Shown here: piece by piece, positions 1 to 64,000 of the stretch
Layout: every line of letters starts with the position of its first letter
How positions within the stretch are numbered: the stretch's first letter is position 1
From: Bacillus gobiensis
Lineage (GTDB): Bacteria; Bacillota; Bacilli; Bacillales; Bacillaceae
Length of the DNA: 64,000 nt
Direction: 5' to 3'
NCBI RefSeq assembly: GCF_001278705.1
Contig: NZ_CP012600.1
Span: forward strand, 372,190-436,189
Program-made: the position numbers and the translations under genes
The notes under the pieces: generated by a model
What the model saw: only the letters and a program-made list of their open reading frames with translations
Databases searched by the model: none
What the model was told of the DNA's origin: nothing

Positions 1-159
1 AAGTAAAAACTCGGTAAAGGAAAGATCGATTATGGGTAAGGGTAAATGCAAGAAAAAAATGGGAATTGTTAAGTGATTTTTAATTGATGACGAAATTAGT
101 GTTCAAGAGGAATTTTTTCATGTGAAAGTCATAAAAAATGTATTCTATGAAAAGTTTTT

Positions 160-191
160 CAAAATAAAAGGGGAGACATTCGCCTCCCCAA
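160..191 (-). terminator. Rho-independent terminator of the levanase gene
   Basis: Read on the minus strand, a GGGGAG/CTCCCC stem with an 8-nt loop is followed by TTTTATTTT. It lies about 20 nt after the levanase stop codon. The flanking 1-159 shows no convincing gene. Confidence 0.8.
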
Positions 192-210
192 AGTGACTTC
201 AATATTTCCG

Positions 211-1668
211 CTAAGAGATCTTAGATTCCTTAACGGCTTTTACTTTTAGATACTCTATGTGCAGACAGTCATCTGTCCACAATCGAAGACCATCTGAACT
301 TAGTTTAGGATAGATGGTAAGACTAAAAACATGTTCGCCATGATTGACAAACACTTCAACCGTACTTCTATCCACCAAGATGTCGAGTTTTATTTTTCCG
401 TATATAGGTTTCACTGCAGCTTTATAAGTCTTAGTGTAGACGTTCATATTAGCGATGGATTCATTTAATTGTTCTTCCCCGCTTTGACTGCGATCTACGA
501 CCAGTTCATTGAGCTCTTTATCATAAACTATATCGGTATGTTCACCGATACCATCCCTTAATGCAATACCAAACTTGGCATTAGTTGAATCATCTAAAAA
601 AAATGTCGATTCAATTGAATAGGATGTCTCATGAATATTTTTCAAAATGTTTTCTTCTCCGGTATGTATGGTTTGATCATCGAAAAACGCAATTTCTTCA
701 AATGTCTCTCTCAAGCTGCTGACGGGAATTTGAAAAAGCTTCATCCCCTCTGATGTTGACCTTAATCTTAATTCTCTAACAATGCTTGCATTTCCTATGA
801 AATTTTCCCAAGGAACCTTGGTCGCATATTCCCAGTTGCCCATCCAAGAAATATAATATCGAAAGTTGCCCTCCGTGTTTGGCGTATCCCAAGTGACTCC
901 TGAATAAGAGTCAGCTCCGTTTTCCAACCACTCTACATTAGTTTCTGCGTGGAATGTTGTTCCGTCAAAACTGCCTATGAAGTAGCAGGAACCAGTAGTA
1001 TGTCCATAGTTAAAGCCGTTTCCTCCGACCATAAGTACCCATTTTCTATTGTTAGGATCATCATCCACATTAAGTTCAAACAAGTCGGGGCACTCAATAA
1101 GACCTATATCATCTCTTATAAATGATGATACGTATACCCACTCTTTTAAATTGCTCGAAGTGTAAAATCCGATTTTATCACTTTCCGCCATTAGTATTAC
1201 CCATTTTTTCGTTGGTTCGTGCCAAATAATTTTCGGATCGCGAAAATCTGAGTCTCCTGTTGGGTTTGGCATAATAGGGTCGGTACCGTAGTGTGTAAAT
1301 GTATTACCGTCGTCTGTGCTGTACCAAAGATGATTGCACTGATATGTAGGGTGAGGCATCGTTAATATTGCAATAATTGCATCATGGCCGAATCCTGCTG
1401 TGTTGTCAGTGTCTCTTACGCAGCTCCCTGACCACGCATCACCAGCAGAATCTTTATATTTTTCAATCGCTACGGGCTTTCTCTCCCAGTGAACTAAGTC
1501 AGTAGAAACAGCATGTGCCCATTCTGTACCATTCCCATCTGAGGAAAAATCTTTGTTATAAAGATAATAAAGATGATGTTCTCCATTAAGATAGATAGGG
1601 CGTTGAACATCATTCATCCATTCTGAAACAGGTGTTAGATGATATTGGGGTCTAAATGGTTCTGTCAT
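211..1668 (-). CDS. GH32 levanase / beta-fructan hydrolase (LevB-like)
   Basis: Glycoside hydrolase family 32 protein of 485 aa, predicted to cleave fructans such as levan or their oligomers. The three GH32 acidic motifs are visible: WMND with the nucleophile at about D20, FRDPK at about D144, and the acid/base in IECPD at about E192. A C-terminal beta-sandwich follows, with the usual TVEVFVNHG segment. WMND followed by QRPIYLNG, rather than WMNDPNG, resembles Bacillus LevB endolevanase more than invertases. I chose ATG 1668 because AGGAAGAG sits just upstream and the family similarity starts there; longer starts add an unrelated extension. Oddly there is no signal peptide or membrane anchor, so the enzyme should be cytoplasmic, whereas B. 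subtilis LevB is secreted or anchored. No sugar transporter or regulator is adjacent. The class is secure; the exact substrate (levan, levanbiose, sucrose) is not. Confidence 0.88.
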   Translation of the reverse strand: MTEPFRPQYHLTPVSEWMNDVQRPIYLNGEHHLYYLYNKDFSSDGNGTEWAHAVSTDLVHWERKPVAIEKYKDSAGDAWSGSCVRDTDNTAGFGHDAIIAILTMPHPTYQCNHLWYSTDDGNTFTHYGTDPIMPNPTGDSDFRDPKIIWHEPTKKWVILMAESDKIGFYTSSNLKEWVYVSSFIRDDIGLIECPDLFELNVDDDPNNRKWVLMVGGNGFNYGHTTGSCYFIGSFDGTTFHAETNVEWLENGADSYSGVTWDTPNTEGNFRYYISWMGNWEYATKVPWENFIGNASIVRELRLRSTSEGMKLFQIPVSSLRETFEEIAFFDDQTIHTGEENILKNIHETSYSIESTFFLDDSTNAKFGIALRDGIGEHTDIVYDKELNELVVDRSQSGEEQLNESIANMNVYTKTYKAAVKPIYGKIKLDILVDRSTVEVFVNHGEHVFSLTIYPKLSSDGLRLWTDDCLHIEYLKVKAVKESKIS

Positions 1669-2090
1669 AGATCTCTTCCTTTCTTGAAAAAATACCATTT
1701 TTGTATCGTCAAATAAAAATAAACGGCATGACCTATCCAACTCATGTCGGATAAATTAGTCTTTCTGAAACCGTTAAATTATTTGTAATAAACACATTCA
1801 AGCAGAATACAATATCCGGGTGAAAATTTAGTATTTACAATGACTAAATACCCGTTTTTTAATCCTGCTAAAACCTTAGGATTTGATCCGTTTTTTGCTA
1901 ATTCGATTCTATTGTTTCTCCAATTCATGTTTCAATACCAGTATTGTCATGCTAACAGTTCATATGCTGGGAATGTAAGTAATAATAAAATAAAGAACTA
2001 CTATTAGAATTCGCTACATTATCTGAAACTTTAAGTGTCCAAAACCGTAATAAAAATTAAGATCAAATTACTTAATAAGGGGAACTTCTT
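1669..2090. other. Gene-free upstream region
   Basis: AT-rich spacer between the levanase start and the frameshifted small membrane-protein gene. It presumably holds promoters for both directions. I see no convincing RNA gene or ORF and cannot place a promoter firmly. Confidence 0.4.
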
Positions 2091-2259
2091 ATGGATAAAA
2101 AGAAATACTTCATTCTCATACCGCCATTCTTAATACTTGGCATTTCATTGCTTTACTATCTTCCCAAAACATAAATTTTTCTTTGCGATGCTTTCAGTTA
2201 TGGGTTTTTGGACTGTATATTACTTGTGGAGGAATATTGGAAAGAAAAAAGATAGTTAA
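2091..2259 (+). pseudogene. Small membrane protein gene split by a frameshift
   Basis: An ATG with an AAGGGG ribosome site opens a 27-residue hydrophobic ORF that stops at TAA 2172-2174. In the +1 frame the reading continues without a gap (KFFFAMLSVMGFWTVYYLW, then IGKKKDS) to TAA 2257-2259. Together they would make a two-helix protein of about 56 aa with a charged C-terminus. The break lies in the CCCAAAACAT run. It is either a real inactivating frameshift or a one-base sequence error. It is first in a row of three small membrane-protein genes. Function unknown. Confidence 0.5.
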
Positions 2260-2371
2260 TGTTTTCTATTAGTATTTTTTATTATAAAGTTAAAGCGACG
2301 TTTTATCGGGTCACATTGATTCTCATTTTGTAGGGTATGGTGATTATAAATAATTTGTGAGGAGGGTTTAT

Positions 2372-2599
2372 ATGCTCAAAACAATTTATCTATTGGTTGC
2401 GTCTATTTGTGCAATTTTATCAATCTATTCTTTGATAAGTGATAATGATATGTTAATTCCATTGCTGCAATTTTTCTTAGGTGTAACAATTCTTATTATG
2501 GGGATTGAAAGTTTAAGAAGTAAAAAGAAAGCTACAGGAATTATTTGTGTTGTTAGTTCTCTTTTCATATTTACTAGTTTATTCATAAAGTACTATTAA
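2372..2599 (+). CDS. Small membrane protein, DUF3953-like
   Basis: A 75-residue protein with two or three hydrophobic helices separated by a basic SLRSKKKATG loop. This is the layout of the Bacillus DUF3953 family of unknown function. ATG 2372 is preferred over GTG 2357 because GTGAGGAGGG forms the ribosome site of the ATG. It is followed 21 nt later by another small membrane-protein gene, so the two are probably co-transcribed. No substrate or partner can be inferred. Confidence 0.65.
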   Translation: MLKTIYLLVASICAILSIYSLISDNDMLIPLLQFFLGVTILIMGIESLRSKKKATGIICVVSSLFIFTSLFIKYY

Positions 2600-2620
2600 T
2601 ACAGGAATCAAGGAGGCTTT

Positions 2621-2905
2621 ATGAAGCATTTTCTATTTTTTATTTATCAATTCGTATTTATCAGCATAATTATTGTTACTTTTTATCTGTCTGATGAATT
2701 TATAAATAAGCCGTTTACACATGTTGATTTAATAGCAGTAGTTATAGTATTTATTAGTGTAATGCTCATTTTCAGTTTGATTGATAAGGTGAATAAACGG
2801 TTACATGATATTCATTTGCTTAATAAGATATTATTTTCTCTTTTAGCTTTTGTTTTAGGATTCATATTTGTAGGCATACTGTTTGTAAAATTTAAGATTT
2901 TCTAG
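2621..2905 (+). CDS. Hypothetical three-helix membrane protein
   Basis: A 94-residue, strongly hydrophobic protein with AAGGAGG before the ATG. Three transmembrane segments are evident: about residues 3-24, 35-54 and 69-92. A charged loop (DKVNKRLHDIHLLNK) lies before the last helix. It is probably the last gene of a small operon with the DUF3953-like gene. I do not recognise the family. No cysteines, catalytic motif or signal cleavage site stand out. Confidence 0.6.
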   Translation: MKHFLFFIYQFVFISIIIVTFYLSDEFINKPFTHVDLIAVVIVFISVMLIFSLIDKVNKRLHDIHLLNKILFSLLAFVLGFIFVGILFVKFKIF

Positions 2906-3119
2906 GTATTACAACAATACCTCATTACTAAAGTTGTGAATTTATAGTAATAATTTTGCGTTCAACGTTTCAGAATTAAAAGAGTTGAGTGGGGCCAAAG
3001 AACTATTTTATTATTAAATGACATGTCATCTTATGTCAAGAGAATTATTAGTTCAAGCTCGATAAAAAAATAAAATTTTATTTTTTAAAAAAAGTATTTC
3101 GTGTTTCGAAAAAATTATA

Positions 3120-3148
3120 TTGTTTTATATTTTAAATTTAAGTATACT
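3120..3148 (+). promoter_or_regulatory. Probable sigma-A promoter for the amidohydrolase operon
   Basis: TTGTTT at 3120-3125 and TATACT at 3143-3148 are separated by exactly 17 nt, about 60 nt before the amidohydrolase start. The rest of 2906-3206 is very AT-rich and holds no gene. Confidence 0.5.
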
Positions 3149-3206
3149 AACTTATGAATTCAGATAATAATGAAAATTAAGAATATTAACTAAGAGGCGG
3201 GAAAAA

Positions 3207-4436
3207 ATGAAGAGACAATCAGAAATCAAGCTTTTTCATTGGCATGAGCAATTACTAGAAATGTATGAACAAATGGTTGAATGGAGAAGGCATATGCATC
3301 AGTATCCTGAACTCTCAAATCAAGAGATTGAAACTTCAAACATGATAGCCGGTATTTTATCCGGGTTTGGAATTGATATCCGGACTCGTGTAGGCGGAAT
3401 GGGTGTTGTAGGAACAATTAAAGGAGAAAAGCCTGGAAAAACGATCGCACTTCGGGCAGATTTTGATGCACTCCCTATTCAAGATGAAAAAGAGGTTCCT
3501 TATAAATCAAAGGTTGATGGCGTGATGCATGCTTGCGGTCATGACGGGCATACGGCAACTTTACTCGCTGTTGCGAAAATATTGAATGATCATCGTGACC
3601 AGTTATCGGGGAATGTTGTGCTGCTCCATCAGCATTCTGAAGAATCGTTAGGCGGTGCAAACGAAATGATCGCAGATGGATGTCTTGATGGGGTGGATGT
3701 TGTATTCGGCAATCATTTATGGACGCCGATTCCGACAGGAACGATTTCTTATACGAAAGGGTACACGACTTCTTCCGGAGATGGCTTTCAACTAAAGATC
3801 CAAGGGAAGGGCGGACACGGTTCTTCGCCTCATGAAACCGTCGATGCGATTATCGTTGCCAATCAGATTATTAATCAGCTTCAGCTTATTGTCAGCCGCA
3901 AAATCAATCCGCAAAAAACGGCAGTTGTATCAGTCGGATCATTCCATGCAGGAAATGCGGCTAACATCATCGCTGATTCCGCCGAACTCAAAGGGACTGT
4001 AAGAACCTACGATAAAGAAGTACAGATGCAAATAGAGGATGAAATGAATTCAATTATTAAAGGAATATGCGCGGCACATCACGCGGAATACGAATTCAAA
4101 TATTATCACGGGGTTCCCGGAGTATACAACCATGCTGAAGAAACAGATATTTTTTGCAGCCGCATTAAAGCTACACTGCCTGAATTCAAGTTAGCAGAAG
4201 CTCCGCCCTTATTGGTCAGTGAAGATTTTGGTCGATATTTATTGGAGAGGCCGGGAATGTTTTTCTTCACGGGAGCAGGTAATCAAAATATAAATGCCAT
4301 ATATCCTCACCACCATCCGAAATTTGATTTTGATGAAAGAGCAATGGTGAATGCCGGAAAAGCAATGCTGAGTATCGTGCATCATTATCTCGTGGAAAAA
4401 GCAGAAAGTCCCTTGGCAGATCATGTGAGATTATAA
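3207..4436 (+). CDS. M20 family amidohydrolase (N-acyl amino acid / peptide-type)
   Basis: A 409-aa M20D metallo-amidohydrolase of the hippurate hydrolase/N-acyl-amino-acid deacylase type. Metal-ligand motifs are present in order: MHACGHDGHTATLL around residue 110, HSEES around 146, GNHLW, and a C-terminal HHHPKFDFDE. The dimerisation domain contains GKGGHGSSPHETVDA. It has no signal peptide and should act in the cytoplasm. A GAGGCGGG ribosome site precedes the ATG. It lies 33 nt upstream of an oligopeptide-binding lipoprotein, so the pair probably handles an imported acylated or amidated peptide or amino acid. The exact substrate is unknown. Confidence 0.88.
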   Translation: MKRQSEIKLFHWHEQLLEMYEQMVEWRRHMHQYPELSNQEIETSNMIAGILSGFGIDIRTRVGGMGVVGTIKGEKPGKTIALRADFDALPIQDEKEVPYKSKVDGVMHACGHDGHTATLLAVAKILNDHRDQLSGNVVLLHQHSEESLGGANEMIADGCLDGVDVVFGNHLWTPIPTGTISYTKGYTTSSGDGFQLKIQGKGGHGSSPHETVDAIIVANQIINQLQLIVSRKINPQKTAVVSVGSFHAGNAANIIADSAELKGTVRTYDKEVQMQIEDEMNSIIKGICAAHHAEYEFKYYHGVPGVYNHAEETDIFCSRIKATLPEFKLAEAPPLLVSEDFGRYLLERPGMFFFTGAGNQNINAIYPHHHPKFDFDERAMVNAGKAMLSIVHHYLVEKAESPLADHVRL

Positions 4437-4469
4437 ACGAGAAAATATTCCTTATAAGGGGGGAAGAAG

Positions 4470-6065
4470 ATGAGGTGGAATAGGCGATTAATTACTCTAG
4501 TGATGATTCTAGTATTGATACTTACCGCATGCAATAGTGGAGCATCCTCCAGTCAAGAAAAAAACAAGACTATGTATATCGGAATTGTGAATTCTCCAAT
4601 TCTTTTTAACCCGATTAATTCGGCTGACATCGCGTCCCAATATGTTGAAGGATATATGTTTGATTCCCTTTTGGACATGCCAAGTCCCCTGGAGTTTACT
4701 CCGAAGCTTGCAGATACATTTGAAACAATGGACAATCAAACTTATATAATCAAATTGAATGATAAGGCAAAATGGTCGGACGGTGAACCGGTAACAGCGG
4801 AAGATGCAGCCTTCACATTGAATTTAATCGCCAACCCTAAAGTAGAAACACATATTGGTACATATCTTTCTTCTCTGGAAGGGCTGGAAAACGGGAAGCT
4901 GCCGGAGGGAGAAACTGAAATTCCATCAGTAAAAGTGATCGATCACAAAACATTACAATTAAAAACAAAACAACCGATTGATCCAAATCTAATCAAAGAA
5001 CAGCTGGGTGTTAAACTCATGATTTTGCCTAAGCATGTTTTAGAAAATGTTGATCCATCCAAATTATCGCAGCACCCATTTATGCAAAAACCGAATGTTA
5101 CGAGCGGTCCGTTTAAGTTTGTACAATATAAAAAGGATCAGTACGCGGAATTTGAACAAAATCCTGACTATTACTTAGGAAAGCCGAAGCTGGATCGAAT
5201 GTTTATTAAAATCATGGTGGGTGCAAATGTCGTATCCCAGCTGCAAACTGGTGAAATTGATATGAATGCTGCCTTGGGAAAAATTCCGGTACAAGACTAT
5301 CAAACGGTTGAAGGCTTTGATCACATTACCACTGATATTCAACCAACAATTGGTTTTCAGATGATGGTGTTTAATACAGATAGCATAAAAGAAGCCAAGG
5401 TTCGACAAGCAATTGCATATGCGATCAATCGCCAGTCTATCGTGGATGATCTATTAAAAGGGACGGGTGAAATTATAGATGGACCGTATACTTCGCTAAG
5501 TCCATATTTGAATAAGGAATTAAAGCAGTATACATATGATCCTGAAAAGGCGAAGCAATTACTGAACAATTCAGGTTGGGATGTAGCGAAACCGATAAAA
5601 CTTGTTGTACCAACTGGAAATAAGGTCCGTGAACAATCAGCAGATATTCTGACGCAAAATTTAAAAGACATTGGCTTGAAAGTAGAGGTAACGACTTACG
5701 ATTTCCCAACCTCTTTGCAAAAGGCAAGGCAAGGCGATTTTGATTTATATTTATTGGGGAATGCGATTTCTATAGATCCTGATGTATCTGCTATCTATGC
5801 AAGTACCGCGACTTGGAATCTGATGAAGTATAACAATCCTAAGGTAGATGAGCTCTTAGAAAAAGGGAAGTCAGAAGCAGATCCGGAGAAAAGAAAAGCC
5901 ATTTATAATGAGCTTCAGGAAATTTGGAATAAGGATTTACCGGTCTTCACCCTTTATTCAGATTATAATTTTACAGCCATTTCGAAGGATGTTACATACG
6001 GTGGAGTAAATTTGTTGGATGCCAGCATAGATTATCACAAGTGGGATATTGGCGGAGATCAGTAG
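4470..6065 (+). CDS. Peptide-binding lipoprotein, ABC importer family 5 (OppA/DppA-like)
   Basis: Extracytoplasmic solute-binding protein of 531 aa. A basic N-terminus and hydrophobic stretch end in a lipobox (LILTACNS), so it is a membrane-tethered lipoprotein. The family-5 fold shows in WSDGEPVTAEDAAFTLNLI and in the KVRQAIAYAINRQSIVDDL helix. It is downstream of the M20 amidohydrolase and is followed by a terminator. No permease or ATPase gene is adjacent, so it must borrow transport components encoded elsewhere, possibly the importer at 24.5-29.9 kb. Ligand class (peptide, acyl-amino acid) is inferred from family and neighbour only. Confidence 0.88.
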   Translation: MRWNRRLITLVMILVLILTACNSGASSSQEKNKTMYIGIVNSPILFNPINSADIASQYVEGYMFDSLLDMPSPLEFTPKLADTFETMDNQTYIIKLNDKAKWSDGEPVTAEDAAFTLNLIANPKVETHIGTYLSSLEGLENGKLPEGETEIPSVKVIDHKTLQLKTKQPIDPNLIKEQLGVKLMILPKHVLENVDPSKLSQHPFMQKPNVTSGPFKFVQYKKDQYAEFEQNPDYYLGKPKLDRMFIKIMVGANVVSQLQTGEIDMNAALGKIPVQDYQTVEGFDHITTDIQPTIGFQMMVFNTDSIKEAKVRQAIAYAINRQSIVDDLLKGTGEIIDGPYTSLSPYLNKELKQYTYDPEKAKQLLNNSGWDVAKPIKLVVPTGNKVREQSADILTQNLKDIGLKVEVTTYDFPTSLQKARQGDFDLYLLGNAISIDPDVSAIYASTATWNLMKYNNPKVDELLEKGKSEADPEKRKAIYNELQEIWNKDLPVFTLYSDYNFTAISKDVTYGGVNLLDASIDYHKWDIGGDQ

Positions 6066-6102
6066 AAAGCATTCTTTTTCGATCATATGTATATGCAGAA
6101 TT

Positions 6103-6135
6103 AAAACCTCAATATTCGTGTTGGGGTTTTTCTAT
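6103..6135 (+). terminator. Rho-independent terminator after the binding-protein gene
   Basis: AAAACCTCAA pairs with TTGGGGTTTT (one G-U pair) around an 8-nt loop, with a TTTTTCT tail. It lies about 40 nt after the stop codon. Confidence 0.75.
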
Positions 6136-6336
6136 TTAGAATATAAAATGGGTTCCGAAGAATTAATATAAAATTTCTATGAAAATCTGTTCTATATGTA
6201 GTTTGTTTTGTCAGAGTATGGGGTAGTGATTAGAGCATAGTAAATAAAATTCGATTAGAAGATATTTGTCAACTAATACGGAAGAATACAACGAAGTTAG
6301 GAGAGTGTTCGCGTACAAGCAAGGAGGAAATTTAAT

Positions 6337-7788
6337 TTGGATGAAATAAGCAGCAGTAAAAAACAAGTGGATTTTATGAACTCACATCGGGCAATACATA
6401 AAGATGATATTACCATTGTTGACACGAAGGCCACGAAAAAAGCTGTTATGGCAACAAGCATCGGCAATGCCATGGAATGGTTTGATTTCGGAATTTATTC
6501 CTATTTGGCTGTGACGTTAGGAAAAGTATTTTTCCCGGAAATGAACGGTACCGTGCAATTAGTATACACATTTGCAACCTTTGCTGTTGCCTTCCTGGTC
6601 CGTCCGATCGGCGGAGTGTTTTTTGGAATGTTAGGGGATCGATTAGGCCGTAAAAGAATTTTGGCCATTACATTAGTGCTAATGGCACTGGCTACTTTAA
6701 GTATCGGATTGATACCAAGCTATGCAGCCATTGGGACGACGGCTTCTATATTATTATTAATCGCCAGACTGGTTCAGGGATTTTCGACGGGCGGAGAGTA
6801 TTCTGGTGCAATGACGTTTATAGCTGAATCAACTCCTGATAAAAAGCGAGGAGTTATGGCCAGTTTTTTAGAGGTAGGCACTTTAGTTGGTTATATTGCC
6901 GGTGCCGGTATTGTCACATTGCTCACTTATCTTTTAGGACAAGAGCAAATGGTTGAATGGGGATGGAGAATACCGTTTTTAATCGCGGGGCCAATAGGAA
7001 TCATCGGCCTTTACTTGCGAAACCATTTAGAAGAAACACCTGCATTTGAAGCAATGGAAAAAGTAAAAACGGATGAAAAAAAACGAGTATCTTTAAAACA
7101 AATTTTCGTCGATCATTGGAAATCAATGTTGATAGGTATGATAGTTGTTTTCTCCTATAACATTGTAAATTACATGGTATTGTCATATATGCCTTCTCAT
7201 TTAAGCGCCGTACTTGGTTACGGGGAAACAAGAGGATTGCTTTTGATACTGATAGTCATGTTTCTCATGATACCAATTGTCTTAATGATGGGTTATTTCA
7301 GTGATCGCATTGGCAATAAACGAATTATCCAAGGCGGGCTGATCGGTTTGGTTCTATTATCGATTCCATCGTTTTTATTAATCGGGACCGGTAATAATTG
7401 GTTTGTCTTTATTGGAGTCATGATATTAGCTGTTTTTTTAGCTTGTTTTCAAGGAACAATGCCGTCGTTATTGCCATCACTATTTTTTACTGATGTAAGA
7501 TACGGATCATTATCGATTACGTATAATTTTTCGACTTCATTGTTTGGCGGGACGACCCCGCTGGTTGTGGCATGGCTGATTAATCTAACGATGAACAATT
7601 TTATTCCTGCTTATTATTTAGTTGCTGCTTCCCTTATCGGGATTTTGGTAGTGACATACTTTGTTAAAGACACTTCCGGCAAATCTCTAAGAGGTTCACC
7701 TCCTGCAGTTGAAGAGAAGCAAGAAGTAAAGGAGATTTTAAAAGATCCTGAGGAAGCCTTGTGGTGGCAAGAAGAAAGAAGTAAATAA
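6337..7788 (+). CDS. MHS-family MFS transporter (ProP/ShiA-like)
   Basis: A 483-aa major facilitator with 12 predicted helices. Signatures of the metabolite:H+ symporter subfamily are GNAMEWFDFGIYSYLA at the first helix, GMLGDRLGRKRIL in the loop between helices 2 and 3, and ARLVQGFSTGGEYSGA in helix 4. It probably imports an organic acid, betaine or amino acid with protons. A TTG start with AAGGAGG 11 nt upstream is the only well-spaced choice. The long cytoplasmic N-terminus (about 40 residues) and charged C-tail are typical. It sits between the amidohydrolase/binding-protein pair and two aldo/keto reductases. Substrate cannot be read from sequence. Confidence 0.86.
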   Translation: MDEISSSKKQVDFMNSHRAIHKDDITIVDTKATKKAVMATSIGNAMEWFDFGIYSYLAVTLGKVFFPEMNGTVQLVYTFATFAVAFLVRPIGGVFFGMLGDRLGRKRILAITLVLMALATLSIGLIPSYAAIGTTASILLLIARLVQGFSTGGEYSGAMTFIAESTPDKKRGVMASFLEVGTLVGYIAGAGIVTLLTYLLGQEQMVEWGWRIPFLIAGPIGIIGLYLRNHLEETPAFEAMEKVKTDEKKRVSLKQIFVDHWKSMLIGMIVVFSYNIVNYMVLSYMPSHLSAVLGYGETRGLLLILIVMFLMIPIVLMMGYFSDRIGNKRIIQGGLIGLVLLSIPSFLLIGTGNNWFVFIGVMILAVFLACFQGTMPSLLPSLFFTDVRYGSLSITYNFSTSLFGGTTPLVVAWLINLTMNNFIPAYYLVAASLIGILVVTYFVKDTSGKSLRGSPPAVEEKQEVKEILKDPEEALWWQEERSK

Positions 7789-7905
7789 AAGAATCAGAAT
7801 ATATAGTATGGGTACTTTAATAAGAGGCAAACAAAATTTTTGCGATATCTATTCGTAAATGATAACTTGTTTACTGAAATACGTTACTTAAAGGAGTGCA
7901 TAGAC

Positions 7906-8901
7906 ATGGAATTCACTCAAATAGCAAACACAGACATGAAAGCTTCACGCATTGGCCTGGGCACTTGGGCGATTGGCGGATGGATGTGGGGTGGAACGAA
8001 TGAAGAGGATTCGATTAAGACCATTCATGCTGCCCTGGATCGCGATATTAATTTCATAGACACAGCACCAGTCTATGGATTCGGAACATCTGAAGAGATC
8101 GTCGGAAAAGCTGTGAAGCAATATGGAAACCGGGATAATATTCTTATCGCAACAAAAGCCGCACTGAATTGGAAAAACGATGAACCATTCAGAGATGCCT
8201 CCAAAGAACGAATTATGAAGGAAGTAGACGATTCGTTAAAACGGCTTCAAACGGACTATATTGATGTTTATCAGATCCATTGGCCGGATCCGACAGTGCC
8301 GATTGAAGAAACCGCTGAGGCGATGAAAGAGCTCTATGATGCAGGGAAAATACGTGCCATTGGAGTCAGCAACTTTTCTCCGGATCAAATGGAGACGTTC
8401 CGTCAAACAGCTCCTTTGCATACAGCCCAGCCGCCGTATAATCTTTTTGAACGTGATATTGAGAAGGATATTCTCCCGTATACAGAAAAGAATAATATCA
8501 CCACAATTTTATATGGAAGCCTGTGCCGTGGGCTATTATCTGGAAAGATGACCCCTGGTCACAAATTTGATGGTGATGATTTACGAAACTCGGATCCGAA
8601 GTTCCAGAACCCTCGTTTCAGACAATATTTAAATGCAGTTGATCAATTAGATAAATTAGCTAAAGAAAACTACGGAAAGTCCGTTATTCATTTAGCTGTA
8701 CGCTGGATTTTAGACCAGCCGGGTACAGGCATTGCTCTCTGGGGAGCGCGCCGTCCTGATCAAGTTGAGGCAGTAAGTGAAATCGTCGGATGGAAGCTGA
8801 CAGAGGAAGATCAAGCGACAATTGACAAAATTTTAGATACCACAATTGACGAGCATGTAGGTCCTGAATTTATGGCTCCTCCGACAAAACAACAAGTATA
8901 G
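7906..8901 (+). CDS. Aldo/keto reductase
   Basis: A 331-aa NAD(P)H-dependent oxidoreductase with a TIM-barrel fold. The tetrad is visible: Asp and Tyr in FIDTAPVYGFGTSEEIVG, Lys in ATKAAL, and His in YQIHWPDP. A cofactor-binding end with GARRPDQV follows. ATG 7906 is chosen because AAGGAGTG lies just upstream; the 22 residues read before it do not fit the family. It follows the MFS gene by about 115 nt and ends at a strong terminator. Similar to Bacillus IolS/YhdN-type reductases; the carbonyl substrate is unknown. Confidence 0.88.
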   Translation: MEFTQIANTDMKASRIGLGTWAIGGWMWGGTNEEDSIKTIHAALDRDINFIDTAPVYGFGTSEEIVGKAVKQYGNRDNILIATKAALNWKNDEPFRDASKERIMKEVDDSLKRLQTDYIDVYQIHWPDPTVPIEETAEAMKELYDAGKIRAIGVSNFSPDQMETFRQTAPLHTAQPPYNLFERDIEKDILPYTEKNNITTILYGSLCRGLLSGKMTPGHKFDGDDLRNSDPKFQNPRFRQYLNAVDQLDKLAKENYGKSVIHLAVRWILDQPGTGIALWGARRPDQVEAVSEIVGWKLTEEDQATIDKILDTTIDEHVGPEFMAPPTKQQV

Positions 8902-8910
8902 TCTAAAAGC

Positions 8911-8939
8911 AAAAGCCAACGGTTAATCGTTGGCTTTTT
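8911..8939 (+). terminator. Rho-independent terminator
   Basis: A perfect 11-bp stem (AAAAGCCAACG with CGTTGGCTTTT) around a 6-nt loop and a T tail, just after the first aldo/keto reductase. Confidence 0.9.
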
Positions 8940-8968
8940 GCTTCACCCTCAGAAAGGACTGATTCGAG

Positions 8969-9859
8969 ATGGGTAACGATAAAAAAATAGCATTACGAAA
9001 CAAGCTAGAAAACCGGAACGTTACTTTGCCGGACGGAACTTGCCTTCCCGCTATTGGGCAAGGGACATGGTATATGGGAGAAGACCCTAAAAAGAAACAA
9101 GAAGAAATTAAGGCACTGAAGCTCGGGCTTGATTTAGGCATGAAGCTGATCGATACTGCTGAAATGTACGGCCAGGGAAATTCTGAACGAGTCGTTGGCG
9201 AAGCTATTAAAGAAAATCGCGACGATGTTTTTCTCGTTTCAAAGGTATATCCGCAAAAATCAGGATTAGGAAATATTTCAGCTGCATGCGAAAATAGCTT
9301 GAATCGCCTTGGCACTGACCATTTGGATTTATACCTATTACATTGGAGAGGCAGTGTTCCATTAGAAGAAACCATTGAAGGGATGGAACGATTGAAAAAA
9401 GAAGGAAAGATATTACGATGGGGAGTCTCCAATTTCGACACGGCTGATATGGAAGAACTCTGGAATACAAAGGGCGGAAGGAATTGTGCCACGAACCAAG
9501 TCTTATACCACCTGGGCTCGAGAGGAATTGATTTTGATTTACTGCCTTGGCATAAAGATCATAAAATACCGATTATGGCGTATAGCCCTCTCGCCCAAGG
9601 AGGATCATTACGAAAACAATTGCTCAGTGATGATAATGTAAATAAGATTGCTGAAAAATATAATGTTTCGCCACTTCAAATAGCCCTTGCTTGGACTATA
9701 CGATCCAATCATGTGATTGCCATTCCAAAAGCGGTGCAAGAGCAGCACGTTTATCAAAATGCAGAAGCGGTTTCGGTTGAACTGACTCAAGAAGATTTGA
9801 ATCGTATTGATGAGGCTTTCCCAGAACCGAGAAAAAAGATGCCTTTAGATATTATTTGA
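8969..9859 (+). CDS. Aldo/keto reductase
   Basis: A 296-aa second member of the family, with LIDTAEMYGQGNSERVVG (Asp, Tyr), VSKVYP (Lys) and LYLLHWRGS (His). The AIPKAVQEQHV cofactor loop is near the C-terminus. It is distinct in sequence from the preceding reductase, so this is probably not a recent duplication. A GAAAGGA ribosome site precedes ATG 8969. The terminator just upstream means it needs read-through or its own promoter. Physiological substrate unknown. Confidence 0.87.
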   Translation: MGNDKKIALRNKLENRNVTLPDGTCLPAIGQGTWYMGEDPKKKQEEIKALKLGLDLGMKLIDTAEMYGQGNSERVVGEAIKENRDDVFLVSKVYPQKSGLGNISAACENSLNRLGTDHLDLYLLHWRGSVPLEETIEGMERLKKEGKILRWGVSNFDTADMEELWNTKGGRNCATNQVLYHLGSRGIDFDLLPWHKDHKIPIMAYSPLAQGGSLRKQLLSDDNVNKIAEKYNVSPLQIALAWTIRSNHVIAIPKAVQEQHVYQNAEAVSVELTQEDLNRIDEAFPEPRKKMPLDII

Positions 9860-9964
9860 AAATTTATCTTGATGCATTTTTGAATAAGAAAATTGGAGAA
9901 AAGTGCTCCTTCTCTTTTCTTGCTCTCTGCTAGTAATTGCCCGGCGTGCATCTCTATGTGGGAA

Positions 9965-9985
9965 AAGAGGAGGTTTTCTCCTCTT
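9965..9985 (-). terminator. Terminator overlapping the stop of the DUF3888 gene
   Basis: AAGAGGAG/CTCCTCTT with a 5-nt loop. On the minus strand TTCCC follows. The stem includes the stop codon of the minus-strand gene; it may also stop + strand transcription. A second weaker hairpin (AGAAAAG/CTTTTCT) is near 9893-9920. Confidence 0.55.
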
Positions 9986-10415
9986 AGTGTATTAATATGT
10001 GCTGCCAGTGTTCAGGCAATTCATAGTCCCTTAAATGTTCATACTTTTTAAGGTTAACTCGTCCACTCCCATTGATATATAATGTTAGTCTGTCTAGTCC
10101 AACTTGAATATGTGGTCCTACAACTGGAGTCACTTTTATTATTACTGTAAATTCAAATCGTCGATATTCGCCTATTCGTTCTGCTTTCTCTATATACACT
10201 TGATATGGGTAAACCATAGGTGAGTAGTTTAAAACCTTTTTGTAGTATTCGTTTACGGCTTTATCAATTTCAACACTAAGCAATGAAACAAAAATATCTT
10301 GATACAATTCTTCTCTTGAATTCATAGGAGGAGTATAAACAGTTTCTGCCTCACAGTTAAAACACATACTTGCCGTAAAAGTAACAACTAACACAATCAC
10401 AAACCTTTTTATCAT
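9984..10415 (-). CDS. Exported DUF3888-type protein
   Basis: A 143-aa protein with a clear N-terminal signal sequence (basic MIKRF, a hydrophobic core to about residue 18, then CEAE), so it is exported or membrane-anchored. The remainder (LYQDIFVSLLSVEIDKAVNEYY, then a PY segment and FEFTVIIKVTPVVGPHIQVG) has the pattern of the Bacillus DUF3888 family, whose function is unknown. GTG 10427 is part of the ribosome site GGGAGGA that serves ATG 10415, so I use the ATG. It is a single gene between an aldo/keto reductase and the thiC leader. Confidence 0.75.
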   Translation of the reverse strand: MIKRFVIVLVVTFTASMCFNCEAETVYTPPMNSREELYQDIFVSLLSVEIDKAVNEYYKKVLNYSPMVYPYQVYIEKAERIGEYRRFEFTVIIKVTPVVGPHIQVGLDRLTLYINGSGRVNLKKYEHLRDYELPEHWQHILIH

Positions 10416-10443
10416 GATTCCTCCCACTTGTTTTTTTTAGTTT

Positions 10444-10482
10444 CCCCTAATAACAACCTTATTAATTACTAATAATTAGGGG
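10444..10482. repeat. Inverted repeat upstream of the thiC leader
   Basis: CCCCTAAT at 10444-10451 is matched by ATTAGGGG at 10475-10482, with a 23-nt spacer between the DUF3888 gene and the thiC leader. No T tract follows on either strand. It may be a protein site or a decayed terminator. Confidence 0.4.
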
Positions 10483-10650
10483 ATAAATAGACTATTCCGA
10501 TGCTGTTTAGGTTGTTTTTTTAACGAGAGTAAATCATTTTTTCCCTCCCTGTTTTTCAAAAAATTGTGCAAAAACATTCCAAATGGTGAAAAAGTACCCT
10601 TTTCTTCTTTGCTTAAACGTGATACCATGTTGAAGAAATTAATAGTTTAC

Positions 10651-10745
10651 TAGGGGTGCCCAAAGTTGCGGGCTGAGAGAGGAGCGCTGAATGCTTCTTA
10701 ACCCTTTGGACCTGATCTGGTTCGTACCAGCGTGGGGAAGTAAGG
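10651..10745 (+). promoter_or_regulatory. TPP riboswitch (THI element) of thiC
   Basis: The conserved THI-box parts appear in order: AGGGGTGCCC, GGCTGAGAGAGG, ACCCTTTGGACCTGATCTGG and CGTACCAGCGTGGGGAAG. It binds thiamine pyrophosphate. With the terminator directly after it, high TPP should stop transcription before thiC. Confidence 0.96.
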
Positions 10746-10751
10746 GATTAT

Positions 10752-10786
10752 GAAGATTATTGTATCCAATAATCTACTTCTTTTTT
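10752..10786 (+). terminator. Expression-platform terminator of the TPP riboswitch
   Basis: AGATTATTG/CAATAATCT with a 4-nt loop, extended by GAAG/CTTC across a one-base bulge, then TTTTTT. It starts a few bases after the aptamer. Confidence 0.85.
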
Positions 10787-10869
10787 ACTGACTTTAAACT
10801 AGGTCCTTTCATTTGGATCTGGTTTTTTCGTGTTGGTGCTATTCTGGATCCTGTCCTTCAACATAATAA

Positions 10870-12657
<1,788 letters not shown>

Positions 12658-12708
12658 CGAATGGGAATTTGTGTTATTATTAAGTTAAAGCAAATAGGGT
12701 GGTTTAAG

Positions 12709-12905
12709 ATGAAGCTTGTGAAAAACTTTTTTCTTGTAGTTCTTCTTATGATTGTCGAACTGTCGGTTGGTTTTTCGATCGAAGCCCTAATTTCTATGAC
12801 AAACATACAATGACGAAAACAAGACTTGGTTATGTTGTCTTTGTAACGCTTGCCGCCTTTGTAACATTTGGAGTAATCACGTGGATGTATAATAGGATTT
12901 ATTAA
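12709..12905 (+). pseudogene. Small two-helix membrane protein gene, probably frameshifted
   Basis: Two short ORFs follow each other. The first (12709-12813, 34 codons) encodes one hydrophobic helix. The second (12810-12905, 31 codons, ATGA overlap) encodes another (RLGYVVFVTLAAFVTFGVITW). Upstream of its ATG the second frame stays open through FDRSPNFYDKHT back to a run of five T at 12771-12775. One more T there would give a single 65-residue protein joining both helices. This suggests a homopolymer indel, real or technical, rather than two genes. It lies about 50 nt after thiC. Function unknown. Confidence 0.45.
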
Positions 12906-12924
12906 AAAATGAGCACCAAATAAT

Positions 12925-12965
12925 AAGAGAGAGGGGATCGTTTTATTTCCCTCTCTCTTCATTTT
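12925..12965 (+). terminator. Rho-independent terminator
   Basis: An 11-bp stem (AAGAGAGAGGG with CCCTCTCTCTT) followed by CATTTTTATTT. It terminates the thiC/small-protein transcript. Confidence 0.85.
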
Positions 12966-12976
12966 TATTTCAGTTT

Positions 12977-13105
12977 TTAAACGATGTCATCGACACGCAG
13001 GTTCTGTTCGTTTTGTATATTTGATTTTACGTGAGCAAACGTGACGGTTCCTGGTTGGTCTATGACGAAGATTGCAGGCTTTGGCAGCTCCCAATTTCGT
13101 TCCCG
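12977..13105 (-). pseudogene. C-terminal remnant of a redoxin (AhpC/TSA-like) gene
   Basis: On the minus strand an open stretch reads ELPKPAIFVIDQPGTVTFA and then HVKSNIQNEQNLRVDDIV before a stop. This resembles the last strand of the thioredoxin fold in AhpC/TSA-type peroxiredoxins (PxxFVID..G.V.FAHV). Upstream the frame runs into a stop, and no start codon or catalytic cysteine region is left. It appears to be a decayed gene end. Homology is judged by eye from about 40 residues. Confidence 0.45.
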
Positions 13106-13278
13106 TTATGGCCGGGAATGTCCAGTACGGAACTTTAATAATGAAGTCCGCTTATTTCTTGAATTCTCCCTTTAACACGGTCAAAGCCTCGCCTCTCAAC
13201 AAGCAGCGTTCACCTTGAACATGTTTGAATAAAATAATTGTAATTTCGGTATTCTAAATTCAGGAAGGAGGTATTTAC

Positions 13279-13461
13279 ATGGGAAGAATGAATCATGGGC
13301 ATAAGGGAAATAACCATAAAAAGAAAATTTCACAGGATCCACATCAGGCTGCCGGGTTAAGCAATGAAGAAGTCGAGCTTTCAAAAGAACTCGATGAAAC
13401 CTATCAAATAGAAGAAAGACCGGGATTTGGGCCTACAGGTGTGAAAAGAAAAAGTAAATAG
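13279..13461 (+). CDS. Small hydrophilic protein of unknown function
   Basis: A 60-residue, highly charged protein. It has a His/Lys-rich N-terminus (NHGHKGNNHKKK), an acidic middle (NEEVELSKELDETYQIEE) and a basic end. There is no hydrophobic core, so it is probably disordered. A perfect GGAAGGAGG lies before the ATG, supporting real translation. It is monocistronic and followed by two terminators. The composition recalls short Bacillus spore-associated proteins such as the YfhD type, but I do not assign it. Confidence 0.6.
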   Translation: MGRMNHGHKGNNHKKKISQDPHQAAGLSNEEVELSKELDETYQIEERPGFGPTGVKRKSK

Positions 13462-13597
13462 ATTAAAAACGTCAACAGTTGGAAAATGAATGCAGGGAGA
13501 ACCTAAACAACAAATTTAAATTTCATTATGTTTTCTGCTAGTAAGATATCCGTCATTCAAGAATCAGATCCGATTGCTTCAGAAAGTTTCTTAATAA

Positions 13598-13644
13598 ATA
13601 GGCTGTTTACATCATTAGTTATGTACAAACAGCCTATGTTTTTT
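13598..13644 (+). terminator. First of two tandem terminators
   Basis: ATAGGCTGTTT pairs with AAACAGCCTAT around an 18-nt loop, followed by GTTTTTTG. An ORF over this stretch is not credible. Confidence 0.7.
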
Positions 13645-13672
13645 GTTTTTTTAATCTTGATAACTTGGCCCC

Positions 13673-13710
13673 AAGGAGAACACAGGTTTTGCTGTGATTG
13701 CTCCTTTTTT
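13673..13710 (+). terminator. Second of two tandem terminators
   Basis: AAGGAG/CTCCTT enclosing an inner CACAG/CTGTG hairpin, with a six-T tail. It may insulate the convergent PhzF-like gene. Confidence 0.65.
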
Positions 13711-13757
13711 ATTATTCCGCAGATGTATTACATTTTACGACTATCCTTGCACTAAAA

Positions 13758-14552
13758 TTAGCTTTCTGGAAATGCCAATTCGCCCTTTAATACCGTTATC
13801 GCTTCTCCTTTCAATAAACAGCGGTCTCCTTGTAAAACGACCTTGAGTCTTCCGCCTCTTTCAGAAAGCTGCTCGGCGAAAAACTCTTTCTTTGCCAATT
13901 TCTTTGCCCAATATGGAGCCAATCCGCAGTGGGCCGAGCCAGTGACGGGATCCTCAAGCACACCAAGCGTAGGGAAAAAACATCTGGAAACAAAGTCGAC
14001 ATCAGGCCTGTCACTTCTGCTTGTAATGAGAAAGCCTCGATTCGTTAGCGCGGTCATTTTTTCAGTATCAAAGGCTATGTTTCGAACCTGCTGTTCATTT
14101 TCTACTTCAATAATATAATCCAGGCGATTTTTTGCTGCCTCTACAATCGGTGTATGGATGGCTTCTTTCAGCTCTGTACTTACAGGGCAGCTTACCGGTG
14201 CTTCTGTCGGGAAGTCCAATTCGATCCAGCCGCCACTTTTCTTAGCCGTTAACGGACCGCTTAAGGAGGAGAAAGTAATTGGCTGATCTTCGCTTACTTC
14301 ATTTCTTTCCCATAGTACATGAGCCGCAGAAAGGGTCGCATGTCCGCAAAGATCGACTTCAACCTTTGGTGTAAACCAGCGTAAATTGTAACCTTCGTTT
14401 TCTTTTATGACAAACGCCGTTTCCGACAAATTCATTTCCGTGGCAATGGACTGCAGAACAGAATCAGGAAGCTCTTCTTTCAGAAGGCACACTGCTGCCG
14501 GATTGCCAGAAAACGTTCGATTCGTAAAGGCATCGACTGTATACAAAATCAT
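13758..14552 (-). CDS. PhzF-family isomerase/epimerase
   Basis: A 264-aa protein of the PhzF/diaminopimelate-epimerase fold. Signatures are VDAFTNRTFSGNPAAVC at the N-terminus, LSETAFV with the catalytic glutamate at about residue 45, the VDLCGHATLSAAHVL helix, and ...GVLEDPVTGSAHCGLAPYW in the second half. ATG 14552 has AAGGAGA upstream; the longer reading adds 17 unrelated residues. It stands alone with no phenazine genes nearby, so it is one of the many PhzF relatives whose substrate is unknown. Confidence 0.9.
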   Translation of the reverse strand: MILYTVDAFTNRTFSGNPAAVCLLKEELPDSVLQSIATEMNLSETAFVIKENEGYNLRWFTPKVEVDLCGHATLSAAHVLWERNEVSEDQPITFSSLSGPLTAKKSGGWIELDFPTEAPVSCPVSTELKEAIHTPIVEAAKNRLDYIIEVENEQQVRNIAFDTEKMTALTNRGFLITSRSDRPDVDFVSRCFFPTLGVLEDPVTGSAHCGLAPYWAKKLAKKEFFAEQLSERGGRLKVVLQGDRCLLKGEAITVLKGELAFPES

Positions 14553-14726
14553 TACGTATCTCTCCTTAACATTTGTATGTATTCTACAATTATCATACCG
14601 CATTCACGGATAGAACAGATCATGAATATAGAACAGTTATCACCATAATGTATCCCCACATTTCTTTTTCATCTTATTAAGCGAAGAGCAATAGACTATA
14701 AGGAAGAAAGCGGAGGTGAGTTTTTT

Positions 14727-15155
14727 ATGGCAGTTGTAAGAGCAAATACAAGAGATATTGACATGTTAGCAAGGCTGCTGAGGGCAGAAGCGGAAGGGGA
14801 AGGGCAGCAAGGGATGCTTCTTGTTGGCAACGTTACGATTAACCGGGTGAGGGTCAGATGCTCCGATTTTAAAAATGTCAACACGATTCCGGCGGTGATC
14901 CATCAGCCTCATGCGTTTGAAGCGGTAACACACGGTTATTTTTATCAACGGGCGAGAGAACAAGATAGGCGTTTAGCCAGAAGAAGCGTACAGGGTGAGA
15001 GATTTTGGCCTGCAAAATTCAGTTTGTGGTACTTTAAGCCGCCGGGAGCATGTCCACCGCAATGGTATGGCCAGCCCCATGTCGCCCGTTTTAAAAATCA
15101 TTGCTTTTATGAACCGGCGCAAGGAGAATGCGAAGCAATTTATAATACATTTTAA
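14727..15155 (+). CDS. cwlJ: Spore cortex-lytic cell wall hydrolase CwlJ
   Basis: A 142-residue Hydrolase_2 (SleB-type catalytic domain) protein, the same length as B. subtilis CwlJ and very similar throughout (LLRAEAEGEGQQGMLLVGNV, QPHAFEAVTHGYFYQRARE, AKFSLWYFKPPGACPPQWY). CwlJ sits in the spore coat and degrades cortex peptidoglycan during germination; the likely catalytic Glu is in RAEAEGEG. It has no signal peptide, as expected for a protein made in the mother cell. Expression is probably mother-cell specific. It is monocistronic here; gerQ, often linked to it, is not adjacent. Confidence 0.95.
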   Translation: MAVVRANTRDIDMLARLLRAEAEGEGQQGMLLVGNVTINRVRVRCSDFKNVNTIPAVIHQPHAFEAVTHGYFYQRAREQDRRLARRSVQGERFWPAKFSLWYFKPPGACPPQWYGQPHVARFKNHCFYEPAQGECEAIYNTF

Positions 15156-15171
15156 TACAGGTGAAATTTTC

Positions 15172-15199
15172 AAGCCTTCCATCTCGAGGAAGGCTTTTT
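15172..15199 (+). terminator. Terminator of cwlJ
   Basis: AAGCCTTCC/GGAAGGCTT with a 7-nt loop and a T tail, 16 nt after the cwlJ stop. Confidence 0.88.
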
Positions 15200-15314
15200 G
15201 ATTGTTCGTGTAACACATTAAACAGGAATTATGTCGTCGATCTAGAATTCAGTAAATGTCACATGCTATGTCCAAAGTGATTACATATTTTTGAAAACTT
15301 AAGGAGTGATATTC

Positions 15315-16499
15315 TTGAAAAAACGTATATGTATTGTTGGCAGTGGGATTGCAGGTCTGCAATTAGCTTATGCTCTTAAAGAAGATTTTGAAGTGACCGT
15401 CATTCACCATCGATCTCCAGATGAGATTCGTGATGGCCGGATTATGTCTACCCAAGTTCACTTTGGATCAACAAGAGCACGAGAAAAACGGTATCAAATG
15501 CCGAAAGCGAAAGTGGAAAATCTTCTGGAAAGCATCCATATCACGATTGGAACCAAAAAGCTTTTCGTTGGAATGTTGAAGGAGCCCGCCCTATCTGTTG
15601 ATCAGCGTTTGTATTATACCGATTGCATGAACGATTTAGAAAAGCAAGGTGTTGCTTTCCATCGCAAAAGAGTAGAAAAAGAGAATATGAAGACTTTAAT
15701 AGAACAGTATGATTTAGTGATCGATTGCACAGGAAAATCAGGACCTCTGCTGCCATTTCCGCTTGAAAAAGATTTATCGCCTTTCCATTTGCCTGAGCGG
15801 AAATGTATTGTAGGTTATTTCACGGGAATAAAGCCGAATCAACCTCTTGGTGTAAACGTAAATGTTCTCCCTGGACAGGGTGAAATGTTTGAAATACCTG
15901 CCGTGACCGAACAGGGGCCTGTGACGATCTTGTTTGTTACGGCAGTTCCGGATAAGCAATTGGATGTATTTAAAGGAATAACAGATGAGCAATTGTTTAC
16001 AGAACAAATGAAAGTAATTACGCAAAATTTTTTCCCGGATATTTATAACCGGATAAACGAGGAACAATTTGCTCTATGTGATAACAAAGCCTTCCTTCAG
16101 ATGGCCATTACACCTGTGATTCGAAGACCTTATGTTACATATCACGATAAGCTGGTTCTCGGCTGTGGAGATAGCGTTTTTCTTAATGACCCTATTTCTG
16201 GTCAAGGCTGTAACCTTTCTTCTTATTGTGCTGAACAATTGGCTGATACCCTGATAGAATTCAAGCATTCAACGTGGGATTCCCAGCTAGGAGAAAGGTA
16301 TTGGAACCGAACGAAAACATTTGTGAAACAAGTCACAGAATGGACAAATGCAATGACACAGCCGCTTCCAGAGCATATTGTTCAAATGCTTATGGAAGGT
16401 GTCCAAAATCAGGAAATTGCAGATGGGGTTGCCGGATGGTTTGCAGATCCAAGTACTGCGCATCAGGATTTTTTTCAAACGACAAAAAGTAACTCTTAA
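15315..16499 (+). CDS. StyA-like FAD-dependent monooxygenase
   Basis: A 394-aa flavoprotein with an N-terminal Rossmann FAD site (ICIVGSGIAGLQLAYAL) and a later LVLGCGDSVFLNDPISGQG motif. The layout matches the styrene/indole monooxygenase StyA group. Such enzymes take reduced flavin from a separate reductase and epoxidise aromatic or vinyl compounds. The start is TTG 15315 because AAGGAGTG lies 8 nt upstream; GTG 15306 is inside that site. No StyB-type reductase or aromatic pathway gene is adjacent, so the reductant source and substrate are open. Confidence 0.8.
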   Translation: MKKRICIVGSGIAGLQLAYALKEDFEVTVIHHRSPDEIRDGRIMSTQVHFGSTRAREKRYQMPKAKVENLLESIHITIGTKKLFVGMLKEPALSVDQRLYYTDCMNDLEKQGVAFHRKRVEKENMKTLIEQYDLVIDCTGKSGPLLPFPLEKDLSPFHLPERKCIVGYFTGIKPNQPLGVNVNVLPGQGEMFEIPAVTEQGPVTILFVTAVPDKQLDVFKGITDEQLFTEQMKVITQNFFPDIYNRINEEQFALCDNKAFLQMAITPVIRRPYVTYHDKLVLGCGDSVFLNDPISGQGCNLSSYCAEQLADTLIEFKHSTWDSQLGERYWNRTKTFVKQVTEWTNAMTQPLPEHIVQMLMEGVQNQEIADGVAGWFADPSTAHQDFFQTTKSNS

Positions 16500-16622
16500 T
16501 CATCATAAAAAGAGACTTATATTAAAATAATTTAATCTCTTTATAGCAGACAGAAAAAAACCTTATTAAATTGTCTACTATAAAGGGATTTTCCTTCAAT
16601 GGGTACGTCCTATGTGTTTTAA

Positions 16623-17327
16623 TTATCTGAATGAACCTTTACTTTGGAAGTTTTGCAACTTACTATAATGCAGGGAATTCTCATATTGGTTTTCTTTAAG
16701 AAGGGTTTTTAGAAAATCGACCATATAATGATGTCGTTCATGTGCAATTTCCTTTGCTGCCTCAGTATTCATTCTTTCTTTTAATAGTAATAGCTTTTCA
16801 AAAAAATGGTTAACCGTTGTAGTATTCTGTGATTTATACTCAGCAGATGTTCTGTGCTCTTTCGGAGTAATCATAGGGTTAAATAATTCTTGTCCTTTAT
16901 ATCCTCCGTATGCAAAGGCCCTTGCAATGCCAATTGCTCCAATGGCATCTAAACGATCAGCATCTTGTACAATTTTCCCTTCCAAAGTTTTCATTGAAGA
17001 TTTCGTGTTCGCACCTTTAAATGAAAGATTCATTATAATTTCACAAACATGTTCAATAACATATTGTTCTATATTTTGAGATTCCAACCACTCTCTCGCT
17101 GCTTTTGGTCCGATGGTTTCATCCCCGTTGTAAAACTTCCAGTCTGCAATGTCATGAAGGAGAGCAGCCAGTTCGATGACTTCTTTGTTTACATGATCAA
17201 CAGTTTCTTTCTCTATTAACGATAAACTATTTTTATACACTCGTTCGATGTGCCACCAATCATGACCAGTTCCTTCACCCGATAATTTTTCTCTAACAAA
17301 TTCCTTTGTTTTTAACACGATATCCAT
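16623..17327 (-). CDS. HD-domain metal-dependent phosphohydrolase
   Basis: A 234-aa HD-superfamily protein with GHDWWHIERVYKNSL (first His), LLHDIADWKF (the HD pair, about residues 57-58) and IVQDADRLDAIGAIGIARAF (last Asp). This is the compact YedJ/YpgQ-like form, some of which hydrolyse nucleotides. The start ATG has TAGGAGTGA upstream, which overlaps the stop of the preceding 72-codon ORF, so the two would be co-translated. Substrate unknown. Confidence 0.85.
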   Translation of the reverse strand: MDIVLKTKEFVREKLSGEGTGHDWWHIERVYKNSLSLIEKETVDHVNKEVIELAALLHDIADWKFYNGDETIGPKAAREWLESQNIEQYVIEHVCEIIMNLSFKGANTKSSMKTLEGKIVQDADRLDAIGAIGIARAFAYGGYKGQELFNPMITPKEHRTSAEYKSQNTTTVNHFFEKLLLLKERMNTEAAKEIAHERHHYMVDFLKTLLKENQYENSLHYSKLQNFQSKGSFR

Positions 17328-17339
17328 TTAAATTCACTC

Positions 17340-17558
17340 CTACCAACTTTTCCATTGGTGCTGTTTTAAAAAATTCAGCCCGCTTTTTAGATATTCGTCA
17401 TTTACGTGACGAACTCCATATTGCATGAAATACATATTCTCTTTAATAGATTCTGGGTATTGACTAATCTCTTGAAAAGAAGCGTGGACAACGGCATCTT
17501 TAAATTGAAGATCGTGATAAAAAGTCTTTATACCAAAGTCGGAAAGCTTTTTTTTCAA
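17340..17558 (-). CDS. Hypothetical 72-residue protein
   Basis: A TTG start with a GGAGAGG ribosome site gives a 72-residue mixed-charge protein (KLSDFGIKTFYHDLQFKDAV ... QYGVRHVNDEYLKSGLNFL). It has no transmembrane segment or known motif. Its stop overlaps the ribosome site of the HD-domain gene, which argues for translation. However its 5' end overlaps the decayed ABC-ATPase sequence in another frame, so it may be a chance or chimeric ORF. Confidence 0.4.
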   Translation of the reverse strand: MKKKLSDFGIKTFYHDLQFKDAVVHASFQEISQYPESIKENMYFMQYGVRHVNDEYLKSGLNFLKQHQWKSW

Positions 17559-17690
17559 TGGTGACCTCTCCTATAAACTCTGTTCCCTTGATGTCGTTAT
17601 GTATAATACCGTTTACCGTCTGACATAAGGTCGTTTTTCCTCCTCCGCTTGGACCTAAAATAGCATAATAATTCTTGAATATTCAATAAC
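17554..17690 (-). pseudogene. Remnant of an ABC/ECF transporter ATPase gene
   Basis: Minus-strand translation gives YYAILGPSGGGKTTLCQTVN and then GIIHNDIKGTEFIGEVTIE. This contains an intact Walker A and the following segment of an EcfA/CbiO-type ATPase. The upstream LLNIQELL start region is in another frame, and the gene ends abruptly with no Q-loop, signature or Walker B. It is a truncated, frameshifted fossil about 45 codons long, fused to the start of the 72-codon ORF. Confidence 0.65.
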
Positions 17691-18071
17691 TTCACCCTTT
17701 AATCCTATTTATATCAGTACTGATGTATAGATTAACCTCCTTTCAAACCTATTTTCTAATATGACGAAAGGACAATTGTCCTCATTCGATCAGGTGATTA
17801 AATGCAATATTGGTAAAAAAAGTATCGATTAAAGTGTTAGCGATTATAGATCTGCAGATGTAGGGGGGAGACTCAATTAACTTTTAAAGAAAAACAATTG
17901 CGATTTGTATGCACATTGAGCATAACAGCCTTGTGAACGGATGGATTGTGTGAAAGAGAAGCAGAGACTTATTTAGCGGTTGCATGGGAATAACGAAGAA
18001 AATACTGTATACGGGAAGATATGTATCAAGCATAATTCTTATCTTATTTACTAAAAAACAAAATTCTCTGT
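17691..18071. other. Gene-free region
   Basis: No credible ORF, RNA gene or repeat. A leftover AAAGGAGG ribosome site for the decayed ATPase is near 17738-17745 on the minus strand. The rest looks like spacer. Confidence 0.4.
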
Positions 18072-18106
18072 GAAAAAAGAAAACCCCACGTTTTAAAACG
18101 TGAGGA
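18072..18106 (-). terminator. Terminator of the YfcC-type carrier gene
   Basis: On the minus strand CCTCACGTTTT/AAAACGTGGGG is followed by TTTTCTTTTTT. It lies 40 nt after the carrier gene. Confidence 0.88.
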
Positions 18107-18146
18107 GAGTGACAATATTAATTCCATAGAACATATATGCTTAAAA

Positions 18147-19586
18147 TCATCCCGTCCATTGAATGGCTTGGGCAATAATTAGCAGTACAATGGCAATACC
18201 ACTCCAAATCAAGAACAATGGCAAGTAGAATTTCACCCATTTTTGCCAAGAAACACCCGCTATTACAAGCGTCGCCATGAAATATCCTGAAGTAGGGAAT
18301 AAAATATTTCCAAGTCCATCACCCAATTGATAAGCAAGTACAGCAGTTTGTCTTGTAACACCGATCAAATCGGATAATGGAGCCATAATCGGCATCGTTA
18401 CCAATGCTTGTCCACTGCCGGATGGCACTAAGAAACTAAACAGCATTTGTACGAAAAACATTCCAATTGCACTTAAGATAGAAGGTAGTTCACCGACAAC
18501 TGGGCCGAGATTATGAATGATCGTGTCCATAATTTGGCCTTTCTCCATTACGACAGCAACTGCTCTTGCTACCCCAACAATTAAAGCACCAACTAATACC
18601 TTACGAAAACCTTTATTAAAACCTTCACAAATCTCAATCGGCTTCAACCCGGAGAGTAAACCGACTACGATCCCAATAACAATAAATATTCCTGCCATTT
18701 CAACCATAAACCAGCCTTGTACTAACACTCCATAAACTAATATGGCAAACAATATGAACAATGCTGCAGATGCAATTTTTTGTCTGGTTGTTGCAATGCG
18801 TTTTTCTGTAGCTTCATTGTTTGAATAAAGCTCACGTTTCGCATAATCTTCTTCATATACGTAGCTGTTTTCTGGGTTTTTCTTCACTTTTTTCGCATAA
18901 CGGATAACGTAAAAGATACCTGCTCCAACTATGAGCACAAATGCGATGATTCTGAATTCTAAACCAGAGTATAGAGGAACACCGGACAGTTTTTGACCTA
19001 ACCCTGTATTGATCGGATTTAAAAAACCTGTCGTAAAGCCTGCTGTTGTTGCCACTAATGCTATAGCAGCTGCTACCATTGAATCAAAACCTAATGCTAT
19101 TAACAAAGGCAAGATAACCGGAACATATACTAAGCTCAATTCTTGCGTTCCGATTAAACTACATATAAGTGCAAACACAATCATTAAAACAGGTATGACG
19201 GTAATACTTTTAGTTGAGAATTTCCTCGTCAGTTTATCGACACCGATTTCTATAATCCCAGTTTCCCGAAGAACCATAAACATCCCGCCAATGATTAGTG
19301 TAAAAAAGACCACTTCTCCGGCACTAATTAACCCATTCGGTATGGCTGTAATAAAATCTACCAATCCAACCGGAGTTTGCTCAACTGCCTTGTATGAGTC
19401 GGGGTCTATTGTCGTTCTCCCTTCCGGTCCGGGGACGCGTTCGTAAACACCAGCCGGGACAAAATACGTTGCAATTGCAGCTACTGCACTAAATAAAAAT
19501 AAAATGACATAAATATGAGGCATTGTAAATTTCTTTTTTGAGACTGAGGGTTCTAAATTAAGATGTTGAGAGCTGTTATTTTCCAT
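18147..19586 (-). CDS. YfcC-family membrane carrier
   Basis: A 479-aa integral membrane protein with about 12-13 hydrophobic helices. It begins TMPHIYVILFLFSAVAAIAT and includes LIGTQELSLVYVPVILPLL and SFLVPSGSGQALVTMPIMAP. These are hallmarks of the YfcC/AbgT-like family in the ion-transporter superfamily. Members are thought to move carboxylates, peptides or basic amino acids. ATG 19586 is best because TAGGAGGA is 8-9 nt upstream. The gene is divergent from an N-carbamoyl-amino-acid-hydrolase-like gene, so uptake and hydrolysis of one compound may be linked. Substrate unknown. Confidence 0.82.
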   Translation of the reverse strand: MENNSSQHLNLEPSVSKKKFTMPHIYVILFLFSAVAAIATYFVPAGVYERVPGPEGRTTIDPDSYKAVEQTPVGLVDFITAIPNGLISAGEVVFFTLIIGGMFMVLRETGIIEIGVDKLTRKFSTKSITVIPVLMIVFALICSLIGTQELSLVYVPVILPLLIALGFDSMVAAAIALVATTAGFTTGFLNPINTGLGQKLSGVPLYSGLEFRIIAFVLIVGAGIFYVIRYAKKVKKNPENSYVYEEDYAKRELYSNNEATEKRIATTRQKIASAALFILFAILVYGVLVQGWFMVEMAGIFIVIGIVVGLLSGLKPIEICEGFNKGFRKVLVGALIVGVARAVAVVMEKGQIMDTIIHNLGPVVGELPSILSAIGMFFVQMLFSFLVPSGSGQALVTMPIMAPLSDLIGVTRQTAVLAYQLGDGLGNILFPTSGYFMATLVIAGVSWQKWVKFYLPLFLIWSGIAIVLLIIAQAIQWTG

Positions 19587-19960
19587 ATCGATCATTCCTC
19601 CTAAAAACACGTTATTTATAATTACGAGTCATGTTAAGTATTCTTACATGATATAGATTTCTAGATATTATGTCATTATTCAAAGTGAATAAAGAATCGG
19701 ATTTTTTTTAGATGATGTGTACAAGAAGATGCGGAAATAATGCTGTGTACTTTTTTATGAAGAAATTAGGTGAAATAGATTTGTTCTGAATCATGAATGT
19801 ATATGAAACTAAGAATCAGTTGTCATACAATATCACAAAATTCTATATATTCGAAAAAAACATGATAAAATGATATATCAACAATTGAACCCTCAGTACG
19901 GAAAAACGTAGACAGAATAGTAGACAGAATAAACGTTAAATAGGAAAAGAGGTTGAGAGG
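19587..19960. other. Divergent promoter region, carrier / amidohydrolase
   Basis: AT-rich 374-bp spacer between divergent genes, so it should hold a promoter for each. GATAAAATG at 19863-19871 is a possible -10 region for the + gene, without a convincing -35. It also contains the exact 12-bp tandem duplication listed separately. Confidence 0.4.
19908..19931. repeat. Exact 12-bp tandem duplication
   Basis: GTAGACAGAATA occurs twice with no spacer, 30 nt before the amidohydrolase start, between it and the divergent carrier gene. Confidence 0.8.
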
Positions 19961-21184
19961 ATGGAATTGCAAAAACTGCTTATTAACGGATTCAGGTTAA
20001 AAGAGGAATTGGAGAATTTCGCAAGCTTCGGCCGCACGGAGAATAAGGGAGTTACACGACTTTCTTTATCTAAACCTGATATTTTAGCTCGAAACTATTT
20101 TTGTTCATGCTGCGAGAGCTTAGGCATGTCCGTTCGATTTGATGATATGGGGAATATTTATGCTACCTTGAAGGGTGCTTCGGATGCTCCGCCAATTGTT
20201 ATGGGATCACATCTTGATTCAGTGAAAAAAGGCGGGCGTTTCGATGGGACATTAGGTGTACTCGCGGCGCTCGAAGTCGTCAGAACCTTGGTGGATCATC
20301 AAATAAAACCGCGGGTACCGATCACGATCGTCAATTTCACTAATGAAGAGGGGGCGAGATTTGACCCTGCAATGATGTCATCTGGAGTCATAGCCGGCAA
20401 ATTTAATAAACGGGAAATACTGCAAAAAAAGGATAAAGAGGGCATCACCTTTGAACAAGCGTTACAGTCGAGCGGATATGAAGGAAGTATAGAGAATCGG
20501 TTGAAGGAAGCAGCAGCCTATTTGGAATTACATATTGAACAAGGCCCTGTTTTAGAGAGTGAGTCACTAGATATTGGTATCGTTGAAGGTGTCGTAGGCA
20601 TGGTCTGTTATGGAATTGAAGTAATCGGCGAATCTAATCACGCGGGAACGACACCTATGCGGATGAGGAAAGACCCCTTATTCGCAACGAATGATTTAAT
20701 TACAGAGCTTCGAGAAAAACTCGGGAAACTAGATGATCAGTTGGTTTATACAATGGGTGAAATGAATGTTACACCGAATATTCATACCGTCATTCCGAAT
20801 AAGGTTGTATTTTCTCTGGAAGCGAGACACAAGGATGAAGAGGTGATTCGTAAGGTTGAAGAAATTATTGCTGAGCTCCCGGCTATCGTAGGAGACTGCA
20901 GCGTAAAGGCTGAGAAAAGGTGGAGCCGAGATACGGTTTGGTTTGATAAGAAGTTATGCGATCACATGGAGAATTCTACTCAATCTTTAGGTTATTCCTA
21001 CAAAAAAATGTTCAGCGGAGCAGGGCATGATGCACAATTCATCGCTTCCTTTATCCCCTCTGTCATGATCTTTGCTCCTAGTAAAAACGGACAAAGCCAT
21101 TGTGAAGCGGAATTCACTTCCTATGAAGAATACACAAAGGCAGCAAATGTGCTGCTGGATACGGTGGTTTCGTTGATCAAATAG
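19961..21184 (+). CDS. M20 amidohydrolase, N-carbamoyl-L-amino acid hydrolase / allantoate amidohydrolase type
   Basis: A 407-aa Zn-dependent hydrolase of the M20C/beta-alanine synthase-like group. Diagnostic motifs are MGSHLDSVKKGGRFDGTLGV around residue 84, NFTNEEGARF, LELHIEQGPVLE, and FSGAGHDAQFIA near the C-terminus. The dimerisation lid includes GESNHAGTTPMRMRKDP. Enzymes of this group release ammonia and CO2 from carbamoyl or ureido compounds. It differs from the other M20 protein at 3.2 kb. A GAGAGG site precedes the ATG. The divergent YfcC-type carrier is the likely partner for uptake. Substrate inferred only to class. Confidence 0.88.
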   Translation: MELQKLLINGFRLKEELENFASFGRTENKGVTRLSLSKPDILARNYFCSCCESLGMSVRFDDMGNIYATLKGASDAPPIVMGSHLDSVKKGGRFDGTLGVLAALEVVRTLVDHQIKPRVPITIVNFTNEEGARFDPAMMSSGVIAGKFNKREILQKKDKEGITFEQALQSSGYEGSIENRLKEAAAYLELHIEQGPVLESESLDIGIVEGVVGMVCYGIEVIGESNHAGTTPMRMRKDPLFATNDLITELREKLGKLDDQLVYTMGEMNVTPNIHTVIPNKVVFSLEARHKDEEVIRKVEEIIAELPAIVGDCSVKAEKRWSRDTVWFDKKLCDHMENSTQSLGYSYKKMFSGAGHDAQFIASFIPSVMIFAPSKNGQSHCEAEFTSYEEYTKAANVLLDTVVSLIK

Positions 21185-21191
21185 GGAAAGA

Positions 21192-21227
21192 AGCTGCGGT
21201 TGTTCGAGTTTTCGGACAGCCGCAGCT
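21192..21227. terminator. Hairpin between convergent genes
   Basis: AGCTGCGG/CCGCAGCT with further pairing inside. It lies between convergent stop codons at 21184 and 21231. The T tail is weak on both strands, so a terminator role is likely but not certain. Confidence 0.5.
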
Positions 21228-21230
21228 GTA

Positions 21231-22208
21231 TTAGTTTGAAATAATTTTCACACGCATACCCTCTGTGGCTTTAAATAACGCTTTATCACCCATTCTTTTC
21301 ACCCTAGGGGACAGGGTGGATGCGCGTACCAGTTCATCTCCAAACAGTACGGCAGGGTCGATAAGACGTACTTTATTTTTTCGATGGATATCAAAGTCGT
21401 TAAGATCTTCTCTGACTTCTATATCGTAGTGGATTTGCTGCATAAGTTCTTGTATATGCTGGTCATTTGAAGAGCGGAGGATAGCTAGGACTTCTTCATC
21501 GGTGCCAAGCAAGTCGCTAAGGCGAATGATTTTTTTTTCTAATGCGAGCTTTAAAGTATCTGCCAGCATATGATAGCCGTAAATGTTGAGGGGATCCATA
21601 AAGAAATCAATGACTTCTTTGTAATACGTCTGGACAAACCATTCTGCATTTTCCAATCGATTAAGATACATTTTTCCATTAACGACAATTAGAGCATCTA
21701 AAAACTGTCTAGCTTCTTCTAAAGAGATTTGGCGATAGCGGTACATATCTCGCAAGGTGTAGTCCACTCTGTCTGCACACAGCTCAGGAGCTGCTTGTTC
21801 AAGCAATGTCCATTTCGAATCATTGAAGAGAATTTCTTTATAATCGTAGCCAAATTGTTCAAGTATACCGGGAACTTCTGATTTCTCCACAACTTCATGG
21901 ACGATTTTTTCATGATAGTCTTCAGCGTGATTATCAAACACAAAATCGATCACATGCGAAAAAGCGGTATGTGACACATCATGAAGCAATCCAGCCACTT
22001 GCTCTTCGAGAGAACCGCCTAGTTTTTTGATTAGCAGCATTACGCCTAGAGAATGCTCATATCTTGTGACATTCCATTCCGGATTCACTAAATAGCTTGC
22101 ACCGCCTTGATGGATTCCTTTTAATCGTTGGATTGGCTGGCTTTGAATTAATTGTTCAAGGACACCGTCTATGATGAATTCTCCGTAAATTGGGTCTGAA
22201 ATGATCAA
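21231..22208 (-). CDS. HD-domain phosphohydrolase (YdhJ-like)
   Basis: A 325-aa protein of the dNTPase-like HD group. Motifs are NVTRYEHSLGVMLLI (first His), VAGLLHDVSHTAFSHVIDF (HD pair) and APELCADRVDYTLRDMY (last Asp). Similar Bacillus proteins are uncharacterised. I place the start at TTG 22208 because similarity begins at LIISDPIYGEF. A longer reading from TTG 22271 adds 21 atypical residues containing a promoter-like TACAAT, but the ribosome site at 22208 is weak, so the start is uncertain. It overlaps the intergenic region of the next membrane-protein gene. Confidence 0.75.
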   Translation of the reverse strand: MIISDPIYGEFIIDGVLEQLIQSQPIQRLKGIHQGGASYLVNPEWNVTRYEHSLGVMLLIKKLGGSLEEQVAGLLHDVSHTAFSHVIDFVFDNHAEDYHEKIVHEVVEKSEVPGILEQFGYDYKEILFNDSKWTLLEQAAPELCADRVDYTLRDMYRYRQISLEEARQFLDALIVVNGKMYLNRLENAEWFVQTYYKEVIDFFMDPLNIYGYHMLADTLKLALEKKIIRLSDLLGTDEEVLAILRSSNDQHIQELMQQIHYDIEVREDLNDFDIHRKNKVRLIDPAVLFGDELVRASTLSPRVKRMGDKALFKATEGMRVKIISN

Positions 22209-22274
22209 ATGACCACGCCTGCCTTTTTCTTCATTGTAGCAGAATAAAACCTTATAAATACATTTTGACAACTA

Positions 22275-22667
22275 TTAACTGAAAATTGTAACAAATAAAC
22301 AGGACAGAAATGCGATACAAGAAAGTGGTGCCATGATCAGTTTCTCTTTTTTACTTTTTGATACGAGATTTCCTATCGTATTTAACCCTAGGAATACCGT
22401 GAATATCCAAACTATGATATTTAAAGAAGTAATCTCTATTAATATAATTTTTGAATGGATTAAAAAGACAAACCCTATAATAAGAAGAATTATTGCAGAA
22501 ATCATACTGGCAATTCGTAATTTTACAGGTAAGACTCCTTTGTGAAATCCACCCCAGCTGTATTCTCCTAACGGGAAGCCTAAAGCGAGCAGTGTTTGAA
22601 GCATCGAAATAACTAAAAAAATCACAGCGCTAATACTAGCAGCAAATTGAATGTATGTATCGTCCAT
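22275..22667 (-). CDS. Conserved small membrane protein
   Basis: A 130-aa protein with four predicted helices (about residues 8-28, 52-70, 77-96 and 110-129). A conserved-looking LGFPLGEYSWGGFHKGVLPVKLR loop lies between helices 1 and 2 and is probably functional. AAGGAGG precedes the ATG. Relatives of this layout are common in Bacillus but have no known role. It precedes the HD gene on the same strand and may be co-transcribed with it. Confidence 0.7.
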   Translation of the reverse strand: MDDTYIQFAASISAVIFLVISMLQTLLALGFPLGEYSWGGFHKGVLPVKLRIASMISAIILLIIGFVFLIHSKIILIEITSLNIIVWIFTVFLGLNTIGNLVSKSKKEKLIMAPLSCIAFLSCLFVTIFS

Positions 22668-22881
22668 TCATAAAACCTCCTTAAAGTTATACATATTCCA
22701 TTACTGCAAATTTAATCTGAAAATCTTTAAGTACATCAGTGGTTTAAGGCTTAGTTAAATAATTTTATGTATAGACCGCGGGTGATAATACTAGCTTCTG
22801 AGTTGTTCATTCTCAACTGATGCATGATAAGTTGTAATTGTAAAAAAATCCTTCTCGTAGAGGCGTGAAACAAAGCCATAC

Positions 22882-22919
22882 ATAAAAAAGAGTGTAAAAC
22901 CCTATACAGTTTTACACTT
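22882..22919 (-). terminator. Terminator of the peptide importer/amidase operon
   Basis: On the minus strand AGTGTAAAAC/GTTTTACACT with an 8-nt loop is followed by CTTTTTTATG. It lies about 45 nt after the amidase stop. The remaining 22668-22881 shows no gene. Confidence 0.85.
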
Positions 22920-22965
22920 AGATTCTTATATTTATTGTGTATTCTCAGCTTTCCCAAGGAATTCT

Positions 22966-24378
22966 TTAATTTATGTTTACGGCATCCTGATTCATTTCAT
23001 TTTCGTAGGCTTGATTTAGTTCAAGCTTTTTTATCCATCGTTCAGAATTTTCATAAACGGAGCCTATTGACAGAATTTGTTGCTCGGCGAAAGGTTTCCC
23101 GATCAATTGCATTCCAATCGGCAGTTCATTGGAAGTAAAGCCGCATGGAATCGAAATGGCGGGGAAGCCAAGGTAGTTGCCGATCGGAGTTTTTCCTAGT
23201 TTGAAAATCGTGTGAATCGTTTCATGGGGAGGGTTTGTGCCTATATCCAATGGTTCTCTGCTGTTCGTTGGAGAAAGGAGTACATCGCAGTCTTCCATAG
23301 CCTTTAGTGCCGAGCCTTTAAAGTGTTTTCTCAGTCTTTGCGCATTTAAATAGTCGCTCGCTGTCACGGATTCCGCTGAATTCAGCCGGACCTGTACATC
23401 AGTACCATAATCACTTGAATATTTTTCGAAAATCGGCTCATGGAAGGTAAAGGCTTCAGATTTGGAGATGATTTGCTGGGCGTACAAAGCTTCTTCGACA
23501 TTCTCGAGCTGTACTTCTACAACTTCAGCTCCTAAAGCGGATAGCCTGGACGTTGCTTGCATAAATATGCCCTTCACCTCGTCGTCCAGCCCCTCCATAA
23601 AATAACCTGTAAGCAGTCCGATTTTTACGCCTGCCAGATTTTCTGCTTCAAAGGGAAGTTGGACAAATGCCCTCGGATCATCCGTAATTGCATTTAGCAT
23701 AATCGCGCTGTCTTCAACCGTCCTCGTCATTGGGCCAATATGATCAAGCGACCAGCTTAATGGAGTACACCCTTTTCTGCTTACGGCATCGTAAGTGGGC
23801 TTTAATCCGACAATGCCGCATAAGGCGGAAGGAAGCCGGATCGAACCGCCAGTATCTGTGCCGATAGCGCCAAAGCACATTCCCGCGGCTACTGCAGCCG
23901 CTGATCCGCCGCTTGATCCGCCGGGAATTTTGTTCACGTTCCAAGGATTTCGCGTAGGACCGAAATGAGGATTCTCTGTTGTTGCGCCCATTGCAAATTC
24001 ATGTAAATTCGTTTTTCCGATAATGATGGCACCGGCTGCCTTTAGTTTTTGGACGACGATAGCATCGGCGGTTGATTTCCACTTTGTAAACAGCTTTGAT
24101 CCAGAAGTCGTTACCCTTCCTTTCGTTTCGAATATATCCTTAATAGCAATTGGCACTCCGTGTAACGGGCTTCTGATTTTCCCTTGCAGCACCTCTTCTT
24201 CCAGCTGTCTGGCTTGCTCTTTCGAATCATCCGCAAGCACATCAATATATGCATTAAGAGCCGGTTCAATTGCTTGAATACGGTTCAGCAATAGGCTGGT
24301 CAATTCGACAGGAGATACGTTTTTACTGGCGATTTTCTTTGAAAGATCCGCGATGGATTGAAAATAAAAAGATTTCAT
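22966..24378 (-). CDS. Amidase-signature family amidase
   Basis: A 470-aa serine amidase with the Ser-Ser-Lys triad: Lys in LHGVPIAIKDIFETKG (about residue 79), and GGSSGGSAAAVAAGMC plus TDTGGSIRLPSALCG, carrying the cis-Ser and nucleophile at about residues 154 and 178. It is GatA/AtzE-like in overall layout, has no signal peptide and should be cytoplasmic. It is the last gene of the peptide-importer operon, with GAGGAG before the ATG. The simplest reading is that the importer brings in an amide or peptide that this enzyme splits. It need not be a tRNA amidotransferase because gatB/gatC are absent. Confidence 0.88.
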   Translation of the reverse strand: MKSFYFQSIADLSKKIASKNVSPVELTSLLLNRIQAIEPALNAYIDVLADDSKEQARQLEEEVLQGKIRSPLHGVPIAIKDIFETKGRVTTSGSKLFTKWKSTADAIVVQKLKAAGAIIIGKTNLHEFAMGATTENPHFGPTRNPWNVNKIPGGSSGGSAAAVAAGMCFGAIGTDTGGSIRLPSALCGIVGLKPTYDAVSRKGCTPLSWSLDHIGPMTRTVEDSAIMLNAITDDPRAFVQLPFEAENLAGVKIGLLTGYFMEGLDDEVKGIFMQATSRLSALGAEVVEVQLENVEEALYAQQIISKSEAFTFHEPIFEKYSSDYGTDVQVRLNSAESVTASDYLNAQRLRKHFKGSALKAMEDCDVLLSPTNSREPLDIGTNPPHETIHTIFKLGKTPIGNYLGFPAISIPCGFTSNELPIGMQLIGKPFAEQQILSIGSVYENSERWIKKLELNQAYENEMNQDAVNIN

Positions 24379-24380
24379 TT

Positions 24381-24494
24381 CTATTTCTCCTCTCCATTAA
24401 AATACGTAAATGAAGGCTCCTCTTCGGCAGAAACGATTGGCTTTTTTACTTTTAATATTTCAATCAAGTAATCTGTCAAACTCATTTCATTCAT
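24381..24494 (-). CDS. 37-residue protein between importer and amidase
   Basis: An ORF too short for usual gene finding. The ATG at 24494 shares a base with the TGA of the ATPase gene (TGATG). It ends in TAG 3 nt before the amidase ATG, and its last codons (GGAGAGGAGAAA) supply the amidase ribosome site. The product begins MNEMSLTDYLIEILKVKK and continues PIVSAEEEPSFTYFNGEEK: a short amphipathic helix plus an acidic tail. The tight coupling suggests real translation. It could be an amidase partner in the style of GatC/AtzG, or just a coupling leader. Confidence 0.55.
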   Translation of the reverse strand: MNEMSLTDYLIEILKVKKPIVSAEEEPSFTYFNGEEK

Positions 24495-25342
24495 CAATTA
24501 ACCACTCCTTTCAATGCTGGGCGAAAGCTCTCCCTGAAATCATCAAAATCTCCATTTAAGGTTAGGATCGATTTTAATAGCTTTTTGGTTGTCTCGTGCT
24601 TAGGGTGTCTGAAAAGCTCGATCGTCGGTGCGGTTTCTATCAGCTCTCCTTTGGATAAGACGCCGACTTTGTCGCAAAAATAAGCAACAAGGTCAAGATT
24701 ATGGGCGATAAATAGGTACGTTAAATTAAATTCTTCTTGCAGCTCCTGCAGAAGGTTAATGATTTGTGCTTTTACTGAGACATCTAATGCTGATACGGGT
24801 TCATCAAGAACGAGAAACTCTGGGTTTAGGATCAGTGCCCTGGCAATTCCGGCTCTTTGCCGCTGGCCGCCGGAAAGCTCATGCGGATAGCGTGTGGCGA
24901 AATTTTTCTGGAGGCCGACTTTCTCAAGGAGGCTTGCAGCCTTTTGATCGGCTGTTTGGCGCGCTTCCTTATTTTGTTTGAGCAGGGGATAGGCGATTTG
25001 TTCACCGATCGTCATTCTTGGATTAAACGCTGAACCAGAATCCTGAAACACAATCTGCATTTTGCTTCGGTACGCTTCCATTTGTTGCGGTTTAAGCGTC
25101 AAGAGTGGTTCGCCATTATAAAAGACACTACCTGCAGTCGGCTCTGTCAGACGGAGAATCATTCTTCCTATCGTTGATTTTCCTGAGCCTGACTCACCGA
25201 TGAGACCAAAGGATTCCCCTTTGTTAATCGAAAATGACACATTTTTAACCGCTTGAAAGCCTTCGTTTTTGAAGAGCCAATTTTTTTTTGCCCCATACAC
25301 TTTTTCCAGGTTCTGAACCTCTAATAACGGACGATTCGCCAT
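24494..25342 (-). CDS. Peptide ABC importer ATPase (DppF/OppF-like)
   Basis: A 282-aa ATP-binding subunit with Walker A GESGSGKST near residue 52, the ABC signature LSGGQRQRAGIARAL, and Walker B FLVLDEPVSALD. It energises peptide or nickel-type import as one half of the DppD/DppF pair. An AAGGAG site precedes the ATG, one nucleotide past the end of the partner ATPase gene. It lacks the long C-terminal oligopeptide-binding extension seen in some OppF proteins. Confidence 0.92.
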   Translation of the reverse strand: MANRPLLEVQNLEKVYGAKKNWLFKNEGFQAVKNVSFSINKGESFGLIGESGSGKSTIGRMILRLTEPTAGSVFYNGEPLLTLKPQQMEAYRSKMQIVFQDSGSAFNPRMTIGEQIAYPLLKQNKEARQTADQKAASLLEKVGLQKNFATRYPHELSGGQRQRAGIARALILNPEFLVLDEPVSALDVSVKAQIINLLQELQEEFNLTYLFIAHNLDLVAYFCDKVGVLSKGELIETAPTIELFRHPKHETTKKLLKSILTLNGDFDDFRESFRPALKGVVN

Positions 25343-25343
25343 G

Positions 25344-26369
25344 TTAAATCACTCCTTCCGTTAAAAAACATCGTACTTCGTGTGCTTGGCTGCCCCCGGA
25401 TAATTTCTTTAACATTGGGATGGAGGCTGTGCACTTAGATTGTGCACTTGGGCATCGCGCAGCAAATCGGCAGCTGTTTGTTACTTCTTTTAAATTTGGC
25501 GGCTCTCCGGGAATTTGCCAAAGCGGTTTTTTGCCTTTAGAGGGATCAAATATCCAAGAAAGATCAGGAATGCATTTCATTAAGCTTTTCGTATAAGGAT
25601 GCTCAGGATGAAAAAGTATTTCCTCCTTTGATCCTTTCTCAACGATTTGACCGGCATACATGACCGCAACGTGGTCAGATATTCGGGCGACAACACCGAA
25701 ATCGTGGGTGATCATAAGTACGGCTGTGCCCAGCTCCTTGTTGATTTTTTTTAACAGATCCAACACTTGTATCTGAACGGTCGGATCTAAAGCTGACGTT
25801 GGTTCATCAGCAATGACTAAATCCGGATCACAGGCGAGAGACATCGCGATCACAACTCGTTGCTTTAATCCGCCACTCAGCTGATGGGGAAAGGATTGGT
25901 AGATTTTCATTGGATCATCAACACCCATCTGCTTGAGGAGTTCAAGCGATTTTTCCTTTGCCTCTTTCTTGCTTTTATTCGTTTTAGAGGTGATGATTTC
26001 AACGATTTGTGTGCCTACCCTGTAAGAAGGGTCGAGGGAGGTCATCGCGTTTTGGGCAATCAATGATATTTTTTTGCCGCGGATGTCTTTCACTTCCTTA
26101 GGGCGTAAGGAAGTTAAGTTTTTTCCTTCAATTGATACTTTTCCGTGATAGCCATACAATAATTGGTTAGGAATCAGCTGCAGGATGGAATGGATGGTCA
26201 TTGACTTTCCTGAGCCTGATTCCCCGACAATCGAAAGAATTTCCCCGTTTTTCATAGTGAGGTTAATATCTTCAAGCACTGTCATTATGCCATCAGGTGT
26301 TTTTATTTCTGTCGATAAATTTTCAACCTGAAGTAAGTTCAGGGTTTCTTCAGTAGCATTTACAGTCAT
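25344..26369 (-). CDS. Peptide ABC importer ATPase (DppD/OppD-like)
   Basis: A 341-aa second ATPase. Walker A is GESGSGKSMT, the signature LSGGLKQRVVIAMSL and Walker B LVIADEPTSALD. The C-terminal extension has the conserved cysteines (SCRFAARCPSAQSKC) that bind an iron-sulfur cluster in OppD/DppD proteins. AAGGAGG precedes the ATG. It forms a heterodimer with the adjacent ATPase on the cytoplasmic face of the importer. Confidence 0.93.
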   Translation of the reverse strand: MTVNATEETLNLLQVENLSTEIKTPDGIMTVLEDINLTMKNGEILSIVGESGSGKSMTIHSILQLIPNQLLYGYHGKVSIEGKNLTSLRPKEVKDIRGKKISLIAQNAMTSLDPSYRVGTQIVEIITSKTNKSKKEAKEKSLELLKQMGVDDPMKIYQSFPHQLSGGLKQRVVIAMSLACDPDLVIADEPTSALDPTVQIQVLDLLKKINKELGTAVLMITHDFGVVARISDHVAVMYAGQIVEKGSKEEILFHPEHPYTKSLMKCIPDLSWIFDPSKGKKPLWQIPGEPPNLKEVTNSCRFAARCPSAQSKCTASIPMLKKLSGGSQAHEVRCFLTEGVI

Positions 26370-26397
26370 GCCTTTCCCTCCTTAATTGATGAAAAAT

Positions 26398-27294
26398 TCA
26401 TGCTGCTTTTTTTCGTTTCCTCAAGGTGAATTTCATTTTTGACCGTTCATATGGGTCGAAAGCATCCCTCAGTCCGTCACCAACCATGCTGAAGGCAAGA
26501 GACAACATGGCAATCGCTAAACCTGGCAAAAATGTAACGTGAGGATATCCTTGTATCAGCACATCGCTGCCATCGCTTGCCATTCTTCCCCAATCGGCAA
26601 CAGGCGGTTGTACCCCAAGCCCAATAAAGCTTAAACCGGCTACTGTTGTAATGGTTACTCCGAGAATCGTCGTACTATAAATAATCAGGGATGGTAATAC
26701 ATTCGGGAGAATTTGCTTAAACATGATCTCTCTCGGTTTGACTCCGAAGGCTTTTGCCGCTTCAACATATTCCTTTTGGCTTTCTTGGACGGTATCTGTA
26801 TAAACGACTCGCGCCATGTATGGGATTCTTACAATGACCATGGCAATCATTACATTTAGGATGCCGGGACCAAGAATCGCAGCAATCGCAATGGCTAACA
26901 GCACCGCTGGAAAAGCAAAGAAAACATCCATGATTCTCATCAGTACATTTCCGACCCAGCCTTGAAAATATCCCGCTGTTATGCCGATAATCAGGCTGAT
27001 AGCAGCTGAAATGAGAACAGGGAGAATAGCGCTAATTAACGTCGTCTGTGTGCCAAATATCAACCGGCTTAAAATATCTCTTCCTTGCTGGTCCGTACCT
27101 AGCAGAAATCCTTCAGAACCAGGAGGTACCAAGCGCTTGCTCGGGTCGGGAACATCGGTTGGATCAAGCGGAGCAATCCACTGAGCAAATAACGCAACAA
27201 CAAATGATAGCAGAATGAAAATAGCAGCGCCTGCTGCCAACTTATCTTTAAGAAAAGCTTTGAAAGCTAGCTTGAGCTGTGATTCAGAAGACAT
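26398..27294 (-). CDS. Peptide ABC importer permease (DppC/OppC-like)
   Basis: A 298-aa inner-membrane subunit with six predicted helices. It has an OppC-type N-terminal extension with LGTDQQGRDILSRLIFGTQT and a cytoplasmic EAA loop (EAAKAFGVKPREIMFKQILP) that docks the ATPases. It pairs with the DppB-like protein encoded just upstream. It is in the middle of a five-component import operon on the minus strand. Confidence 0.93.
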   Translation of the reverse strand: MSSESQLKLAFKAFLKDKLAAGAAIFILLSFVVALFAQWIAPLDPTDVPDPSKRLVPPGSEGFLLGTDQQGRDILSRLIFGTQTTLISAILPVLISAAISLIIGITAGYFQGWVGNVLMRIMDVFFAFPAVLLAIAIAAILGPGILNVMIAMVIVRIPYMARVVYTDTVQESQKEYVEAAKAFGVKPREIMFKQILPNVLPSLIIYSTTILGVTITTVAGLSFIGLGVQPPVADWGRMASDGSDVLIQGYPHVTFLPGLAIAMLSLAFSMVGDGLRDAFDPYERSKMKFTLRKRKKAA

Positions 27295-27306
27295 GGTCTC
27301 ACTCCT

Positions 27307-28272
27307 TTACGATTTTCCTTCCAGCGAGTCTCTAAGTTTAGGATTCAGCCAGACATTTACTAAATCGACTATTAAATTAATAATGACGAAGGTTATCGCG
27401 ATGATTAATATTCCTGCTTGCAGAACGGGATAATCATTTTGATTAATCGCAAGATAGAGCTGCTGTCCAATTCCCGGCCAGTTAAATACAATCTCACTGA
27501 ATAACGCTCCGCCCATCAAATAACCAACCTGTAGGCCGGAGATATTAATAATGGGAGGGAGTGAATTTCGGATCACATGTCTGAAATGGATTTTTCCGGT
27601 GGATATGCCGAATGATTCAAAGTATTTGACGTAATCCTGCTGCAAAATATCGATCACCGTATTTCTTGAAAGCCGCGCGATTACAGCCGTTGACACAGTT
27701 GCTGTCGCAAACGCTGGCAAAACAAGATGATGAAGGAGATCAATCCAGCCCCCAGGGTCCCTGAAATTGTACATTCCACTTACTGGAAATAATTTCAGCT
27801 GGAGTCCGAATAGCCACATGAGCATTAAGGCAATCCAGAAAACCGGCATACTCGCACCTATTAGGGCAGCTCCCATGCTAACTTTATCGAAAATGCCCCC
27901 TTTTTTAATAGCGCTTATCAAACCGAACAAAACACCGAAAAATACACAGATGAGCAGGCTTGCTGCAGTTAATATTAGACTGTTTAAAAACCTTGGTATC
28001 ATTTCGTTTACAATAGAGGTATGCATCGTATAGGAAAACCCTAGATCACCCTGTGAAATATTTCCTATCCAAGATAAATATTGGATATAGACAGGGTCGT
28101 TTAATCCCAATTCGTTCCGCAAATCGTTAACAGCTTCTGGAGTAGCCTCAGGTCCGAGAATGGACTTCGCAGGATCTCCAGGAATCAGCTGAATAAGCAG
28201 AAAAACAACAATGGTGACACCAAACATCACCGGAATGACAGAAGCGATCCGTCCCGCTAAAAATTTTCCCAT
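27307..28272 (-). CDS. Peptide ABC importer permease (DppB/OppB-like)
   Basis: A 321-aa permease starting MGKFLAGRIASVIPVMFGVT, with the family's LIQLIPGDPAKSILG segment and a RNTVIDILQQDYVKYFESFG EAA-type loop. ATG 28272 has AAGGAGG upstream; the 50-residue longer reading runs into the binding-protein gene and is rejected. The spacing to the binding-protein gene (13 nt) and to dppC (12 nt) supports one operon. Confidence 0.93.
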   Translation of the reverse strand: MGKFLAGRIASVIPVMFGVTIVVFLLIQLIPGDPAKSILGPEATPEAVNDLRNELGLNDPVYIQYLSWIGNISQGDLGFSYTMHTSIVNEMIPRFLNSLILTAASLLICVFFGVLFGLISAIKKGGIFDKVSMGAALIGASMPVFWIALMLMWLFGLQLKLFPVSGMYNFRDPGGWIDLLHHLVLPAFATATVSTAVIARLSRNTVIDILQQDYVKYFESFGISTGKIHFRHVIRNSLPPIINISGLQVGYLMGGALFSEIVFNWPGIGQQLYLAINQNDYPVLQAGILIIAITFVIINLIVDLVNVWLNPKLRDSLEGKS

Positions 28273-28285
28273 CAGTCCAACCTCC

Positions 28286-29908
28286 TTAATTTTCCTCTTT
28301 TTTAACCCAAACCGGAGCCAAGGTGTACCATTCTTCTGCGGGGACGACAAAATCCTGTACTCTTGGATGAACGACATAAGGAGCAGAGTCATTGACAATT
28401 GGTGCAAAAGGAGCATCCTCAATAATCATTTTCTCGGCTTCCTTCCACAAATGATTGGCATCCTCTACGCTGACTGAATTTGCGGCAGCATCCATCTTTT
28501 CATCAAGCTCTTTATTTTTGTATTTCCCTGAATTAAAGCCGCCGGGAGCGCTGTAAGCTGAATGGGAAGCAATGGCCAAGAAGTAGGGTGTCGTTCTGCC
28601 CGACGACATTTGATTCATGCCGATTTCCTCTGACATTCCATTATTGTAGCCGGCCAGGTACGAAATCCATTCTTGTGTTTGCAAGGAAACTTTAATACCG
28701 ACTTTCCCTAAATCCCTTTGAATCCATTCCGCCATATCGACAGGGATGAGCTGTCCTGAACCATCAACTGAGGTTTTCAAAATGGTTCGAAATCCGTTTT
28801 CATAACCAGCTTCCTTCAATAGTTGTTTTGCTTTTTTCGGATTGTATTCATACGTATTTTCTTGCGGATCATAGAGCGGGCTGCCGGGACTCATCATCGA
28901 ATACGCAGGGGAAGCAGTGTCTCTGAGCAGATGCTTCGCTAAACCTCTTCGGTCAATCGCGTAATTGATCGCTTGCCGGACCTTTTTATTTTTCATAAAG
29001 TCATTGTCAAAGTTAAACGTAAGGTACCAGACGTGGGGCGGTGTTCCGGAAATCACATGGAAGCCTTGATTTTTAAAATTTTCGATTGAATCAGGCGGCG
29101 GAACTGCAATTAAATCGACGTCATCATTTTGCAATGCGAGCACTCTGCTGGAGGCATCTGAAAGCGGCCTGAAGATAACTTTATCTAAATGAGCCTTTGT
29201 GCCCCAATAGTTCTCATTTCTCGTTAGAGTAATTTGTACTCCGCGTTTTCTTTCTGAAAATGTGAATGGGCCGGTTCCGGAGGGATGTTCGCCAAACCCG
29301 TCATTACCATATTTTTTAATTGCGTCAGGACTAACGATTTGCAGCGAATTAATTTGCGCAAGCATTCGGAGGAAGTCAGCAAATGGCTGTTTTAAATGAA
29401 TATTTATGGTGTCTTCATCTACTACCTCGGCTGAATCAAAGTATTTAAAGGTGCGCACTGTACGGCCGGCTGCAAGCTTATCATAGTATTCAAAGTTCTT
29501 ATCGGTAAGCCGTTGAATATTAAATAATACAGCATCAGCATTAAACGGGGTTCCATCGTGAAATTTTACCTTTTTTCTCAGATCAAATGTGTAGGTTTTG
29601 CCGTCGGCGGATTTCTCCCATCTTTCTGCTAGAACAGGTATGAGCTCAGGCACAGGAGCTTCCTGAGAAGATTTGCTTAAATCTTCACCAATTAATGGCT
29701 CGAACATTTGATTGTTTACGCGCATTGTTACCCAGCCCCCAGCTCGGTGCGGGTCCAAAAGGTCGGCGTCAGATTCCATTCCGACAATCAACGTTCCGCC
29801 TTCCTTAGAGGTACCTTGAGGGCTTGCCAGCTTCGTTTGGCTGCATCCTGCTAATGAGAGGTTCAAAGAGAGCACTAGCATAAGAGATAGACAGATCATT
29901 TTTTTCAA
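28286..29908 (-). CDS. Peptide-binding lipoprotein of the importer (DppA/OppA-like)
   Basis: A 540-aa family-5 solute-binding protein. TTG 29908 with AGGAGGGG upstream starts a lipoprotein signal ending in LAGCSQ. The mature fold includes GVQITLTRNENYWG, KKVRQAINYAIDRRGLAKHL and a C-terminal FAPIVNDSAPYVVHP. It captures the ligand outside the membrane and is the first gene of the operon binding protein - DppB - DppC - DppD - DppF - miniprotein - amidase. Similar proteins bind dipeptides, glutathione or opine-like compounds. The ligand is not readable here. Confidence 0.92.
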   Translation of the reverse strand: MKKMICLSLMLVLSLNLSLAGCSQTKLASPQGTSKEGGTLIVGMESDADLLDPHRAGGWVTMRVNNQMFEPLIGEDLSKSSQEAPVPELIPVLAERWEKSADGKTYTFDLRKKVKFHDGTPFNADAVLFNIQRLTDKNFEYYDKLAAGRTVRTFKYFDSAEVVDEDTINIHLKQPFADFLRMLAQINSLQIVSPDAIKKYGNDGFGEHPSGTGPFTFSERKRGVQITLTRNENYWGTKAHLDKVIFRPLSDASSRVLALQNDDVDLIAVPPPDSIENFKNQGFHVISGTPPHVWYLTFNFDNDFMKNKKVRQAINYAIDRRGLAKHLLRDTASPAYSMMSPGSPLYDPQENTYEYNPKKAKQLLKEAGYENGFRTILKTSVDGSGQLIPVDMAEWIQRDLGKVGIKVSLQTQEWISYLAGYNNGMSEEIGMNQMSSGRTTPYFLAIASHSAYSAPGGFNSGKYKNKELDEKMDAAANSVSVEDANHLWKEAEKMIIEDAPFAPIVNDSAPYVVHPRVQDFVVPAEEWYTLAPVWVKKEEN

Positions 29909-30222
29909 GGTGTTACCCCTCCTAACAACTATTCCTTGAAATTTATTATTTGGTATAAATGAATTACAAGTGATTGTACTATCAAACGATTAAGTATGTT
30001 AATAACTTGTAAGTTTTTCTAACGAAACTATCTTGTATTAGGTGAAATGACATGTTAGAAAATAAAACAATTTGAAAGTCGAAAAGGATTTCTAAGAAAA
30101 TAGTAGGAGGAGCTTGGATTTCTATAATAAGACGTGGCTTGTCCAATGTAGCTGCATAAAACAGGATAGTGGATATGAAAGGGCAAGCTTGGGTTAAAAC
30201 CTGCCCCAGAAAGTTTGTCATC
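29909..30222. other. Gene-free region with an inverted repeat
   Basis: Spacer between the importer operon promoter side and the YjcZ-type genes. TTTTCTAAC at 30015-30023 is matched by GTTAGAAAA at 30054-30062 (30-nt spacer). A weak GGGGCA/TGCCC hairpin with a short T tail on the minus strand, at 30181-30208, may end the miniprotein transcript. Confidence 0.4.
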
Positions 30223-30318
30223 TTAGTAGCCGTAGCCTGAATAAGAGCCTCCGACAATGACAAGCAATACGAAAATGACAACGACAAACGCAAAAGTGCT
30301 TCCGAATCTATCACCCAT
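30223..30318 (-). CDS. YjcZ-type sporulation miniprotein
   Basis: A 31-residue ORF below usual size limits: MGDRFGSTFAFVVVIFVLLV, then IVGGSYSGYGY. It is one transmembrane helix with a Gly/Tyr-rich tail, as in the Bacillus YjcZ/YmzC-type spore membrane miniproteins. GGAGGTG precedes the ATG. It is followed on the same strand from upstream by a second member with the glycine-rich part at the other end. Confidence 0.75.
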   Translation of the reverse strand: MGDRFGSTFAFVVVIFVLLVIVGGSYSGYGY

Positions 30319-30386
30319 GAGAGTGCACCTCCAATTGCAATGAGATTTTTGTTTTGTTCGTAGCCTTACAAGGCCTTCAATAAATA

Positions 30387-30506
30387 TTAGAAGTTCAAGA
30401 ATGCAGCGCCGACAATAACTAATAGAATGAACAATACGAGAACTATCGCAAAGTTAGATCCGTTACCACTGTAGCCGCCGTAACCACCACAAAAACCATA
30501 TGACAT
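30387..30506 (-). CDS. YjcZ family sporulation protein
   Basis: A 39-residue protein: a Gly/Tyr-rich head (MSYGFCGGYGGYSGNGSN), then one hydrophobic helix (FAIVLVLFILLVIVGAAF) ending in LNF. This is the standard YjcZ-family form found only in spore-forming Bacillales. AGGAGG lies before the ATG. Such proteins are made during sporulation; their role is unknown. The pair here is probably a small sporulation operon. Confidence 0.88.
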   Translation of the reverse strand: MSYGFCGGYGGYSGNGSNFAIVLVLFILLVIVGAAFLNF

Positions 30507-30735
30507 ATACTTTCGCCTCCTACTCGAGTATTAGGAATTGTCAAATACACAATTCTTACTTCTAATTTATGTATTTTTACTAGGTTGGCTTAGACAAACG
30601 TATAAAAAATAGAGAAATTCCACACATGTCCTATAAGTCACAAATTAATTTAATAGTTTTATTTGCGGCTCACCTTTATGCATTTAATTCATACTATACA
30701 GGTAAAATTAATTATAAATGAGGGGGGATGCTTGG

Positions 30736-31371
30736 ATGGGAATGGAGTTTATCCCATTGTTTGATGAGTGGGCGGGCAGTTACGATCAGGCTGTTGCAGG
30801 GGCAGATCCTGAATACGCAGAGGTTTTTTCAAACTATGATCATATTTTGCAGACAGTGGCGAGTGAAGCATACGGGGTTGTTCTTGAATTCGGGGTCGGC
30901 ACTGGAAATCTTAGCAAAAAGCTGCTGAATGGCGGACTTGTTGTATACGGGGTTGAACCGGCAAAAATGATGAGAAAAGAAGCGAAAAAAAAGCTCCCTT
31001 CCTTGTCTCTCTTTGACGGAGACTTTCTTTCTTACTCTCTTCCAATCGAAAGCGTAGATACTATTGTAAGCACCTATGCCTTTCATCATTTAAATGATGT
31101 GGAGAAGGAGCGGGCACTGAAGCAATATTATGAGCTGCTTAACAAGAAAGGAAAAATACTGTTTGCCGACACATTATTTGAAAGCAATGAGTCAAAACAG
31201 AAAGCAATCTGTAATGCCAAGAGCCAAAACTACAATAAGCTGGCAGAGGATTTAATGACAGAGCACTATACGACATTACCGATTCTTAAAGAAATGATGG
31301 AGCGAATCGGATTCAAAGTTCATTTTAAGCAAATGAATCCATTTGTTTGGATTATTGACGCTGTTAAGTAA
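30736..31371 (+). CDS. yrrT: SAM-dependent methyltransferase (YrrT-like)
   Basis: A 211-aa class I methyltransferase closely resembling B. subtilis YrrT. It has FIPLFDEWAGSYDQAV at the start, motif I VLEFGVGTGNLSKKLL, and an IVSTYAFHHLNDVEKERAL stretch. In B. subtilis it is co-transcribed with methionine-salvage and cysteine genes (mtnN, mccA, mccB); here it stands alone between a YjcZ gene and the biotin operon. I use ATG 30736, preceded by GAGGGGGG, instead of the ATG at 30718, which is part of that site. Confidence 0.85.
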   Translation: MGMEFIPLFDEWAGSYDQAVAGADPEYAEVFSNYDHILQTVASEAYGVVLEFGVGTGNLSKKLLNGGLVVYGVEPAKMMRKEAKKKLPSLSLFDGDFLSYSLPIESVDTIVSTYAFHHLNDVEKERALKQYYELLNKKGKILFADTLFESNESKQKAICNAKSQNYNKLAEDLMTEHYTTLPILKEMMERIGFKVHFKQMNPFVWIIDAVK

Positions 31372-31375
31372 TGTG

Positions 31376-31413
31376 TGCGCCCTGAGATAACTTTCAGGGC
31401 GCAATGCTCTTTT
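31376..31413 (+). terminator. Terminator of the methyltransferase gene
   Basis: TGCGCCCTGA/TCAGGGCGCA with an 8-nt loop and a CTCTTTT tail. It sits between convergent genes and may serve the bio operon too. Confidence 0.8.
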
Positions 31414-31424
31414 AGTTGCTTATA

Positions 31425-31997
31425 TTAGTCAGTGATCACATTTTGTTTTCTCATGATAGAAAGAGTCCCATATAATTTTGAAGTTAACATGCCGCTAAAT
31501 ACCGAGATAATGAGGTCTCCTCCAATACTATTGATAAATCCAATCATGACAATATGAGTCCATCCGTTCGGAATTCCTAACCATGTATTGCATGCCAAAT
31601 ACAAGTAAGGAACCCCCATTGCATAAACAATCACTAAACCGGCTATGTTAGCAAGAATAAAATGGTGCGTCTTTGGATTTGAGATTTTTTCAATGATCCA
31701 GCCTACTGCATAGGCAGCAAGAATAAAACCAATTAAATAACCAAATGTAGGCTGAAGGAAATATCCGATTCCTCCTCCCTGTGTAAATACAGGGAGTCCG
31801 AGCAAACCGATACTGACATAAACCAGCTGGCTCTGCATTCCTTTTTTACTTCCCAAAAGACTTCCGGCTAAAAATACAAATAATATTTGAAGAGTAAACG
31901 GTACATATGGAAGCGGAATTTTTATAAATGCACCTACTGCTGTTAACGCAGCAAACATTGCTGTCCCTGTTAATGAAACCGTTGATTTATTCTTCAT
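31425..31997 (-). CDS. bioY: Biotin ECF transporter S component
   Basis: A 190-aa membrane protein with six helices, the substrate-binding subunit of the biotin energy-coupling factor transporter. Family features are [22 protein letters not shown] near the N-terminus and [22 protein letters not shown]. It needs the general EcfA/EcfA'/EcfT module encoded elsewhere. It is the last gene of the bio operon, overlapping bioA by 4 nt, and so under BirA control along with synthesis genes. Confidence 0.95.
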
Positions 31998-33379
31998 ATT
32001 AATTTTCCGCCTTTGTCATTATAACTTGCAAAAAACTCATTAATCGATTCACTTGCTGTAAGGATCATTTTTTCAATCTCGTCCGTCTCAATAACATATG
32101 GAGGCATAAAATATAGGACATTTCCTAATGGTCTTAAAAGCAAGCCTTTTTCTAGAGCAATTTGATAAATCTTATATCCGATTCGTTCTTCACTTGAAAA
32201 AGGTTCTTTTGTTTCTTTATCTTTTACTAATTCAATTGCACCTACCATTCCGGTTTGTCTGTACTCTCCGATATTTGGGTGGTTATTGTATATATTAGAG
32301 GCAAGTTCCTTCATATAGGTACTCTTCTGTTTGATTTTTTCTATGTATTGACCTTCTTTAAAGATTTTTAATACTTCCAGTGCGATCCTGCATGCTAATG
32401 GATTACCTGTATAGCTGTGAGAATGCAAGAAAGCTTTATTGCTTTCATAATCATCATAGAATGCGTCATAGACTTCATTTGTTGTTAATACTACGGATAA
32501 TGGCATATAACCGCCTGTTATTCCTTTTGATAGGCACATGAAATCCGGCATAATTTCTGCTTGTTCACACGCAAACATAGTCCCGGTACGACCGAATCCG
32601 ACTGCAACCTCGTCTGCAATGAAATGAACATCATATTTTGTACATAGTTTTCTCAATTGCTTTAAATATGAAGGAGGATACATTTTCATTCCTGCAGCAG
32701 CTTGTATTAAAGGTTCGATAATGACTGCGGCTATTTCACTATGATGCTTTTTTAATATTTTTTCTACCGACGAAATACAAGGCGTGTCGCAATTGGTTGG
32801 ATTTTGATTGAATGGACATCTAAAACAATCGGGTCCTTGTGCCCGTAAGGTATCCAGCAATAGAGGTTGATAAATGGAACTATAGAGATCAACGCCACCA
32901 ACCGACAGAGCACCAAGTGTTTCGCCATGATAGGCGTCTGTAAATGCTAAAAACCGCCTTTTATTTGGTTTGTTTTTTTGCTGATGATATTGAAAGCTCA
33001 TTTTTAATGCGATTTCGACTGCAGATGATCCGTTATCTGCAAAAAATACTTTTGTTAAACCGTCTGGAGTTATTTTTGCTAGTTTTTCCGCAAGTAATAT
33101 GGCTGGTTCATGGGTGAAATTTGCAAAAATCACGTGCTCGAGTTGAAATGCCTGATTTGCCAGGCAGGTGCTGATTTGTTTATTCGCATGTCCGAATAAA
33201 TTGACCCACCAAGAAGAAACAGCATCTATGTATTCTTTTCCATTTTCATCATACAAATAAATTCCTTTCCCGCTTTTAATAACAATCGGAGGGAAGTTTT
33301 CATAATCCTTCATCTGGGAACAAGGGTGCCAAATATGGTTCAAATCTCTTTTTTGTAAGTTTGAAATTGCGTGGTTCAT
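31994..33379 (-). CDS. bioA: Adenosylmethionine(or lysine)-8-amino-7-oxononanoate aminotransferase
   Basis: A 461-aa PLP-dependent class III aminotransferase making 7,8-diaminopelargonate. It has [18 protein letters not shown] near the substrate site, [20 protein letters not shown] with the PLP aspartate, and [16 protein letters not shown] with the PLP lysine. Bacillus homologues use lysine rather than SAM as amino donor; which applies here cannot be read. It overlaps bioD by 4 nt and bioY by 4 nt, indicating translational coupling. Confidence 0.95.
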
Positions 33380-34068
33380 ATTGTTGCTATCCTTTCCATA
33401 AAGTCTTTATTTTCCAGATTAATATATTTTAAATCTGATAAATTATTTAACTTTGGTATCACAATTGAAGGTAAGTCGGTTATGCGGCTTATTGTACTCA
33501 TATTATCCTTTTCGACTTCAGTGCCTTCATATCCATTAAACACAATGCCTATTATAGGTATGTGGTTTGCTTTAAGAGCATTGATTGAAAGTAATGTATG
33601 ATTGATCGTTCCTACTTTTGTACCTGCAGTCAAAACAACTGGTAACCCAGTATGATGAATAAGATCGAGCAAATGATAGTTTCGTTGCACACTTAAAGGA
33701 ACGTATAAACCACCTGCACCTTCACAAATTACATAGTCATAAGCATTTTTTAAGAAATGAATATGTTTCAAAATGTGCTTTTCTTCAATCTCTTTGCCTT
33801 CAAGCTTGGCAGCATAATGTGGAGAAGCGGGTTCTTTAAAAGAATAGCTATTTATATGCTCATTTAGTAGGGTTTCTTTACTATATAACTTATAGAATTC
33901 TGAATCGCTATAAGGTTCCGTAGCGTTTTGAAACACAACTCCTGTTTGAACCGGTTTATAAGGTATTGTATGAAACCCTTTTGATTGAAAGTATTGCATA
34001 AAATAAGAAGTAACCAATGTTTTTCCTACGTTCGTATCCGTACCTGCTATCCAAAAATGTTGAGCCAT
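33376..34068 (-). CDS. bioD: Dethiobiotin synthetase
   Basis: A 230-aa ATP-dependent carboxylase forming the ureido ring of dethiobiotin. Its P-loop is [20 protein letters not shown] at the N-terminus; PYKPVQTG and [12 protein letters not shown] follow. GGAGGA precedes the ATG. It leads the bioD-bioA-bioY operon, and a BirA operator sits 18 nt upstream of the start. bioB, bioF and bioW/bioI are missing here and must be elsewhere or replaced by another route. Confidence 0.96.
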
Positions 34069-34085
34069 AATTCCTCCTGTTTAAA

Positions 34086-34114
34086 TGTTAACTTAATTTA
34101 ATAATAGGTTAACA
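34086..34114 (-). promoter_or_regulatory. BirA operator of the biotin operon
   Basis: TGTTAAC, 15 nt, GTTAACA: a perfect palindrome matching the known BirA site spacing, just upstream of bioD. Biotinyl-AMP-bound BirA should repress the operon here. Confidence 0.92.
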
Positions 34115-34174
34115 TATAACAACGGATTTGTAATCATGCTGTAGAGTGCCCTTCAATATTGTGGGTTTTTTGGT

Positions 34175-34197
34175 GAAAAAAAAGCGGATGAACCGCT
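34175..34197 (-). terminator. Minus-strand terminator with no gene in front of it
   Basis: On the minus strand AGCGG/CCGCT with a 5-nt loop runs into a stretch of eight T. It lies upstream of the BirA site, and no minus-strand ORF ends there. Confidence 0.6.
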
Positions 34198-34252
34198 GCA
34201 CAGCTATAACGGAGATTTTTAAACAGAAGGATGTAAAATTAAGTAATTAAAA

Positions 34253-34386
34253 TCCCTCAATTCCTACTTGATTTATAGGGATAGTTGTATTATTATTTCT
34301 TTAAGCTTTTTCTTTCCATCTGTATCTGCCCCATGGTACAGATGGGCCCCCTTTAATATCCTGCGGAAAAGGAGCTTTTTTATTTT
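34253..34386 (+). promoter_or_regulatory. Structured 5' leader ahead of the ssu operon, ending in a terminator
   Basis: Three nested pairings are visible. ATCCCT/AGGGAT is at about 34253-34283. A perfect CCATCTGTA/TACAGATGG hairpin is at 34316-34345. An outer stem pairs AAGCTTTTTC (34303-) with GAAAAGGAGCTT (34365-34377), using G-U pairs. The outer stem ends in TTTTTTATTTT, so it works as a terminator 15 nt before the ssuB ribosome site. This looks like a transcription attenuator. No S-box, T-box or other leader I know fits. Confidence 0.55.
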
Positions 34387-34401
34387 GAAAGGAGTATTCA
34401 T

Positions 34402-35172
34402 ATGTCTTTAATGGAAATTCGGCAGTTAAATAAAACCTTCAACACAGCAAAAGGAAACGTACATGTTTTGGATGGAATTCATTTGGATGTGAAAAACGGG
34501 GAGTTCATTACAGTGATTGGACCGAGCGGCTGTGGAAAAAGCACACTTTTGAAGGCCGTAGCAGGCCTTGATTCAGATTATTCAGGCGAAATTGTCCTGG
34601 AGGGAGAAAAAGTAAATGCTCCAGGTGTTGATAAAGGATTTATTTTTCAAGAACCGCGCCTTTTCCCGTGGTTGACAGTGGAAAAGAATATCGCGGCAAA
34701 CCTTTCATTAGAATCAGAGAATACTAGCCAGAAAGTAAAAGAGCTGATCAAACTAGTGAAGCTTGAAGGCTTTGAAAAATCGTACCCGCGAGAGCTGTCT
34801 GGAGGAATGGCACAACGAGTGGCCATAGCAAGAGCTCTGCTGAGGCAGCCGAAAATCTTGCTTTTGGATGAACCATTTGGCGCTCTTGATGCATTCACCC
34901 GATCACATATGCAGGAAGTGCTTCTCGATATATGGGAGAACAATCGAACTACGATGATTTTCGTTACTCATGATATTGATGAAGCTGTCTATTTGGCAAA
35001 TCGAGTCGTAATCATGGACGCAAGACCGGGATCTATTCGTAAAATTGTACCGGTTGATCTTCCATTTCCAAGAAAAAAAGCATCTTCGTCATTTCAAGAG
35101 ATTCGCCAAACAGTATTAAAAGAATTTGAGAAAATCGAAGAACCGGAACTGGTCGACAGTGCAGGAATATAA
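34402..35172 (+). CDS. ssuB: Aliphatic sulfonate ABC importer ATPase
   Basis: A 256-aa ATPase of the nitrate/sulfonate/taurine class, with Walker [17 protein letters not shown], the [11 protein letters not shown]-loop region, signature [15 protein letters not shown] and Walker [22 protein letters not shown] precedes the ATG. It is the first gene of a five-gene sulfonate operon that ends at a terminator at 39.65 kb. It energises uptake of alkanesulfonates when sulfate or cysteine is scarce. Assignment to sulfonate rather than nitrate rests on the linked ssuD. Confidence 0.93.
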
Positions 35173-35187
35173 AAGAGGTGATAACAA

Positions 35188-36039
35188 ATGAGCAACAAAA
35201 GCGCGACGATTACAACGGGATATGAAAAAGAAAATAAGCTGACTAAAGCACTTTCTCTTAAAAAAAACAAGCGGACAAATAATTTTGGAGTCATTGCCAG
35301 GGGGTTAGGCTTTCCGATTCTGGTTTTGGTTGTATGGGAGCTTGCCGGGTATTTCGGATGGATATCAGAAACATTGCTTCCACGACCGAGTGTGATTCTC
35401 GCTGAGTTTATCAGGCTGATACAAAGCGGCAATTTAACCTATCATTTTCAAGTCAGCTTGCTGCGCGCGGCAGCAGGATTCTTTCTGGGAAGTGCATTGG
35501 CGCTTACTTTAGGATTACTCGTTGGCTTTTCCCGTAAAACGGAAGAAACGATTGACCCTACGATGCAGATGCTCAGAACAATTCCGACGCTTGCGGTGAT
35601 TCCGTTATTTATTCTGTGGTTTGGCTTCGGTGAGATTTCGAAAATCTTATTAATTGCAAAGGCTGCATTTTTCCCATTGTATGTAAACACGTTTTTGGGC
35701 ATCCGCAGTGTTGATTCGAAGCTGTTTGATGTTGCAAAGGTGCTTGAATTCAGTAAATGGAAACAGATAACGAAGCTGATTTTGCCTGCAGCACTTCCTA
35801 ATATTCTGCTTGGCCTCCGTTTGGCACTTGGTGCTGCCTGGCTTGCACTAGTCGCTGCTGAATTAATGGGATCAAGTGAAGGGATTGGTTATTTGATCAT
35901 GGATGCGAGGCAGTTTTCGCAAACCTCCGTCGTATTTGTGGGAATTATTATTTTTGCAGTATTTGGGAAATTATCAGACTCACTCGTGAAATTGTTTGAA
36001 AAACGGCTGCTGAAATGGCGAGACAGTTTTCAGGGCTAA
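35188..36039 (+). CDS. ssuC: Aliphatic sulfonate ABC importer permease
   Basis: A 283-aa membrane subunit with six helices. It shows LVVWELAGYFGWISETLLPRPS at the N-terminus, the EAA-type loop (DVAKVLEFSKWKQITKLILP) and LGAAWLALVAAELMGSSEGIGYLIMDARQF at the end. It sits 15 nt after ssuB with GAGGTG before the ATG. The N-terminal 35 residues are hydrophilic and charged. Confidence 0.93.
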   Translation: MSNKSATITTGYEKENKLTKALSLKKNKRTNNFGVIARGLGFPILVLVVWELAGYFGWISETLLPRPSVILAEFIRLIQSGNLTYHFQVSLLRAAAGFFLGSALALTLGLLVGFSRKTEETIDPTMQMLRTIPTLAVIPLFILWFGFGEISKILLIAKAAFFPLYVNTFLGIRSVDSKLFDVAKVLEFSKWKQITKLILPAALPNILLGLRLALGAAWLALVAAELMGSSEGIGYLIMDARQFSQTSVVFVGIIIFAVFGKLSDSLVKLFEKRLLKWRDSFQG

Positions 36040-36073
36040 TCAAATACATGATATGAAAAGAAGGGATTAGGGA

Positions 36074-37456
36074 ATGGCCAAAAAGAAAAGACAGATGATT
36101 CTGAATTTGTTTTTGAATAACATAGGCCATCATGAAGCGGCCTGGAGGCACCCTGCTGCTGAAATTGATCAGCTTAATGATTTCTCGTATTATCGGAAAA
36201 TTGCTGTAAAAGCAGAGGAAGCAAAATTTGATTCGATCTTTTTTGCAGATCGTCTGGCTGTCTCAAAAGAAGCGGTTCAATATAGTGCTGCCAGCAGGTT
36301 GGAACCGTTAACTCTATTATCAGCGATATCGGTGGTGACAGAGAAAATCGGCTTAATTGCAACCGTGTCGACGAGCTTTAATGAGCCATATAATTTGGCC
36401 CGAAAGTTCTCTTCCATCGATCATTTAAGCAAAGGGAGAGCTGGCTGGAATATCATCACTTCAGGCACGGATGAAGAAGCTCGAAATTTTAATTATGATA
36501 AAATACCGGATCATGCTCTCCGTTACAGACGGTCCAAAGAGTTTTTAGAGGTAGCGTTAAAACTATGGGATAGCTGGGAGGAAGAAGCATTAATCAAAGA
36601 CAAAGCCGCCGGTATATATGCAGATCCGGACAAAGTTCACCGAGCTGATCACAAGGGAGAGTTCTATCAGGTTAGGGGGCCGTTGAATGTTTCTCGATCT
36701 CCGCAAGGGAGGCCGGTTCTCGTTCAAGCAGGTTCATCTAAGGATGGGAAGAAATTTTCTGCTGAATTCGCAGAAGCCGTTTTTACCGCTCAGCAGACGC
36801 TGGAAGAAGCTCAAATTTTTTATGAGGATGTAAAACAAAGAGCGGAAGGCTTTGGGAGAAATCGCAATGAGATTAAAATTTTGCCGGGAATTTGTCCGGT
36901 AATTGGGAACACGGAGGAAGAGGCGAAGGAAAAAGAGTACCGGCTCCATCACCTTGCCAATCCGGATCATAGCTTATCTCAGCTGTCTTCCAGGATCGGC
37001 TTTGATTTATCTGGTTATCCGCTTGACGGACCGCTTCCGGAGCTTTCGGAAACGGGACACATCAGGGGTCACCAAAGCCGTACAAAGCTAATAAAAGATC
37101 TTGCGCAAAGAGAAAATTTGACGATCAGGCAGCTTTTGCATCGCTTAGCTGGTGGAAGAGGCCATTACACCATCTCTGGGACTGCCGAGCAAATTGCGAA
37201 TCTTTTAGAAGAATGGTTCGAAAATGGCGCAGCTGATGGGTTTAATATCATGCCTCAGTTAATGGGAGAAGGACTGGATGATTTTATTGAAAAGGTTTTG
37301 CCGATCCTTCGCCAAAAAGGATTATTCAGAGAAAACTATACAGGAGATACATTAAGAGAGCACTATGGTCTGGGTTACCCAGCAAGTCAATTTTCTACTA
37401 AAGACAACAGGAGGTCTTCCATTGAAAAAGTTCATACATCTGATCAGATCGGTTAA
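36074..37456 (+). CDS. FMN-dependent monooxygenase, NtaA/SnaA/DszA family (YtnJ-like)
   Basis: A 460-aa flavin-dependent monooxygenase of the bacterial luciferase superfamily. It has QMILNLFLNNIGHHEAAWRHP at the start, FDSIFFADRLAV, KGRAGWNIITSGTDEEARNF and RPVLVQAGSSKDG. The family includes nitrilotriacetate monooxygenase, dibenzothiophene-sulfone monooxygenase and Bacillus YtnJ. It needs reduced FMN from a separate reductase. It lies inside the ssu operon, so the likely job is to attack an organosulfur compound that SsuD does not. Its 3' end overlaps the start of ssuA by 35 nt. The substrate is not determined. Confidence 0.85.
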   Translation: MAKKKRQMILNLFLNNIGHHEAAWRHPAAEIDQLNDFSYYRKIAVKAEEAKFDSIFFADRLAVSKEAVQYSAASRLEPLTLLSAISVVTEKIGLIATVSTSFNEPYNLARKFSSIDHLSKGRAGWNIITSGTDEEARNFNYDKIPDHALRYRRSKEFLEVALKLWDSWEEEALIKDKAAGIYADPDKVHRADHKGEFYQVRGPLNVSRSPQGRPVLVQAGSSKDGKKFSAEFAEAVFTAQQTLEEAQIFYEDVKQRAEGFGRNRNEIKILPGICPVIGNTEEEAKEKEYRLHHLANPDHSLSQLSSRIGFDLSGYPLDGPLPELSETGHIRGHQSRTKLIKDLAQRENLTIRQLLHRLAGGRGHYTISGTAEQIANLLEEWFENGAADGFNIMPQLMGEGLDDFIEKVLPILRQKGLFRENYTGDTLREHYGLGYPASQFSTKDNRRSSIEKVHTSDQIG

Positions 37457-38423
37457 ATTTGTCCTGCCGGCATTGTTGGTAGTGCTCCTTTTAGGGGCAT
37501 GCGGCAGCCAAGGGGCAGAAAAAGGGTCAAACCAAAATCCAGTTATTCATATTGGAGTCCAGGGCAAAACGGGAATTCTCCCCTATGCCAGAGAAAAGAA
37601 ATATTTTGAAAAAGCGTTTGAAAAAGAAGGAGTTAAGGCAGAATGGCATGAGTTTGCAAGCGGGCCGCCGCATTTTGAAGCCTTGGCTTCCGGCCGCATC
37701 GACTTTGGGGCTACCGGAGGAACGCCTCTCATTGCCGGACAATCCGGCGGTGTGGATTTTCGAGGAATAGCCGTCACAAGTGATGGGAAAAAAGGGAATT
37801 CGATTATTGTCCCAAAAGATAGCAGCATTAAGGAGTTAAAAGACCTTAAAGGAAAAAAAGTCGCTGTTGCCAAAGGAAGCAGTGCCTACAATTTTCTCTA
37901 CATGGCGCTAGATCGTGCAGGCCTAAAGGATTCGGATATTCAGTTAATTCAACTGCAGCCTGATGAAGCGCGTCCTGCGTTGGATAATGGATCGGTCGAT
38001 GCTTGGTCTACATGGGAGCCTTATTCAACTACTGCCGTATTCCAAACAGAGGCAAAAATATTGGCTTCCGGAGAAGATTTAAATATTAATGCCCCAAGCT
38101 TTCTAGTCGCAAGAACAAAGTTTACAAAGGAGCATCCCGAATTGACGGTTACCTTTTTAAAAACGTATGAAGAGGCAAGAAAGCACGTAACCGAAAATAT
38201 CGATGAAGTGTCTGAAGAAATAGCAAAAAAAGAGAATTTAGATGTTGAAATTATTAAAACTGTTCTAAAAAAATCGGAGTTTATATTGTCTCCTACAACG
38301 GATGAATTTGCGAAAGCCCATCAAGAGCAGGCTGATTTTTTATATAAATCCGGCGGAATCAATAAAGAGCTGGATACTTCGAAAGTAATTGATAATCAAT
38401 TTGTAGAAGAAGCGTTAAAGTAA
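37422..38423 (+). CDS. ssuA: Aliphatic sulfonate-binding lipoprotein
   Basis: A 333-aa solute-binding protein of the SsuA/TauA/NMT1 type. The signal ends in a lipobox (LLLGACGS), and the mature part contains [39 protein letters not shown] and [19 protein letters not shown]. The start is TTG 37422 with CAGGAGG upstream. This places it inside the last 35 nt of the monooxygenase gene, in another frame. It captures sulfonates for the SsuBC importer. Confidence 0.9.
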
Positions 38424-38451
38424 AAACAAAGCGAAAGAGGGGAGAAAGAGT

Positions 38452-39597
38452 TTGGAAATTCTTTGGTTTATTCCTACGCATGGTGACGGACAATATTTGG
38501 GTACATCTCATAGAGGAAGAACTACAGACTACACCTATCTGAAGCAAGTCGCTCAAGCTGCAGACCGGCTTGGATATACCGGGGCATTAATTCCAACTGG
38601 CAGAACGTGTGAAGATCCGTGGTTGACCGCGGGTGCTTTAGCAGCGGAAACAAGAAACCTGAAATTTCTTGTTGCAGTCAGACCCGGCTTGATGCAGCCT
38701 TCTGTAGCTGCAAGGATGGCTGCTACGCTTGATCGCATTTCAGAAGGAAGGGTCTTGATCAACGTCGTTGCAGGCGGCAATTCAAAGGAGCTGGAAGGCG
38801 ACGGGTTATTTTTGGATCACGATGAACGATACGAGGCGGCGGACGAATTTCTTGATATTTGGCGGTCGCTGCTTTCAGGCGAAACGGTCACATACAATGG
38901 AAAACATGTAAATATCAATGATGGCAAGCTTCTATTTCCTCCCGTCCAGACGCCTCATCCGCCTATTTATTTTGGCGGATCTTCCGCAGCAGGACAAAAG
39001 GTAGCTGCGAAGCATACAGATGTCTACTTAACTTGGGGAGAGCCGCCCGAGCAGGTCAAGGAGAAAATTCAGTCCGTTCGTGAACAGGCTGAAAAAGAGG
39101 GGAGATCGATTCGATTCGGGATCAGGCTTCATGTCATTGTAAGAGAGACAGAAAAGGAAGCATGGCAGGCAGCGGACAAATTGATCAGTCATCTGGATGA
39201 AAAAACTATCAAAGCTTCCCAGAAAGCCCTCCTCAGTACGGATTCGGTCGGTCAGCACAGAATGGCCGCGCTGCATCAAGGAGACCGAACAAAGCTTGAA
39301 ATCAGCCCCAATCTTTGGGCAGGAATCGGACTCGTTAGGGGAGGAGCAGGCACAGCCTTAGTCGGCGACCCGGAAACTGTGGCAGACCGTATCCTTGAAT
39401 ACAAGGATCTTGGCATCGAATCCTTTATCTTATCAGGCTATCCTCACCTCGAAGAAGCCTATCAATTTGCCGAGCTTGTTTTTCCGCTCCTTCCATTTAA
39501 AAAGGGAGAAGCATTCGCCGCTCAAATCAGACACAAGCTCACAGGGGAAGTCATCGCAGAACAAAAATTTCCTGACAAGAAGAAAGTATCGATTTAA
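38452..39597 (+). CDS. ssuD: FMNH2-dependent alkanesulfonate monooxygenase
   Basis: A 381-aa luciferase-superfamily enzyme releasing sulfite from alkanesulfonates with O2 and reduced FMN. It matches Bacillus SsuD almost residue by residue in key parts: [57 protein letters not shown], and [20 protein letters not shown] near the C-terminus. TTG 38452 with GAGGGGAG upstream. It is the last gene of the operon. The FMN reductase is not nearby. Confidence 0.96.
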
Positions 39598-39642
39598 AGT
39601 TGCGTGTCGGAAAAATGAATAAGTGCACAATTAAGGTTTAGT

Positions 39643-39689
39643 AAGGTTGACTTAGCTGGCGTTAAAAGTCTGCAAGTCAGCCTTTTTTT
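39643..39689 (+). terminator. Terminator of the ssu operon
   Basis: AAGGTTGACTT pairs with AAGTCAGCCTT (one G-U pair), followed by TTTTTTT. Confidence 0.88.
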
Positions 39690-39785
39690 GTACAAATTTT
39701 TCGACAAATACAGATTTATTATTGTAAATTAGGTATAATTTTCATAATATTATAAATCTAAGAAATTACCTCAGGAGGATCCTAG

Positions 39786-40361
39786 TTGATTTTAGCAAAA
39801 AAATGTATCTATATATCAAGCAGTTTATTATTATTCCTTCTGCTTGCGTCTTGCGGGGAAGCGAACCAAATAAAAATAACTGAGTTTACAAGAAATGAAA
39901 AGGCGCTATTGGAGGTAACGGCGGATCAATATTTTTCTGCAACACTTACTGGATTAACAGATGAAGTATACTATATAGGCTTGTATGCGGAGCATTATGA
40001 AAATGGAAAGCTTTTAACAAAGTATGGCGGTGGAGCAGACCTGAATCTCCTTCGCGAGAAAAAGGATGTGAAAGGATTACGAGCCATTTTTATTTTGGAA
40101 GAGGATGTCTCGGCTATGCCAGGAGCAACAGTAATAAAAATGGGTTTAAACAACAACCGTGGGGTAGCTACTAAAGGTACAGAAAGAATAGAAGGTAATG
40201 AGTATTTTGAGCATGTCGAGAATGCCTCTGGTACTGTGCCAAAGTCTATTACGATAGGAGAGCCTGTTCTTATTGGCTGTACAATGAAAGATAGTGAAGA
40301 AATTGAAATATCAGGTGAAGTTACTCATTCTAATATAGAAGAATTAATCAACCAACCATGA
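39786..40361 (+). CDS. Uncharacterised lipoprotein, first of a tandem pair
   Basis: A 191-residue exported lipoprotein. The TTG start with CAGGAGG is followed by a hydrophobic signal ending LLASCGEA. The mature part is rich in Glu/Lys and includes DQYFSATLTGLTDEVYYIGL, VKGLRAIFILEED, and TIGEPVLIGCTMKDSEE with a second cysteine. It is clearly related along its length to the next gene. It is not a known family to me. The pattern of short beta-strand-like segments suggests a small beta-rich surface protein. Confidence 0.75.
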   Translation: MILAKKCIYISSSLLLFLLLASCGEANQIKITEFTRNEKALLEVTADQYFSATLTGLTDEVYYIGLYAEHYENGKLLTKYGGGADLNLLREKKDVKGLRAIFILEEDVSAMPGATVIKMGLNNNRGVATKGTERIEGNEYFEHVENASGTVPKSITIGEPVLIGCTMKDSEEIEISGEVTHSNIEELINQP

Positions 40362-40435
40362 TGAAGCGATTCTGTATTATGTTATGGCAAATTAAATGAA
40401 GGATAATTTTTTTCATAGAATCAGGGGAGATCGGC

Positions 40436-41065
40436 TTGGCAACCTTTTTTAATAAAAGAAAACAAATCATAGCAATACACATATGTATTCTTTTAACCGC
40501 AATCCTTACTGCCTGTTCTGGTGTAAAAAACCAAATTAAATGGACTGAGTACCCTGACAGCGAAAGAGAATTGATTAATCTTGCTGGGGAACAATATTTT
40601 TCAGCCACGATAACGGGATTAACTAATGAAATTAATAGTATTAGAATGTACGTTGAGGAATATCAAGATGGAAACATAACTCAAAAATACGAAGGTCCAG
40701 AGCTTGATCTTTTTAAGAAAAAGAAGCCAAAAGGGCTGCGAACTCTTTTTATATTAGAAGAGAATGAGACAAATGATTTCGAAACTATAAAGAAGACAAT
40801 AAAAATGGGGTTGATTGATAATGAAGGCTCTGCAATGACCAAATCCGTGAATCTAGATACCTTCGAATCTGATACGCTCTCAAGCGGAATGAGCAGTTTT
40901 GCTGAGTTTCCAAGCAGTATTCCTCTAGGAGAACCGGTTTTAATTGGTTGCAATATAAATAGTTACTCAGACGATACAGATTTTACGGGTGCTATTACCG
41001 ACGATAACAAAAACAATTTAATCAAAAACGATCATGTAATACTCTTTTATGTGAAAGCAGATTGA
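40436..41065 (+). CDS. Uncharacterised lipoprotein, second of a tandem pair
   Basis: A 209-residue paralogue of the preceding gene. The signal ends in LTACSG after TTG 40436 (AGGGGAG upstream). It shares, in the same order, EQYFSATITGLTNEINSIRM, PKGLRTLFILEEN, IKMGLIDNEG and GEPVLIGCNIN. It keeps the inner cysteine in LIGC and extends about 15 residues further at the end (HVILFYVKAD). The pair arose by tandem duplication and has diverged considerably. Function unknown; likely surface-exposed on the membrane. Confidence 0.75.
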   Translation: MATFFNKRKQIIAIHICILLTAILTACSGVKNQIKWTEYPDSERELINLAGEQYFSATITGLTNEINSIRMYVEEYQDGNITQKYEGPELDLFKKKKPKGLRTLFILEENETNDFETIKKTIKMGLIDNEGSAMTKSVNLDTFESDTLSSGMSSFAEFPSSIPLGEPVLIGCNINSYSDDTDFTGAITDDNKNNLIKNDHVILFYVKAD

Positions 41066-41149
41066 CACGTATATACGTCTCTCGAAATGGCAATGATGAT
41101 GATAGAAAATGAAACAAGATATTTTTCGACAAAATTTTTCATTCTTCTA

Positions 41150-41178
41150 TTGACGATCGTTTTATAACGATGTATTAT
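41150..41178 (+). promoter_or_regulatory. Sigma-A promoter of tRNA-Gly
   Basis: TTGACG and TATTAT separated by exactly 17 nt, 38 nt before the tRNA 5' end. Confidence 0.85.
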
Positions 41179-41216
41179 AGATTAAGTCGAACCGGAAAGG
41201 AAAGGCTCTAGACTCC

Positions 41217-41290
41217 GCGGGTGTAGTTTAGTGGTAAAACCTCAGCCTTCCAAGCTGATGTCGTGAGTTCGATTCTCATCACCCGCTCCA
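41217..41290 (+). tRNA. tRNA-Gly (anticodon TCC)
   Basis: A complete cloverleaf: acceptor GCGGGTG/CACCCGC, D arm with AGTTTAGTGGTAAAAC, anticodon stem TCAGC/GCTGA with loop CTTCCAA (anticodon TCC at 41249-41251), T arm with GTTCGATTC, and an encoded 3' CCA at 41288-41290. It reads GGA and GGG. It is a single tRNA gene with its own promoter and terminator. Confidence 0.97.
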
Positions 41291-41304
41291 TACATATCGT
41301 GTGC

Positions 41305-41347
41305 AACGCAGTGTTTCGTTCTTAGATAACGAAGCATTGCGTTTTTT
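41305..41347 (+). terminator. Terminator of tRNA-Gly
   Basis: AACGCAGTGTTTCGTT pairs with AACGAAGCATTGCGTT (two mismatches), followed by TTTTT. Confidence 0.88.
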
Positions 41348-41379
41348 ACTATGTTCACTTGAAAGGAGGTTTTGCAAAA

Positions 41380-42531
41380 ATGGATGTTACCAAGCTAAAG
41401 CAAGAGGTTATCGAGTATGCTCATCAAATCGGCATTGATAAAATCGGATTTGCCAGTGCAGATACGTTTGAAAGCTTAAAACAGCGGCTGATTACGCAGC
41501 AAGCCCTTCAATATGAGTCCGGCTTTGAAGAACGAGATATCGAAAAACGGACAAATCCGGATCTGCTGCTTCCAAAAGCGAGATCGATTATTGCCATTGC
41601 ACTTGCTTATCCTTCGAAAATGAAAAACGCACCAAGAGGAACGAGGACGGATCGCAGAGGGATTTTTTGCAGAGCCTCCTGGGGAAAGGATTATCACCAC
41701 GTATTACGAGAAAAGCTTTCAAAATTGGAAGAATATCTTCGAGAAAAGCGTGAGGATATCCGAACAAAATCAATGGTAGATACGGGGGAGCTATCAGATC
41801 GGGCCGTCGCAGAACGAGCTGGAATCGGCTGGTCGGGAAAAAACTGTGCGATCATTACTCCTGAATTTGGTTCCTACGTATACCTTGGTGAAATGATCAC
41901 GAATATTCCTTTCGAGCCGGATACGCCAATCGAGGACAAATGTGGAACGTGCAACAAATGTGTCGATGTATGCCCGACAGGTGCCCTGATTCAAGGCGGA
42001 CAGCTAAATGCTAAGCGTTGTATTGCCTTTCTCACTCAAACAAAAGGTTTTCTGCCGGAGGAATTCAGAAGCAAAATCGGCAATCGGCTGTATGGATGTG
42101 ATACATGCCAAACGATCTGTCCTGAAAACAAAGGTAAGGATTTTCATTTGCATCCAGAAATGGAGCCGGATCCTGAAGTGGTTAAGCCGCGGCTAAAACC
42201 TTTGTTAACGATTAGCAATAGAGAATTCAAAGAGAAGTTCGGGGATATTTCCGGTTCGTGGAGAGGGAAAAAACCGATTCAGCGAAACTCGATTATCGCA
42301 TTAGCCCACTACAAGGATATAACCGCTCTTCCGGAACTTGCTTCTTTACTGAAAAATGATCCCCGACCTGTCATTCGCGGCACGGCTGCCTGGGCAATTG
42401 GCAAAATAGGCGGCGAAGATTATACGAACCAACTAAATGAAGCGTGGATGGCTGAAGGGGACGAAGAGGCAAAGAAAGAAATTGAAAAGGGTTTAAAAAT
42501 GGCAATGAATACTAAATCAAGCCAGTCCTGA
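41380..42531 (+). CDS. queG: Epoxyqueuosine reductase
   Basis: A 383-aa cobalamin/iron-sulfur enzyme for the last step of queuosine synthesis in tRNA. Two 4Fe-4S motifs are present: CGTCNKCVDVCPTGAL, and CDTCQTICPEN preceded by KRCIAF. The C-terminal part carries a HEAT-like repeat (RPVIRGTAAWAIGKIGG), as in Bacillus QueG/YhbA. ATG 41380 has AAAGGAGG upstream; a longer reading from 41359 includes that site. It begins the queG-yhbB-trmL cluster seen also in B. subtilis. Confidence 0.94.
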   Translation: MDVTKLKQEVIEYAHQIGIDKIGFASADTFESLKQRLITQQALQYESGFEERDIEKRTNPDLLLPKARSIIAIALAYPSKMKNAPRGTRTDRRGIFCRASWGKDYHHVLREKLSKLEEYLREKREDIRTKSMVDTGELSDRAVAERAGIGWSGKNCAIITPEFGSYVYLGEMITNIPFEPDTPIEDKCGTCNKCVDVCPTGALIQGGQLNAKRCIAFLTQTKGFLPEEFRSKIGNRLYGCDTCQTICPENKGKDFHLHPEMEPDPEVVKPRLKPLLTISNREFKEKFGDISGSWRGKKPIQRNSIIALAHYKDITALPELASLLKNDPRPVIRGTAAWAIGKIGGEDYTNQLNEAWMAEGDEEAKKEIEKGLKMAMNTKSSQS

Positions 42532-42568
42532 CATACGTTAATATAAAAACGTATGGTGGTGACAGTAC

Positions 42569-43468
42569 TTGAAGGAGTTTATTGAAAGGACTCTGCGAGA
42601 TCGTCTTTCCTATTTATTAAATGAAAAGAATGCAAGAACGATAGATCCAATTTTTGATGAGCTGGAGCGAAAAAAACAGCTCTTTCAAAAGCGTCAGGTA
42701 CAAATCGTAAAAGCGAAGATGAAAGTGAAGCTCGGGGAAAGCAAGTTTGATGACGACGGGTCTAATCACGTGAGATATAAAGTTCACAGCGAATATCTTT
42801 GTAATGATAAAGATCATTTATATATAGAAGAACAAATAGAAGAAAGAACTGCTTTATTCTATGGCCAAATGCTGATAAACGATTCGAAAGTTGAAATACC
42901 ATTTCATCAACCGTTACGTAGTGATGGTATGGTCATGGCAGACTTCAGCAGAAACGATCTCGGCCGGGCATTTACGTATGATCGTCTTGCTGCTGTCCAG
43001 TACGCAGAAAAATGGTGGAATAAGCGAAATTCAGCCTATAAAAATTTTGACGATAATTGCACAAACTTTATTTCACAATGTCTGCATGCAGGAAGTGCGC
43101 CGATGAGAGGATATCCGAATCGGGGAAGCGGCTGGTGGATGCAAAACCATTCGTGGAGCTACAGCTGGACCGTTGCCCACTCCATGAAAAGCTTTCTTGG
43201 CAGATCGAAGGCAGGGCTCAGGGCGGAAAAAACGTCATCACCCGAAGATCTGTCTCTAGGGGATGTCATATGCTATGACTTTGAAGGGGACGGAAGATAT
43301 AACCACACGACAATTGTCGTAGCAAAAGATAAGATGGGCATGCCGCTTGTCAACGCCCAAACGTATGATTCGCGGATGAGGTACTGGTCGTATGAGGACT
43401 CAACCGCCTACACACCATCCATTAAATATACCTTTTACAAAATCATTGATGATACGTCGAAGAAGTAA
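42569..43468 (+). CDS. yhbB: Amidase-domain protein (YhbB-like)
   Basis: A 299-aa protein with a C-terminal amidase domain of the Amidase_6 type. The catalytic Cys lies in FDDNCTNFISQCLHAG at about residue 166, and a His in RYNHTTIVVAKD; GSGWWMQNHSWSYSWT follows the Cys region. The N-terminal half is charged and lacks a signal sequence. It matches B. subtilis YhbB in position between queG and trmL. Probable peptide- or cell-wall-directed amidase. The TTG start has GGTGGTG upstream. Confidence 0.85.
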   Translation: MKEFIERTLRDRLSYLLNEKNARTIDPIFDELERKKQLFQKRQVQIVKAKMKVKLGESKFDDDGSNHVRYKVHSEYLCNDKDHLYIEEQIEERTALFYGQMLINDSKVEIPFHQPLRSDGMVMADFSRNDLGRAFTYDRLAAVQYAEKWWNKRNSAYKNFDDNCTNFISQCLHAGSAPMRGYPNRGSGWWMQNHSWSYSWTVAHSMKSFLGRSKAGLRAEKTSSPEDLSLGDVICYDFEGDGRYNHTTIVVAKDKMGMPLVNAQTYDSRMRYWSYEDSTAYTPSIKYTFYKIIDDTSKK

Positions 43469-43518
43469 AAGTGGTATAATGGATGGCGGTTTACTCAATT
43501 AGAACAGAGGTGAAGATT

Positions 43519-43992
43519 TTGGCACTGCATGTGGTTTTATACCAACCAGAGATTCCTGCCAATACAGGAAATATTGCGCGTACTTGCGCGGCAACGAATA
43601 CAACGCTTCATCTGATCAGGCCGCTCGGCTTCTCAACAGATGACAAAATGCTTAAGAGAGCGGGACTCGATTACTGGAAGTTTGTAAATATTGTGTATCA
43701 TGACTCTCTTAACGAATTATTTGAAGCAAATAAGAATGGGCAGTTTTTCTTTATTACGAAGTTCGGTCAAAAACCCCATACTTCCTTCAGCTACGAGGAT
43801 TCGTCCACCGATTATTTCTTCGTTTTTGGAAGAGAGACGAACGGTTTACCAAAGGAAATAATTGAAAACAATATGGAGCGCTGCCTGCGCCTGCCGATGA
43901 CGGAACATGTAAGGTCGCTTAACCTGTCCAATACGGCTGCAATCTTAATATATGAAGCGTTGCGGCAGCAAAACTACAACGATTTGATATAG
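43519..43992 (+). CDS. trmL: tRNA (cytidine/uridine-2'-O)-methyltransferase TrmL
   Basis: A 157-aa SPOUT-class methyltransferase that modifies the wobble base of tRNA-Leu. Typical pieces are HVVLYQPEIPANTGNIARTC, FFVFGRETNGLPKEI, and MTEHVRSLNLSNTAAILIYE (the trefoil-knot SAM site). I start at TTG 43519, just before ALHVVLYQPEIP with AGAGGTG upstream, rather than 12 codons earlier; this fits the family length of about 155-160. It ends at a strong terminator. The order with queG and yhbB is conserved in Bacillus (cspR in older nomenclature). Confidence 0.95.
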   Translation: MALHVVLYQPEIPANTGNIARTCAATNTTLHLIRPLGFSTDDKMLKRAGLDYWKFVNIVYHDSLNELFEANKNGQFFFITKFGQKPHTSFSYEDSSTDYFFVFGRETNGLPKEIIENNMERCLRLPMTEHVRSLNLSNTAAILIYEALRQQNYNDLI

Positions 43993-44027
43993 AAAAAAGG
44001 ATCTCGCTCCATGAGATCCTTTTTTTA
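43993..44027 (+). terminator. Terminator of trmL
   Basis: AAAAAAGGATCTC/GAGATCCTTTTTT with a 7-nt loop. Being symmetrical, it can also end the small minus-strand gene. Confidence 0.92.
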
Positions 44028-44031
44028 CCCC

Positions 44032-44127
44032 TTATTTCACTTTTCTGCCTGGCATGCTGTCGTACCCAGCTGTAAAGATAGAGACCAGAAACGTTAGTAT
44101 AACTCCCATCATTATGACTGTACGCAT
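44032..44127 (-). CDS. 31-residue single-helix membrane protein
   Basis: A short minus-strand ORF with AAGGGGG before the ATG: MRTVIMMGVILTFLVSIFTA, then GYDSMPGRKVK. It is a single transmembrane helix with a basic tail, ending just before the shared terminator. It lies between trmL and prkA, a sporulation-associated region. I do not recognise the family. Confidence 0.55.
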   Translation of the reverse strand: MRTVIMMGVILTFLVSIFTAGYDSMPGRKVK

Positions 44128-44325
44128 CTTTTTCCCCCTTGTCATCAAGCGATTTCTGAGCTTGAATTACTTTAATTATGAAGCCTATCTTTCAGTCTTG
44201 TCAATGGACAACCCTCTTTTTGGAAAGAAGGGCGTTCTTTCGTTAGCATGTAAGAAGACACCTTCGCATAGATTGTATTAGTACCTAGATTAGTACTTGC
44301 ATCAATCAAGATGAGGGAGGTCCTT

Positions 44326-46221
44326 ATGGATATTTTAAAGAAGATCGAGCAGTATAGGGAAGAGGAGCAGCGTCTGAAATGGGAAGGCACCTTCGCTGAT
44401 TATCTGGAAATTATCAAGGAAAACCCGATAGTCGCTCAATCTGCTCATTCGCGAGTTTATAATATGATAAAAGACCATGGAATCGAAGAAAGGACCGGGA
44501 AAAAAACGTATACTTTTTTTGATCGGGAGCTTTTTGGTCTTGAAGAATCGCTGGAACGGCTTGTCGAAGAGTATTTCCATCCCGCTGCCAAACGTTTGGA
44601 CGTCAGAAAAAGAATATTGCTGCTTATGGGTCCGGTCAGCGGCGGAAAATCAACCTTGGTAACGATACTGAAAAGAGGGCTTGAGGCTTACTCCCTCACA
44701 GAACAAGGTGCGGTATACGCAATTAAGGGCTGCCCGATGCACGAAGATCCGCTTCATTTAATCCCGCAGCATTTGCGTGAGGATTTTTACCAAGAGTACG
44801 GAATCAGAATCCAAGGGAATTTGTCACCGCTTAATTTAATGCGCTTGGAAGAGGAGTACGGCGGAAGGATTGAAGATGTCCGAGTGGAACGCATTTTCTT
44901 TTCGGAAGATAAACGGATAGGAATTGGCACGTTCAGCCCGTCCGATCCAAAATCACAGGATATTGCCGATCTGACAGGCAGTATCGACTTTTCAACGATC
45001 GCCGAGTACGGATCCGAATCGGATCCGCGCGCTTATCGATTTGACGGTGAGCTCAATAAAGCAAACAGAGGAATGATGGAATTTCAGGAGATGCTAAAGT
45101 GTGATGAAAAATTTCTCTGGCACCTGCTTTCCCTGACTCAGGAAGGAAATTTTAAAGCGGGAAGATTCGCTTTAATCTCTGCAGATGAACTGATTGTAGC
45201 CCATACGAATGAAACGGAATATCGCTCCTTCATCAGCAATAAAAAGAACGAGGCGCTCCATTCAAGAATTATCGTTATGCCTGTTCCTTATAACTTAAAG
45301 GTGTCTGAAGAGGAACGGATTTATGAAAAAATGATTTCAGAAAGTGACGTGAAAGAGGTTCACATTGCACCGCATACACTGAAGGTTGCCGCGATGTTTT
45401 CGATCATGACTCGCCTGAAGGATCCGAAACGGTCGGACATCAATCTTGTGAAAAAAATGCGACTGTATGATGGAGAAAGCGTAGAAGGCTTTAACTCAGT
45501 AGACGTGGAAGATTTGAAGAAGGAATACAATGATGAAGGCATGAAGGGGATTGATCCGAGGTATGTCATTAACCGCATATCCTCCACGATCATCAGAAAA
45601 AATATGGAATCGATTAATGCGCTTGACGTGCTGCGATCTTTGAAGGATGGGCTCGAGCAGCATCCTTCCATTTCCACAGAGGAACGAGACCGCTATTTGA
45701 ATTTTATTTCGACCGCTAGAAAAGAATACGACGACATTGCGAAAAAAGAGGTTCAAAAAGCGTTTGTCTACTCCTATGAGGAATCCGCCAAAACGTTAAT
45801 GGACAATTATCTGGATAACGTGGAAGCCTATTGCAACAAAAATAAATTAAGAGATCCTCTAACCGGTGAAGAAATGAACCCGGATGAAAAACTAATGAGA
45901 TCAATAGAGGAACAAATCGGCATTTCCGAAAATGCGAAAAAAGCCTTCCGCGAAGAAATCCTGATTCGTATTTCCGCCTATGCGAGAAAAGGAAAACGAT
46001 TCGATTACAACTCTCATGAAAGACTGAGAGAAGCGATTCAGAAAAAGCTATTTGCCGACTTAAAAGATGTGGTTAAAATCACAACCTCAACGAAAACACC
46101 TGATGAACAGCAGCTGAAGAAAGTAAACGAAGTTGTCGCAAGGCTCATAGACGAGCACGGCTATAATTCCACAAGCGCAAATGAACTATTAAAATATGTC
46201 GGAAGCTTGCTAAATCGATAA
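44326..46221 (+). CDS. prkA: PrkA serine protein kinase / AAA+ protease-like protein
   Basis: A 631-aa protein, exactly the usual Bacillus length. The AAA+ core has Walker A LLMGPVSGGKSTLVTILKRG around residue 104, and a kinase-like C-terminal domain (AYARKGKRFDYNSHERLREA). PrkA acts in sporulation; B. subtilis PrkA is reported as a kinase and also as an AAA+ protease acting on Hpr (ScoC). ATG 44326 is preceded by GGGAGG. In B. subtilis yhbH follows directly; here about 3.9 kb intervenes. Confidence 0.96.
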   Translation: MDILKKIEQYREEEQRLKWEGTFADYLEIIKENPIVAQSAHSRVYNMIKDHGIEERTGKKTYTFFDRELFGLEESLERLVEEYFHPAAKRLDVRKRILLLMGPVSGGKSTLVTILKRGLEAYSLTEQGAVYAIKGCPMHEDPLHLIPQHLREDFYQEYGIRIQGNLSPLNLMRLEEEYGGRIEDVRVERIFFSEDKRIGIGTFSPSDPKSQDIADLTGSIDFSTIAEYGSESDPRAYRFDGELNKANRGMMEFQEMLKCDEKFLWHLLSLTQEGNFKAGRFALISADELIVAHTNETEYRSFISNKKNEALHSRIIVMPVPYNLKVSEEERIYEKMISESDVKEVHIAPHTLKVAAMFSIMTRLKDPKRSDINLVKKMRLYDGESVEGFNSVDVEDLKKEYNDEGMKGIDPRYVINRISSTIIRKNMESINALDVLRSLKDGLEQHPSISTEERDRYLNFISTARKEYDDIAKKEVQKAFVYSYEESAKTLMDNYLDNVEAYCNKNKLRDPLTGEEMNPDEKLMRSIEEQIGISENAKKAFREEILIRISAYARKGKRFDYNSHERLREAIQKKLFADLKDVVKITTSTKTPDEQQLKKVNEVVARLIDEHGYNSTSANELLKYVGSLLNR

Positions 46222-46234
46222 TTTGTATAGTAGT

Positions 46235-46270
46235 GACTCAAGGTATGTGATGCCGTGAGTCGTTTTTTTT
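46235..46270 (+). terminator. Terminator of prkA
   Basis: GACTCA...TGAGTC with inner GG/CC pairing, followed by eight T. Confidence 0.8.
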
Positions 46271-46320
46271 GGGGGGGAAATACGGGCAGGGCTTTATAAC
46301 GTATAGAAAGCGAGCAACTC

Positions 46321-46460
46321 GGAATAAATTTTTCAGGAGCTAGGACTGAAATAATACGATCTGGTCGCAATAATCACTCTAGTGGTCGCAAAAAATTAGA
46401 AGGTGGGCCGAATAAATTCCAAACCGGGTCGAATTAATCACAGGGCCAGTCACAAAAGTG
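46321..46460. repeat. Degenerate 21-nt periodic repeat, block A
   Basis: Seven units begin at 46321, 46343, 46363, 46384, 46406, 46427 and 46448, with steps of 20-22 nt. Each opens with a form of GG(T/C)CG(A/C)A(A/T)(A/T)AAT, for example GGTCGCAATAATC, GGTCGCAAAAAATT, GGCCGAATAAATT and GGTCGAATTAATC. The 7-9 nt between heads vary. No ORF is credible here. It shares a 21-nt identical core with block B. Confidence 0.75.
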
Positions 46461-46557
46461 TGCCAACCGGAGGACAGCCTGTCTGAAGAGAGGGCGCATC
46501 GTCAGAAAAATTGTTCAAAGTATAGAAGTGCCACTTTTTTTCGGTGATTTCGAGCCA

Positions 46558-46690
46558 GGACAGAAAAAACGCAAGATTTGTCGCAATTATTTCTCAATTG
46601 GTCACAATAAATTAGAAGGTGGGCCGAATAAAACTGAGTTCGGGTCGAATAATCCCCAAACTAGTCCTAAAACCTCGCGAAAGTCCAATC
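46558..46690. repeat. Degenerate 21-nt periodic repeat, block B
   Basis: Units begin at about 46558, 46579, 46600, 46622, 46643, 46663 and 46682 (steps 19-22 nt): TGTCGCAATTATT, GGTCACAATAAATT, GGCCGAATAAAAC, GGTCGAATAATCC, AGTCCTAAAAC. The run TTAGAAGGTGGGCCGAATAA is identical to block A (46397-46416 there, 46612-46631 here). A terminator follows. Confidence 0.75.
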
Positions 46691-46710
46691 TCCCCGTATA
46701 TTCTCGGTCA

Positions 46711-46741
46711 AATCCCGCACACAAGGTGCGGGATTTTTATT
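46711..46741 (+). terminator. Terminator at the end of the repeat region
   Basis: CCCGCAC/GGTGCGGG with a short loop and ATTTTTATT. No gene lies directly before it. Confidence 0.75.
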
Positions 46742-46894
46742 GTCCTGTTATTAAAGATACGACTTTAGACCGATCTAAAATCAGCCTGAAACTAATGTTG
46801 TCTTAAATTTTAATTAGCTATAGTTAGATGGGTAATAAAGGATTCATAAACTAAATTCACCTAAAAATTTTTTAATTGGAAGGAGTAAGCAATA

Positions 46895-49800
46895 ATGTCA
46901 TGGATTACAAAATGGTCATTTAAAAACAAGGCGGCTGTCTGGATTATGGGAATTATCATTCTCGTCATGGGGATCATCAGTTACATACGGCTGCCGATGG
47001 AATTTTTCCCTTCAACCGATATGCCGATGGTTTCTGTCATTACTACAGGACAGGGAATGGACGCAAATACGATGGAGAGTGAAGTTACCGATCCGATCGA
47101 GCAGGCCCTGGACAGTGTAAAAGGCAAAACGAATATTTTATCTACCTCTGGTGATTCCTTTTCAAATGTACAGGTACATCTGGAAGCAAAAACGGACATG
47201 AAGGAAGCTAAAGCTGAGGTGGAGGATCTGTTAAATGCATTGACCCTTCCACAGAATGTGTCTAAACCTACAATTTCTCAATTAAATACATCAATGATCC
47301 CTGTCTCATATGTATCTTTATCGTTTGAAGGCAGTCTGACAAGCGAAAACATTAAAAAATCCGAAGAAGAAATCGTTCCTCTTTTTAAGGACATAGAGGG
47401 TGTTGCATCTGTTCAAACGATGGGTGTGGCTGAAGACTATGTTTCTGTTACTTTAGACGAAACAAAAATGAAGGAAAGCAATGTATCGGTTGAGCAAATC
47501 ATGACGCTTTTACAAGGCCAGAACCTAAACGCTTCCATTGGTGAAAAAAATATCGATGGAAGATCGACGAATGTAAAAGTAGTAGGGCAGGTAAATAATA
47601 TTGATGAATTAAAGAATGCTGAAATTGTACCATCAGTGCCATTAAAGAATATAGCTAACGTTGAAATCAAAAAGCCGGAAGATTCGCTCACAAGGATTAA
47701 TGGCGAGGGCGGACTAATCTTAGTCGTAACAAAAGACAGTCAGTCGAATGCTGTTACAGTCAGTCATAAAGTAAACGAATTAAGTGATAAAATCAATGAA
47801 GATAATAAAGGCGAGCTGCAATCGAATGTAATTTTGGAAACTGCCGATACGGTTGAGTCGTCTGTTCACAGCATGATGAATGAAGTGCTTCTTGGAGCTC
47901 TATTCGCTACTATTGTTATTATGATCTTTCTGCGAAATCTTAAATCTACATTCATTACGATCGTGTCGATCCCTTTATCTCTCGGACTTACTCTGTTTCT
48001 TTTGTCCGTCTCGGGTGTCACGCTTAATATTCTTACCCTAGGCGGAGTGGCAGTTGCCGTCGGAAGGCTCGTAGATGATAGTATCGTTGTTATTGAAAAT
48101 ATTTTTAGAAAGTCGCAGAATGAAAAATTTTCAGTTTCCATGATCATCGACGCGACAAAAGAAGTAGGGAGTGCCATTACAGCATCAACCTTAACAACTG
48201 TAGCAGTATTTTTGCCGATGGGGTTAGTCAACGGAGGACTACAGGACTTGCTTCTCCCATTTGCCTTGACTATTACCTATTCACTGCTTGCGTCCCTGCT
48301 CGTGGCATTGACGGTCGTTCCTTTGATGAGTGCGGGTTTATTAAAAAACAGCAAACTGAAAGAGCACATACCGTCCAAACGATTCGGAAGTTTTTTGACC
48401 TGGTCGTTAAGTCATAAACTGATTGTCCTTGGAACTGCTTTCGTCTTGTTTGCCGGTTCGATCGGCGCCTATATGGTTCTTCCGAAAGGTTCTATAGCAA
48501 AGACAAAAAATGACTACGTGGTAGCTACTCTCGATTATCCAAACGAAGTACCAATTGAGGATGTAAAGGATGGCGCTTTGACTCTTGAGAAGCATATCTT
48601 GGAGCAAGAAGGAGTAGAACATGCTTATCTTCAACTGGGTAATTCAGATGACTCTGCATCGTATGGTCAAATCAGTTCACCAACTCAAGCGCAATTTATG
48701 GTGACCTTAAAAGAAGGAACGGATGAAGAGAAATTTTTGCAAAACATTACGGATGAAAAAGATCAATACCCGGAAGCACAGCTTAGTGCTACAGGAGCTT
48801 CCATGATGGGCGGAGGGCAAACAGAGATTACGGTTGATGTACTCGGAGACGATCCAGAGACTCTGTCAGAGGTTGCGCTTACGATTAAAGACAAGATAGA
48901 TGGGATTGAAGGAATCGAAAAAGTAACTTCAAATCAGGAGGATCAAAAGACGGTCTATTCATTTGCCGTAAAACCGGGTGCAACGACAACGGACCAAGTC
49001 GTTCAGCAAGCAGGTACGCTTCTCAATCAAACACCAATCGGGACAGTAGAAGTGAATGACCAGCAAGCGGACGTAAAAGTAGAGCCGCTATTCGATCCGA
49101 AAACAGAAAAAGACCTGGCAGATCTGCCGGTTGCTACTCAAACGGGTATGGCGTCCATATCTGATATCGCAACCTTAACCAAAGAAGAAGAACCGACTAA
49201 TATCTATCATAAGGACAACGAACAATATGTAAGAGTTACAGCAAATGTTGATCCAAAACAGGTTTCTGATATCTCGGCAGAAATTTCAACAGCCATCTTT
49301 GGCAATAATACAGAAGAAGGGATCGATCTCCCTGATGATACGGAAGTGCTTGTCGGCGGGGCAAGCGCAGATCAATCGAGCGATTTCAGCGATATGTTTA
49401 TTACGATGTTGGCTTCGATCGCAATCGTATTTGTCATCATGGTCGTAACCTTTAAAACGATTCGTACGCCAATAGCTATTCTTTTCTCGTTGCCGCTCGC
49501 TGCGATCGGTGCGATACTTGCTTTGATTATTACGAGAATTCCGGTCGATGTGACATCGCTATTAGGGGCTTTGATGCTAATCGGAGTAGTCGTGACCAAT
49601 GCAATTGTATTGCTTGACCGTGTGAAGCAAAATGAGGAGAGCATGAGCATTCGAGATTCATTGGTAGAAGCTGCGTCAGTACGTATGCGGCCGATTATCA
49701 TGACAGCAGTTGCCACAATCTGTGCGATGCTTCCGTTACTGTTCAAAGAATCTGAATCTGGAAATCTCGTCTCAGGAAGCCTGGCGGTTGTTGTTATCGG

Positions 49801-49927
49801 AGGACTTGGCGTGTCGACCGTATTAACGCTTATAGTCGTTCCAGTAATTTATGAACTGCTGTATTTCAAAAAGTCAAAACGTGAGCGAAAAGCGCTTGAA
49901 GAAACGAAAACAAGAATCAGTATATAA
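46895..49927 (+). CDS. RND-family efflux pump (SwrC/AcrB-like)
   Basis: A 1010-aa proton-driven exporter with the RND plan: helix 1 (residues about 13-30), a large extracytoplasmic loop, helices 2-6, a second loop, and helices 7-12. It has LPMEFFPSTDMPMVSV after helix 1, and GGVAVAVGRLVDDSIVVIENIF with the proton-relay acidic pair in helix 4. Its closest known relative by pattern is Bacillus SwrC/YerP, which exports surfactin and other lipophilic compounds. GAAGGAG precedes the ATG. It is monocistronic and interrupts the prkA-yhbH order. Substrate unknown. Confidence 0.92.
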   Translation: MSWITKWSFKNKAAVWIMGIIILVMGIISYIRLPMEFFPSTDMPMVSVITTGQGMDANTMESEVTDPIEQALDSVKGKTNILSTSGDSFSNVQVHLEAKTDMKEAKAEVEDLLNALTLPQNVSKPTISQLNTSMIPVSYVSLSFEGSLTSENIKKSEEEIVPLFKDIEGVASVQTMGVAEDYVSVTLDETKMKESNVSVEQIMTLLQGQNLNASIGEKNIDGRSTNVKVVGQVNNIDELKNAEIVPSVPLKNIANVEIKKPEDSLTRINGEGGLILVVTKDSQSNAVTVSHKVNELSDKINEDNKGELQSNVILETADTVESSVHSMMNEVLLGALFATIVIMIFLRNLKSTFITIVSIPLSLGLTLFLLSVSGVTLNILTLGGVAVAVGRLVDDSIVVIENIFRKSQNEKFSVSMIIDATKEVGSAITASTLTTVAVFLPMGLVNGGLQDLLLPFALTITYSLLASLLVALTVVPLMSAGLLKNSKLKEHIPSKRFGSFLTWSLSHKLIVLGTAFVLFAGSIGAYMVLPKGSIAKTKNDYVVATLDYPNEVPIEDVKDGALTLEKHILEQEGVEHAYLQLGNSDDSASYGQISSPTQAQFMVTLKEGTDEEKFLQNITDEKDQYPEAQLSATGASMMGGGQTEITVDVLGDDPETLSEVALTIKDKIDGIEGIEKVTSNQEDQKTVYSFAVKPGATTTDQVVQQAGTLLNQTPIGTVEVNDQQADVKVEPLFDPKTEKDLADLPVATQTGMASISDIATLTKEEEPTNIYHKDNEQYVRVTANVDPKQVSDISAEISTAIFGNNTEEGIDLPDDTEVLVGGASADQSSDFSDMFITMLASIAIVFVIMVVTFKTIRTPIAILFSLPLAAIGAILALIITRIPVDVTSLLGALMLIGVVVTNAIVLLDRVKQNEESMSIRDSLVEAASVRMRPIIMTAVATICAMLPLLFKESESGNLVSGSLAVVVIGGLGVSTVLTLIVVPVIYELLYFKKSKRERKALEETKTRISI

Positions 49928-49940
49928 AAGAACGATTTAT

Positions 49941-49985
49941 AAATGCAACTCATGCAGCATTAAGGCATGAGCTGCATTTTTTTGC
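49941..49985 (+). terminator. Terminator of the RND pump gene
   Basis: AAATGCA-CTCATGC pairs with GCATGAG-TGCATTT (one bulge on each side), ending in a seven-T run. Confidence 0.88.
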
Positions 49986-50155
49986 TTTTTCGGACAAAAG
50001 CATAATTTGTCCTATTGTCTAAATTGTTTGTCAACAGTATTCCACTTTTGCATAAGATAAAAAATAAATATTTCTCATAACTTGTTTCATATAAAGCAGT
50101 GAACTGGAATACGTATGTATAACTACCAAAAAAGGGTGCAAAGGGAGGGGAAATC

Positions 50156-51325
50156 ATGACCCATGAAGATAATGGCCATTTTGCAATTTCCCAAGAAGAC
50201 TGGTCCCTCCATCGTAAAGGCTACGATGATCAAATACGTCACCAGGAAAAAGTTCAGGAAGCTATAAAAAACAATCTGCCTGATTTGGTGACAGAGGAAA
50301 GCATTATCATGTCCAACGGAAGAGACGTCGTAAAAATTCCAATTCGTTCACTTGATGAGTATAAAATCAGATACAACTATGACAAAAACAAACATGTCGG
50401 GCAGGGTGATGGGGATAGTCAGATTGGTGATGTGGTGGCACGTGACGGTGCAGAGAAAAAGCAGGGTGCCGGAAAAGGATCAGGGGCAGGAGATCAATCA
50501 GGCGAAGATTACTATGAAGCCGAAGTGTCGCTAATGGATTTAGAGGAGGCTCTTTTCAGAGAGATGGAGCTCCCGAATTTGCAGCAAAAAGAAAGAGACA
50601 ATATTGTTGTTGAAGATATAGAATTTAATGATATTCGCAAGACGGGGTTAACTGGAAACATTGATAAGAAACGTACGATGCTTTCCGCTTTTAAGAGAAA
50701 CGCAATGACGGGTAATCGCTCGTTTTATCCGATTTATCCTGAAGATCTCAAATATAAGACGTGGAACGAAATTGTAAAGCCTGATTCAAAAGCCGTCGTT
50801 CTCGCGATGATGGATACAAGTGGAAGTATGGGTGTATGGGAAAAGTATATGGCCAGAAGCTTCTTTTTCTGGATGACCAGATTTCTTAGAACAAAGTACG
50901 AAACGGTAGAAATAGAATTTATTGCTCACCACACAGAGGCTAAGGTTGTTCCTGAGGAGGATTTCTTTTCAAAGGGAGAAAGCGGAGGTACGATTTGTTC
51001 TTCCGTTTATAGAAAATCATTAGAAATCATAGATCAAAAATACGATCCGGCCAGATACAACATTTACCCGTTTCATTTCTCGGATGGGGATAACTTAACA
51101 TCAGATAATGCCAGGTGCGTCAAGCTTGTCAACGAGCTTATGAAAAAAACCAATCTGTTTTGCTACGGCGAAGTCAATCAGTATAACCGCCATTCAACTC
51201 TCATGTCGGCCTATAAAAATATAAATGATGAAAAATTCAAATACTATATCCTAAAACAAAAATCCGATGTGTTCCAAGCGTTAAAAAGCTTTTTTTATAA
51301 AGAAGAAGCCGCGAAGCTTGCTTAA
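50156..51325 (+). CDS. yhbH: Sporulation protein YhbH (DUF444)
   Basis: A 389-aa protein of the YhbH/YeaH family. It has a glycine-rich, charged linker (about residues 90-115, [19 protein letters not shown]) and a von Willebrand A-like domain with a MIDAS-type DTSGSMG around residue 223. It is made during sporulation and functionally linked to PrkA. GGGAGGGG precedes the ATG. It ends at a terminator. A classic prkA neighbour, here separated by the repeat blocks and the pump. Confidence 0.95.
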
Positions 51326-51330
51326 AAAAG

Positions 51331-51355
51331 TCCTTCAAGTAAGAAGGATTTTTTC
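51331..51355 (+). terminator. Terminator of yhbH
   Basis: TCCTTC/GAAGGA with a six-nt loop and TTTTTTC. Confidence 0.8.
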
Positions 51356-51368
51356 TTGCCATTTTTTG

Positions 51369-51404
51369 TGTACTAGTGTACTATCTAAATAGAACACTAG
51401 TACA
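51369..51404 (+). promoter_or_regulatory. Palindromic operator of the ABC operon
   Basis: TGTACTAGTGT, 14 nt, ACACTAGTACA: 11-bp perfect inverted arms, 21 nt before the first gene. Position and the GntR/YtrA-type gene in the operon suggest autoregulation by that protein. Confidence 0.75.
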
Positions 51405-51425
51405 TGATTGTTAGGAGGTTTTTGC

Positions 51426-52205
51426 TTGATTGCTTTTCGAGGGCTCGTCCGAAAGGATTTCAAGATGGCACGATCTGCCTTAGTTTTATGGATCGCTGCC
51501 TCGTTCATCCTTTTGGCTTTATTCTACGGATTTTCCAAATATATAAATGAACCATTAGCGATGGTTGGCTTTATCGTGACGTCTCTTATAATCCAAAGCT
51601 TTTTTTCAGCGTGTTTGATGTATTACCAGCTGCAAAAGGAAGGGAAAAGCCAGCTATGGCTGCATAATCCGCAAAGCAGTTACATATTGGTTTTGTCAAA
51701 AATGACGGTTACTTTTATTTGCCAGATCCTTTCACAAATCCTTTTATTTTTGCAGAATTGGTTCGTAATTACATTCTTTGTTAATCCGAAAATCATCGAT
51801 AACGGTATCGTTACGATAAATGACATGTTGTTGATCAATTTAGCAGTTTTAACAGGATCTATCATGTTGATGATTTGGGTTATCTTTTATTGGTCGATTT
51901 ATTCATCACTGAAAAAATTTCCGATCTTAAAAAAAGTTAGAGCGCTGATTATTTTAGTTCTTTTCATTCTCTACAATATGACGGAATCGCTTCTTGCTCA
52001 TGTTTCGAAAAAATTATCGCTGTTTGATCAGTGGGTGATCCCAATCAAAACAAACTTTGCCTTTCTTTATGAAAAGAATTCCGGATGGTCGATGGATGTT
52101 ATGACAGTAAAGTTTTCCGTTATTCCGATTATTTATTATGTTCTCTTAAGTGTCATTCTGCTCTATGTATCCTGCAGGCTTTTAAATAAGCACGTTGAGG
52201 TGTGA
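51426..52205 (+). CDS. Membrane protein of the ABC operon
   Basis: A 259-aa integral membrane protein with about six helices and a basic N-terminus (FRGLVRKDFKMARSALVLW). The start is TTG 51426 with TAGGAGG upstream; the reading from 51408 includes that site. It resembles the permease-like first component of YtrA-linked ABC operons but has no sharp motif. Co-transcribed with the regulator gene 4 nt downstream. Probably the membrane partner of the first ATPase. Confidence 0.7.
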   Translation: MIAFRGLVRKDFKMARSALVLWIAASFILLALFYGFSKYINEPLAMVGFIVTSLIIQSFFSACLMYYQLQKEGKSQLWLHNPQSSYILVLSKMTVTFICQILSQILLFLQNWFVITFFVNPKIIDNGIVTINDMLLINLAVLTGSIMLMIWVIFYWSIYSSLKKFPILKKVRALIILVLFILYNMTESLLAHVSKKLSLFDQWVIPIKTNFAFLYEKNSGWSMDVMTVKFSVIPIIYYVLLSVILLYVSCRLLNKHVEV

Positions 52206-52209
52206 AGCT

Positions 52210-52584
52210 ATGGCTAAAAATTATTCATCGTCAAAGCCGATCTATATGCAGATTGCCGAGCAGGTCTTTAAACAGGTGGTACGCGGAGAATTGAAGCAGG
52301 GCGATAAGCTGCCTTCTGTCCGAGAGATGGCGATTCAAACCGGTGTTAATCCGAATACAATTCAGCGGACTTACAGTGAAATGGAAAGGATGGGGATCGT
52401 GGAGACTAGGCGCGGTCAAGGCACGTTTCTTGCAGAAAATAATCAAATCATTCTCGATCTAAAGGAAAAGATGAAAAACGAGGCGACAGAGGAATATGTC
52501 AACCAGCTTAAGGAGCTTGGTTTAACACAAGCAGAAATGCTGGAAGGGCTTGAAGCTTTTTTGAAAAAGGGGAATCCAGAGTGA
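52210..52584 (+). CDS. GntR-family repressor, YtrA subfamily
   Basis: A 124-aa regulator with an N-terminal winged helix (SSSKPIYMQIAEQVFKQVVR, then KQGDKLPSVREMAIQTGVNP and NTIQRTYSEMERMGIVETRR) and only a short C-terminal helix, as in YtrA proteins. It probably binds the palindrome at 51369-51404. ATG 52210 follows GAGGTG. It overlaps the next ATPase gene by 4 nt, so regulator and transporter are co-made. Members often respond to cell-wall antibiotics; the effector here is unknown. Confidence 0.88.
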   Translation: MAKNYSSSKPIYMQIAEQVFKQVVRGELKQGDKLPSVREMAIQTGVNPNTIQRTYSEMERMGIVETRRGQGTFLAENNQIILDLKEKMKNEATEEYVNQLKELGLTQAEMLEGLEAFLKKGNPE

Positions 52585-53285
52585 GTATCGAATTGAAGCA
52601 GGTGACTAAAAAGTACGGAAAAGAATATGCTCTTGATCACGTTTCACTTTCTCTTACACCGGGAAAAATCTACGGATTGCTAGGTCCGAACGGCAGCGGT
52701 AAATCGACCTTTCTGAAGATCATTTCGGGACTTGTTTTTCCGGATCGAGGGGAGATACTTGTAGAGGATCAAGCAGTATCCCGCAGAATTAGTGAGAGGG
52801 TAGCCTATTCGACGGAGCTTGATATGCTTTATGAGCCATTCAAAGTAAATGATATGCTTTCATTTTATCAAACCCAGTTTCAGGACTTTGACCGGCAAAA
52901 GGCAAATGAGCTTTTGAACCTAATGAAATTAGACGGAAACAAAAAAATTAAAAAGCTCTCGAAAGGAAATCGCGGTAGATTAAAGCTCGTGCTTGCAATC
53001 TCCAGAGACGCTCCCTTCCTTTTGCTTGACGAACCGTTTTCAGGTCTTGATCCTATGGTTCGGGAATCAATTGCGAAGATTCTGATTAGCCACATTGACC
53101 TTGAAAAGCAGACAGTGCTGATCGCAACCCATGAGATTGACGAAATTGAGCTGTTGCTTGACGAGGTCATTGTCATAGCAAACGGGAAAATTGCGGCGCG
53201 AGAAAACGTCGAACGGGTTAGGGAAGAAGAAGATCTTTGTGTGAAGGATTGGCTGAAGGAAATATTTCAAAACAAAGGAGAATGA
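52581..53285 (+). CDS. ABC transporter ATPase (first)
   Basis: A 234-aa ATP-binding subunit with Walker A GPNGSGKSTFLKIISG, signature-like LSKGNRGRLKLVLAIS, and Walker B FLLLDEPFSGLDPMVRESI. The signature LSKGNRGR departs from LSGGQ, as in YtrB/BcrA-type exporters. GTG 52581 overlaps the regulator stop. It is most likely paired with the upstream membrane protein. Confidence 0.9.
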   Translation: MSIELKQVTKKYGKEYALDHVSLSLTPGKIYGLLGPNGSGKSTFLKIISGLVFPDRGEILVEDQAVSRRISERVAYSTELDMLYEPFKVNDMLSFYQTQFQDFDRQKANELLNLMKLDGNKKIKKLSKGNRGRLKLVLAISRDAPFLLLDEPFSGLDPMVRESIAKILISHIDLEKQTVLIATHEIDEIELLLDEVIVIANGKIAARENVERVREEEDLCVKDWLKEIFQNKGE

Positions 53286-53287
53286 TC

Positions 53288-54214
53288 ATGGCAAAGCTGT
53301 TAGAGTTAAAAGACGTCTCAAAAGTGATTCGAGGAAAACGAATTATTGATCGGCTCAATTTTGAAGTGAATGCCGGTGAGGTTTTCGGATTCCTTGGACC
53401 GAATGGTGCCGGGAAAACAACAACGATTCGAATGATGGTTGGTCATATGAAAATTTCTGAAGGCGAGATTATTATTTGCGGTGACAACATCGCTGCAAAT
53501 TTTGAAAAAGCGGCGGCTCACATCGGTGCCATTGTTGAAAATCCGGAGCTTTATAAATTTCTTACAGGCTATCAAAATTTAAAACAATATGCCCGTATGA
53601 CAAAAGGAGTGACTAAGGAAAAAATTGATGAGGTTGTTGAGCTGGTTGGCTTAAAGAAGCGGATTCATGACAAAGTAAAAACCTATTCACTTGGTATGAG
53701 GCAGCGGCTCGGGCTTGCTCAGGCCTTGCTTCATGACCCAAAAATATTAATCCTTGATGAACCGACAAACGGGCTCGATCCTGCCGGAATCAGAGAAATT
53801 CGTGATTATTTAAGAAGGCTGGCACGGGAAAAAGGAATAGCGGTTATTGTATCCAGTCATTTGCTTTCTGAAATGGAGCTGATGTGTGACAGGATTGCGA
53901 TAATAAAAAATGGTAAATTACTAGATATCCAGAATGTCCATGAATTTACGAATGATCAAAAAGAAACGTTAGTGATTCTAGCCGATGATCCTGAGCAGGC
54001 ATACAAAGCTGCAGAAATGTTTGGCGCCCTTGAACCATTACATACTGAAAACGGTATTCAGGTCGAGGCCTCTAAAGAAGCAATTCCGGATTTAATTTAC
54101 CATCTGGTCAATGCAAATGTCCGACTATATGAAATAAAACGGGTCAACAAAACGCTTGAAGATCGTTTTCTTGAGATGACATCAGAGAGTAAGGAGGAAA
54201 AAGCTCATGCATAA
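53288..54214 (+). CDS. ABC transporter ATPase (second, BcrA-like)
   Basis: A 308-aa ATPase with Walker A GPNGAGKTTTIRMMVG, signature SLGMRQRLGLAQALL and Walker B ILILDEPTNGLDPAGIREI. A C-terminal extension of about 90 residues is present, as in BcrA/bacitracin-type exporters. ATG 53288 with AAAGGAG; the 17-residue longer reading lies in the preceding gene and is rejected. It overlaps the permease gene by 8 nt, so it should pair with that permease. Confidence 0.92.
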   Translation: MAKLLELKDVSKVIRGKRIIDRLNFEVNAGEVFGFLGPNGAGKTTTIRMMVGHMKISEGEIIICGDNIAANFEKAAAHIGAIVENPELYKFLTGYQNLKQYARMTKGVTKEKIDEVVELVGLKKRIHDKVKTYSLGMRQRLGLAQALLHDPKILILDEPTNGLDPAGIREIRDYLRRLAREKGIAVIVSSHLLSEMELMCDRIAIIKNGKLLDIQNVHEFTNDQKETLVILADDPEQAYKAAEMFGALEPLHTENGIQVEASKEAIPDLIYHLVNANVRLYEIKRVNKTLEDRFLEMTSESKEEKAHA

Positions 54215-55154
54215 GCTGATACTAAACGAGTGGATAAAGATTATCAAACGTCCCGGAACGATTGTCATGGCAGGATTGCTTCTCGTTTCGGTCATTGCTT
54301 TTGGAATAATGAACAGAACAACTGATCAAGCTGAGTCAAATCCGAATTGGAAACAGCAATTAACAGAGCAGAATAAAGAGATGAATACGGCTCTTAAAGA
54401 GGTAGGTGATTCAAATTCTCTCTTAAAACAAAACTACCAAAAAACGATTGCTATTAATGAGTACAGAATTGAAAATAATCTGCCTCCAGAGGGAGAATAT
54501 ACAGTCTGGTCGTTTTTAACTGATACGATGGGCTTTACAACGCTGGTTGGATTGTTTACGATCATCATTGCTTCAGGCATGGTTGCAAACGAGTTCAGCT
54601 GGGGAACGATTAAACTATTAATTATTCGGCCGATCGGTCGTTTTAAGCTATTACTATCGAAGTATATAACGGTTTTGACATTTGCCGTAGCGATGCTTGC
54701 GTTTCTATTTATCAGTACAGCGATTGTAGGTCTTATTTTCTTTGGAACAGGCGGTGAGAGTGCACCTTATCTAGCTTATCATGACGGCTCGGTTCAAGAA
54801 AAAAGCATGCTTCTGCATTTAATAACGAACTATTGCCTGCATTCCATCGACCTTTTCATGCTTTCGACAATGGCTTTTATGATTTCGTCAGTATTTCGAA
54901 ACAATTCTTTGGCTAGCGGGATCAGCATCTTTCTCCTTGTCTTGGGAGGCACAGTAACCGGATTGCTTGCTATGAGATTTGATTGGGCGAAATACAGTCT
55001 GTTTGCCAACACGGATCTGACACAATACTTTGATGGAACCCCGTTAATAGAAGGAATGACTCTTGGTTTCTCCATTATCATGCTGATTATCTATTTTATT
55101 ATCTTTATTGTTTTGGCATTTACTGTGTTTACCAAAAGAGACGTTGCAGCTTAA
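54207..55154 (+). CDS. ABC-2 type permease
   Basis: A 315-aa membrane protein. Helix 1 is at about residues 15-32, followed by a long extracytoplasmic segment rich in Gln/Asn/Lys. Five more helices come after WSFLTDTMGFTTLVGLFTII, including the FSWGTIKLLIIRPIGRFKLL coupling loop. Permease partner of the second ATPase, probably exporting a lipid-like compound or peptide antibiotic, or sensing one. AAGGAGG precedes the ATG. Confidence 0.87.
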   Translation: MHKLILNEWIKIIKRPGTIVMAGLLLVSVIAFGIMNRTTDQAESNPNWKQQLTEQNKEMNTALKEVGDSNSLLKQNYQKTIAINEYRIENNLPPEGEYTVWSFLTDTMGFTTLVGLFTIIIASGMVANEFSWGTIKLLIIRPIGRFKLLLSKYITVLTFAVAMLAFLFISTAIVGLIFFGTGGESAPYLAYHDGSVQEKSMLLHLITNYCLHSIDLFMLSTMAFMISSVFRNNSLASGISIFLLVLGGTVTGLLAMRFDWAKYSLFANTDLTQYFDGTPLIEGMTLGFSIIMLIIYFIIFIVLAFTVFTKRDVAA

Positions 55155-55183
55155 CAAAGCAGGCTGTCTATAGGGGAGTTCAT

Positions 55184-55285
55184 ATGGGCTTTTGGTCTTT
55201 GGTTTCGATAAAAGTGTCATTACTCAGAGGAGTGGCTGCTGTAATTACTGGGGAAAAGAAAAAGGAAAAAGAAAAGAGTAAATAA
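55184..55285 (+). CDS. 33-residue amphipathic protein
   Basis: A short ORF with AGGGGAG before the ATG: MGFWSLVSIKVSLLRGVAAV, then ITGEKKKEKEKSK. A membrane-active looking N-terminal helix is followed by a strongly basic tail. It lies 29 nt after the permease gene and just before a terminator, so it may be the last gene of the operon. No family is recognised. Confidence 0.45.
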   Translation: MGFWSLVSIKVSLLRGVAAVITGEKKKEKEKSK

Positions 55286-55287
55286 GC

Positions 55288-55317
55288 AAGACTCCCGATC
55301 GAAATCGGGAGTCTTTT
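55288..55317 (+). terminator. Bidirectional terminator
   Basis: GACTCCCGA/TCGGGAGTC with a 6-nt loop. TTTT follows on the + strand only. It separates the ABC operon from the convergent cold-shock gene. Confidence 0.85.
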
Positions 55318-55336
55318 CATATGGATTAATCTGAAA

Positions 55337-55693
<357 letters not shown>

Positions 55694-55834
55694 CTATTAT
55701 CGGTAATTTTTTCGAAAAATTTCTAGGCGTTTCTGTATAATTTATCCCTTATTATGGGGGCAAGATTTCCATTTGCAACGCCTTCACTAGCATATTCAAT
55801 GCGAATTGCAATCTCCCCTGATCAAAGGTTCACT

Positions 55835-57256
55835 TTATCTGATTCTAATCGATGTGTATTTTGTTTCCAGATACTCTTCTATTCCGTAGTATCCGCCTTC
55901 CCGGCCGATTCCGCTTTCTTTCATTCCTCCAAAAGGAGCTTGAACCACTGAAGGGAGAGAATCGTTGACGCCGATAATGCCATAATCCAAGCCTTCACTT
56001 ACTTTAATAGCATCGCTTAAATTATCCGTGTATAAATAGGCTGCCAGTCCATAAGGAGTATCATTAGCTCGCTTGATCACTTCATCAGCCGTTTGGAATC
56101 TGGCAATTGGAGCAACCGGTCCAAAGGTTTCTTCATTCATGCAGAGCATATCATCGTTTGCGTTCGAAATAACTACTGGGGGAACGAACAAATCACCGTC
56201 ATTGATCGTTTGGTTATTATGATAATACAATTGACCTCCTTTTTCCTCTGCATCTTTTATATGGGATTGAACCTTTTTCTTCGCTTCATGATTAATAAGG
56301 GGACCGATCGTAACACCTTCTTCTAATCCGCTTCCGACTTTAAGGCCTGCAATTTTCTCGATCGTTTTTTGGACGAATTGTTCGTAGATTGAATCATGTA
56401 CGTACACTCGGTTTGTACAGACGCAGGTTTGGCCGGCATTTCTGAATTTTGATTTAAGAAGCCCGTTGACAGCGAAACCTAGATCCGTATCTGGAAAAAC
56501 AATAAAGGGCGCATGGCCGCCAAGCTCAAAAGAGACTTTTTTCACTGTTTGACTGGCGCCGCGCATTAAAATTTTTCCCACTTCGGTCGATCCGGTAAAT
56601 GAGATTTTTCGTACACGAGGATCCTTTTGCCAGACTTCAGCTATTTCCTGTGCTTCTCCTAAAACTACGTTTAGGACACCTTTTGGAATTCCCGCTTCAT
56701 GTGCAAGTTCTGCAAGCCTGAGGGCAGTAAGAGGAGTTTCTTCAGCCGGCTTAATCACGGCAGTACACCCTGCTGCAAGGGCGGGAGCAATTTTTCGTGT
56801 GATCATTGCTGCTGGAAAATTCCAAGGAGTAATCGCTGCAATGACTCCGATAGGCTGTTTAGTCACATAAATGCGTTTGTTTTTAAAAGAAGCAGGAATA
56901 ATATCACCGTATACACGCTTTCCTTCCTCCGCATACCATTCCACAAAGTTGTTAGCATATTCTACTTCGCCAATCGCTTCTGGCAGCGGCTTTCCTTGCT
57001 CACTAGTCATTAGACGGCCGATGGATTCTTTGTGATCTTGTATGAGTGAGAACCATTTTTTTAAAATTTCTGAGCGTTCTTTTGCAGTCGCTTTTGACCA
57101 TGTTAAAAACGCTTTATCAGCTGCATCAACTGCCGACTGCGCTTCTTCCTTTCCTCCAAAGGCAACGTCTGAAACGATATCGCCGGTAGCAGGATTATGT
57201 ACAGATAGCTTGTTTTTTGTTGTGACCCAATCACCGTTGATATAAAGAGGCTTCAT
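55835..57256 (-). CDS. gabD: NAD(P)-dependent succinate-semialdehyde dehydrogenase (GabD-like)
   Basis: A 473-aa aldehyde dehydrogenase. ITPWNFPAAMITRKIAPALA, VSFELGGHAPFIVFPD (general base Glu at about 246) and NAGQTCVCTNRVYVHDSIYE (nucleophilic Cys at about 280) match the GabD/SSADH branch. It oxidises succinate semialdehyde to succinate, for instance in GABA breakdown. No GABA transaminase or regulator is adjacent, so another aldehyde is possible. GGAGGG precedes the ATG. Confidence 0.88.
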   Translation of the reverse strand: MKPLYINGDWVTTKNKLSVHNPATGDIVSDVAFGGKEEAQSAVDAADKAFLTWSKATAKERSEILKKWFSLIQDHKESIGRLMTSEQGKPLPEAIGEVEYANNFVEWYAEEGKRVYGDIIPASFKNKRIYVTKQPIGVIAAITPWNFPAAMITRKIAPALAAGCTAVIKPAEETPLTALRLAELAHEAGIPKGVLNVVLGEAQEIAEVWQKDPRVRKISFTGSTEVGKILMRGASQTVKKVSFELGGHAPFIVFPDTDLGFAVNGLLKSKFRNAGQTCVCTNRVYVHDSIYEQFVQKTIEKIAGLKVGSGLEEGVTIGPLINHEAKKKVQSHIKDAEEKGGQLYYHNNQTINDGDLFVPPVVISNANDDMLCMNEETFGPVAPIARFQTADEVIKRANDTPYGLAAYLYTDNLSDAIKVSEGLDYGIIGVNDSLPSVVQAPFGGMKESGIGREGGYYGIEEYLETKYTSIRIR

Positions 57257-57596
57257 TAAAATCCCTCCACTACTTATTTAATTCCGATAATGAAATCAGA
57301 ATATTTCGTATAGAGCTAAAGTAGTAGAATTCAAAGGGAATGTCAATGAAAAGGAATAAGTAAAATTCATGTGATTTCTTGCAATTTCCAAGTCAGTGCA
57401 ATCCTTGAAAATGCAATCATAGTCAGCCGGCAACAGGTTAAAGTAATCTTTTTTTGGGAAGTTTGTTTTTCAAAACATACAGTTCCTTCCTTATCCATTA
57501 TTTGCAAAGTAGCTACATCGGAAGGTGCATGAAGTTAATTTGTTAGGAATAAGGAAGGTAACCGGGAGTAAATTTGAGGTGTTCGGTTATAAACGG
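57257..57596. other. Gene-free region
   Basis: 340 bp upstream of the dehydrogenase gene and downstream of a small minus-strand gene. No ORF, RNA or repeat was recognised; it should contain the dehydrogenase promoter. Confidence 0.4.
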
Positions 57597-57869
57597 TTAA
57601 TGCAAGCTTTCTTCTATTTCATCAACCATGTGAAGAATAGGTTCGTCATTTACAACATTCATGATCTCCGGGCTGACATGAATGGGGTTGGTTGATGAAA
57701 TATTAACCGTTTTCAAATCTGCTTCTGTACGTAATCCATTTACTTTGCCTTCGAGCCAAGAATAGGCTTTTGCTGCTCCTTTTCTTGCTTCAGGAGACAT
57801 GGCAGCAATAAAAGCAATAGTTGTAAGTAAGAGCGGTAACTGGTTAAAACCTGACCGTTTTTTAATCAA
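57597..57869 (-). CDS. Hypothetical membrane-anchored protein
   Basis: A 90-residue protein with one N-terminal hydrophobic helix (LPLLLTTIAFIAAMS, about residues 11-25). A basic amphipathic stretch (EARKGAAKAYSWLEGKVNGL) and an acidic tail ending HMVDEIEESLH follow. The start is TTG 57869 with AAGGAGG. It stands alone between gabD and the sporulation lipoprotein gene. I do not recognise a family; the layout resembles YtxH-like envelope stress proteins only loosely. Confidence 0.6.
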   Translation of the reverse strand: MIKKRSGFNQLPLLLTTIAFIAAMSPEARKGAAKAYSWLEGKVNGLRTEADLKTVNISSTNPIHVSPEIMNVVNDEPILHMVDEIEESLH

Positions 57870-58027
57870 AATCTCAGCCTCCTTTTTTTGGCATAAACTT
57901 CATCCGAAATCCCCGTTGAATTTTATGTTTACCATTTGTATTGATCTTATACTGCAGCTTTATTTGAAATATTGTGCATAAAAAAGCTGGAATCTGAAAA
58001 TCCTAAATACGAAAAGGAGGTTAACTA

Positions 58028-58582
58028 ATGATAAACAAAAAATTAGCGCTATCAGCTATTTTAGTACCATTTATCCTCACTGCCGGCTGTGGAATGAATA
58101 ATGCAGGGGATAACGGACGACGGGACAACAATCCTTATGAAAATGTAAATTACAGGGATATGAACAGACCGGATAACGTGGGCAATGATATGGCTGATGA
58201 TAACCAAAATCAAGGTAACCAAAATCAAGGTAACCAAAATGAAGATAACCAAATGAAGGTTGCCGATGAAGCTGCTGACAAAGTGAATGAAGTGGAAGGC
58301 GTCGAAAACGCGACAGTTATCGTTACTGAAAATAACGCATTTGTTGCCGTAGCTTTAGAAGGAAATAAAGAAGGAAATATTACAGATGATGTAAAAAATA
58401 AAATTTCTGATAAAGTAAAATCAACCGACGAGAGCATCAATAACGTTTACGTCTCAGCGAATCCGGATTTCTTTGATCGCATGCAGGATTACGGAAATCG
58501 GATCAACCAAGGAGAACCGATTGCAGGATTCTTTGATGAGTTTGGAGAAACTGTACGCAGAGTTTTTCCTACAGCTGAATAA
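58028..58582 (+). CDS. Sporulation lipoprotein, YhcN/YlaJ family
   Basis: A 184-aa spore-membrane lipoprotein. The signal ends ILTAGCGM. An Asn/Asp/Gln-rich linker contains a tandem NQGNQ-type repeat (about residues 58-75, from a 15-bp DNA repeat). The family core then follows (AADKVNEVEGVENATVIVTE, NNAFVAVALEG), ending PIAGFFDEFGETVRRVFP. Members are found in the inner spore membrane. GGAGG precedes the ATG. It is probably transcribed during sporulation. Confidence 0.9.
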   Translation: MINKKLALSAILVPFILTAGCGMNNAGDNGRRDNNPYENVNYRDMNRPDNVGNDMADDNQNQGNQNQGNQNEDNQMKVADEAADKVNEVEGVENATVIVTENNAFVAVALEGNKEGNITDDVKNKISDKVKSTDESINNVYVSANPDFFDRMQDYGNRINQGEPIAGFFDEFGETVRRVFPTAE

Positions 58583-58596
58583 CATCTTTGCTTTCC

Positions 58597-58626
58597 CTTT
58601 CACTTACGTGGAAGGGATTTTTTTGT
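58597..58626 (+). terminator. Terminator of the YhcN-type gene
   Basis: CCCTTTCAC/GTGGAAGGG (one mismatch) with a 4-nt loop and ATTTTTTTG. Confidence 0.85.
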
Positions 58627-58740
58627 CAAAACTGCTTCATCCATCATAAAATCATATAGAAAGGGAATATCAATTGTTTGAATTTGGGTATACAATAAAG
58701 ATTAACCATATATTTTGTTCGTTGTAAACGGGGTGTTGAA

Positions 58741-59667
58741 TTGGAAAAGTTCTTAAAAGTAACAGCAGTTATAATCTTATTAACGGGAGCAGTTTTACAC
58801 ATAATTCTTGCCTCACTTCCAATTCTGTTGGCGGCATTTACGGACGAAGGAGCACTGGTTAATGAAACAATATCGTTTCTAGAGGAATCTTATACAGAAG
58901 AGGAAATTAAGGAATCACTTGATATGATTCCATATCAGCATGTTAATGTGTATTATTCAGAAGAGGAAGAGGATATTCTTCCATTAACAGAGGAAACGCT
59001 TGATTATGCAATTGAAGTAAATCGAAATCTATTAGACTATCATCCTCCTGAAGATGATACTCTTGATTTAATTTTTTTTGAAAATAGGGGACAGATGGAG
59101 AGATTCTCCAACCTGCGGGATATTTCCGGGTTTTATTCCGAGCAAAATCAGCTAATCGGCCTTTTGCCGGAAGAAAAGGAAAAACTGGCCTCAGAAGAAG
59201 AGTTTTCTGTATATTTATATCAACGTATCCTTATTCATGAATATACGCATTATGCTCTCCATCAAAAATTAAGGGAAATAAATGTGGACCCGGAGGAAAT
59301 GCCGTTATGGTTTCATGAAGGGGTTGCGGAGTGGATAGCAAATTATGAAATTGAGTTGGAGCCTATGGATCTTTCTCCTGTGCCTTTTGAAAAATTAATG
59401 ACCGACGAAGATTGGCAAAATTCCCGGTTTGATTATTCAACTGATATTTATTTGCAGAGCTACTATATGATTAATGAGCTTGTGGAAAGCTTTGGAGAAG
59501 ACATTTTACTTTCCATTATTAATGAAACGAGGACGAACGGAGATTTTAATAAAGCTTTTCAAGAGGCTACGAATGAATCTTTGAAGGATTTTGAAAAATT
59601 ATTTATACAAGAATATTCTACAGAAGAAAAAACGGCACAAGAAATGAATCTTGATGCCGTTTCTTAG
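58741..59667 (+). CDS. Membrane-anchored gluzincin-type peptidase (peptidase MA-like)
   Basis: A 308-aa protein with an N-terminal membrane anchor (residues about 5-31). The outside part carries a zinc site: HEYTH at residues 166-170 and, 22 residues on, HEGVAEWIANY with the likely third ligand Glu, as in Peptidase_MA_2-like enzymes. The linker before it is rich in acidic residues. TTG 58741 follows GGGGTG. Its stop codon abuts the stop of the convergent coat gene. Substrate unknown; likely extracytoplasmic or in the forespore membrane. Confidence 0.78.
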   Translation: MEKFLKVTAVIILLTGAVLHIILASLPILLAAFTDEGALVNETISFLEESYTEEEIKESLDMIPYQHVNVYYSEEEEDILPLTEETLDYAIEVNRNLLDYHPPEDDTLDLIFFENRGQMERFSNLRDISGFYSEQNQLIGLLPEEKEKLASEEEFSVYLYQRILIHEYTHYALHQKLREINVDPEEMPLWFHEGVAEWIANYEIELEPMDLSPVPFEKLMTDEDWQNSRFDYSTDIYLQSYYMINELVESFGEDILLSIINETRTNGDFNKAFQEATNESLKDFEKLFIQEYSTEEKTAQEMNLDAVS

Positions 59668-60306
59668 TTAATGCAAGGTTCCTTGATTCGAGCCTGCGTT
59701 CGGCATTTGTGGATTGCCGTTTGCAGGGGCAAAAGAGGCGGTTGCTTTTTGCATATCCTCTGGTGAAAGCTGTGGGACTTGGTAATACTCATGTTTATTT
59801 TGATACAAAAAGATTTCGTAGGCCATTTCAATATAATTTGGAATTTGATCTGCTACAACTCTTCGCACGACAGGATTGGTTGACTCAAGAGCTGCCATGG
59901 TTAGCATGGTAGTTTGTGATTTGATTAATCCAAGCATATGGCCGCTTAGTCCTGCGTCTTTTACTTCAGATAATGATTGGCAAGGTTTTTTTGGCTGGGC
60001 AGCCTTAATTCCATATGTGACTTGGCGATCTTGTTTCATCATGTAGGTTGAAGTTTCTTGGGCAGGTTTCCTTCCTGTTTTGAAGCATTCAACCGTAATG
60101 TTATAATGATTTGAGATAAACTGGTATTGACGGTCCAACATGTCGAGAAGCTCCGGATCCTTTACGTATTGTCTGAACATTATATATTGATCCAGTACAC
60201 TTATCATACCTGACAACACTTCTTGTAAATCAAAAACCTCATGTCCGCCATGATTCATAGGCATATTCTGTTGATTCATGTTTATTTGCTGATTTTGCTG
60301 CTGCAT
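59668..60306 (-). CDS. Spore coat protein, CotF family
   Basis: A 212-aa protein with a Gln/Asn/Met-rich N-terminus, then the coat F domain: VLSGMISVLDQYIMFRQYVK, DPELLDMLDRQYQFISNHYN, and in the second half QTTMLTMAALESTNPVVRRV plus IEMAYEIFLYQNKHEYYQVP. Helical bundle of the DUF2383/ferritin-like kind. ATG 60306 is preferred over GTG 60321, because GGTGG of the latter is the ribosome site. It is divergent from the large fusion gene. It should be assembled in the spore coat late in sporulation. Confidence 0.88.
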   Translation of the reverse strand: MQQQNQQINMNQQNMPMNHGGHEVFDLQEVLSGMISVLDQYIMFRQYVKDPELLDMLDRQYQFISNHYNITVECFKTGRKPAQETSTYMMKQDRQVTYGIKAAQPKKPCQSLSEVKDAGLSGHMLGLIKSQTTMLTMAALESTNPVVRRVVADQIPNYIEMAYEIFLYQNKHEYYQVPQLSPEDMQKATASFAPANGNPQMPNAGSNQGTLH

Positions 60307-60494
60307 TTTGTCATATTCCACCTTTCAAGAGAGTAACATGAATATTGTAGGAAAATTCCTACGGAAGTATTCCTACTAAAATAAGGCAAAAAAAAGTTTA
60401 TAGGTAATAGTAATTATTCCGTTTTTTTTGGAAGGTTTTTTTTATTGCCTGACGAATTGGTAGAGCAAATAATTTAATATGGGCGGGTGGAATT

Positions 60495-63400
60495 ATGCAT
60501 GAAGAACTTTTGAACTTTATGCCGGAAAATCAAAAACTAACACCTTCTTCTATAATTATTGGTATCGGGGTTTCGGTTGAACGACTCGATGCACTATTTG
60601 ACTATTTTAAGGATGTTAAGCCGCTACACAGTCTTTCATACATTGTTGTCCAAACACCCTCTGTAAAACATAAAGGATTTACCGCCAGCCTGATGGAAAA
60701 ATACCTTTCGCTGAATGTGGAAATGGCTGAACAAGGTTCTGCCATTATGGCAAACACGGTCTACCTCAGTCCCCCAGAACATTATGTTGAGATTCTTGAA
60801 AATAAAACAATAAAGCTTACTCCTTATACCATCATTGAAAACAATCACTTTCCAATTAATGTACTTTTAAAATCTCTTGCGAAAACTCAAAAAGAAAAAG
60901 CAATTGCAATCGTTCTGCCCGGTAAAGAGAGAGACGGATTTGAAGGGTTGAAGATCGTTCATCAGTACAATGGATTCAGTACCGTGCAGGATGCTGCTGG
61001 GGCATCAATGTACTCTTTTGCCAATGTTTTTGCGGCTCCCGAAAACATAGCCGGATATATTAATCAGCTGCATGAATCAATGGATGATTATGATTCATTC
61101 TCAGAGGGGGCAATAGATCAAATCCTGTATAAAATTCAAAATCAAAATGGAGTTGATTTTTCGATGTATAAGAAAAAAAGTATACTCCGCCGTATTGAGA
61201 GAAGAATGAAATTACTTGGCCATCCGTTAGAGACATTAGATGAATATATGATTTTTATATTGGATCATCCAGAAGAATTACAAAGGCTGCATGACGATTT
61301 ATTGAACGGGATTACACACTTTTTCAGAGATGAAGAATTTTTTTATCAACTGAGAAAGACTTATATTCCAAAGATTATTGAAAACAACATAAAGAAAGAC
61401 AAACAAACCTGCAGAATATGGATAGCAGGATGTTCGACGGGTGAAGAAGCTTACTCGTATGCCATCCTTTTTAGTGAAGAGCTTGAAAAGCGTAAATTGG
61501 ACATAGATTTACAAATTTTTGCAACCGATATTAATCGCAGGTCAATACAAAAAGCGAGCAAAGGAAGCTACACAGAAAATGAGGTTTCTTCGATTCCATC
61601 CGATTGGCTGAAAAAATATTTTGACAAAACAGGGCAGCGCTATTCAGTGAAGAAAATTCTGCGTAATCACATCATCTTTGCTCCCCACAATTTAATAAGA
61701 GATACCCCTTTTGTTAATTTGGACTTCATCAGCTGCCGTAATGTAATGATTTACTTTCAAAGAAAATTGCAGGAAAAGGCGCTTTCTTTGTTCCATTTTT
61801 CTCTCTGTGATGGAGGATTATTAGTTCTTGGACCCAGTGAGACTATCGGTAATCAGTCCGAAGTTTATCAGCCTGTAGATTGGAAATGGAAAATATTCAA
61901 AAACTCATTTTATGATCAGAAAGCAAAACGGAACCGCTTTCATCTAAACGCTCTCGAAGCAGGGAAAGCGTTGGCCAATACGTTTGAAAATATAGATGAG
62001 CGAAAAAATCTGCAATTGGATGAACTGTATCTCTCACTAATCGATCAATTTTTGAACCCTTTTTTGATTATCAATGATCAAGAAGAAATTATTGCATCTT
62101 CTCCAAATGCGAGTCAGTTTTTAAAGACTCCGGCTGGCAGTCCATCGAACAGCATCTATAGTAGGCTATCCGCCGATTTATCTGTCCCAATCAGTTCAGC
62201 CTTGAAGAAAATCAAAGATCATAAATCAGAAATCAGACGTAATCATATTAAGGTCACGATTAATGGCGCTCCCGTATTTGTTGAGATTACAGTCCGCAGA
62301 TTCAAATTCAATGTGCGTCATTATCCTTTATACGTATTGTTTATTCATAAAGAATTGGAAGGAATAAAAACGAATAAAAAAGAATTTTTGATGTTAGATC
62401 AGGAAATTTATCCGAATCATTGTATTCAGAAATTAGAAATGTTAATTAACGAAACAAACTCCAAGCTGCAAACAACAATAGAAGAGCTTGAAATTTCAAA
62501 TGATGAACTTCGATCCACCAACGAAAAATTAATCGCTGACAATGAAGAGCTCCAAACATCAAATGAAGAACTTCAGGTTGTAAACGAAGATTTGATGACC
62601 GTAAATGGAAATTTCGAGAAAAAGATTGAAGAGCTTTCCTCAACCGCGGGTGAAATGGAAAAAATGCTGATAAACTCTAATATCGCAACTGTTTTCTTGG
62701 ATAATGAATACAACATTAAACTATTTACTTCTGAAGCAGCAAATGTTTTTCATTTAATTGACCGTGATGTTGGAAGACCTATTTACCACATTGCCAGCCG
62801 GTTAAATTATCGCGAGTTTCTTGACGACGCGAAAAAGGCATTAAACGAGATGAAAACGATTCAAAAAGAGGTGGAAGCTGACAATAAGGACATATATATT
62901 GTCAAAATGATTCCGAATTTGTCAAATGGAACCAAAGCGGACGGACTTGTCATTCTTTTAGTCAATATAACTGATCTTAAAGCTACAAACAAAGCCTTGC
63001 AAGTTGGTTCACATAGGATTGAACACAGCAATTCAAGCATTGTGGTTGCATCTCCGAGTGGAAGAATTAAATACGTCAATATTAATTTCTGTTCGATTTT
63101 AGGAAAAGAGCAATTTGAAATCATTGGACAAAACATATTTGATATTTATCAAAATTCCTTCAAAGTACATGAATTTAAGGACCATTGGGACCATGTGCTT
63201 AAACATAAAAGCTGGACCGGCGAAGAATACTCTCAAGGGAGAAACGGCACAGACTTATGGGAAAAGGTTTCCTTTATTACTCTCGAGGATAATGAAGGAA
63301 ATATCCAGCAAATTATGCGGGTCGCAGAGGATATTACCCATCAAAAGAATTCGGAAAAAATGCTGATGAAATCAGAAATGCTTTCTGCTATCGGACAGCT

Positions 63401-64000
63401 GGCAGCAGGAATTGCCCATGAAATCAGAAATCCGCTGACATCCTTAAAAGGCTTTCTGCAGCTTATGATTCAAAGCAATACGTATCACAAGGAATATGCA
63501 GAGGTAATGCAATCGGAATTTATTCGGCTGGAGTCAATTATCAATGAGTTTTTATTTTTATCCAAAACCAAATCATCCAAGTTTGAGACTATATGTGTGA
63601 ACGACATTATCGAAGATGTTTATTTGATATTAGAAGCACAGGCAATGCTTAAGGGCGTTCGTATAACAAAAGCGCTTTGCCAGGATGTAAATGAGGTTCG
63701 TGCAGTTCCATCCGAACTCAAGCAGGTGTTTTTAAACATTTTAAAAAATGCAATCGAGGCAATGGAAGAGCTTGAAGGTGAAATATTGATTCAATCGAAG
63801 GGTGAAGAAGACCGTGTATTGATTATGATTAAAGACCAAGGGAAGGGAATTTCGAAGGATTTTCTTGATAAGCTTGGTGAACCTTTTTATACAACGAAAG
63901 AAAAAGGAACAGGGCTTGGTCTGATGGTTACAATGAGAATCATTGAAAGCCATAAAGGAGAAATCATTTTTGAGAGTGAAGAAGACCAGGGGACAACAGT
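60495..64000 (+). CDS. CheB-like/CheR/PAS/histidine kinase fusion (3' end outside window)
   Basis: At least 1168 aa, open to the window edge. Order: CheB-like domain (about 15-190); complete CheR methyltransferase (about 210-470) with MYKKKSILRRIERRM, GCSTGEEAYSYA at 312 and FISCRNVMIYF at 411; a linker; a long coiled coil (about 645-720, repeating EELEISNDELRST-type heptads); two PAS-like domains (about 715-830 and 845-955); HisKA with HEIRNPLTSLKGF (His at 975); and HATPase with NILKNAIEAM at about 1081, DQGKGIS and GTGLGL at 1138. In the CheB part Ser27 and Asp147 align with the catalytic Ser and Asp, but the VQH histidine is Thr54, so esterase activity is doubtful. The start is ATG 60495 after GGGTGG. 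The C-terminal kinase resembles sporulation kinases. Confidence 0.92.
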   Translation, partial: MHEELLNFMPENQKLTPSSIIIGIGVSVERLDALFDYFKDVKPLHSLSYIVVQTPSVKHKGFTASLMEKYLSLNVEMAEQGSAIMANTVYLSPPEHYVEILENKTIKLTPYTIIENNHFPINVLLKSLAKTQKEKAIAIVLPGKERDGFEGLKIVHQYNGFSTVQDAAGASMYSFANVFAAPENIAGYINQLHESMDDYDSFSEGAIDQILYKIQNQNGVDFSMYKKKSILRRIERRMKLLGHPLETLDEYMIFILDHPEELQRLHDDLLNGITHFFRDEEFFYQLRKTYIPKIIENNIKKDKQTCRIWIAGCSTGEEAYSYAILFSEELEKRKLDIDLQIFATDINRRSIQKASKGSYTENEVSSIPSDWLKKYFDKTGQRYSVKKILRNHIIFAPHNLIRDTPFVNLDFISCRNVMIYFQRKLQEKALSLFHFSLCDGGLLVLGPSETIGNQSEVYQPVDWKWKIFKNSFYDQKAKRNRFHLNALEAGKALANTFENIDERKNLQLDELYLSLIDQFLNPFLIINDQEEIIASSPNASQFLKTPAGSPSNSIYSRLSADLSVPISSALKKIKDHKSEIRRNHIKVTINGAPVFVEITVRRFKFNVRHYPLYVLFIHKELEGIKTNKKEFLMLDQEIYPNHCIQKLEMLINETNSKLQTTIEELEISNDELRSTNEKLIADNEELQTSNEELQVVNEDLMTVNGNFEKKIEELSSTAGEMEKMLINSNIATVFLDNEYNIKLFTSEAANVFHLIDRDVGRPIYHIASRLNYREFLDDAKKALNEMKTIQKEVEADNKDIYIVKMIPNLSNGTKADGLVILLVNITDLKATNKALQVGSHRIEHSNSSIVVASPSGRIKYVNINFCSILGKEQFEIIGQNIFDIYQNSFKVHEFKDHWDHVLKHKSWTGEEYSQGRNGTDLWEKVSFITLEDNEGNIQQIMRVAEDITHQKNSEKMLMKSEMLSAIGQLAAGIAHEIRNPLTSLKGFLQLMIQSNTYHKEYAEVMQSEFIRLESIINEFLFLSKTKSSKFETICVNDIIEDVYLILEAQAMLKGVRITKALCQDVNEVRAVPSELKQVFLNILKNAIEAMEELEGEILIQSKGEEDRVLIMIKDQGKGISKDFLDKLGEPFYTTKEKGTGLGLMVTMRIIESHKGEIIFESEEDQGTT

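Follow-up and report, generated by a model that had tools for sequence, protein, structure and literature searches.

Phased 21-nt repeat arrays at gene ends of Bacillus gobiensis and its relatives as candidate protein-binding sites

Two blocks of degenerate DNA with a 21-nt period lie between prkA and an RND permease gene of Bacillus gobiensis, and they are members of a chromosomal class of gene-end arrays that is wider than a single repeat family. Their best explanation, which we hold with evenly divided confidence, is that a protein binds the recurrent unit heads on one face of the DNA and marks the end of the gene. The window (the whole stretch of DNA that was analysed, 64,000 nt) carries the following features at this locus, given in window coordinates unless the genome is named:

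44311-46221, + strand: prkA, upstream of the array and pointing into it (Pfam AAA_PrkA and PrkA).
46235-46270, + strand: terminator-like hairpin with eight T, 3' of prkA (read in the sequence; the consensus scan omits it).
46320-46468, + strand: array block 1, with seven heads at 46320, 46343, 46363, 46384, 46405, 46426 and 46448 (autocorrelation, head placement and a profile match at genome positions 418512-418628).
46393-46416, + strand, identical to 46609-46632: 24-nt stretch common to both blocks (letter comparison).
46469-46539, + strand: linker between the blocks, without clear units (read in the sequence).
46540-46683, + strand: array block 2, with a degenerate unit at about 46540 and heads at 46558, 46579, 46600, 46621, 46642 and 46663 (autocorrelation, head placement and a profile match at genome positions 418735-418846).
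46710-46736, + strand: terminator-like hairpin 3' of block 2 (consensus scan).
46895-49927, + strand: RND permease gene, downstream (Pfam ACR_tran; the best NCBIfam match, RND_permease_2, is below its cut-off).

The 21-nt periodicity of both blocks is real. Among 60 lags, lag 21 ranked first in both blocks (z 5.5 and 5.3) and across the region as a whole (z 6.7), with lag 42 second each time, and the autocorrelation maximum was reached by none of 500 dinucleotide shuffles; the phasing thus survived the comparison with shuffled sequence on which the initial annotation had staked it. The heads of block 1 are separated by steps of 23, 20, 21, 21, 21 and 22 nt, and the six clear heads of block 2 by five steps of 21 nt. 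That annotation had counted seven units per block; block 1 has seven placeable heads, and block 2 has six besides the degenerate unit. The GGTCG-type heads that it described are present, but the heads vary more widely and include GGGCAGAA, GGTCACAA and GGACAGAA, and the stretch identical between the blocks exists but is longer than the 20 nt first reported. Tandem Repeats Finder, run at score 30, listed nothing in the array region, and a repeat search of the region returned one family, with copies 61% and 80% identical to its reference. The top-scoring tandem repeat of the window is found at 58201-58260, where the 15-nt unit TAACCAAAATCAAGG is present in 3.5 copies.

Both blocks are enclosed by the two + strand hairpins, and the context script also flagged an upstream + strand terminator at this locus. 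The downstream hairpin has 11 pairs, 6 of them G-C, and was the one such structure found against 0.7 expected in shuffles; it overlaps a weak Rfam match (E 0.22) that falls below the family cut-off. In all of the 29 genus mates read at prkA, out of 43 with a prkA match, prkA is closely followed by a DUF444 gene, which lies at 50156-51325 in the window. Only in B. gobiensis, among the genomes read, do the arrays and the RND gene stand between the two. The RND permease gene looks either inserted here or lost elsewhere.

A blastn search of the region against its own genome (4.6 Mb, one contig) gave weak matches, several of which were arrays of the same kind on reading. A sequence-only profile built on 13 arrays (family A) recovered 16 arrays at E <= 1.2e-12, the next match having an E value of 8e-5. 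These comprise the 13 training arrays and three new ones and occupy ten loci, so that recurrence elsewhere in the genome, the other half of the same test, was found as well. The 79 head-to-head steps in the 16 matches measure 21 nt in 52 cases, 20 nt in 8 and 22 nt in 2, and the remaining 17 take other values, partly through extra or half-unit calls; the 19-22-nt intervals first described were of the right order, but inside arrays the step is mostly exactly 21 nt. Units of the same index are more alike across loci (0.67) than are different units within one array (0.53), indicating that family A spread as whole arrays. Weaker profile matches in the same genome include arrays with other heads, for example GGTGCAATTAA and GGCACATAAAC. 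On reading, the inter-array linkers of loci L005 and L018 share a stretch with an inverted repeat of the CCGCTG...CAGCGG type, so what was dispersed may extend beyond the array.

The period also emerged from scans that used no motif. In 400 kb of evenly spaced sequence from the B. gobiensis genome (105-nt windows, at least 48% matches), intergenic lag 20 was found at 4 places and lag 21 at 4, and no other lag between 10 and 63 exceeded 2. A second scan of six genomes (84-nt windows, 50% matches) counted lags 20 and 21 at 3 and 3 places in B. gobiensis, 2 and 6 in genome G322, 4 and 5 in G386 and 0 and 1 in the congeneric G004, and at no place in G802 (another order) or G030. Outside these lags no count exceeded 2, except for the double period of 40-42, which reached 3. 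Lags 20-21 therefore stand out in the intergenic DNA of three of the six sampled genomes. Some peaks were rejected on reading: 3 of 7 in B. gobiensis (L129:19783, L139:497 and L148:2137), 1 of 7 in G322 (L165:16686), 3 of 9 in G386 (L185:4896, L188:1447 and L193:3627), both in G004 and the single one in G802. The arrays accepted numbered 5 in the 400 kb of B. gobiensis (one of them, in L129, from the 105-nt scan), 6 in G322 and 6 in G386, which extrapolates, from readings of small samples, to about 57-72 arrays per genome. Several head words coexist in each of these three genomes.

Beyond the genome of origin, the family-A profile (E <= 0.001) matched 56 of 397 genomes in the order; these fall into 23 of 135 genera, and 29 order loci were read. 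In a phylum sample it matched 8 of 398 genomes. Both figures count B. gobiensis itself, and a profile of one head undercounts other heads and admits some chance matches. Head A matched 4 of 44 genomes of the genus, but the three other than B. gobiensis share one gene-junction site, which is not an array. Profile search and reading found no family-A array in the 43 other genus genomes, indicating that the arrays are not essential. The proposal of a dispersed family specific to this lineage is accordingly right for this head word (1 of 44 genus genomes) but too narrow for the architecture: other genera have the same build, with a GC-containing head, an AATAA-like tract and a 20-21-nt step, and their own head words, several per genome. 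A very regular array comes from genome G114, where positions 2771-3253 of locus L293, 3' of a gene with its terminator, hold 23 heads (GGGTTGAATTA...) spaced at exactly 21 nt. The L293 array has an antisense open frame of 190 codons, and long open frames of this sort could be misannotated as repeat proteins.

Searches of other sequence collections returned little. Blastn of the region against 40 relatives matched three, at E 0.001-0.005 and always in the linker (query positions 163-219). The head-A pair pattern hit seven stretches of a genome-contig collection with one match each, one in Alicyclobacillus and six in other phyla; we take these as chance, in a search that may omit the genome of origin and very near records. 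Of three patterns run against viral contigs, one hit two stretches, with a single match in each, and the others hit none; the three arrays searched against a plasmid collection had no match.

The evidence that carries most weight is the pattern of divergence between species. In one genus, 12 of whose 16 genomes had a match, an array is found between the same two genes, 3' of a terminator. Across ten species of this genus, five heads (AAAGTYACAAT) are set at steps of 21-21-21-21 in ten of ten, and none of 95 array columns is gapped, whereas the 3' flank has gaps in 37 of 81. Ten head positions have a pairwise diversity of 0.044, compared with 0.282 in the spacers, and the C/T position of the head varies freely (0.391). 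The contrast between heads and spacers was reached by none of 10,000 permutations and none of 94 circular shifts, in tests that did not model the species tree. An eleventh species (L108), which the ten-row conservation count leaves out, has both flanks and lacks the array, and at two further loci of the same genus arrays differ by whole 21-nt units. The observation made in B. gobiensis, that spacing is kept while the bases between heads are free, was borne out between species at the ten-species locus.

Three comparisons of three species each had head columns picked by motif, a choice that favours contrast. Heads and spacers differed in a second genus (0.100 vs 0.277) and in a third (0.203 vs 0.382), and hardly at a second locus of the ten-species genus (0.085 vs 0.103). 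Gapped columns in the three-species alignments numbered 34 of 136, 4 of 156 and 22 of 155, in part as whole units. Conservation of heads and spacing is thus shown for the single locus compared in ten species, and small samples agree with it at two of the three other loci.

The arrays also share a position. From loci L030-L091 we assembled 55 rows, reduced to 40 by removing 15 same-locus or orthologous rows; L053, L055, L058 and L060-L062 were left out as coding, gene junction or chance on reading, and L069 because of a contig end. Relatedness persists among a few of the 40 (L065 with L087; L075, L078 and L085 as one group). At 31 of the 40 loci, the gene lying upstream with respect to the A-rich strand is directed into the array. 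Tandem pairs account for 16 loci with and 6 against the A-rich strand (polarity, p 0.052), convergent pairs for 15 and divergent pairs for 3. In three genomes, background intervals of at least 200 nt were convergent in 44 of 342 cases and divergent in 64 of 342, making convergent pairs enriched (15 of 40; p 0.0002) and divergent ones depleted at p 0.08. Simple scripts, run with no shuffled control, placed a terminator-like hairpin between gene and array at 25 of the 31 loci with an inward-pointing gene and at 2 of the 9 others. The hint in the initial annotation that such arrays follow terminators is right for most loci.

A unit head of about 8-11 bp (here GGTCGCAATAA and variants) recurs every 21 bp, or two helical turns, a step that would place the heads on one face of the DNA. 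We propose that a sequence-specific DNA-binding protein sits side by side on the heads and forms a cooperative, DNA-bending row. Since most arrays follow terminators and convergent gene pairs are enriched around them, such a row would most probably serve to mark or insulate the end of the transcription unit, perhaps as a roadblock to read-through or antisense transcription, or by anchoring local supercoils. Repeated binding of a protein to one face would be expected to leave a conserved word of 8-11 bp, spacers that are freer and a constant step of two turns, features that neutral decay does not produce at the best-tested locus. Of the three readings first offered (a phased protein-binding array, a dispersed lineage-specific family and curved DNA), the protein-binding array fits best, judged by heads and spacing that are conserved between species while spacers vary.

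A wrapping or bending site, in which phased A/T patches wrap gyrase or a nucleoid-associated protein at gene ends and the head word is minor, is to our mind unlikely, although several measurements point towards it. AA/TT power at 10-11 nt averaged 6.65 in 55 arrays, same-locus rows included, against 2.71 in 490 intergenic windows of the B. gobiensis genome. It also exceeded phase-permuted controls in which the 21-nt period was preserved (z 1.15, standard error 0.18), indicating that the unit tends to carry two A/T patches half a unit apart. The summed bend was estimated at 76 against 46 with a wedge model, and in this explanation supercoils gather at gene ends, where the arrays lie. Six or seven units span 126-147 bp, compared with the roughly 130 bp of the E. 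coli gyrase motif (PMC6379681). Against wrapping, the heads are conserved base by base at the ten-species locus, and spacer differences there switch between A/T and G/C at a frequency of 0.76, compared with 0.72 in the flank, so what is preserved at this one locus is not a pure A/T-G/C wrapping code. Array length, moreover, runs from a few units to more than 20, and arrays are missing in related genomes that have gyrase (the G004 sample). The initial suggestion of curved DNA thus stands as regards A/T phasing, but spacer substitutions ignore A/T-versus-G/C class.

We regard it as improbable, too, that the arrays are selfish or neutral dispersed tandem repeats, which slippage and recombination multiply and extend and which are tolerated at gene ends without function. 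The spread of family A as whole arrays, its patchy presence among genomes, the gain and loss of units and the clean absence from L108 would all suit such repeats, and promoter avoidance alone would yield the gene-end bias. Neutral decay, however, erodes heads and spacers alike and admits any indel, the opposite of what the ten-species locus displays, and a vehicle is missing: the B. gobiensis genome has no Y1_Tnp (RAYT) gene, the arrays have no palindrome and the three searched have no plasmid match.

Still less probable is an element that acts as RNA, such as a small RNA or 3' UTR in which unstructured binding sites for a protein are repeated. In 16 of 22 tandem pairs the upstream gene has the A-rich strand as its sense strand (the p 0.052 given above), the arrays of the window lie between two + strand hairpins, and the heads are predicted to be single-stranded. 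But the hairpin precedes the array at 25 of the 31 inward-gene loci, a count made with no shuffled control, which would leave most arrays untranscribed; unstructured RNA offers no evident reason for an exact two-turn step, and the region has one promoter-like site against 1.8 expected. As for structured RNA or a known Rfam family, a consensus fold of 13 arrays contained 0 pairs, eight single folds had z values from -2.2 to +2.4 and no Rfam match reached its cut-off in 19 loci, the sub-threshold match at the terminator hairpin being the only one, and this candidate was rejected. Rho sites on the T-rich strand were set aside on reading only, as the spacers of the ten-species genus make that strand G-rich.

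A heptapeptide-repeat protein (21 nt being seven codons) can be dismissed as highly improbable, in keeping with the initial view that the DNA is non-coding: some arrays have long open stretches (in L293, 190 codons) and, as read, the C/T position that varies freely in the head falls on the third base of codons in one frame, but 20-nt or mixed steps break the frame so that none is constant across families, spacer divergence by codon position (0.38, 0.26 and 0.27) has no third-position excess, no multiple of three other than 21 and 42 stands out among lags 12-45, and two such ORFs have no Pfam match, the NCBIfam matches to one of them being far below cut-off.

Several observations bear directly on the head-binding protein that we favour. 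The main difficulty is that several different heads occur within one genome, which runs counter to one binding protein; several related proteins may lie behind them. The second locus of the ten-species genus, with its nearly equal heads and spacers, is a further counterpoint. The free variation at the C/T position of the head, a tandem polarity of only 16 against 6 (p 0.052), a divergent depletion at p 0.08 and the lack of the family in the other 43 genus genomes also weigh against it. Placement of the heads on the same side of the DNA, as first claimed, suits the 21-nt families, whereas a 20-nt step would rotate each successive head by about 34 degrees, off one face of free B-DNA. No gene for an array-binding protein was found among the neighbours at the two loci read (L293 and L294). 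More broadly, and only as a tentative reading, Bacillus relatives may carry an undescribed gene-end class of tens of phased arrays per genome, with an architecture common across genera (one head per two helical turns, mostly 3' of terminators) and lineage-private words, several of them coexisting in one genome, which would point to fast-evolving architectural proteins that punctuate transcription units as a bacterial analogue of boundary elements. If protein-bound, the arrays would represent a layer of chromosome punctuation in Bacillus relatives that has escaped notice, since repeat finders miss units as degenerate as these and each lineage uses a different word. A literature search whose coverage left out most subscription journals and bioRxiv found no description of such arrays. 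The ten-species array is a ready bait for its candidate protein.

Comparison with known systems sets the arrays apart from each while leaving partial likenesses. CRISPR loci combine cas genes with repeats of about 23-50 nt that are separated by unique spacers; by that definition, and repeat size in particular, a 21-nt unit with an 8-11-nt head is not CRISPR, as initially judged. The bcr repeats of the B. cereus group and the cyanobacterial heptamer repeats are lineage-specific intergenic repeats, but bcr1 is a longer element of mobile type and the heptamers are contiguous, and neither is known for conserved heads that recur every 21 nt with free bases between them. REP/BIME elements and their RAYT transposases (PMC3733652) offer a likeness in being short, many-copy, extragenic repeats; REPs are palindromic. 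The arrays here have no inverted repeat (0 pairs between 46200 and 46800), and Y1_Tnp (PF01797) has 0 matches in the B. gobiensis genome, so that neither a palindromic unit nor a RAYT gene was found and this candidate was rejected. Y1_Tnp occurs in 12 of 15 genomes, both with and without family-A arrays. G322 has seven Y1_Tnp matches, and the identical scores of five suggest that a transposase was copied recently.

The E. coli gyrase motif spans about 130 bp and has a 10.75-bp GC periodicity in its arms (PMC6379681). Both systems have a helically phased A/T-G/C pattern over a similar length, and A/T phasing at 10-11 bp was found here; the difference is that the gyrase motif is not known to have a conserved word per two turns, while heads are conserved base by base at the locus tested here. 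Selection on the A/T-G/C pattern rather than on a word was rejected for that one locus in ten species on the switching frequencies given above. Iterons and plasmid centromere-like repeats are tandem direct repeats of about 20-22 bp, helix-phased and cooperatively bound by protein, and they are located at an origin of replication or a partition locus, next to the gene for the protein that binds them. The present arrays differ in lying at many chromosomal gene ends, with no cognate gene at L293 or L294 by reading and no plasmid match for three arrays; what they have in common with iterons and centromere repeats, and what was found on testing, is phased direct repeats with conserved heads.
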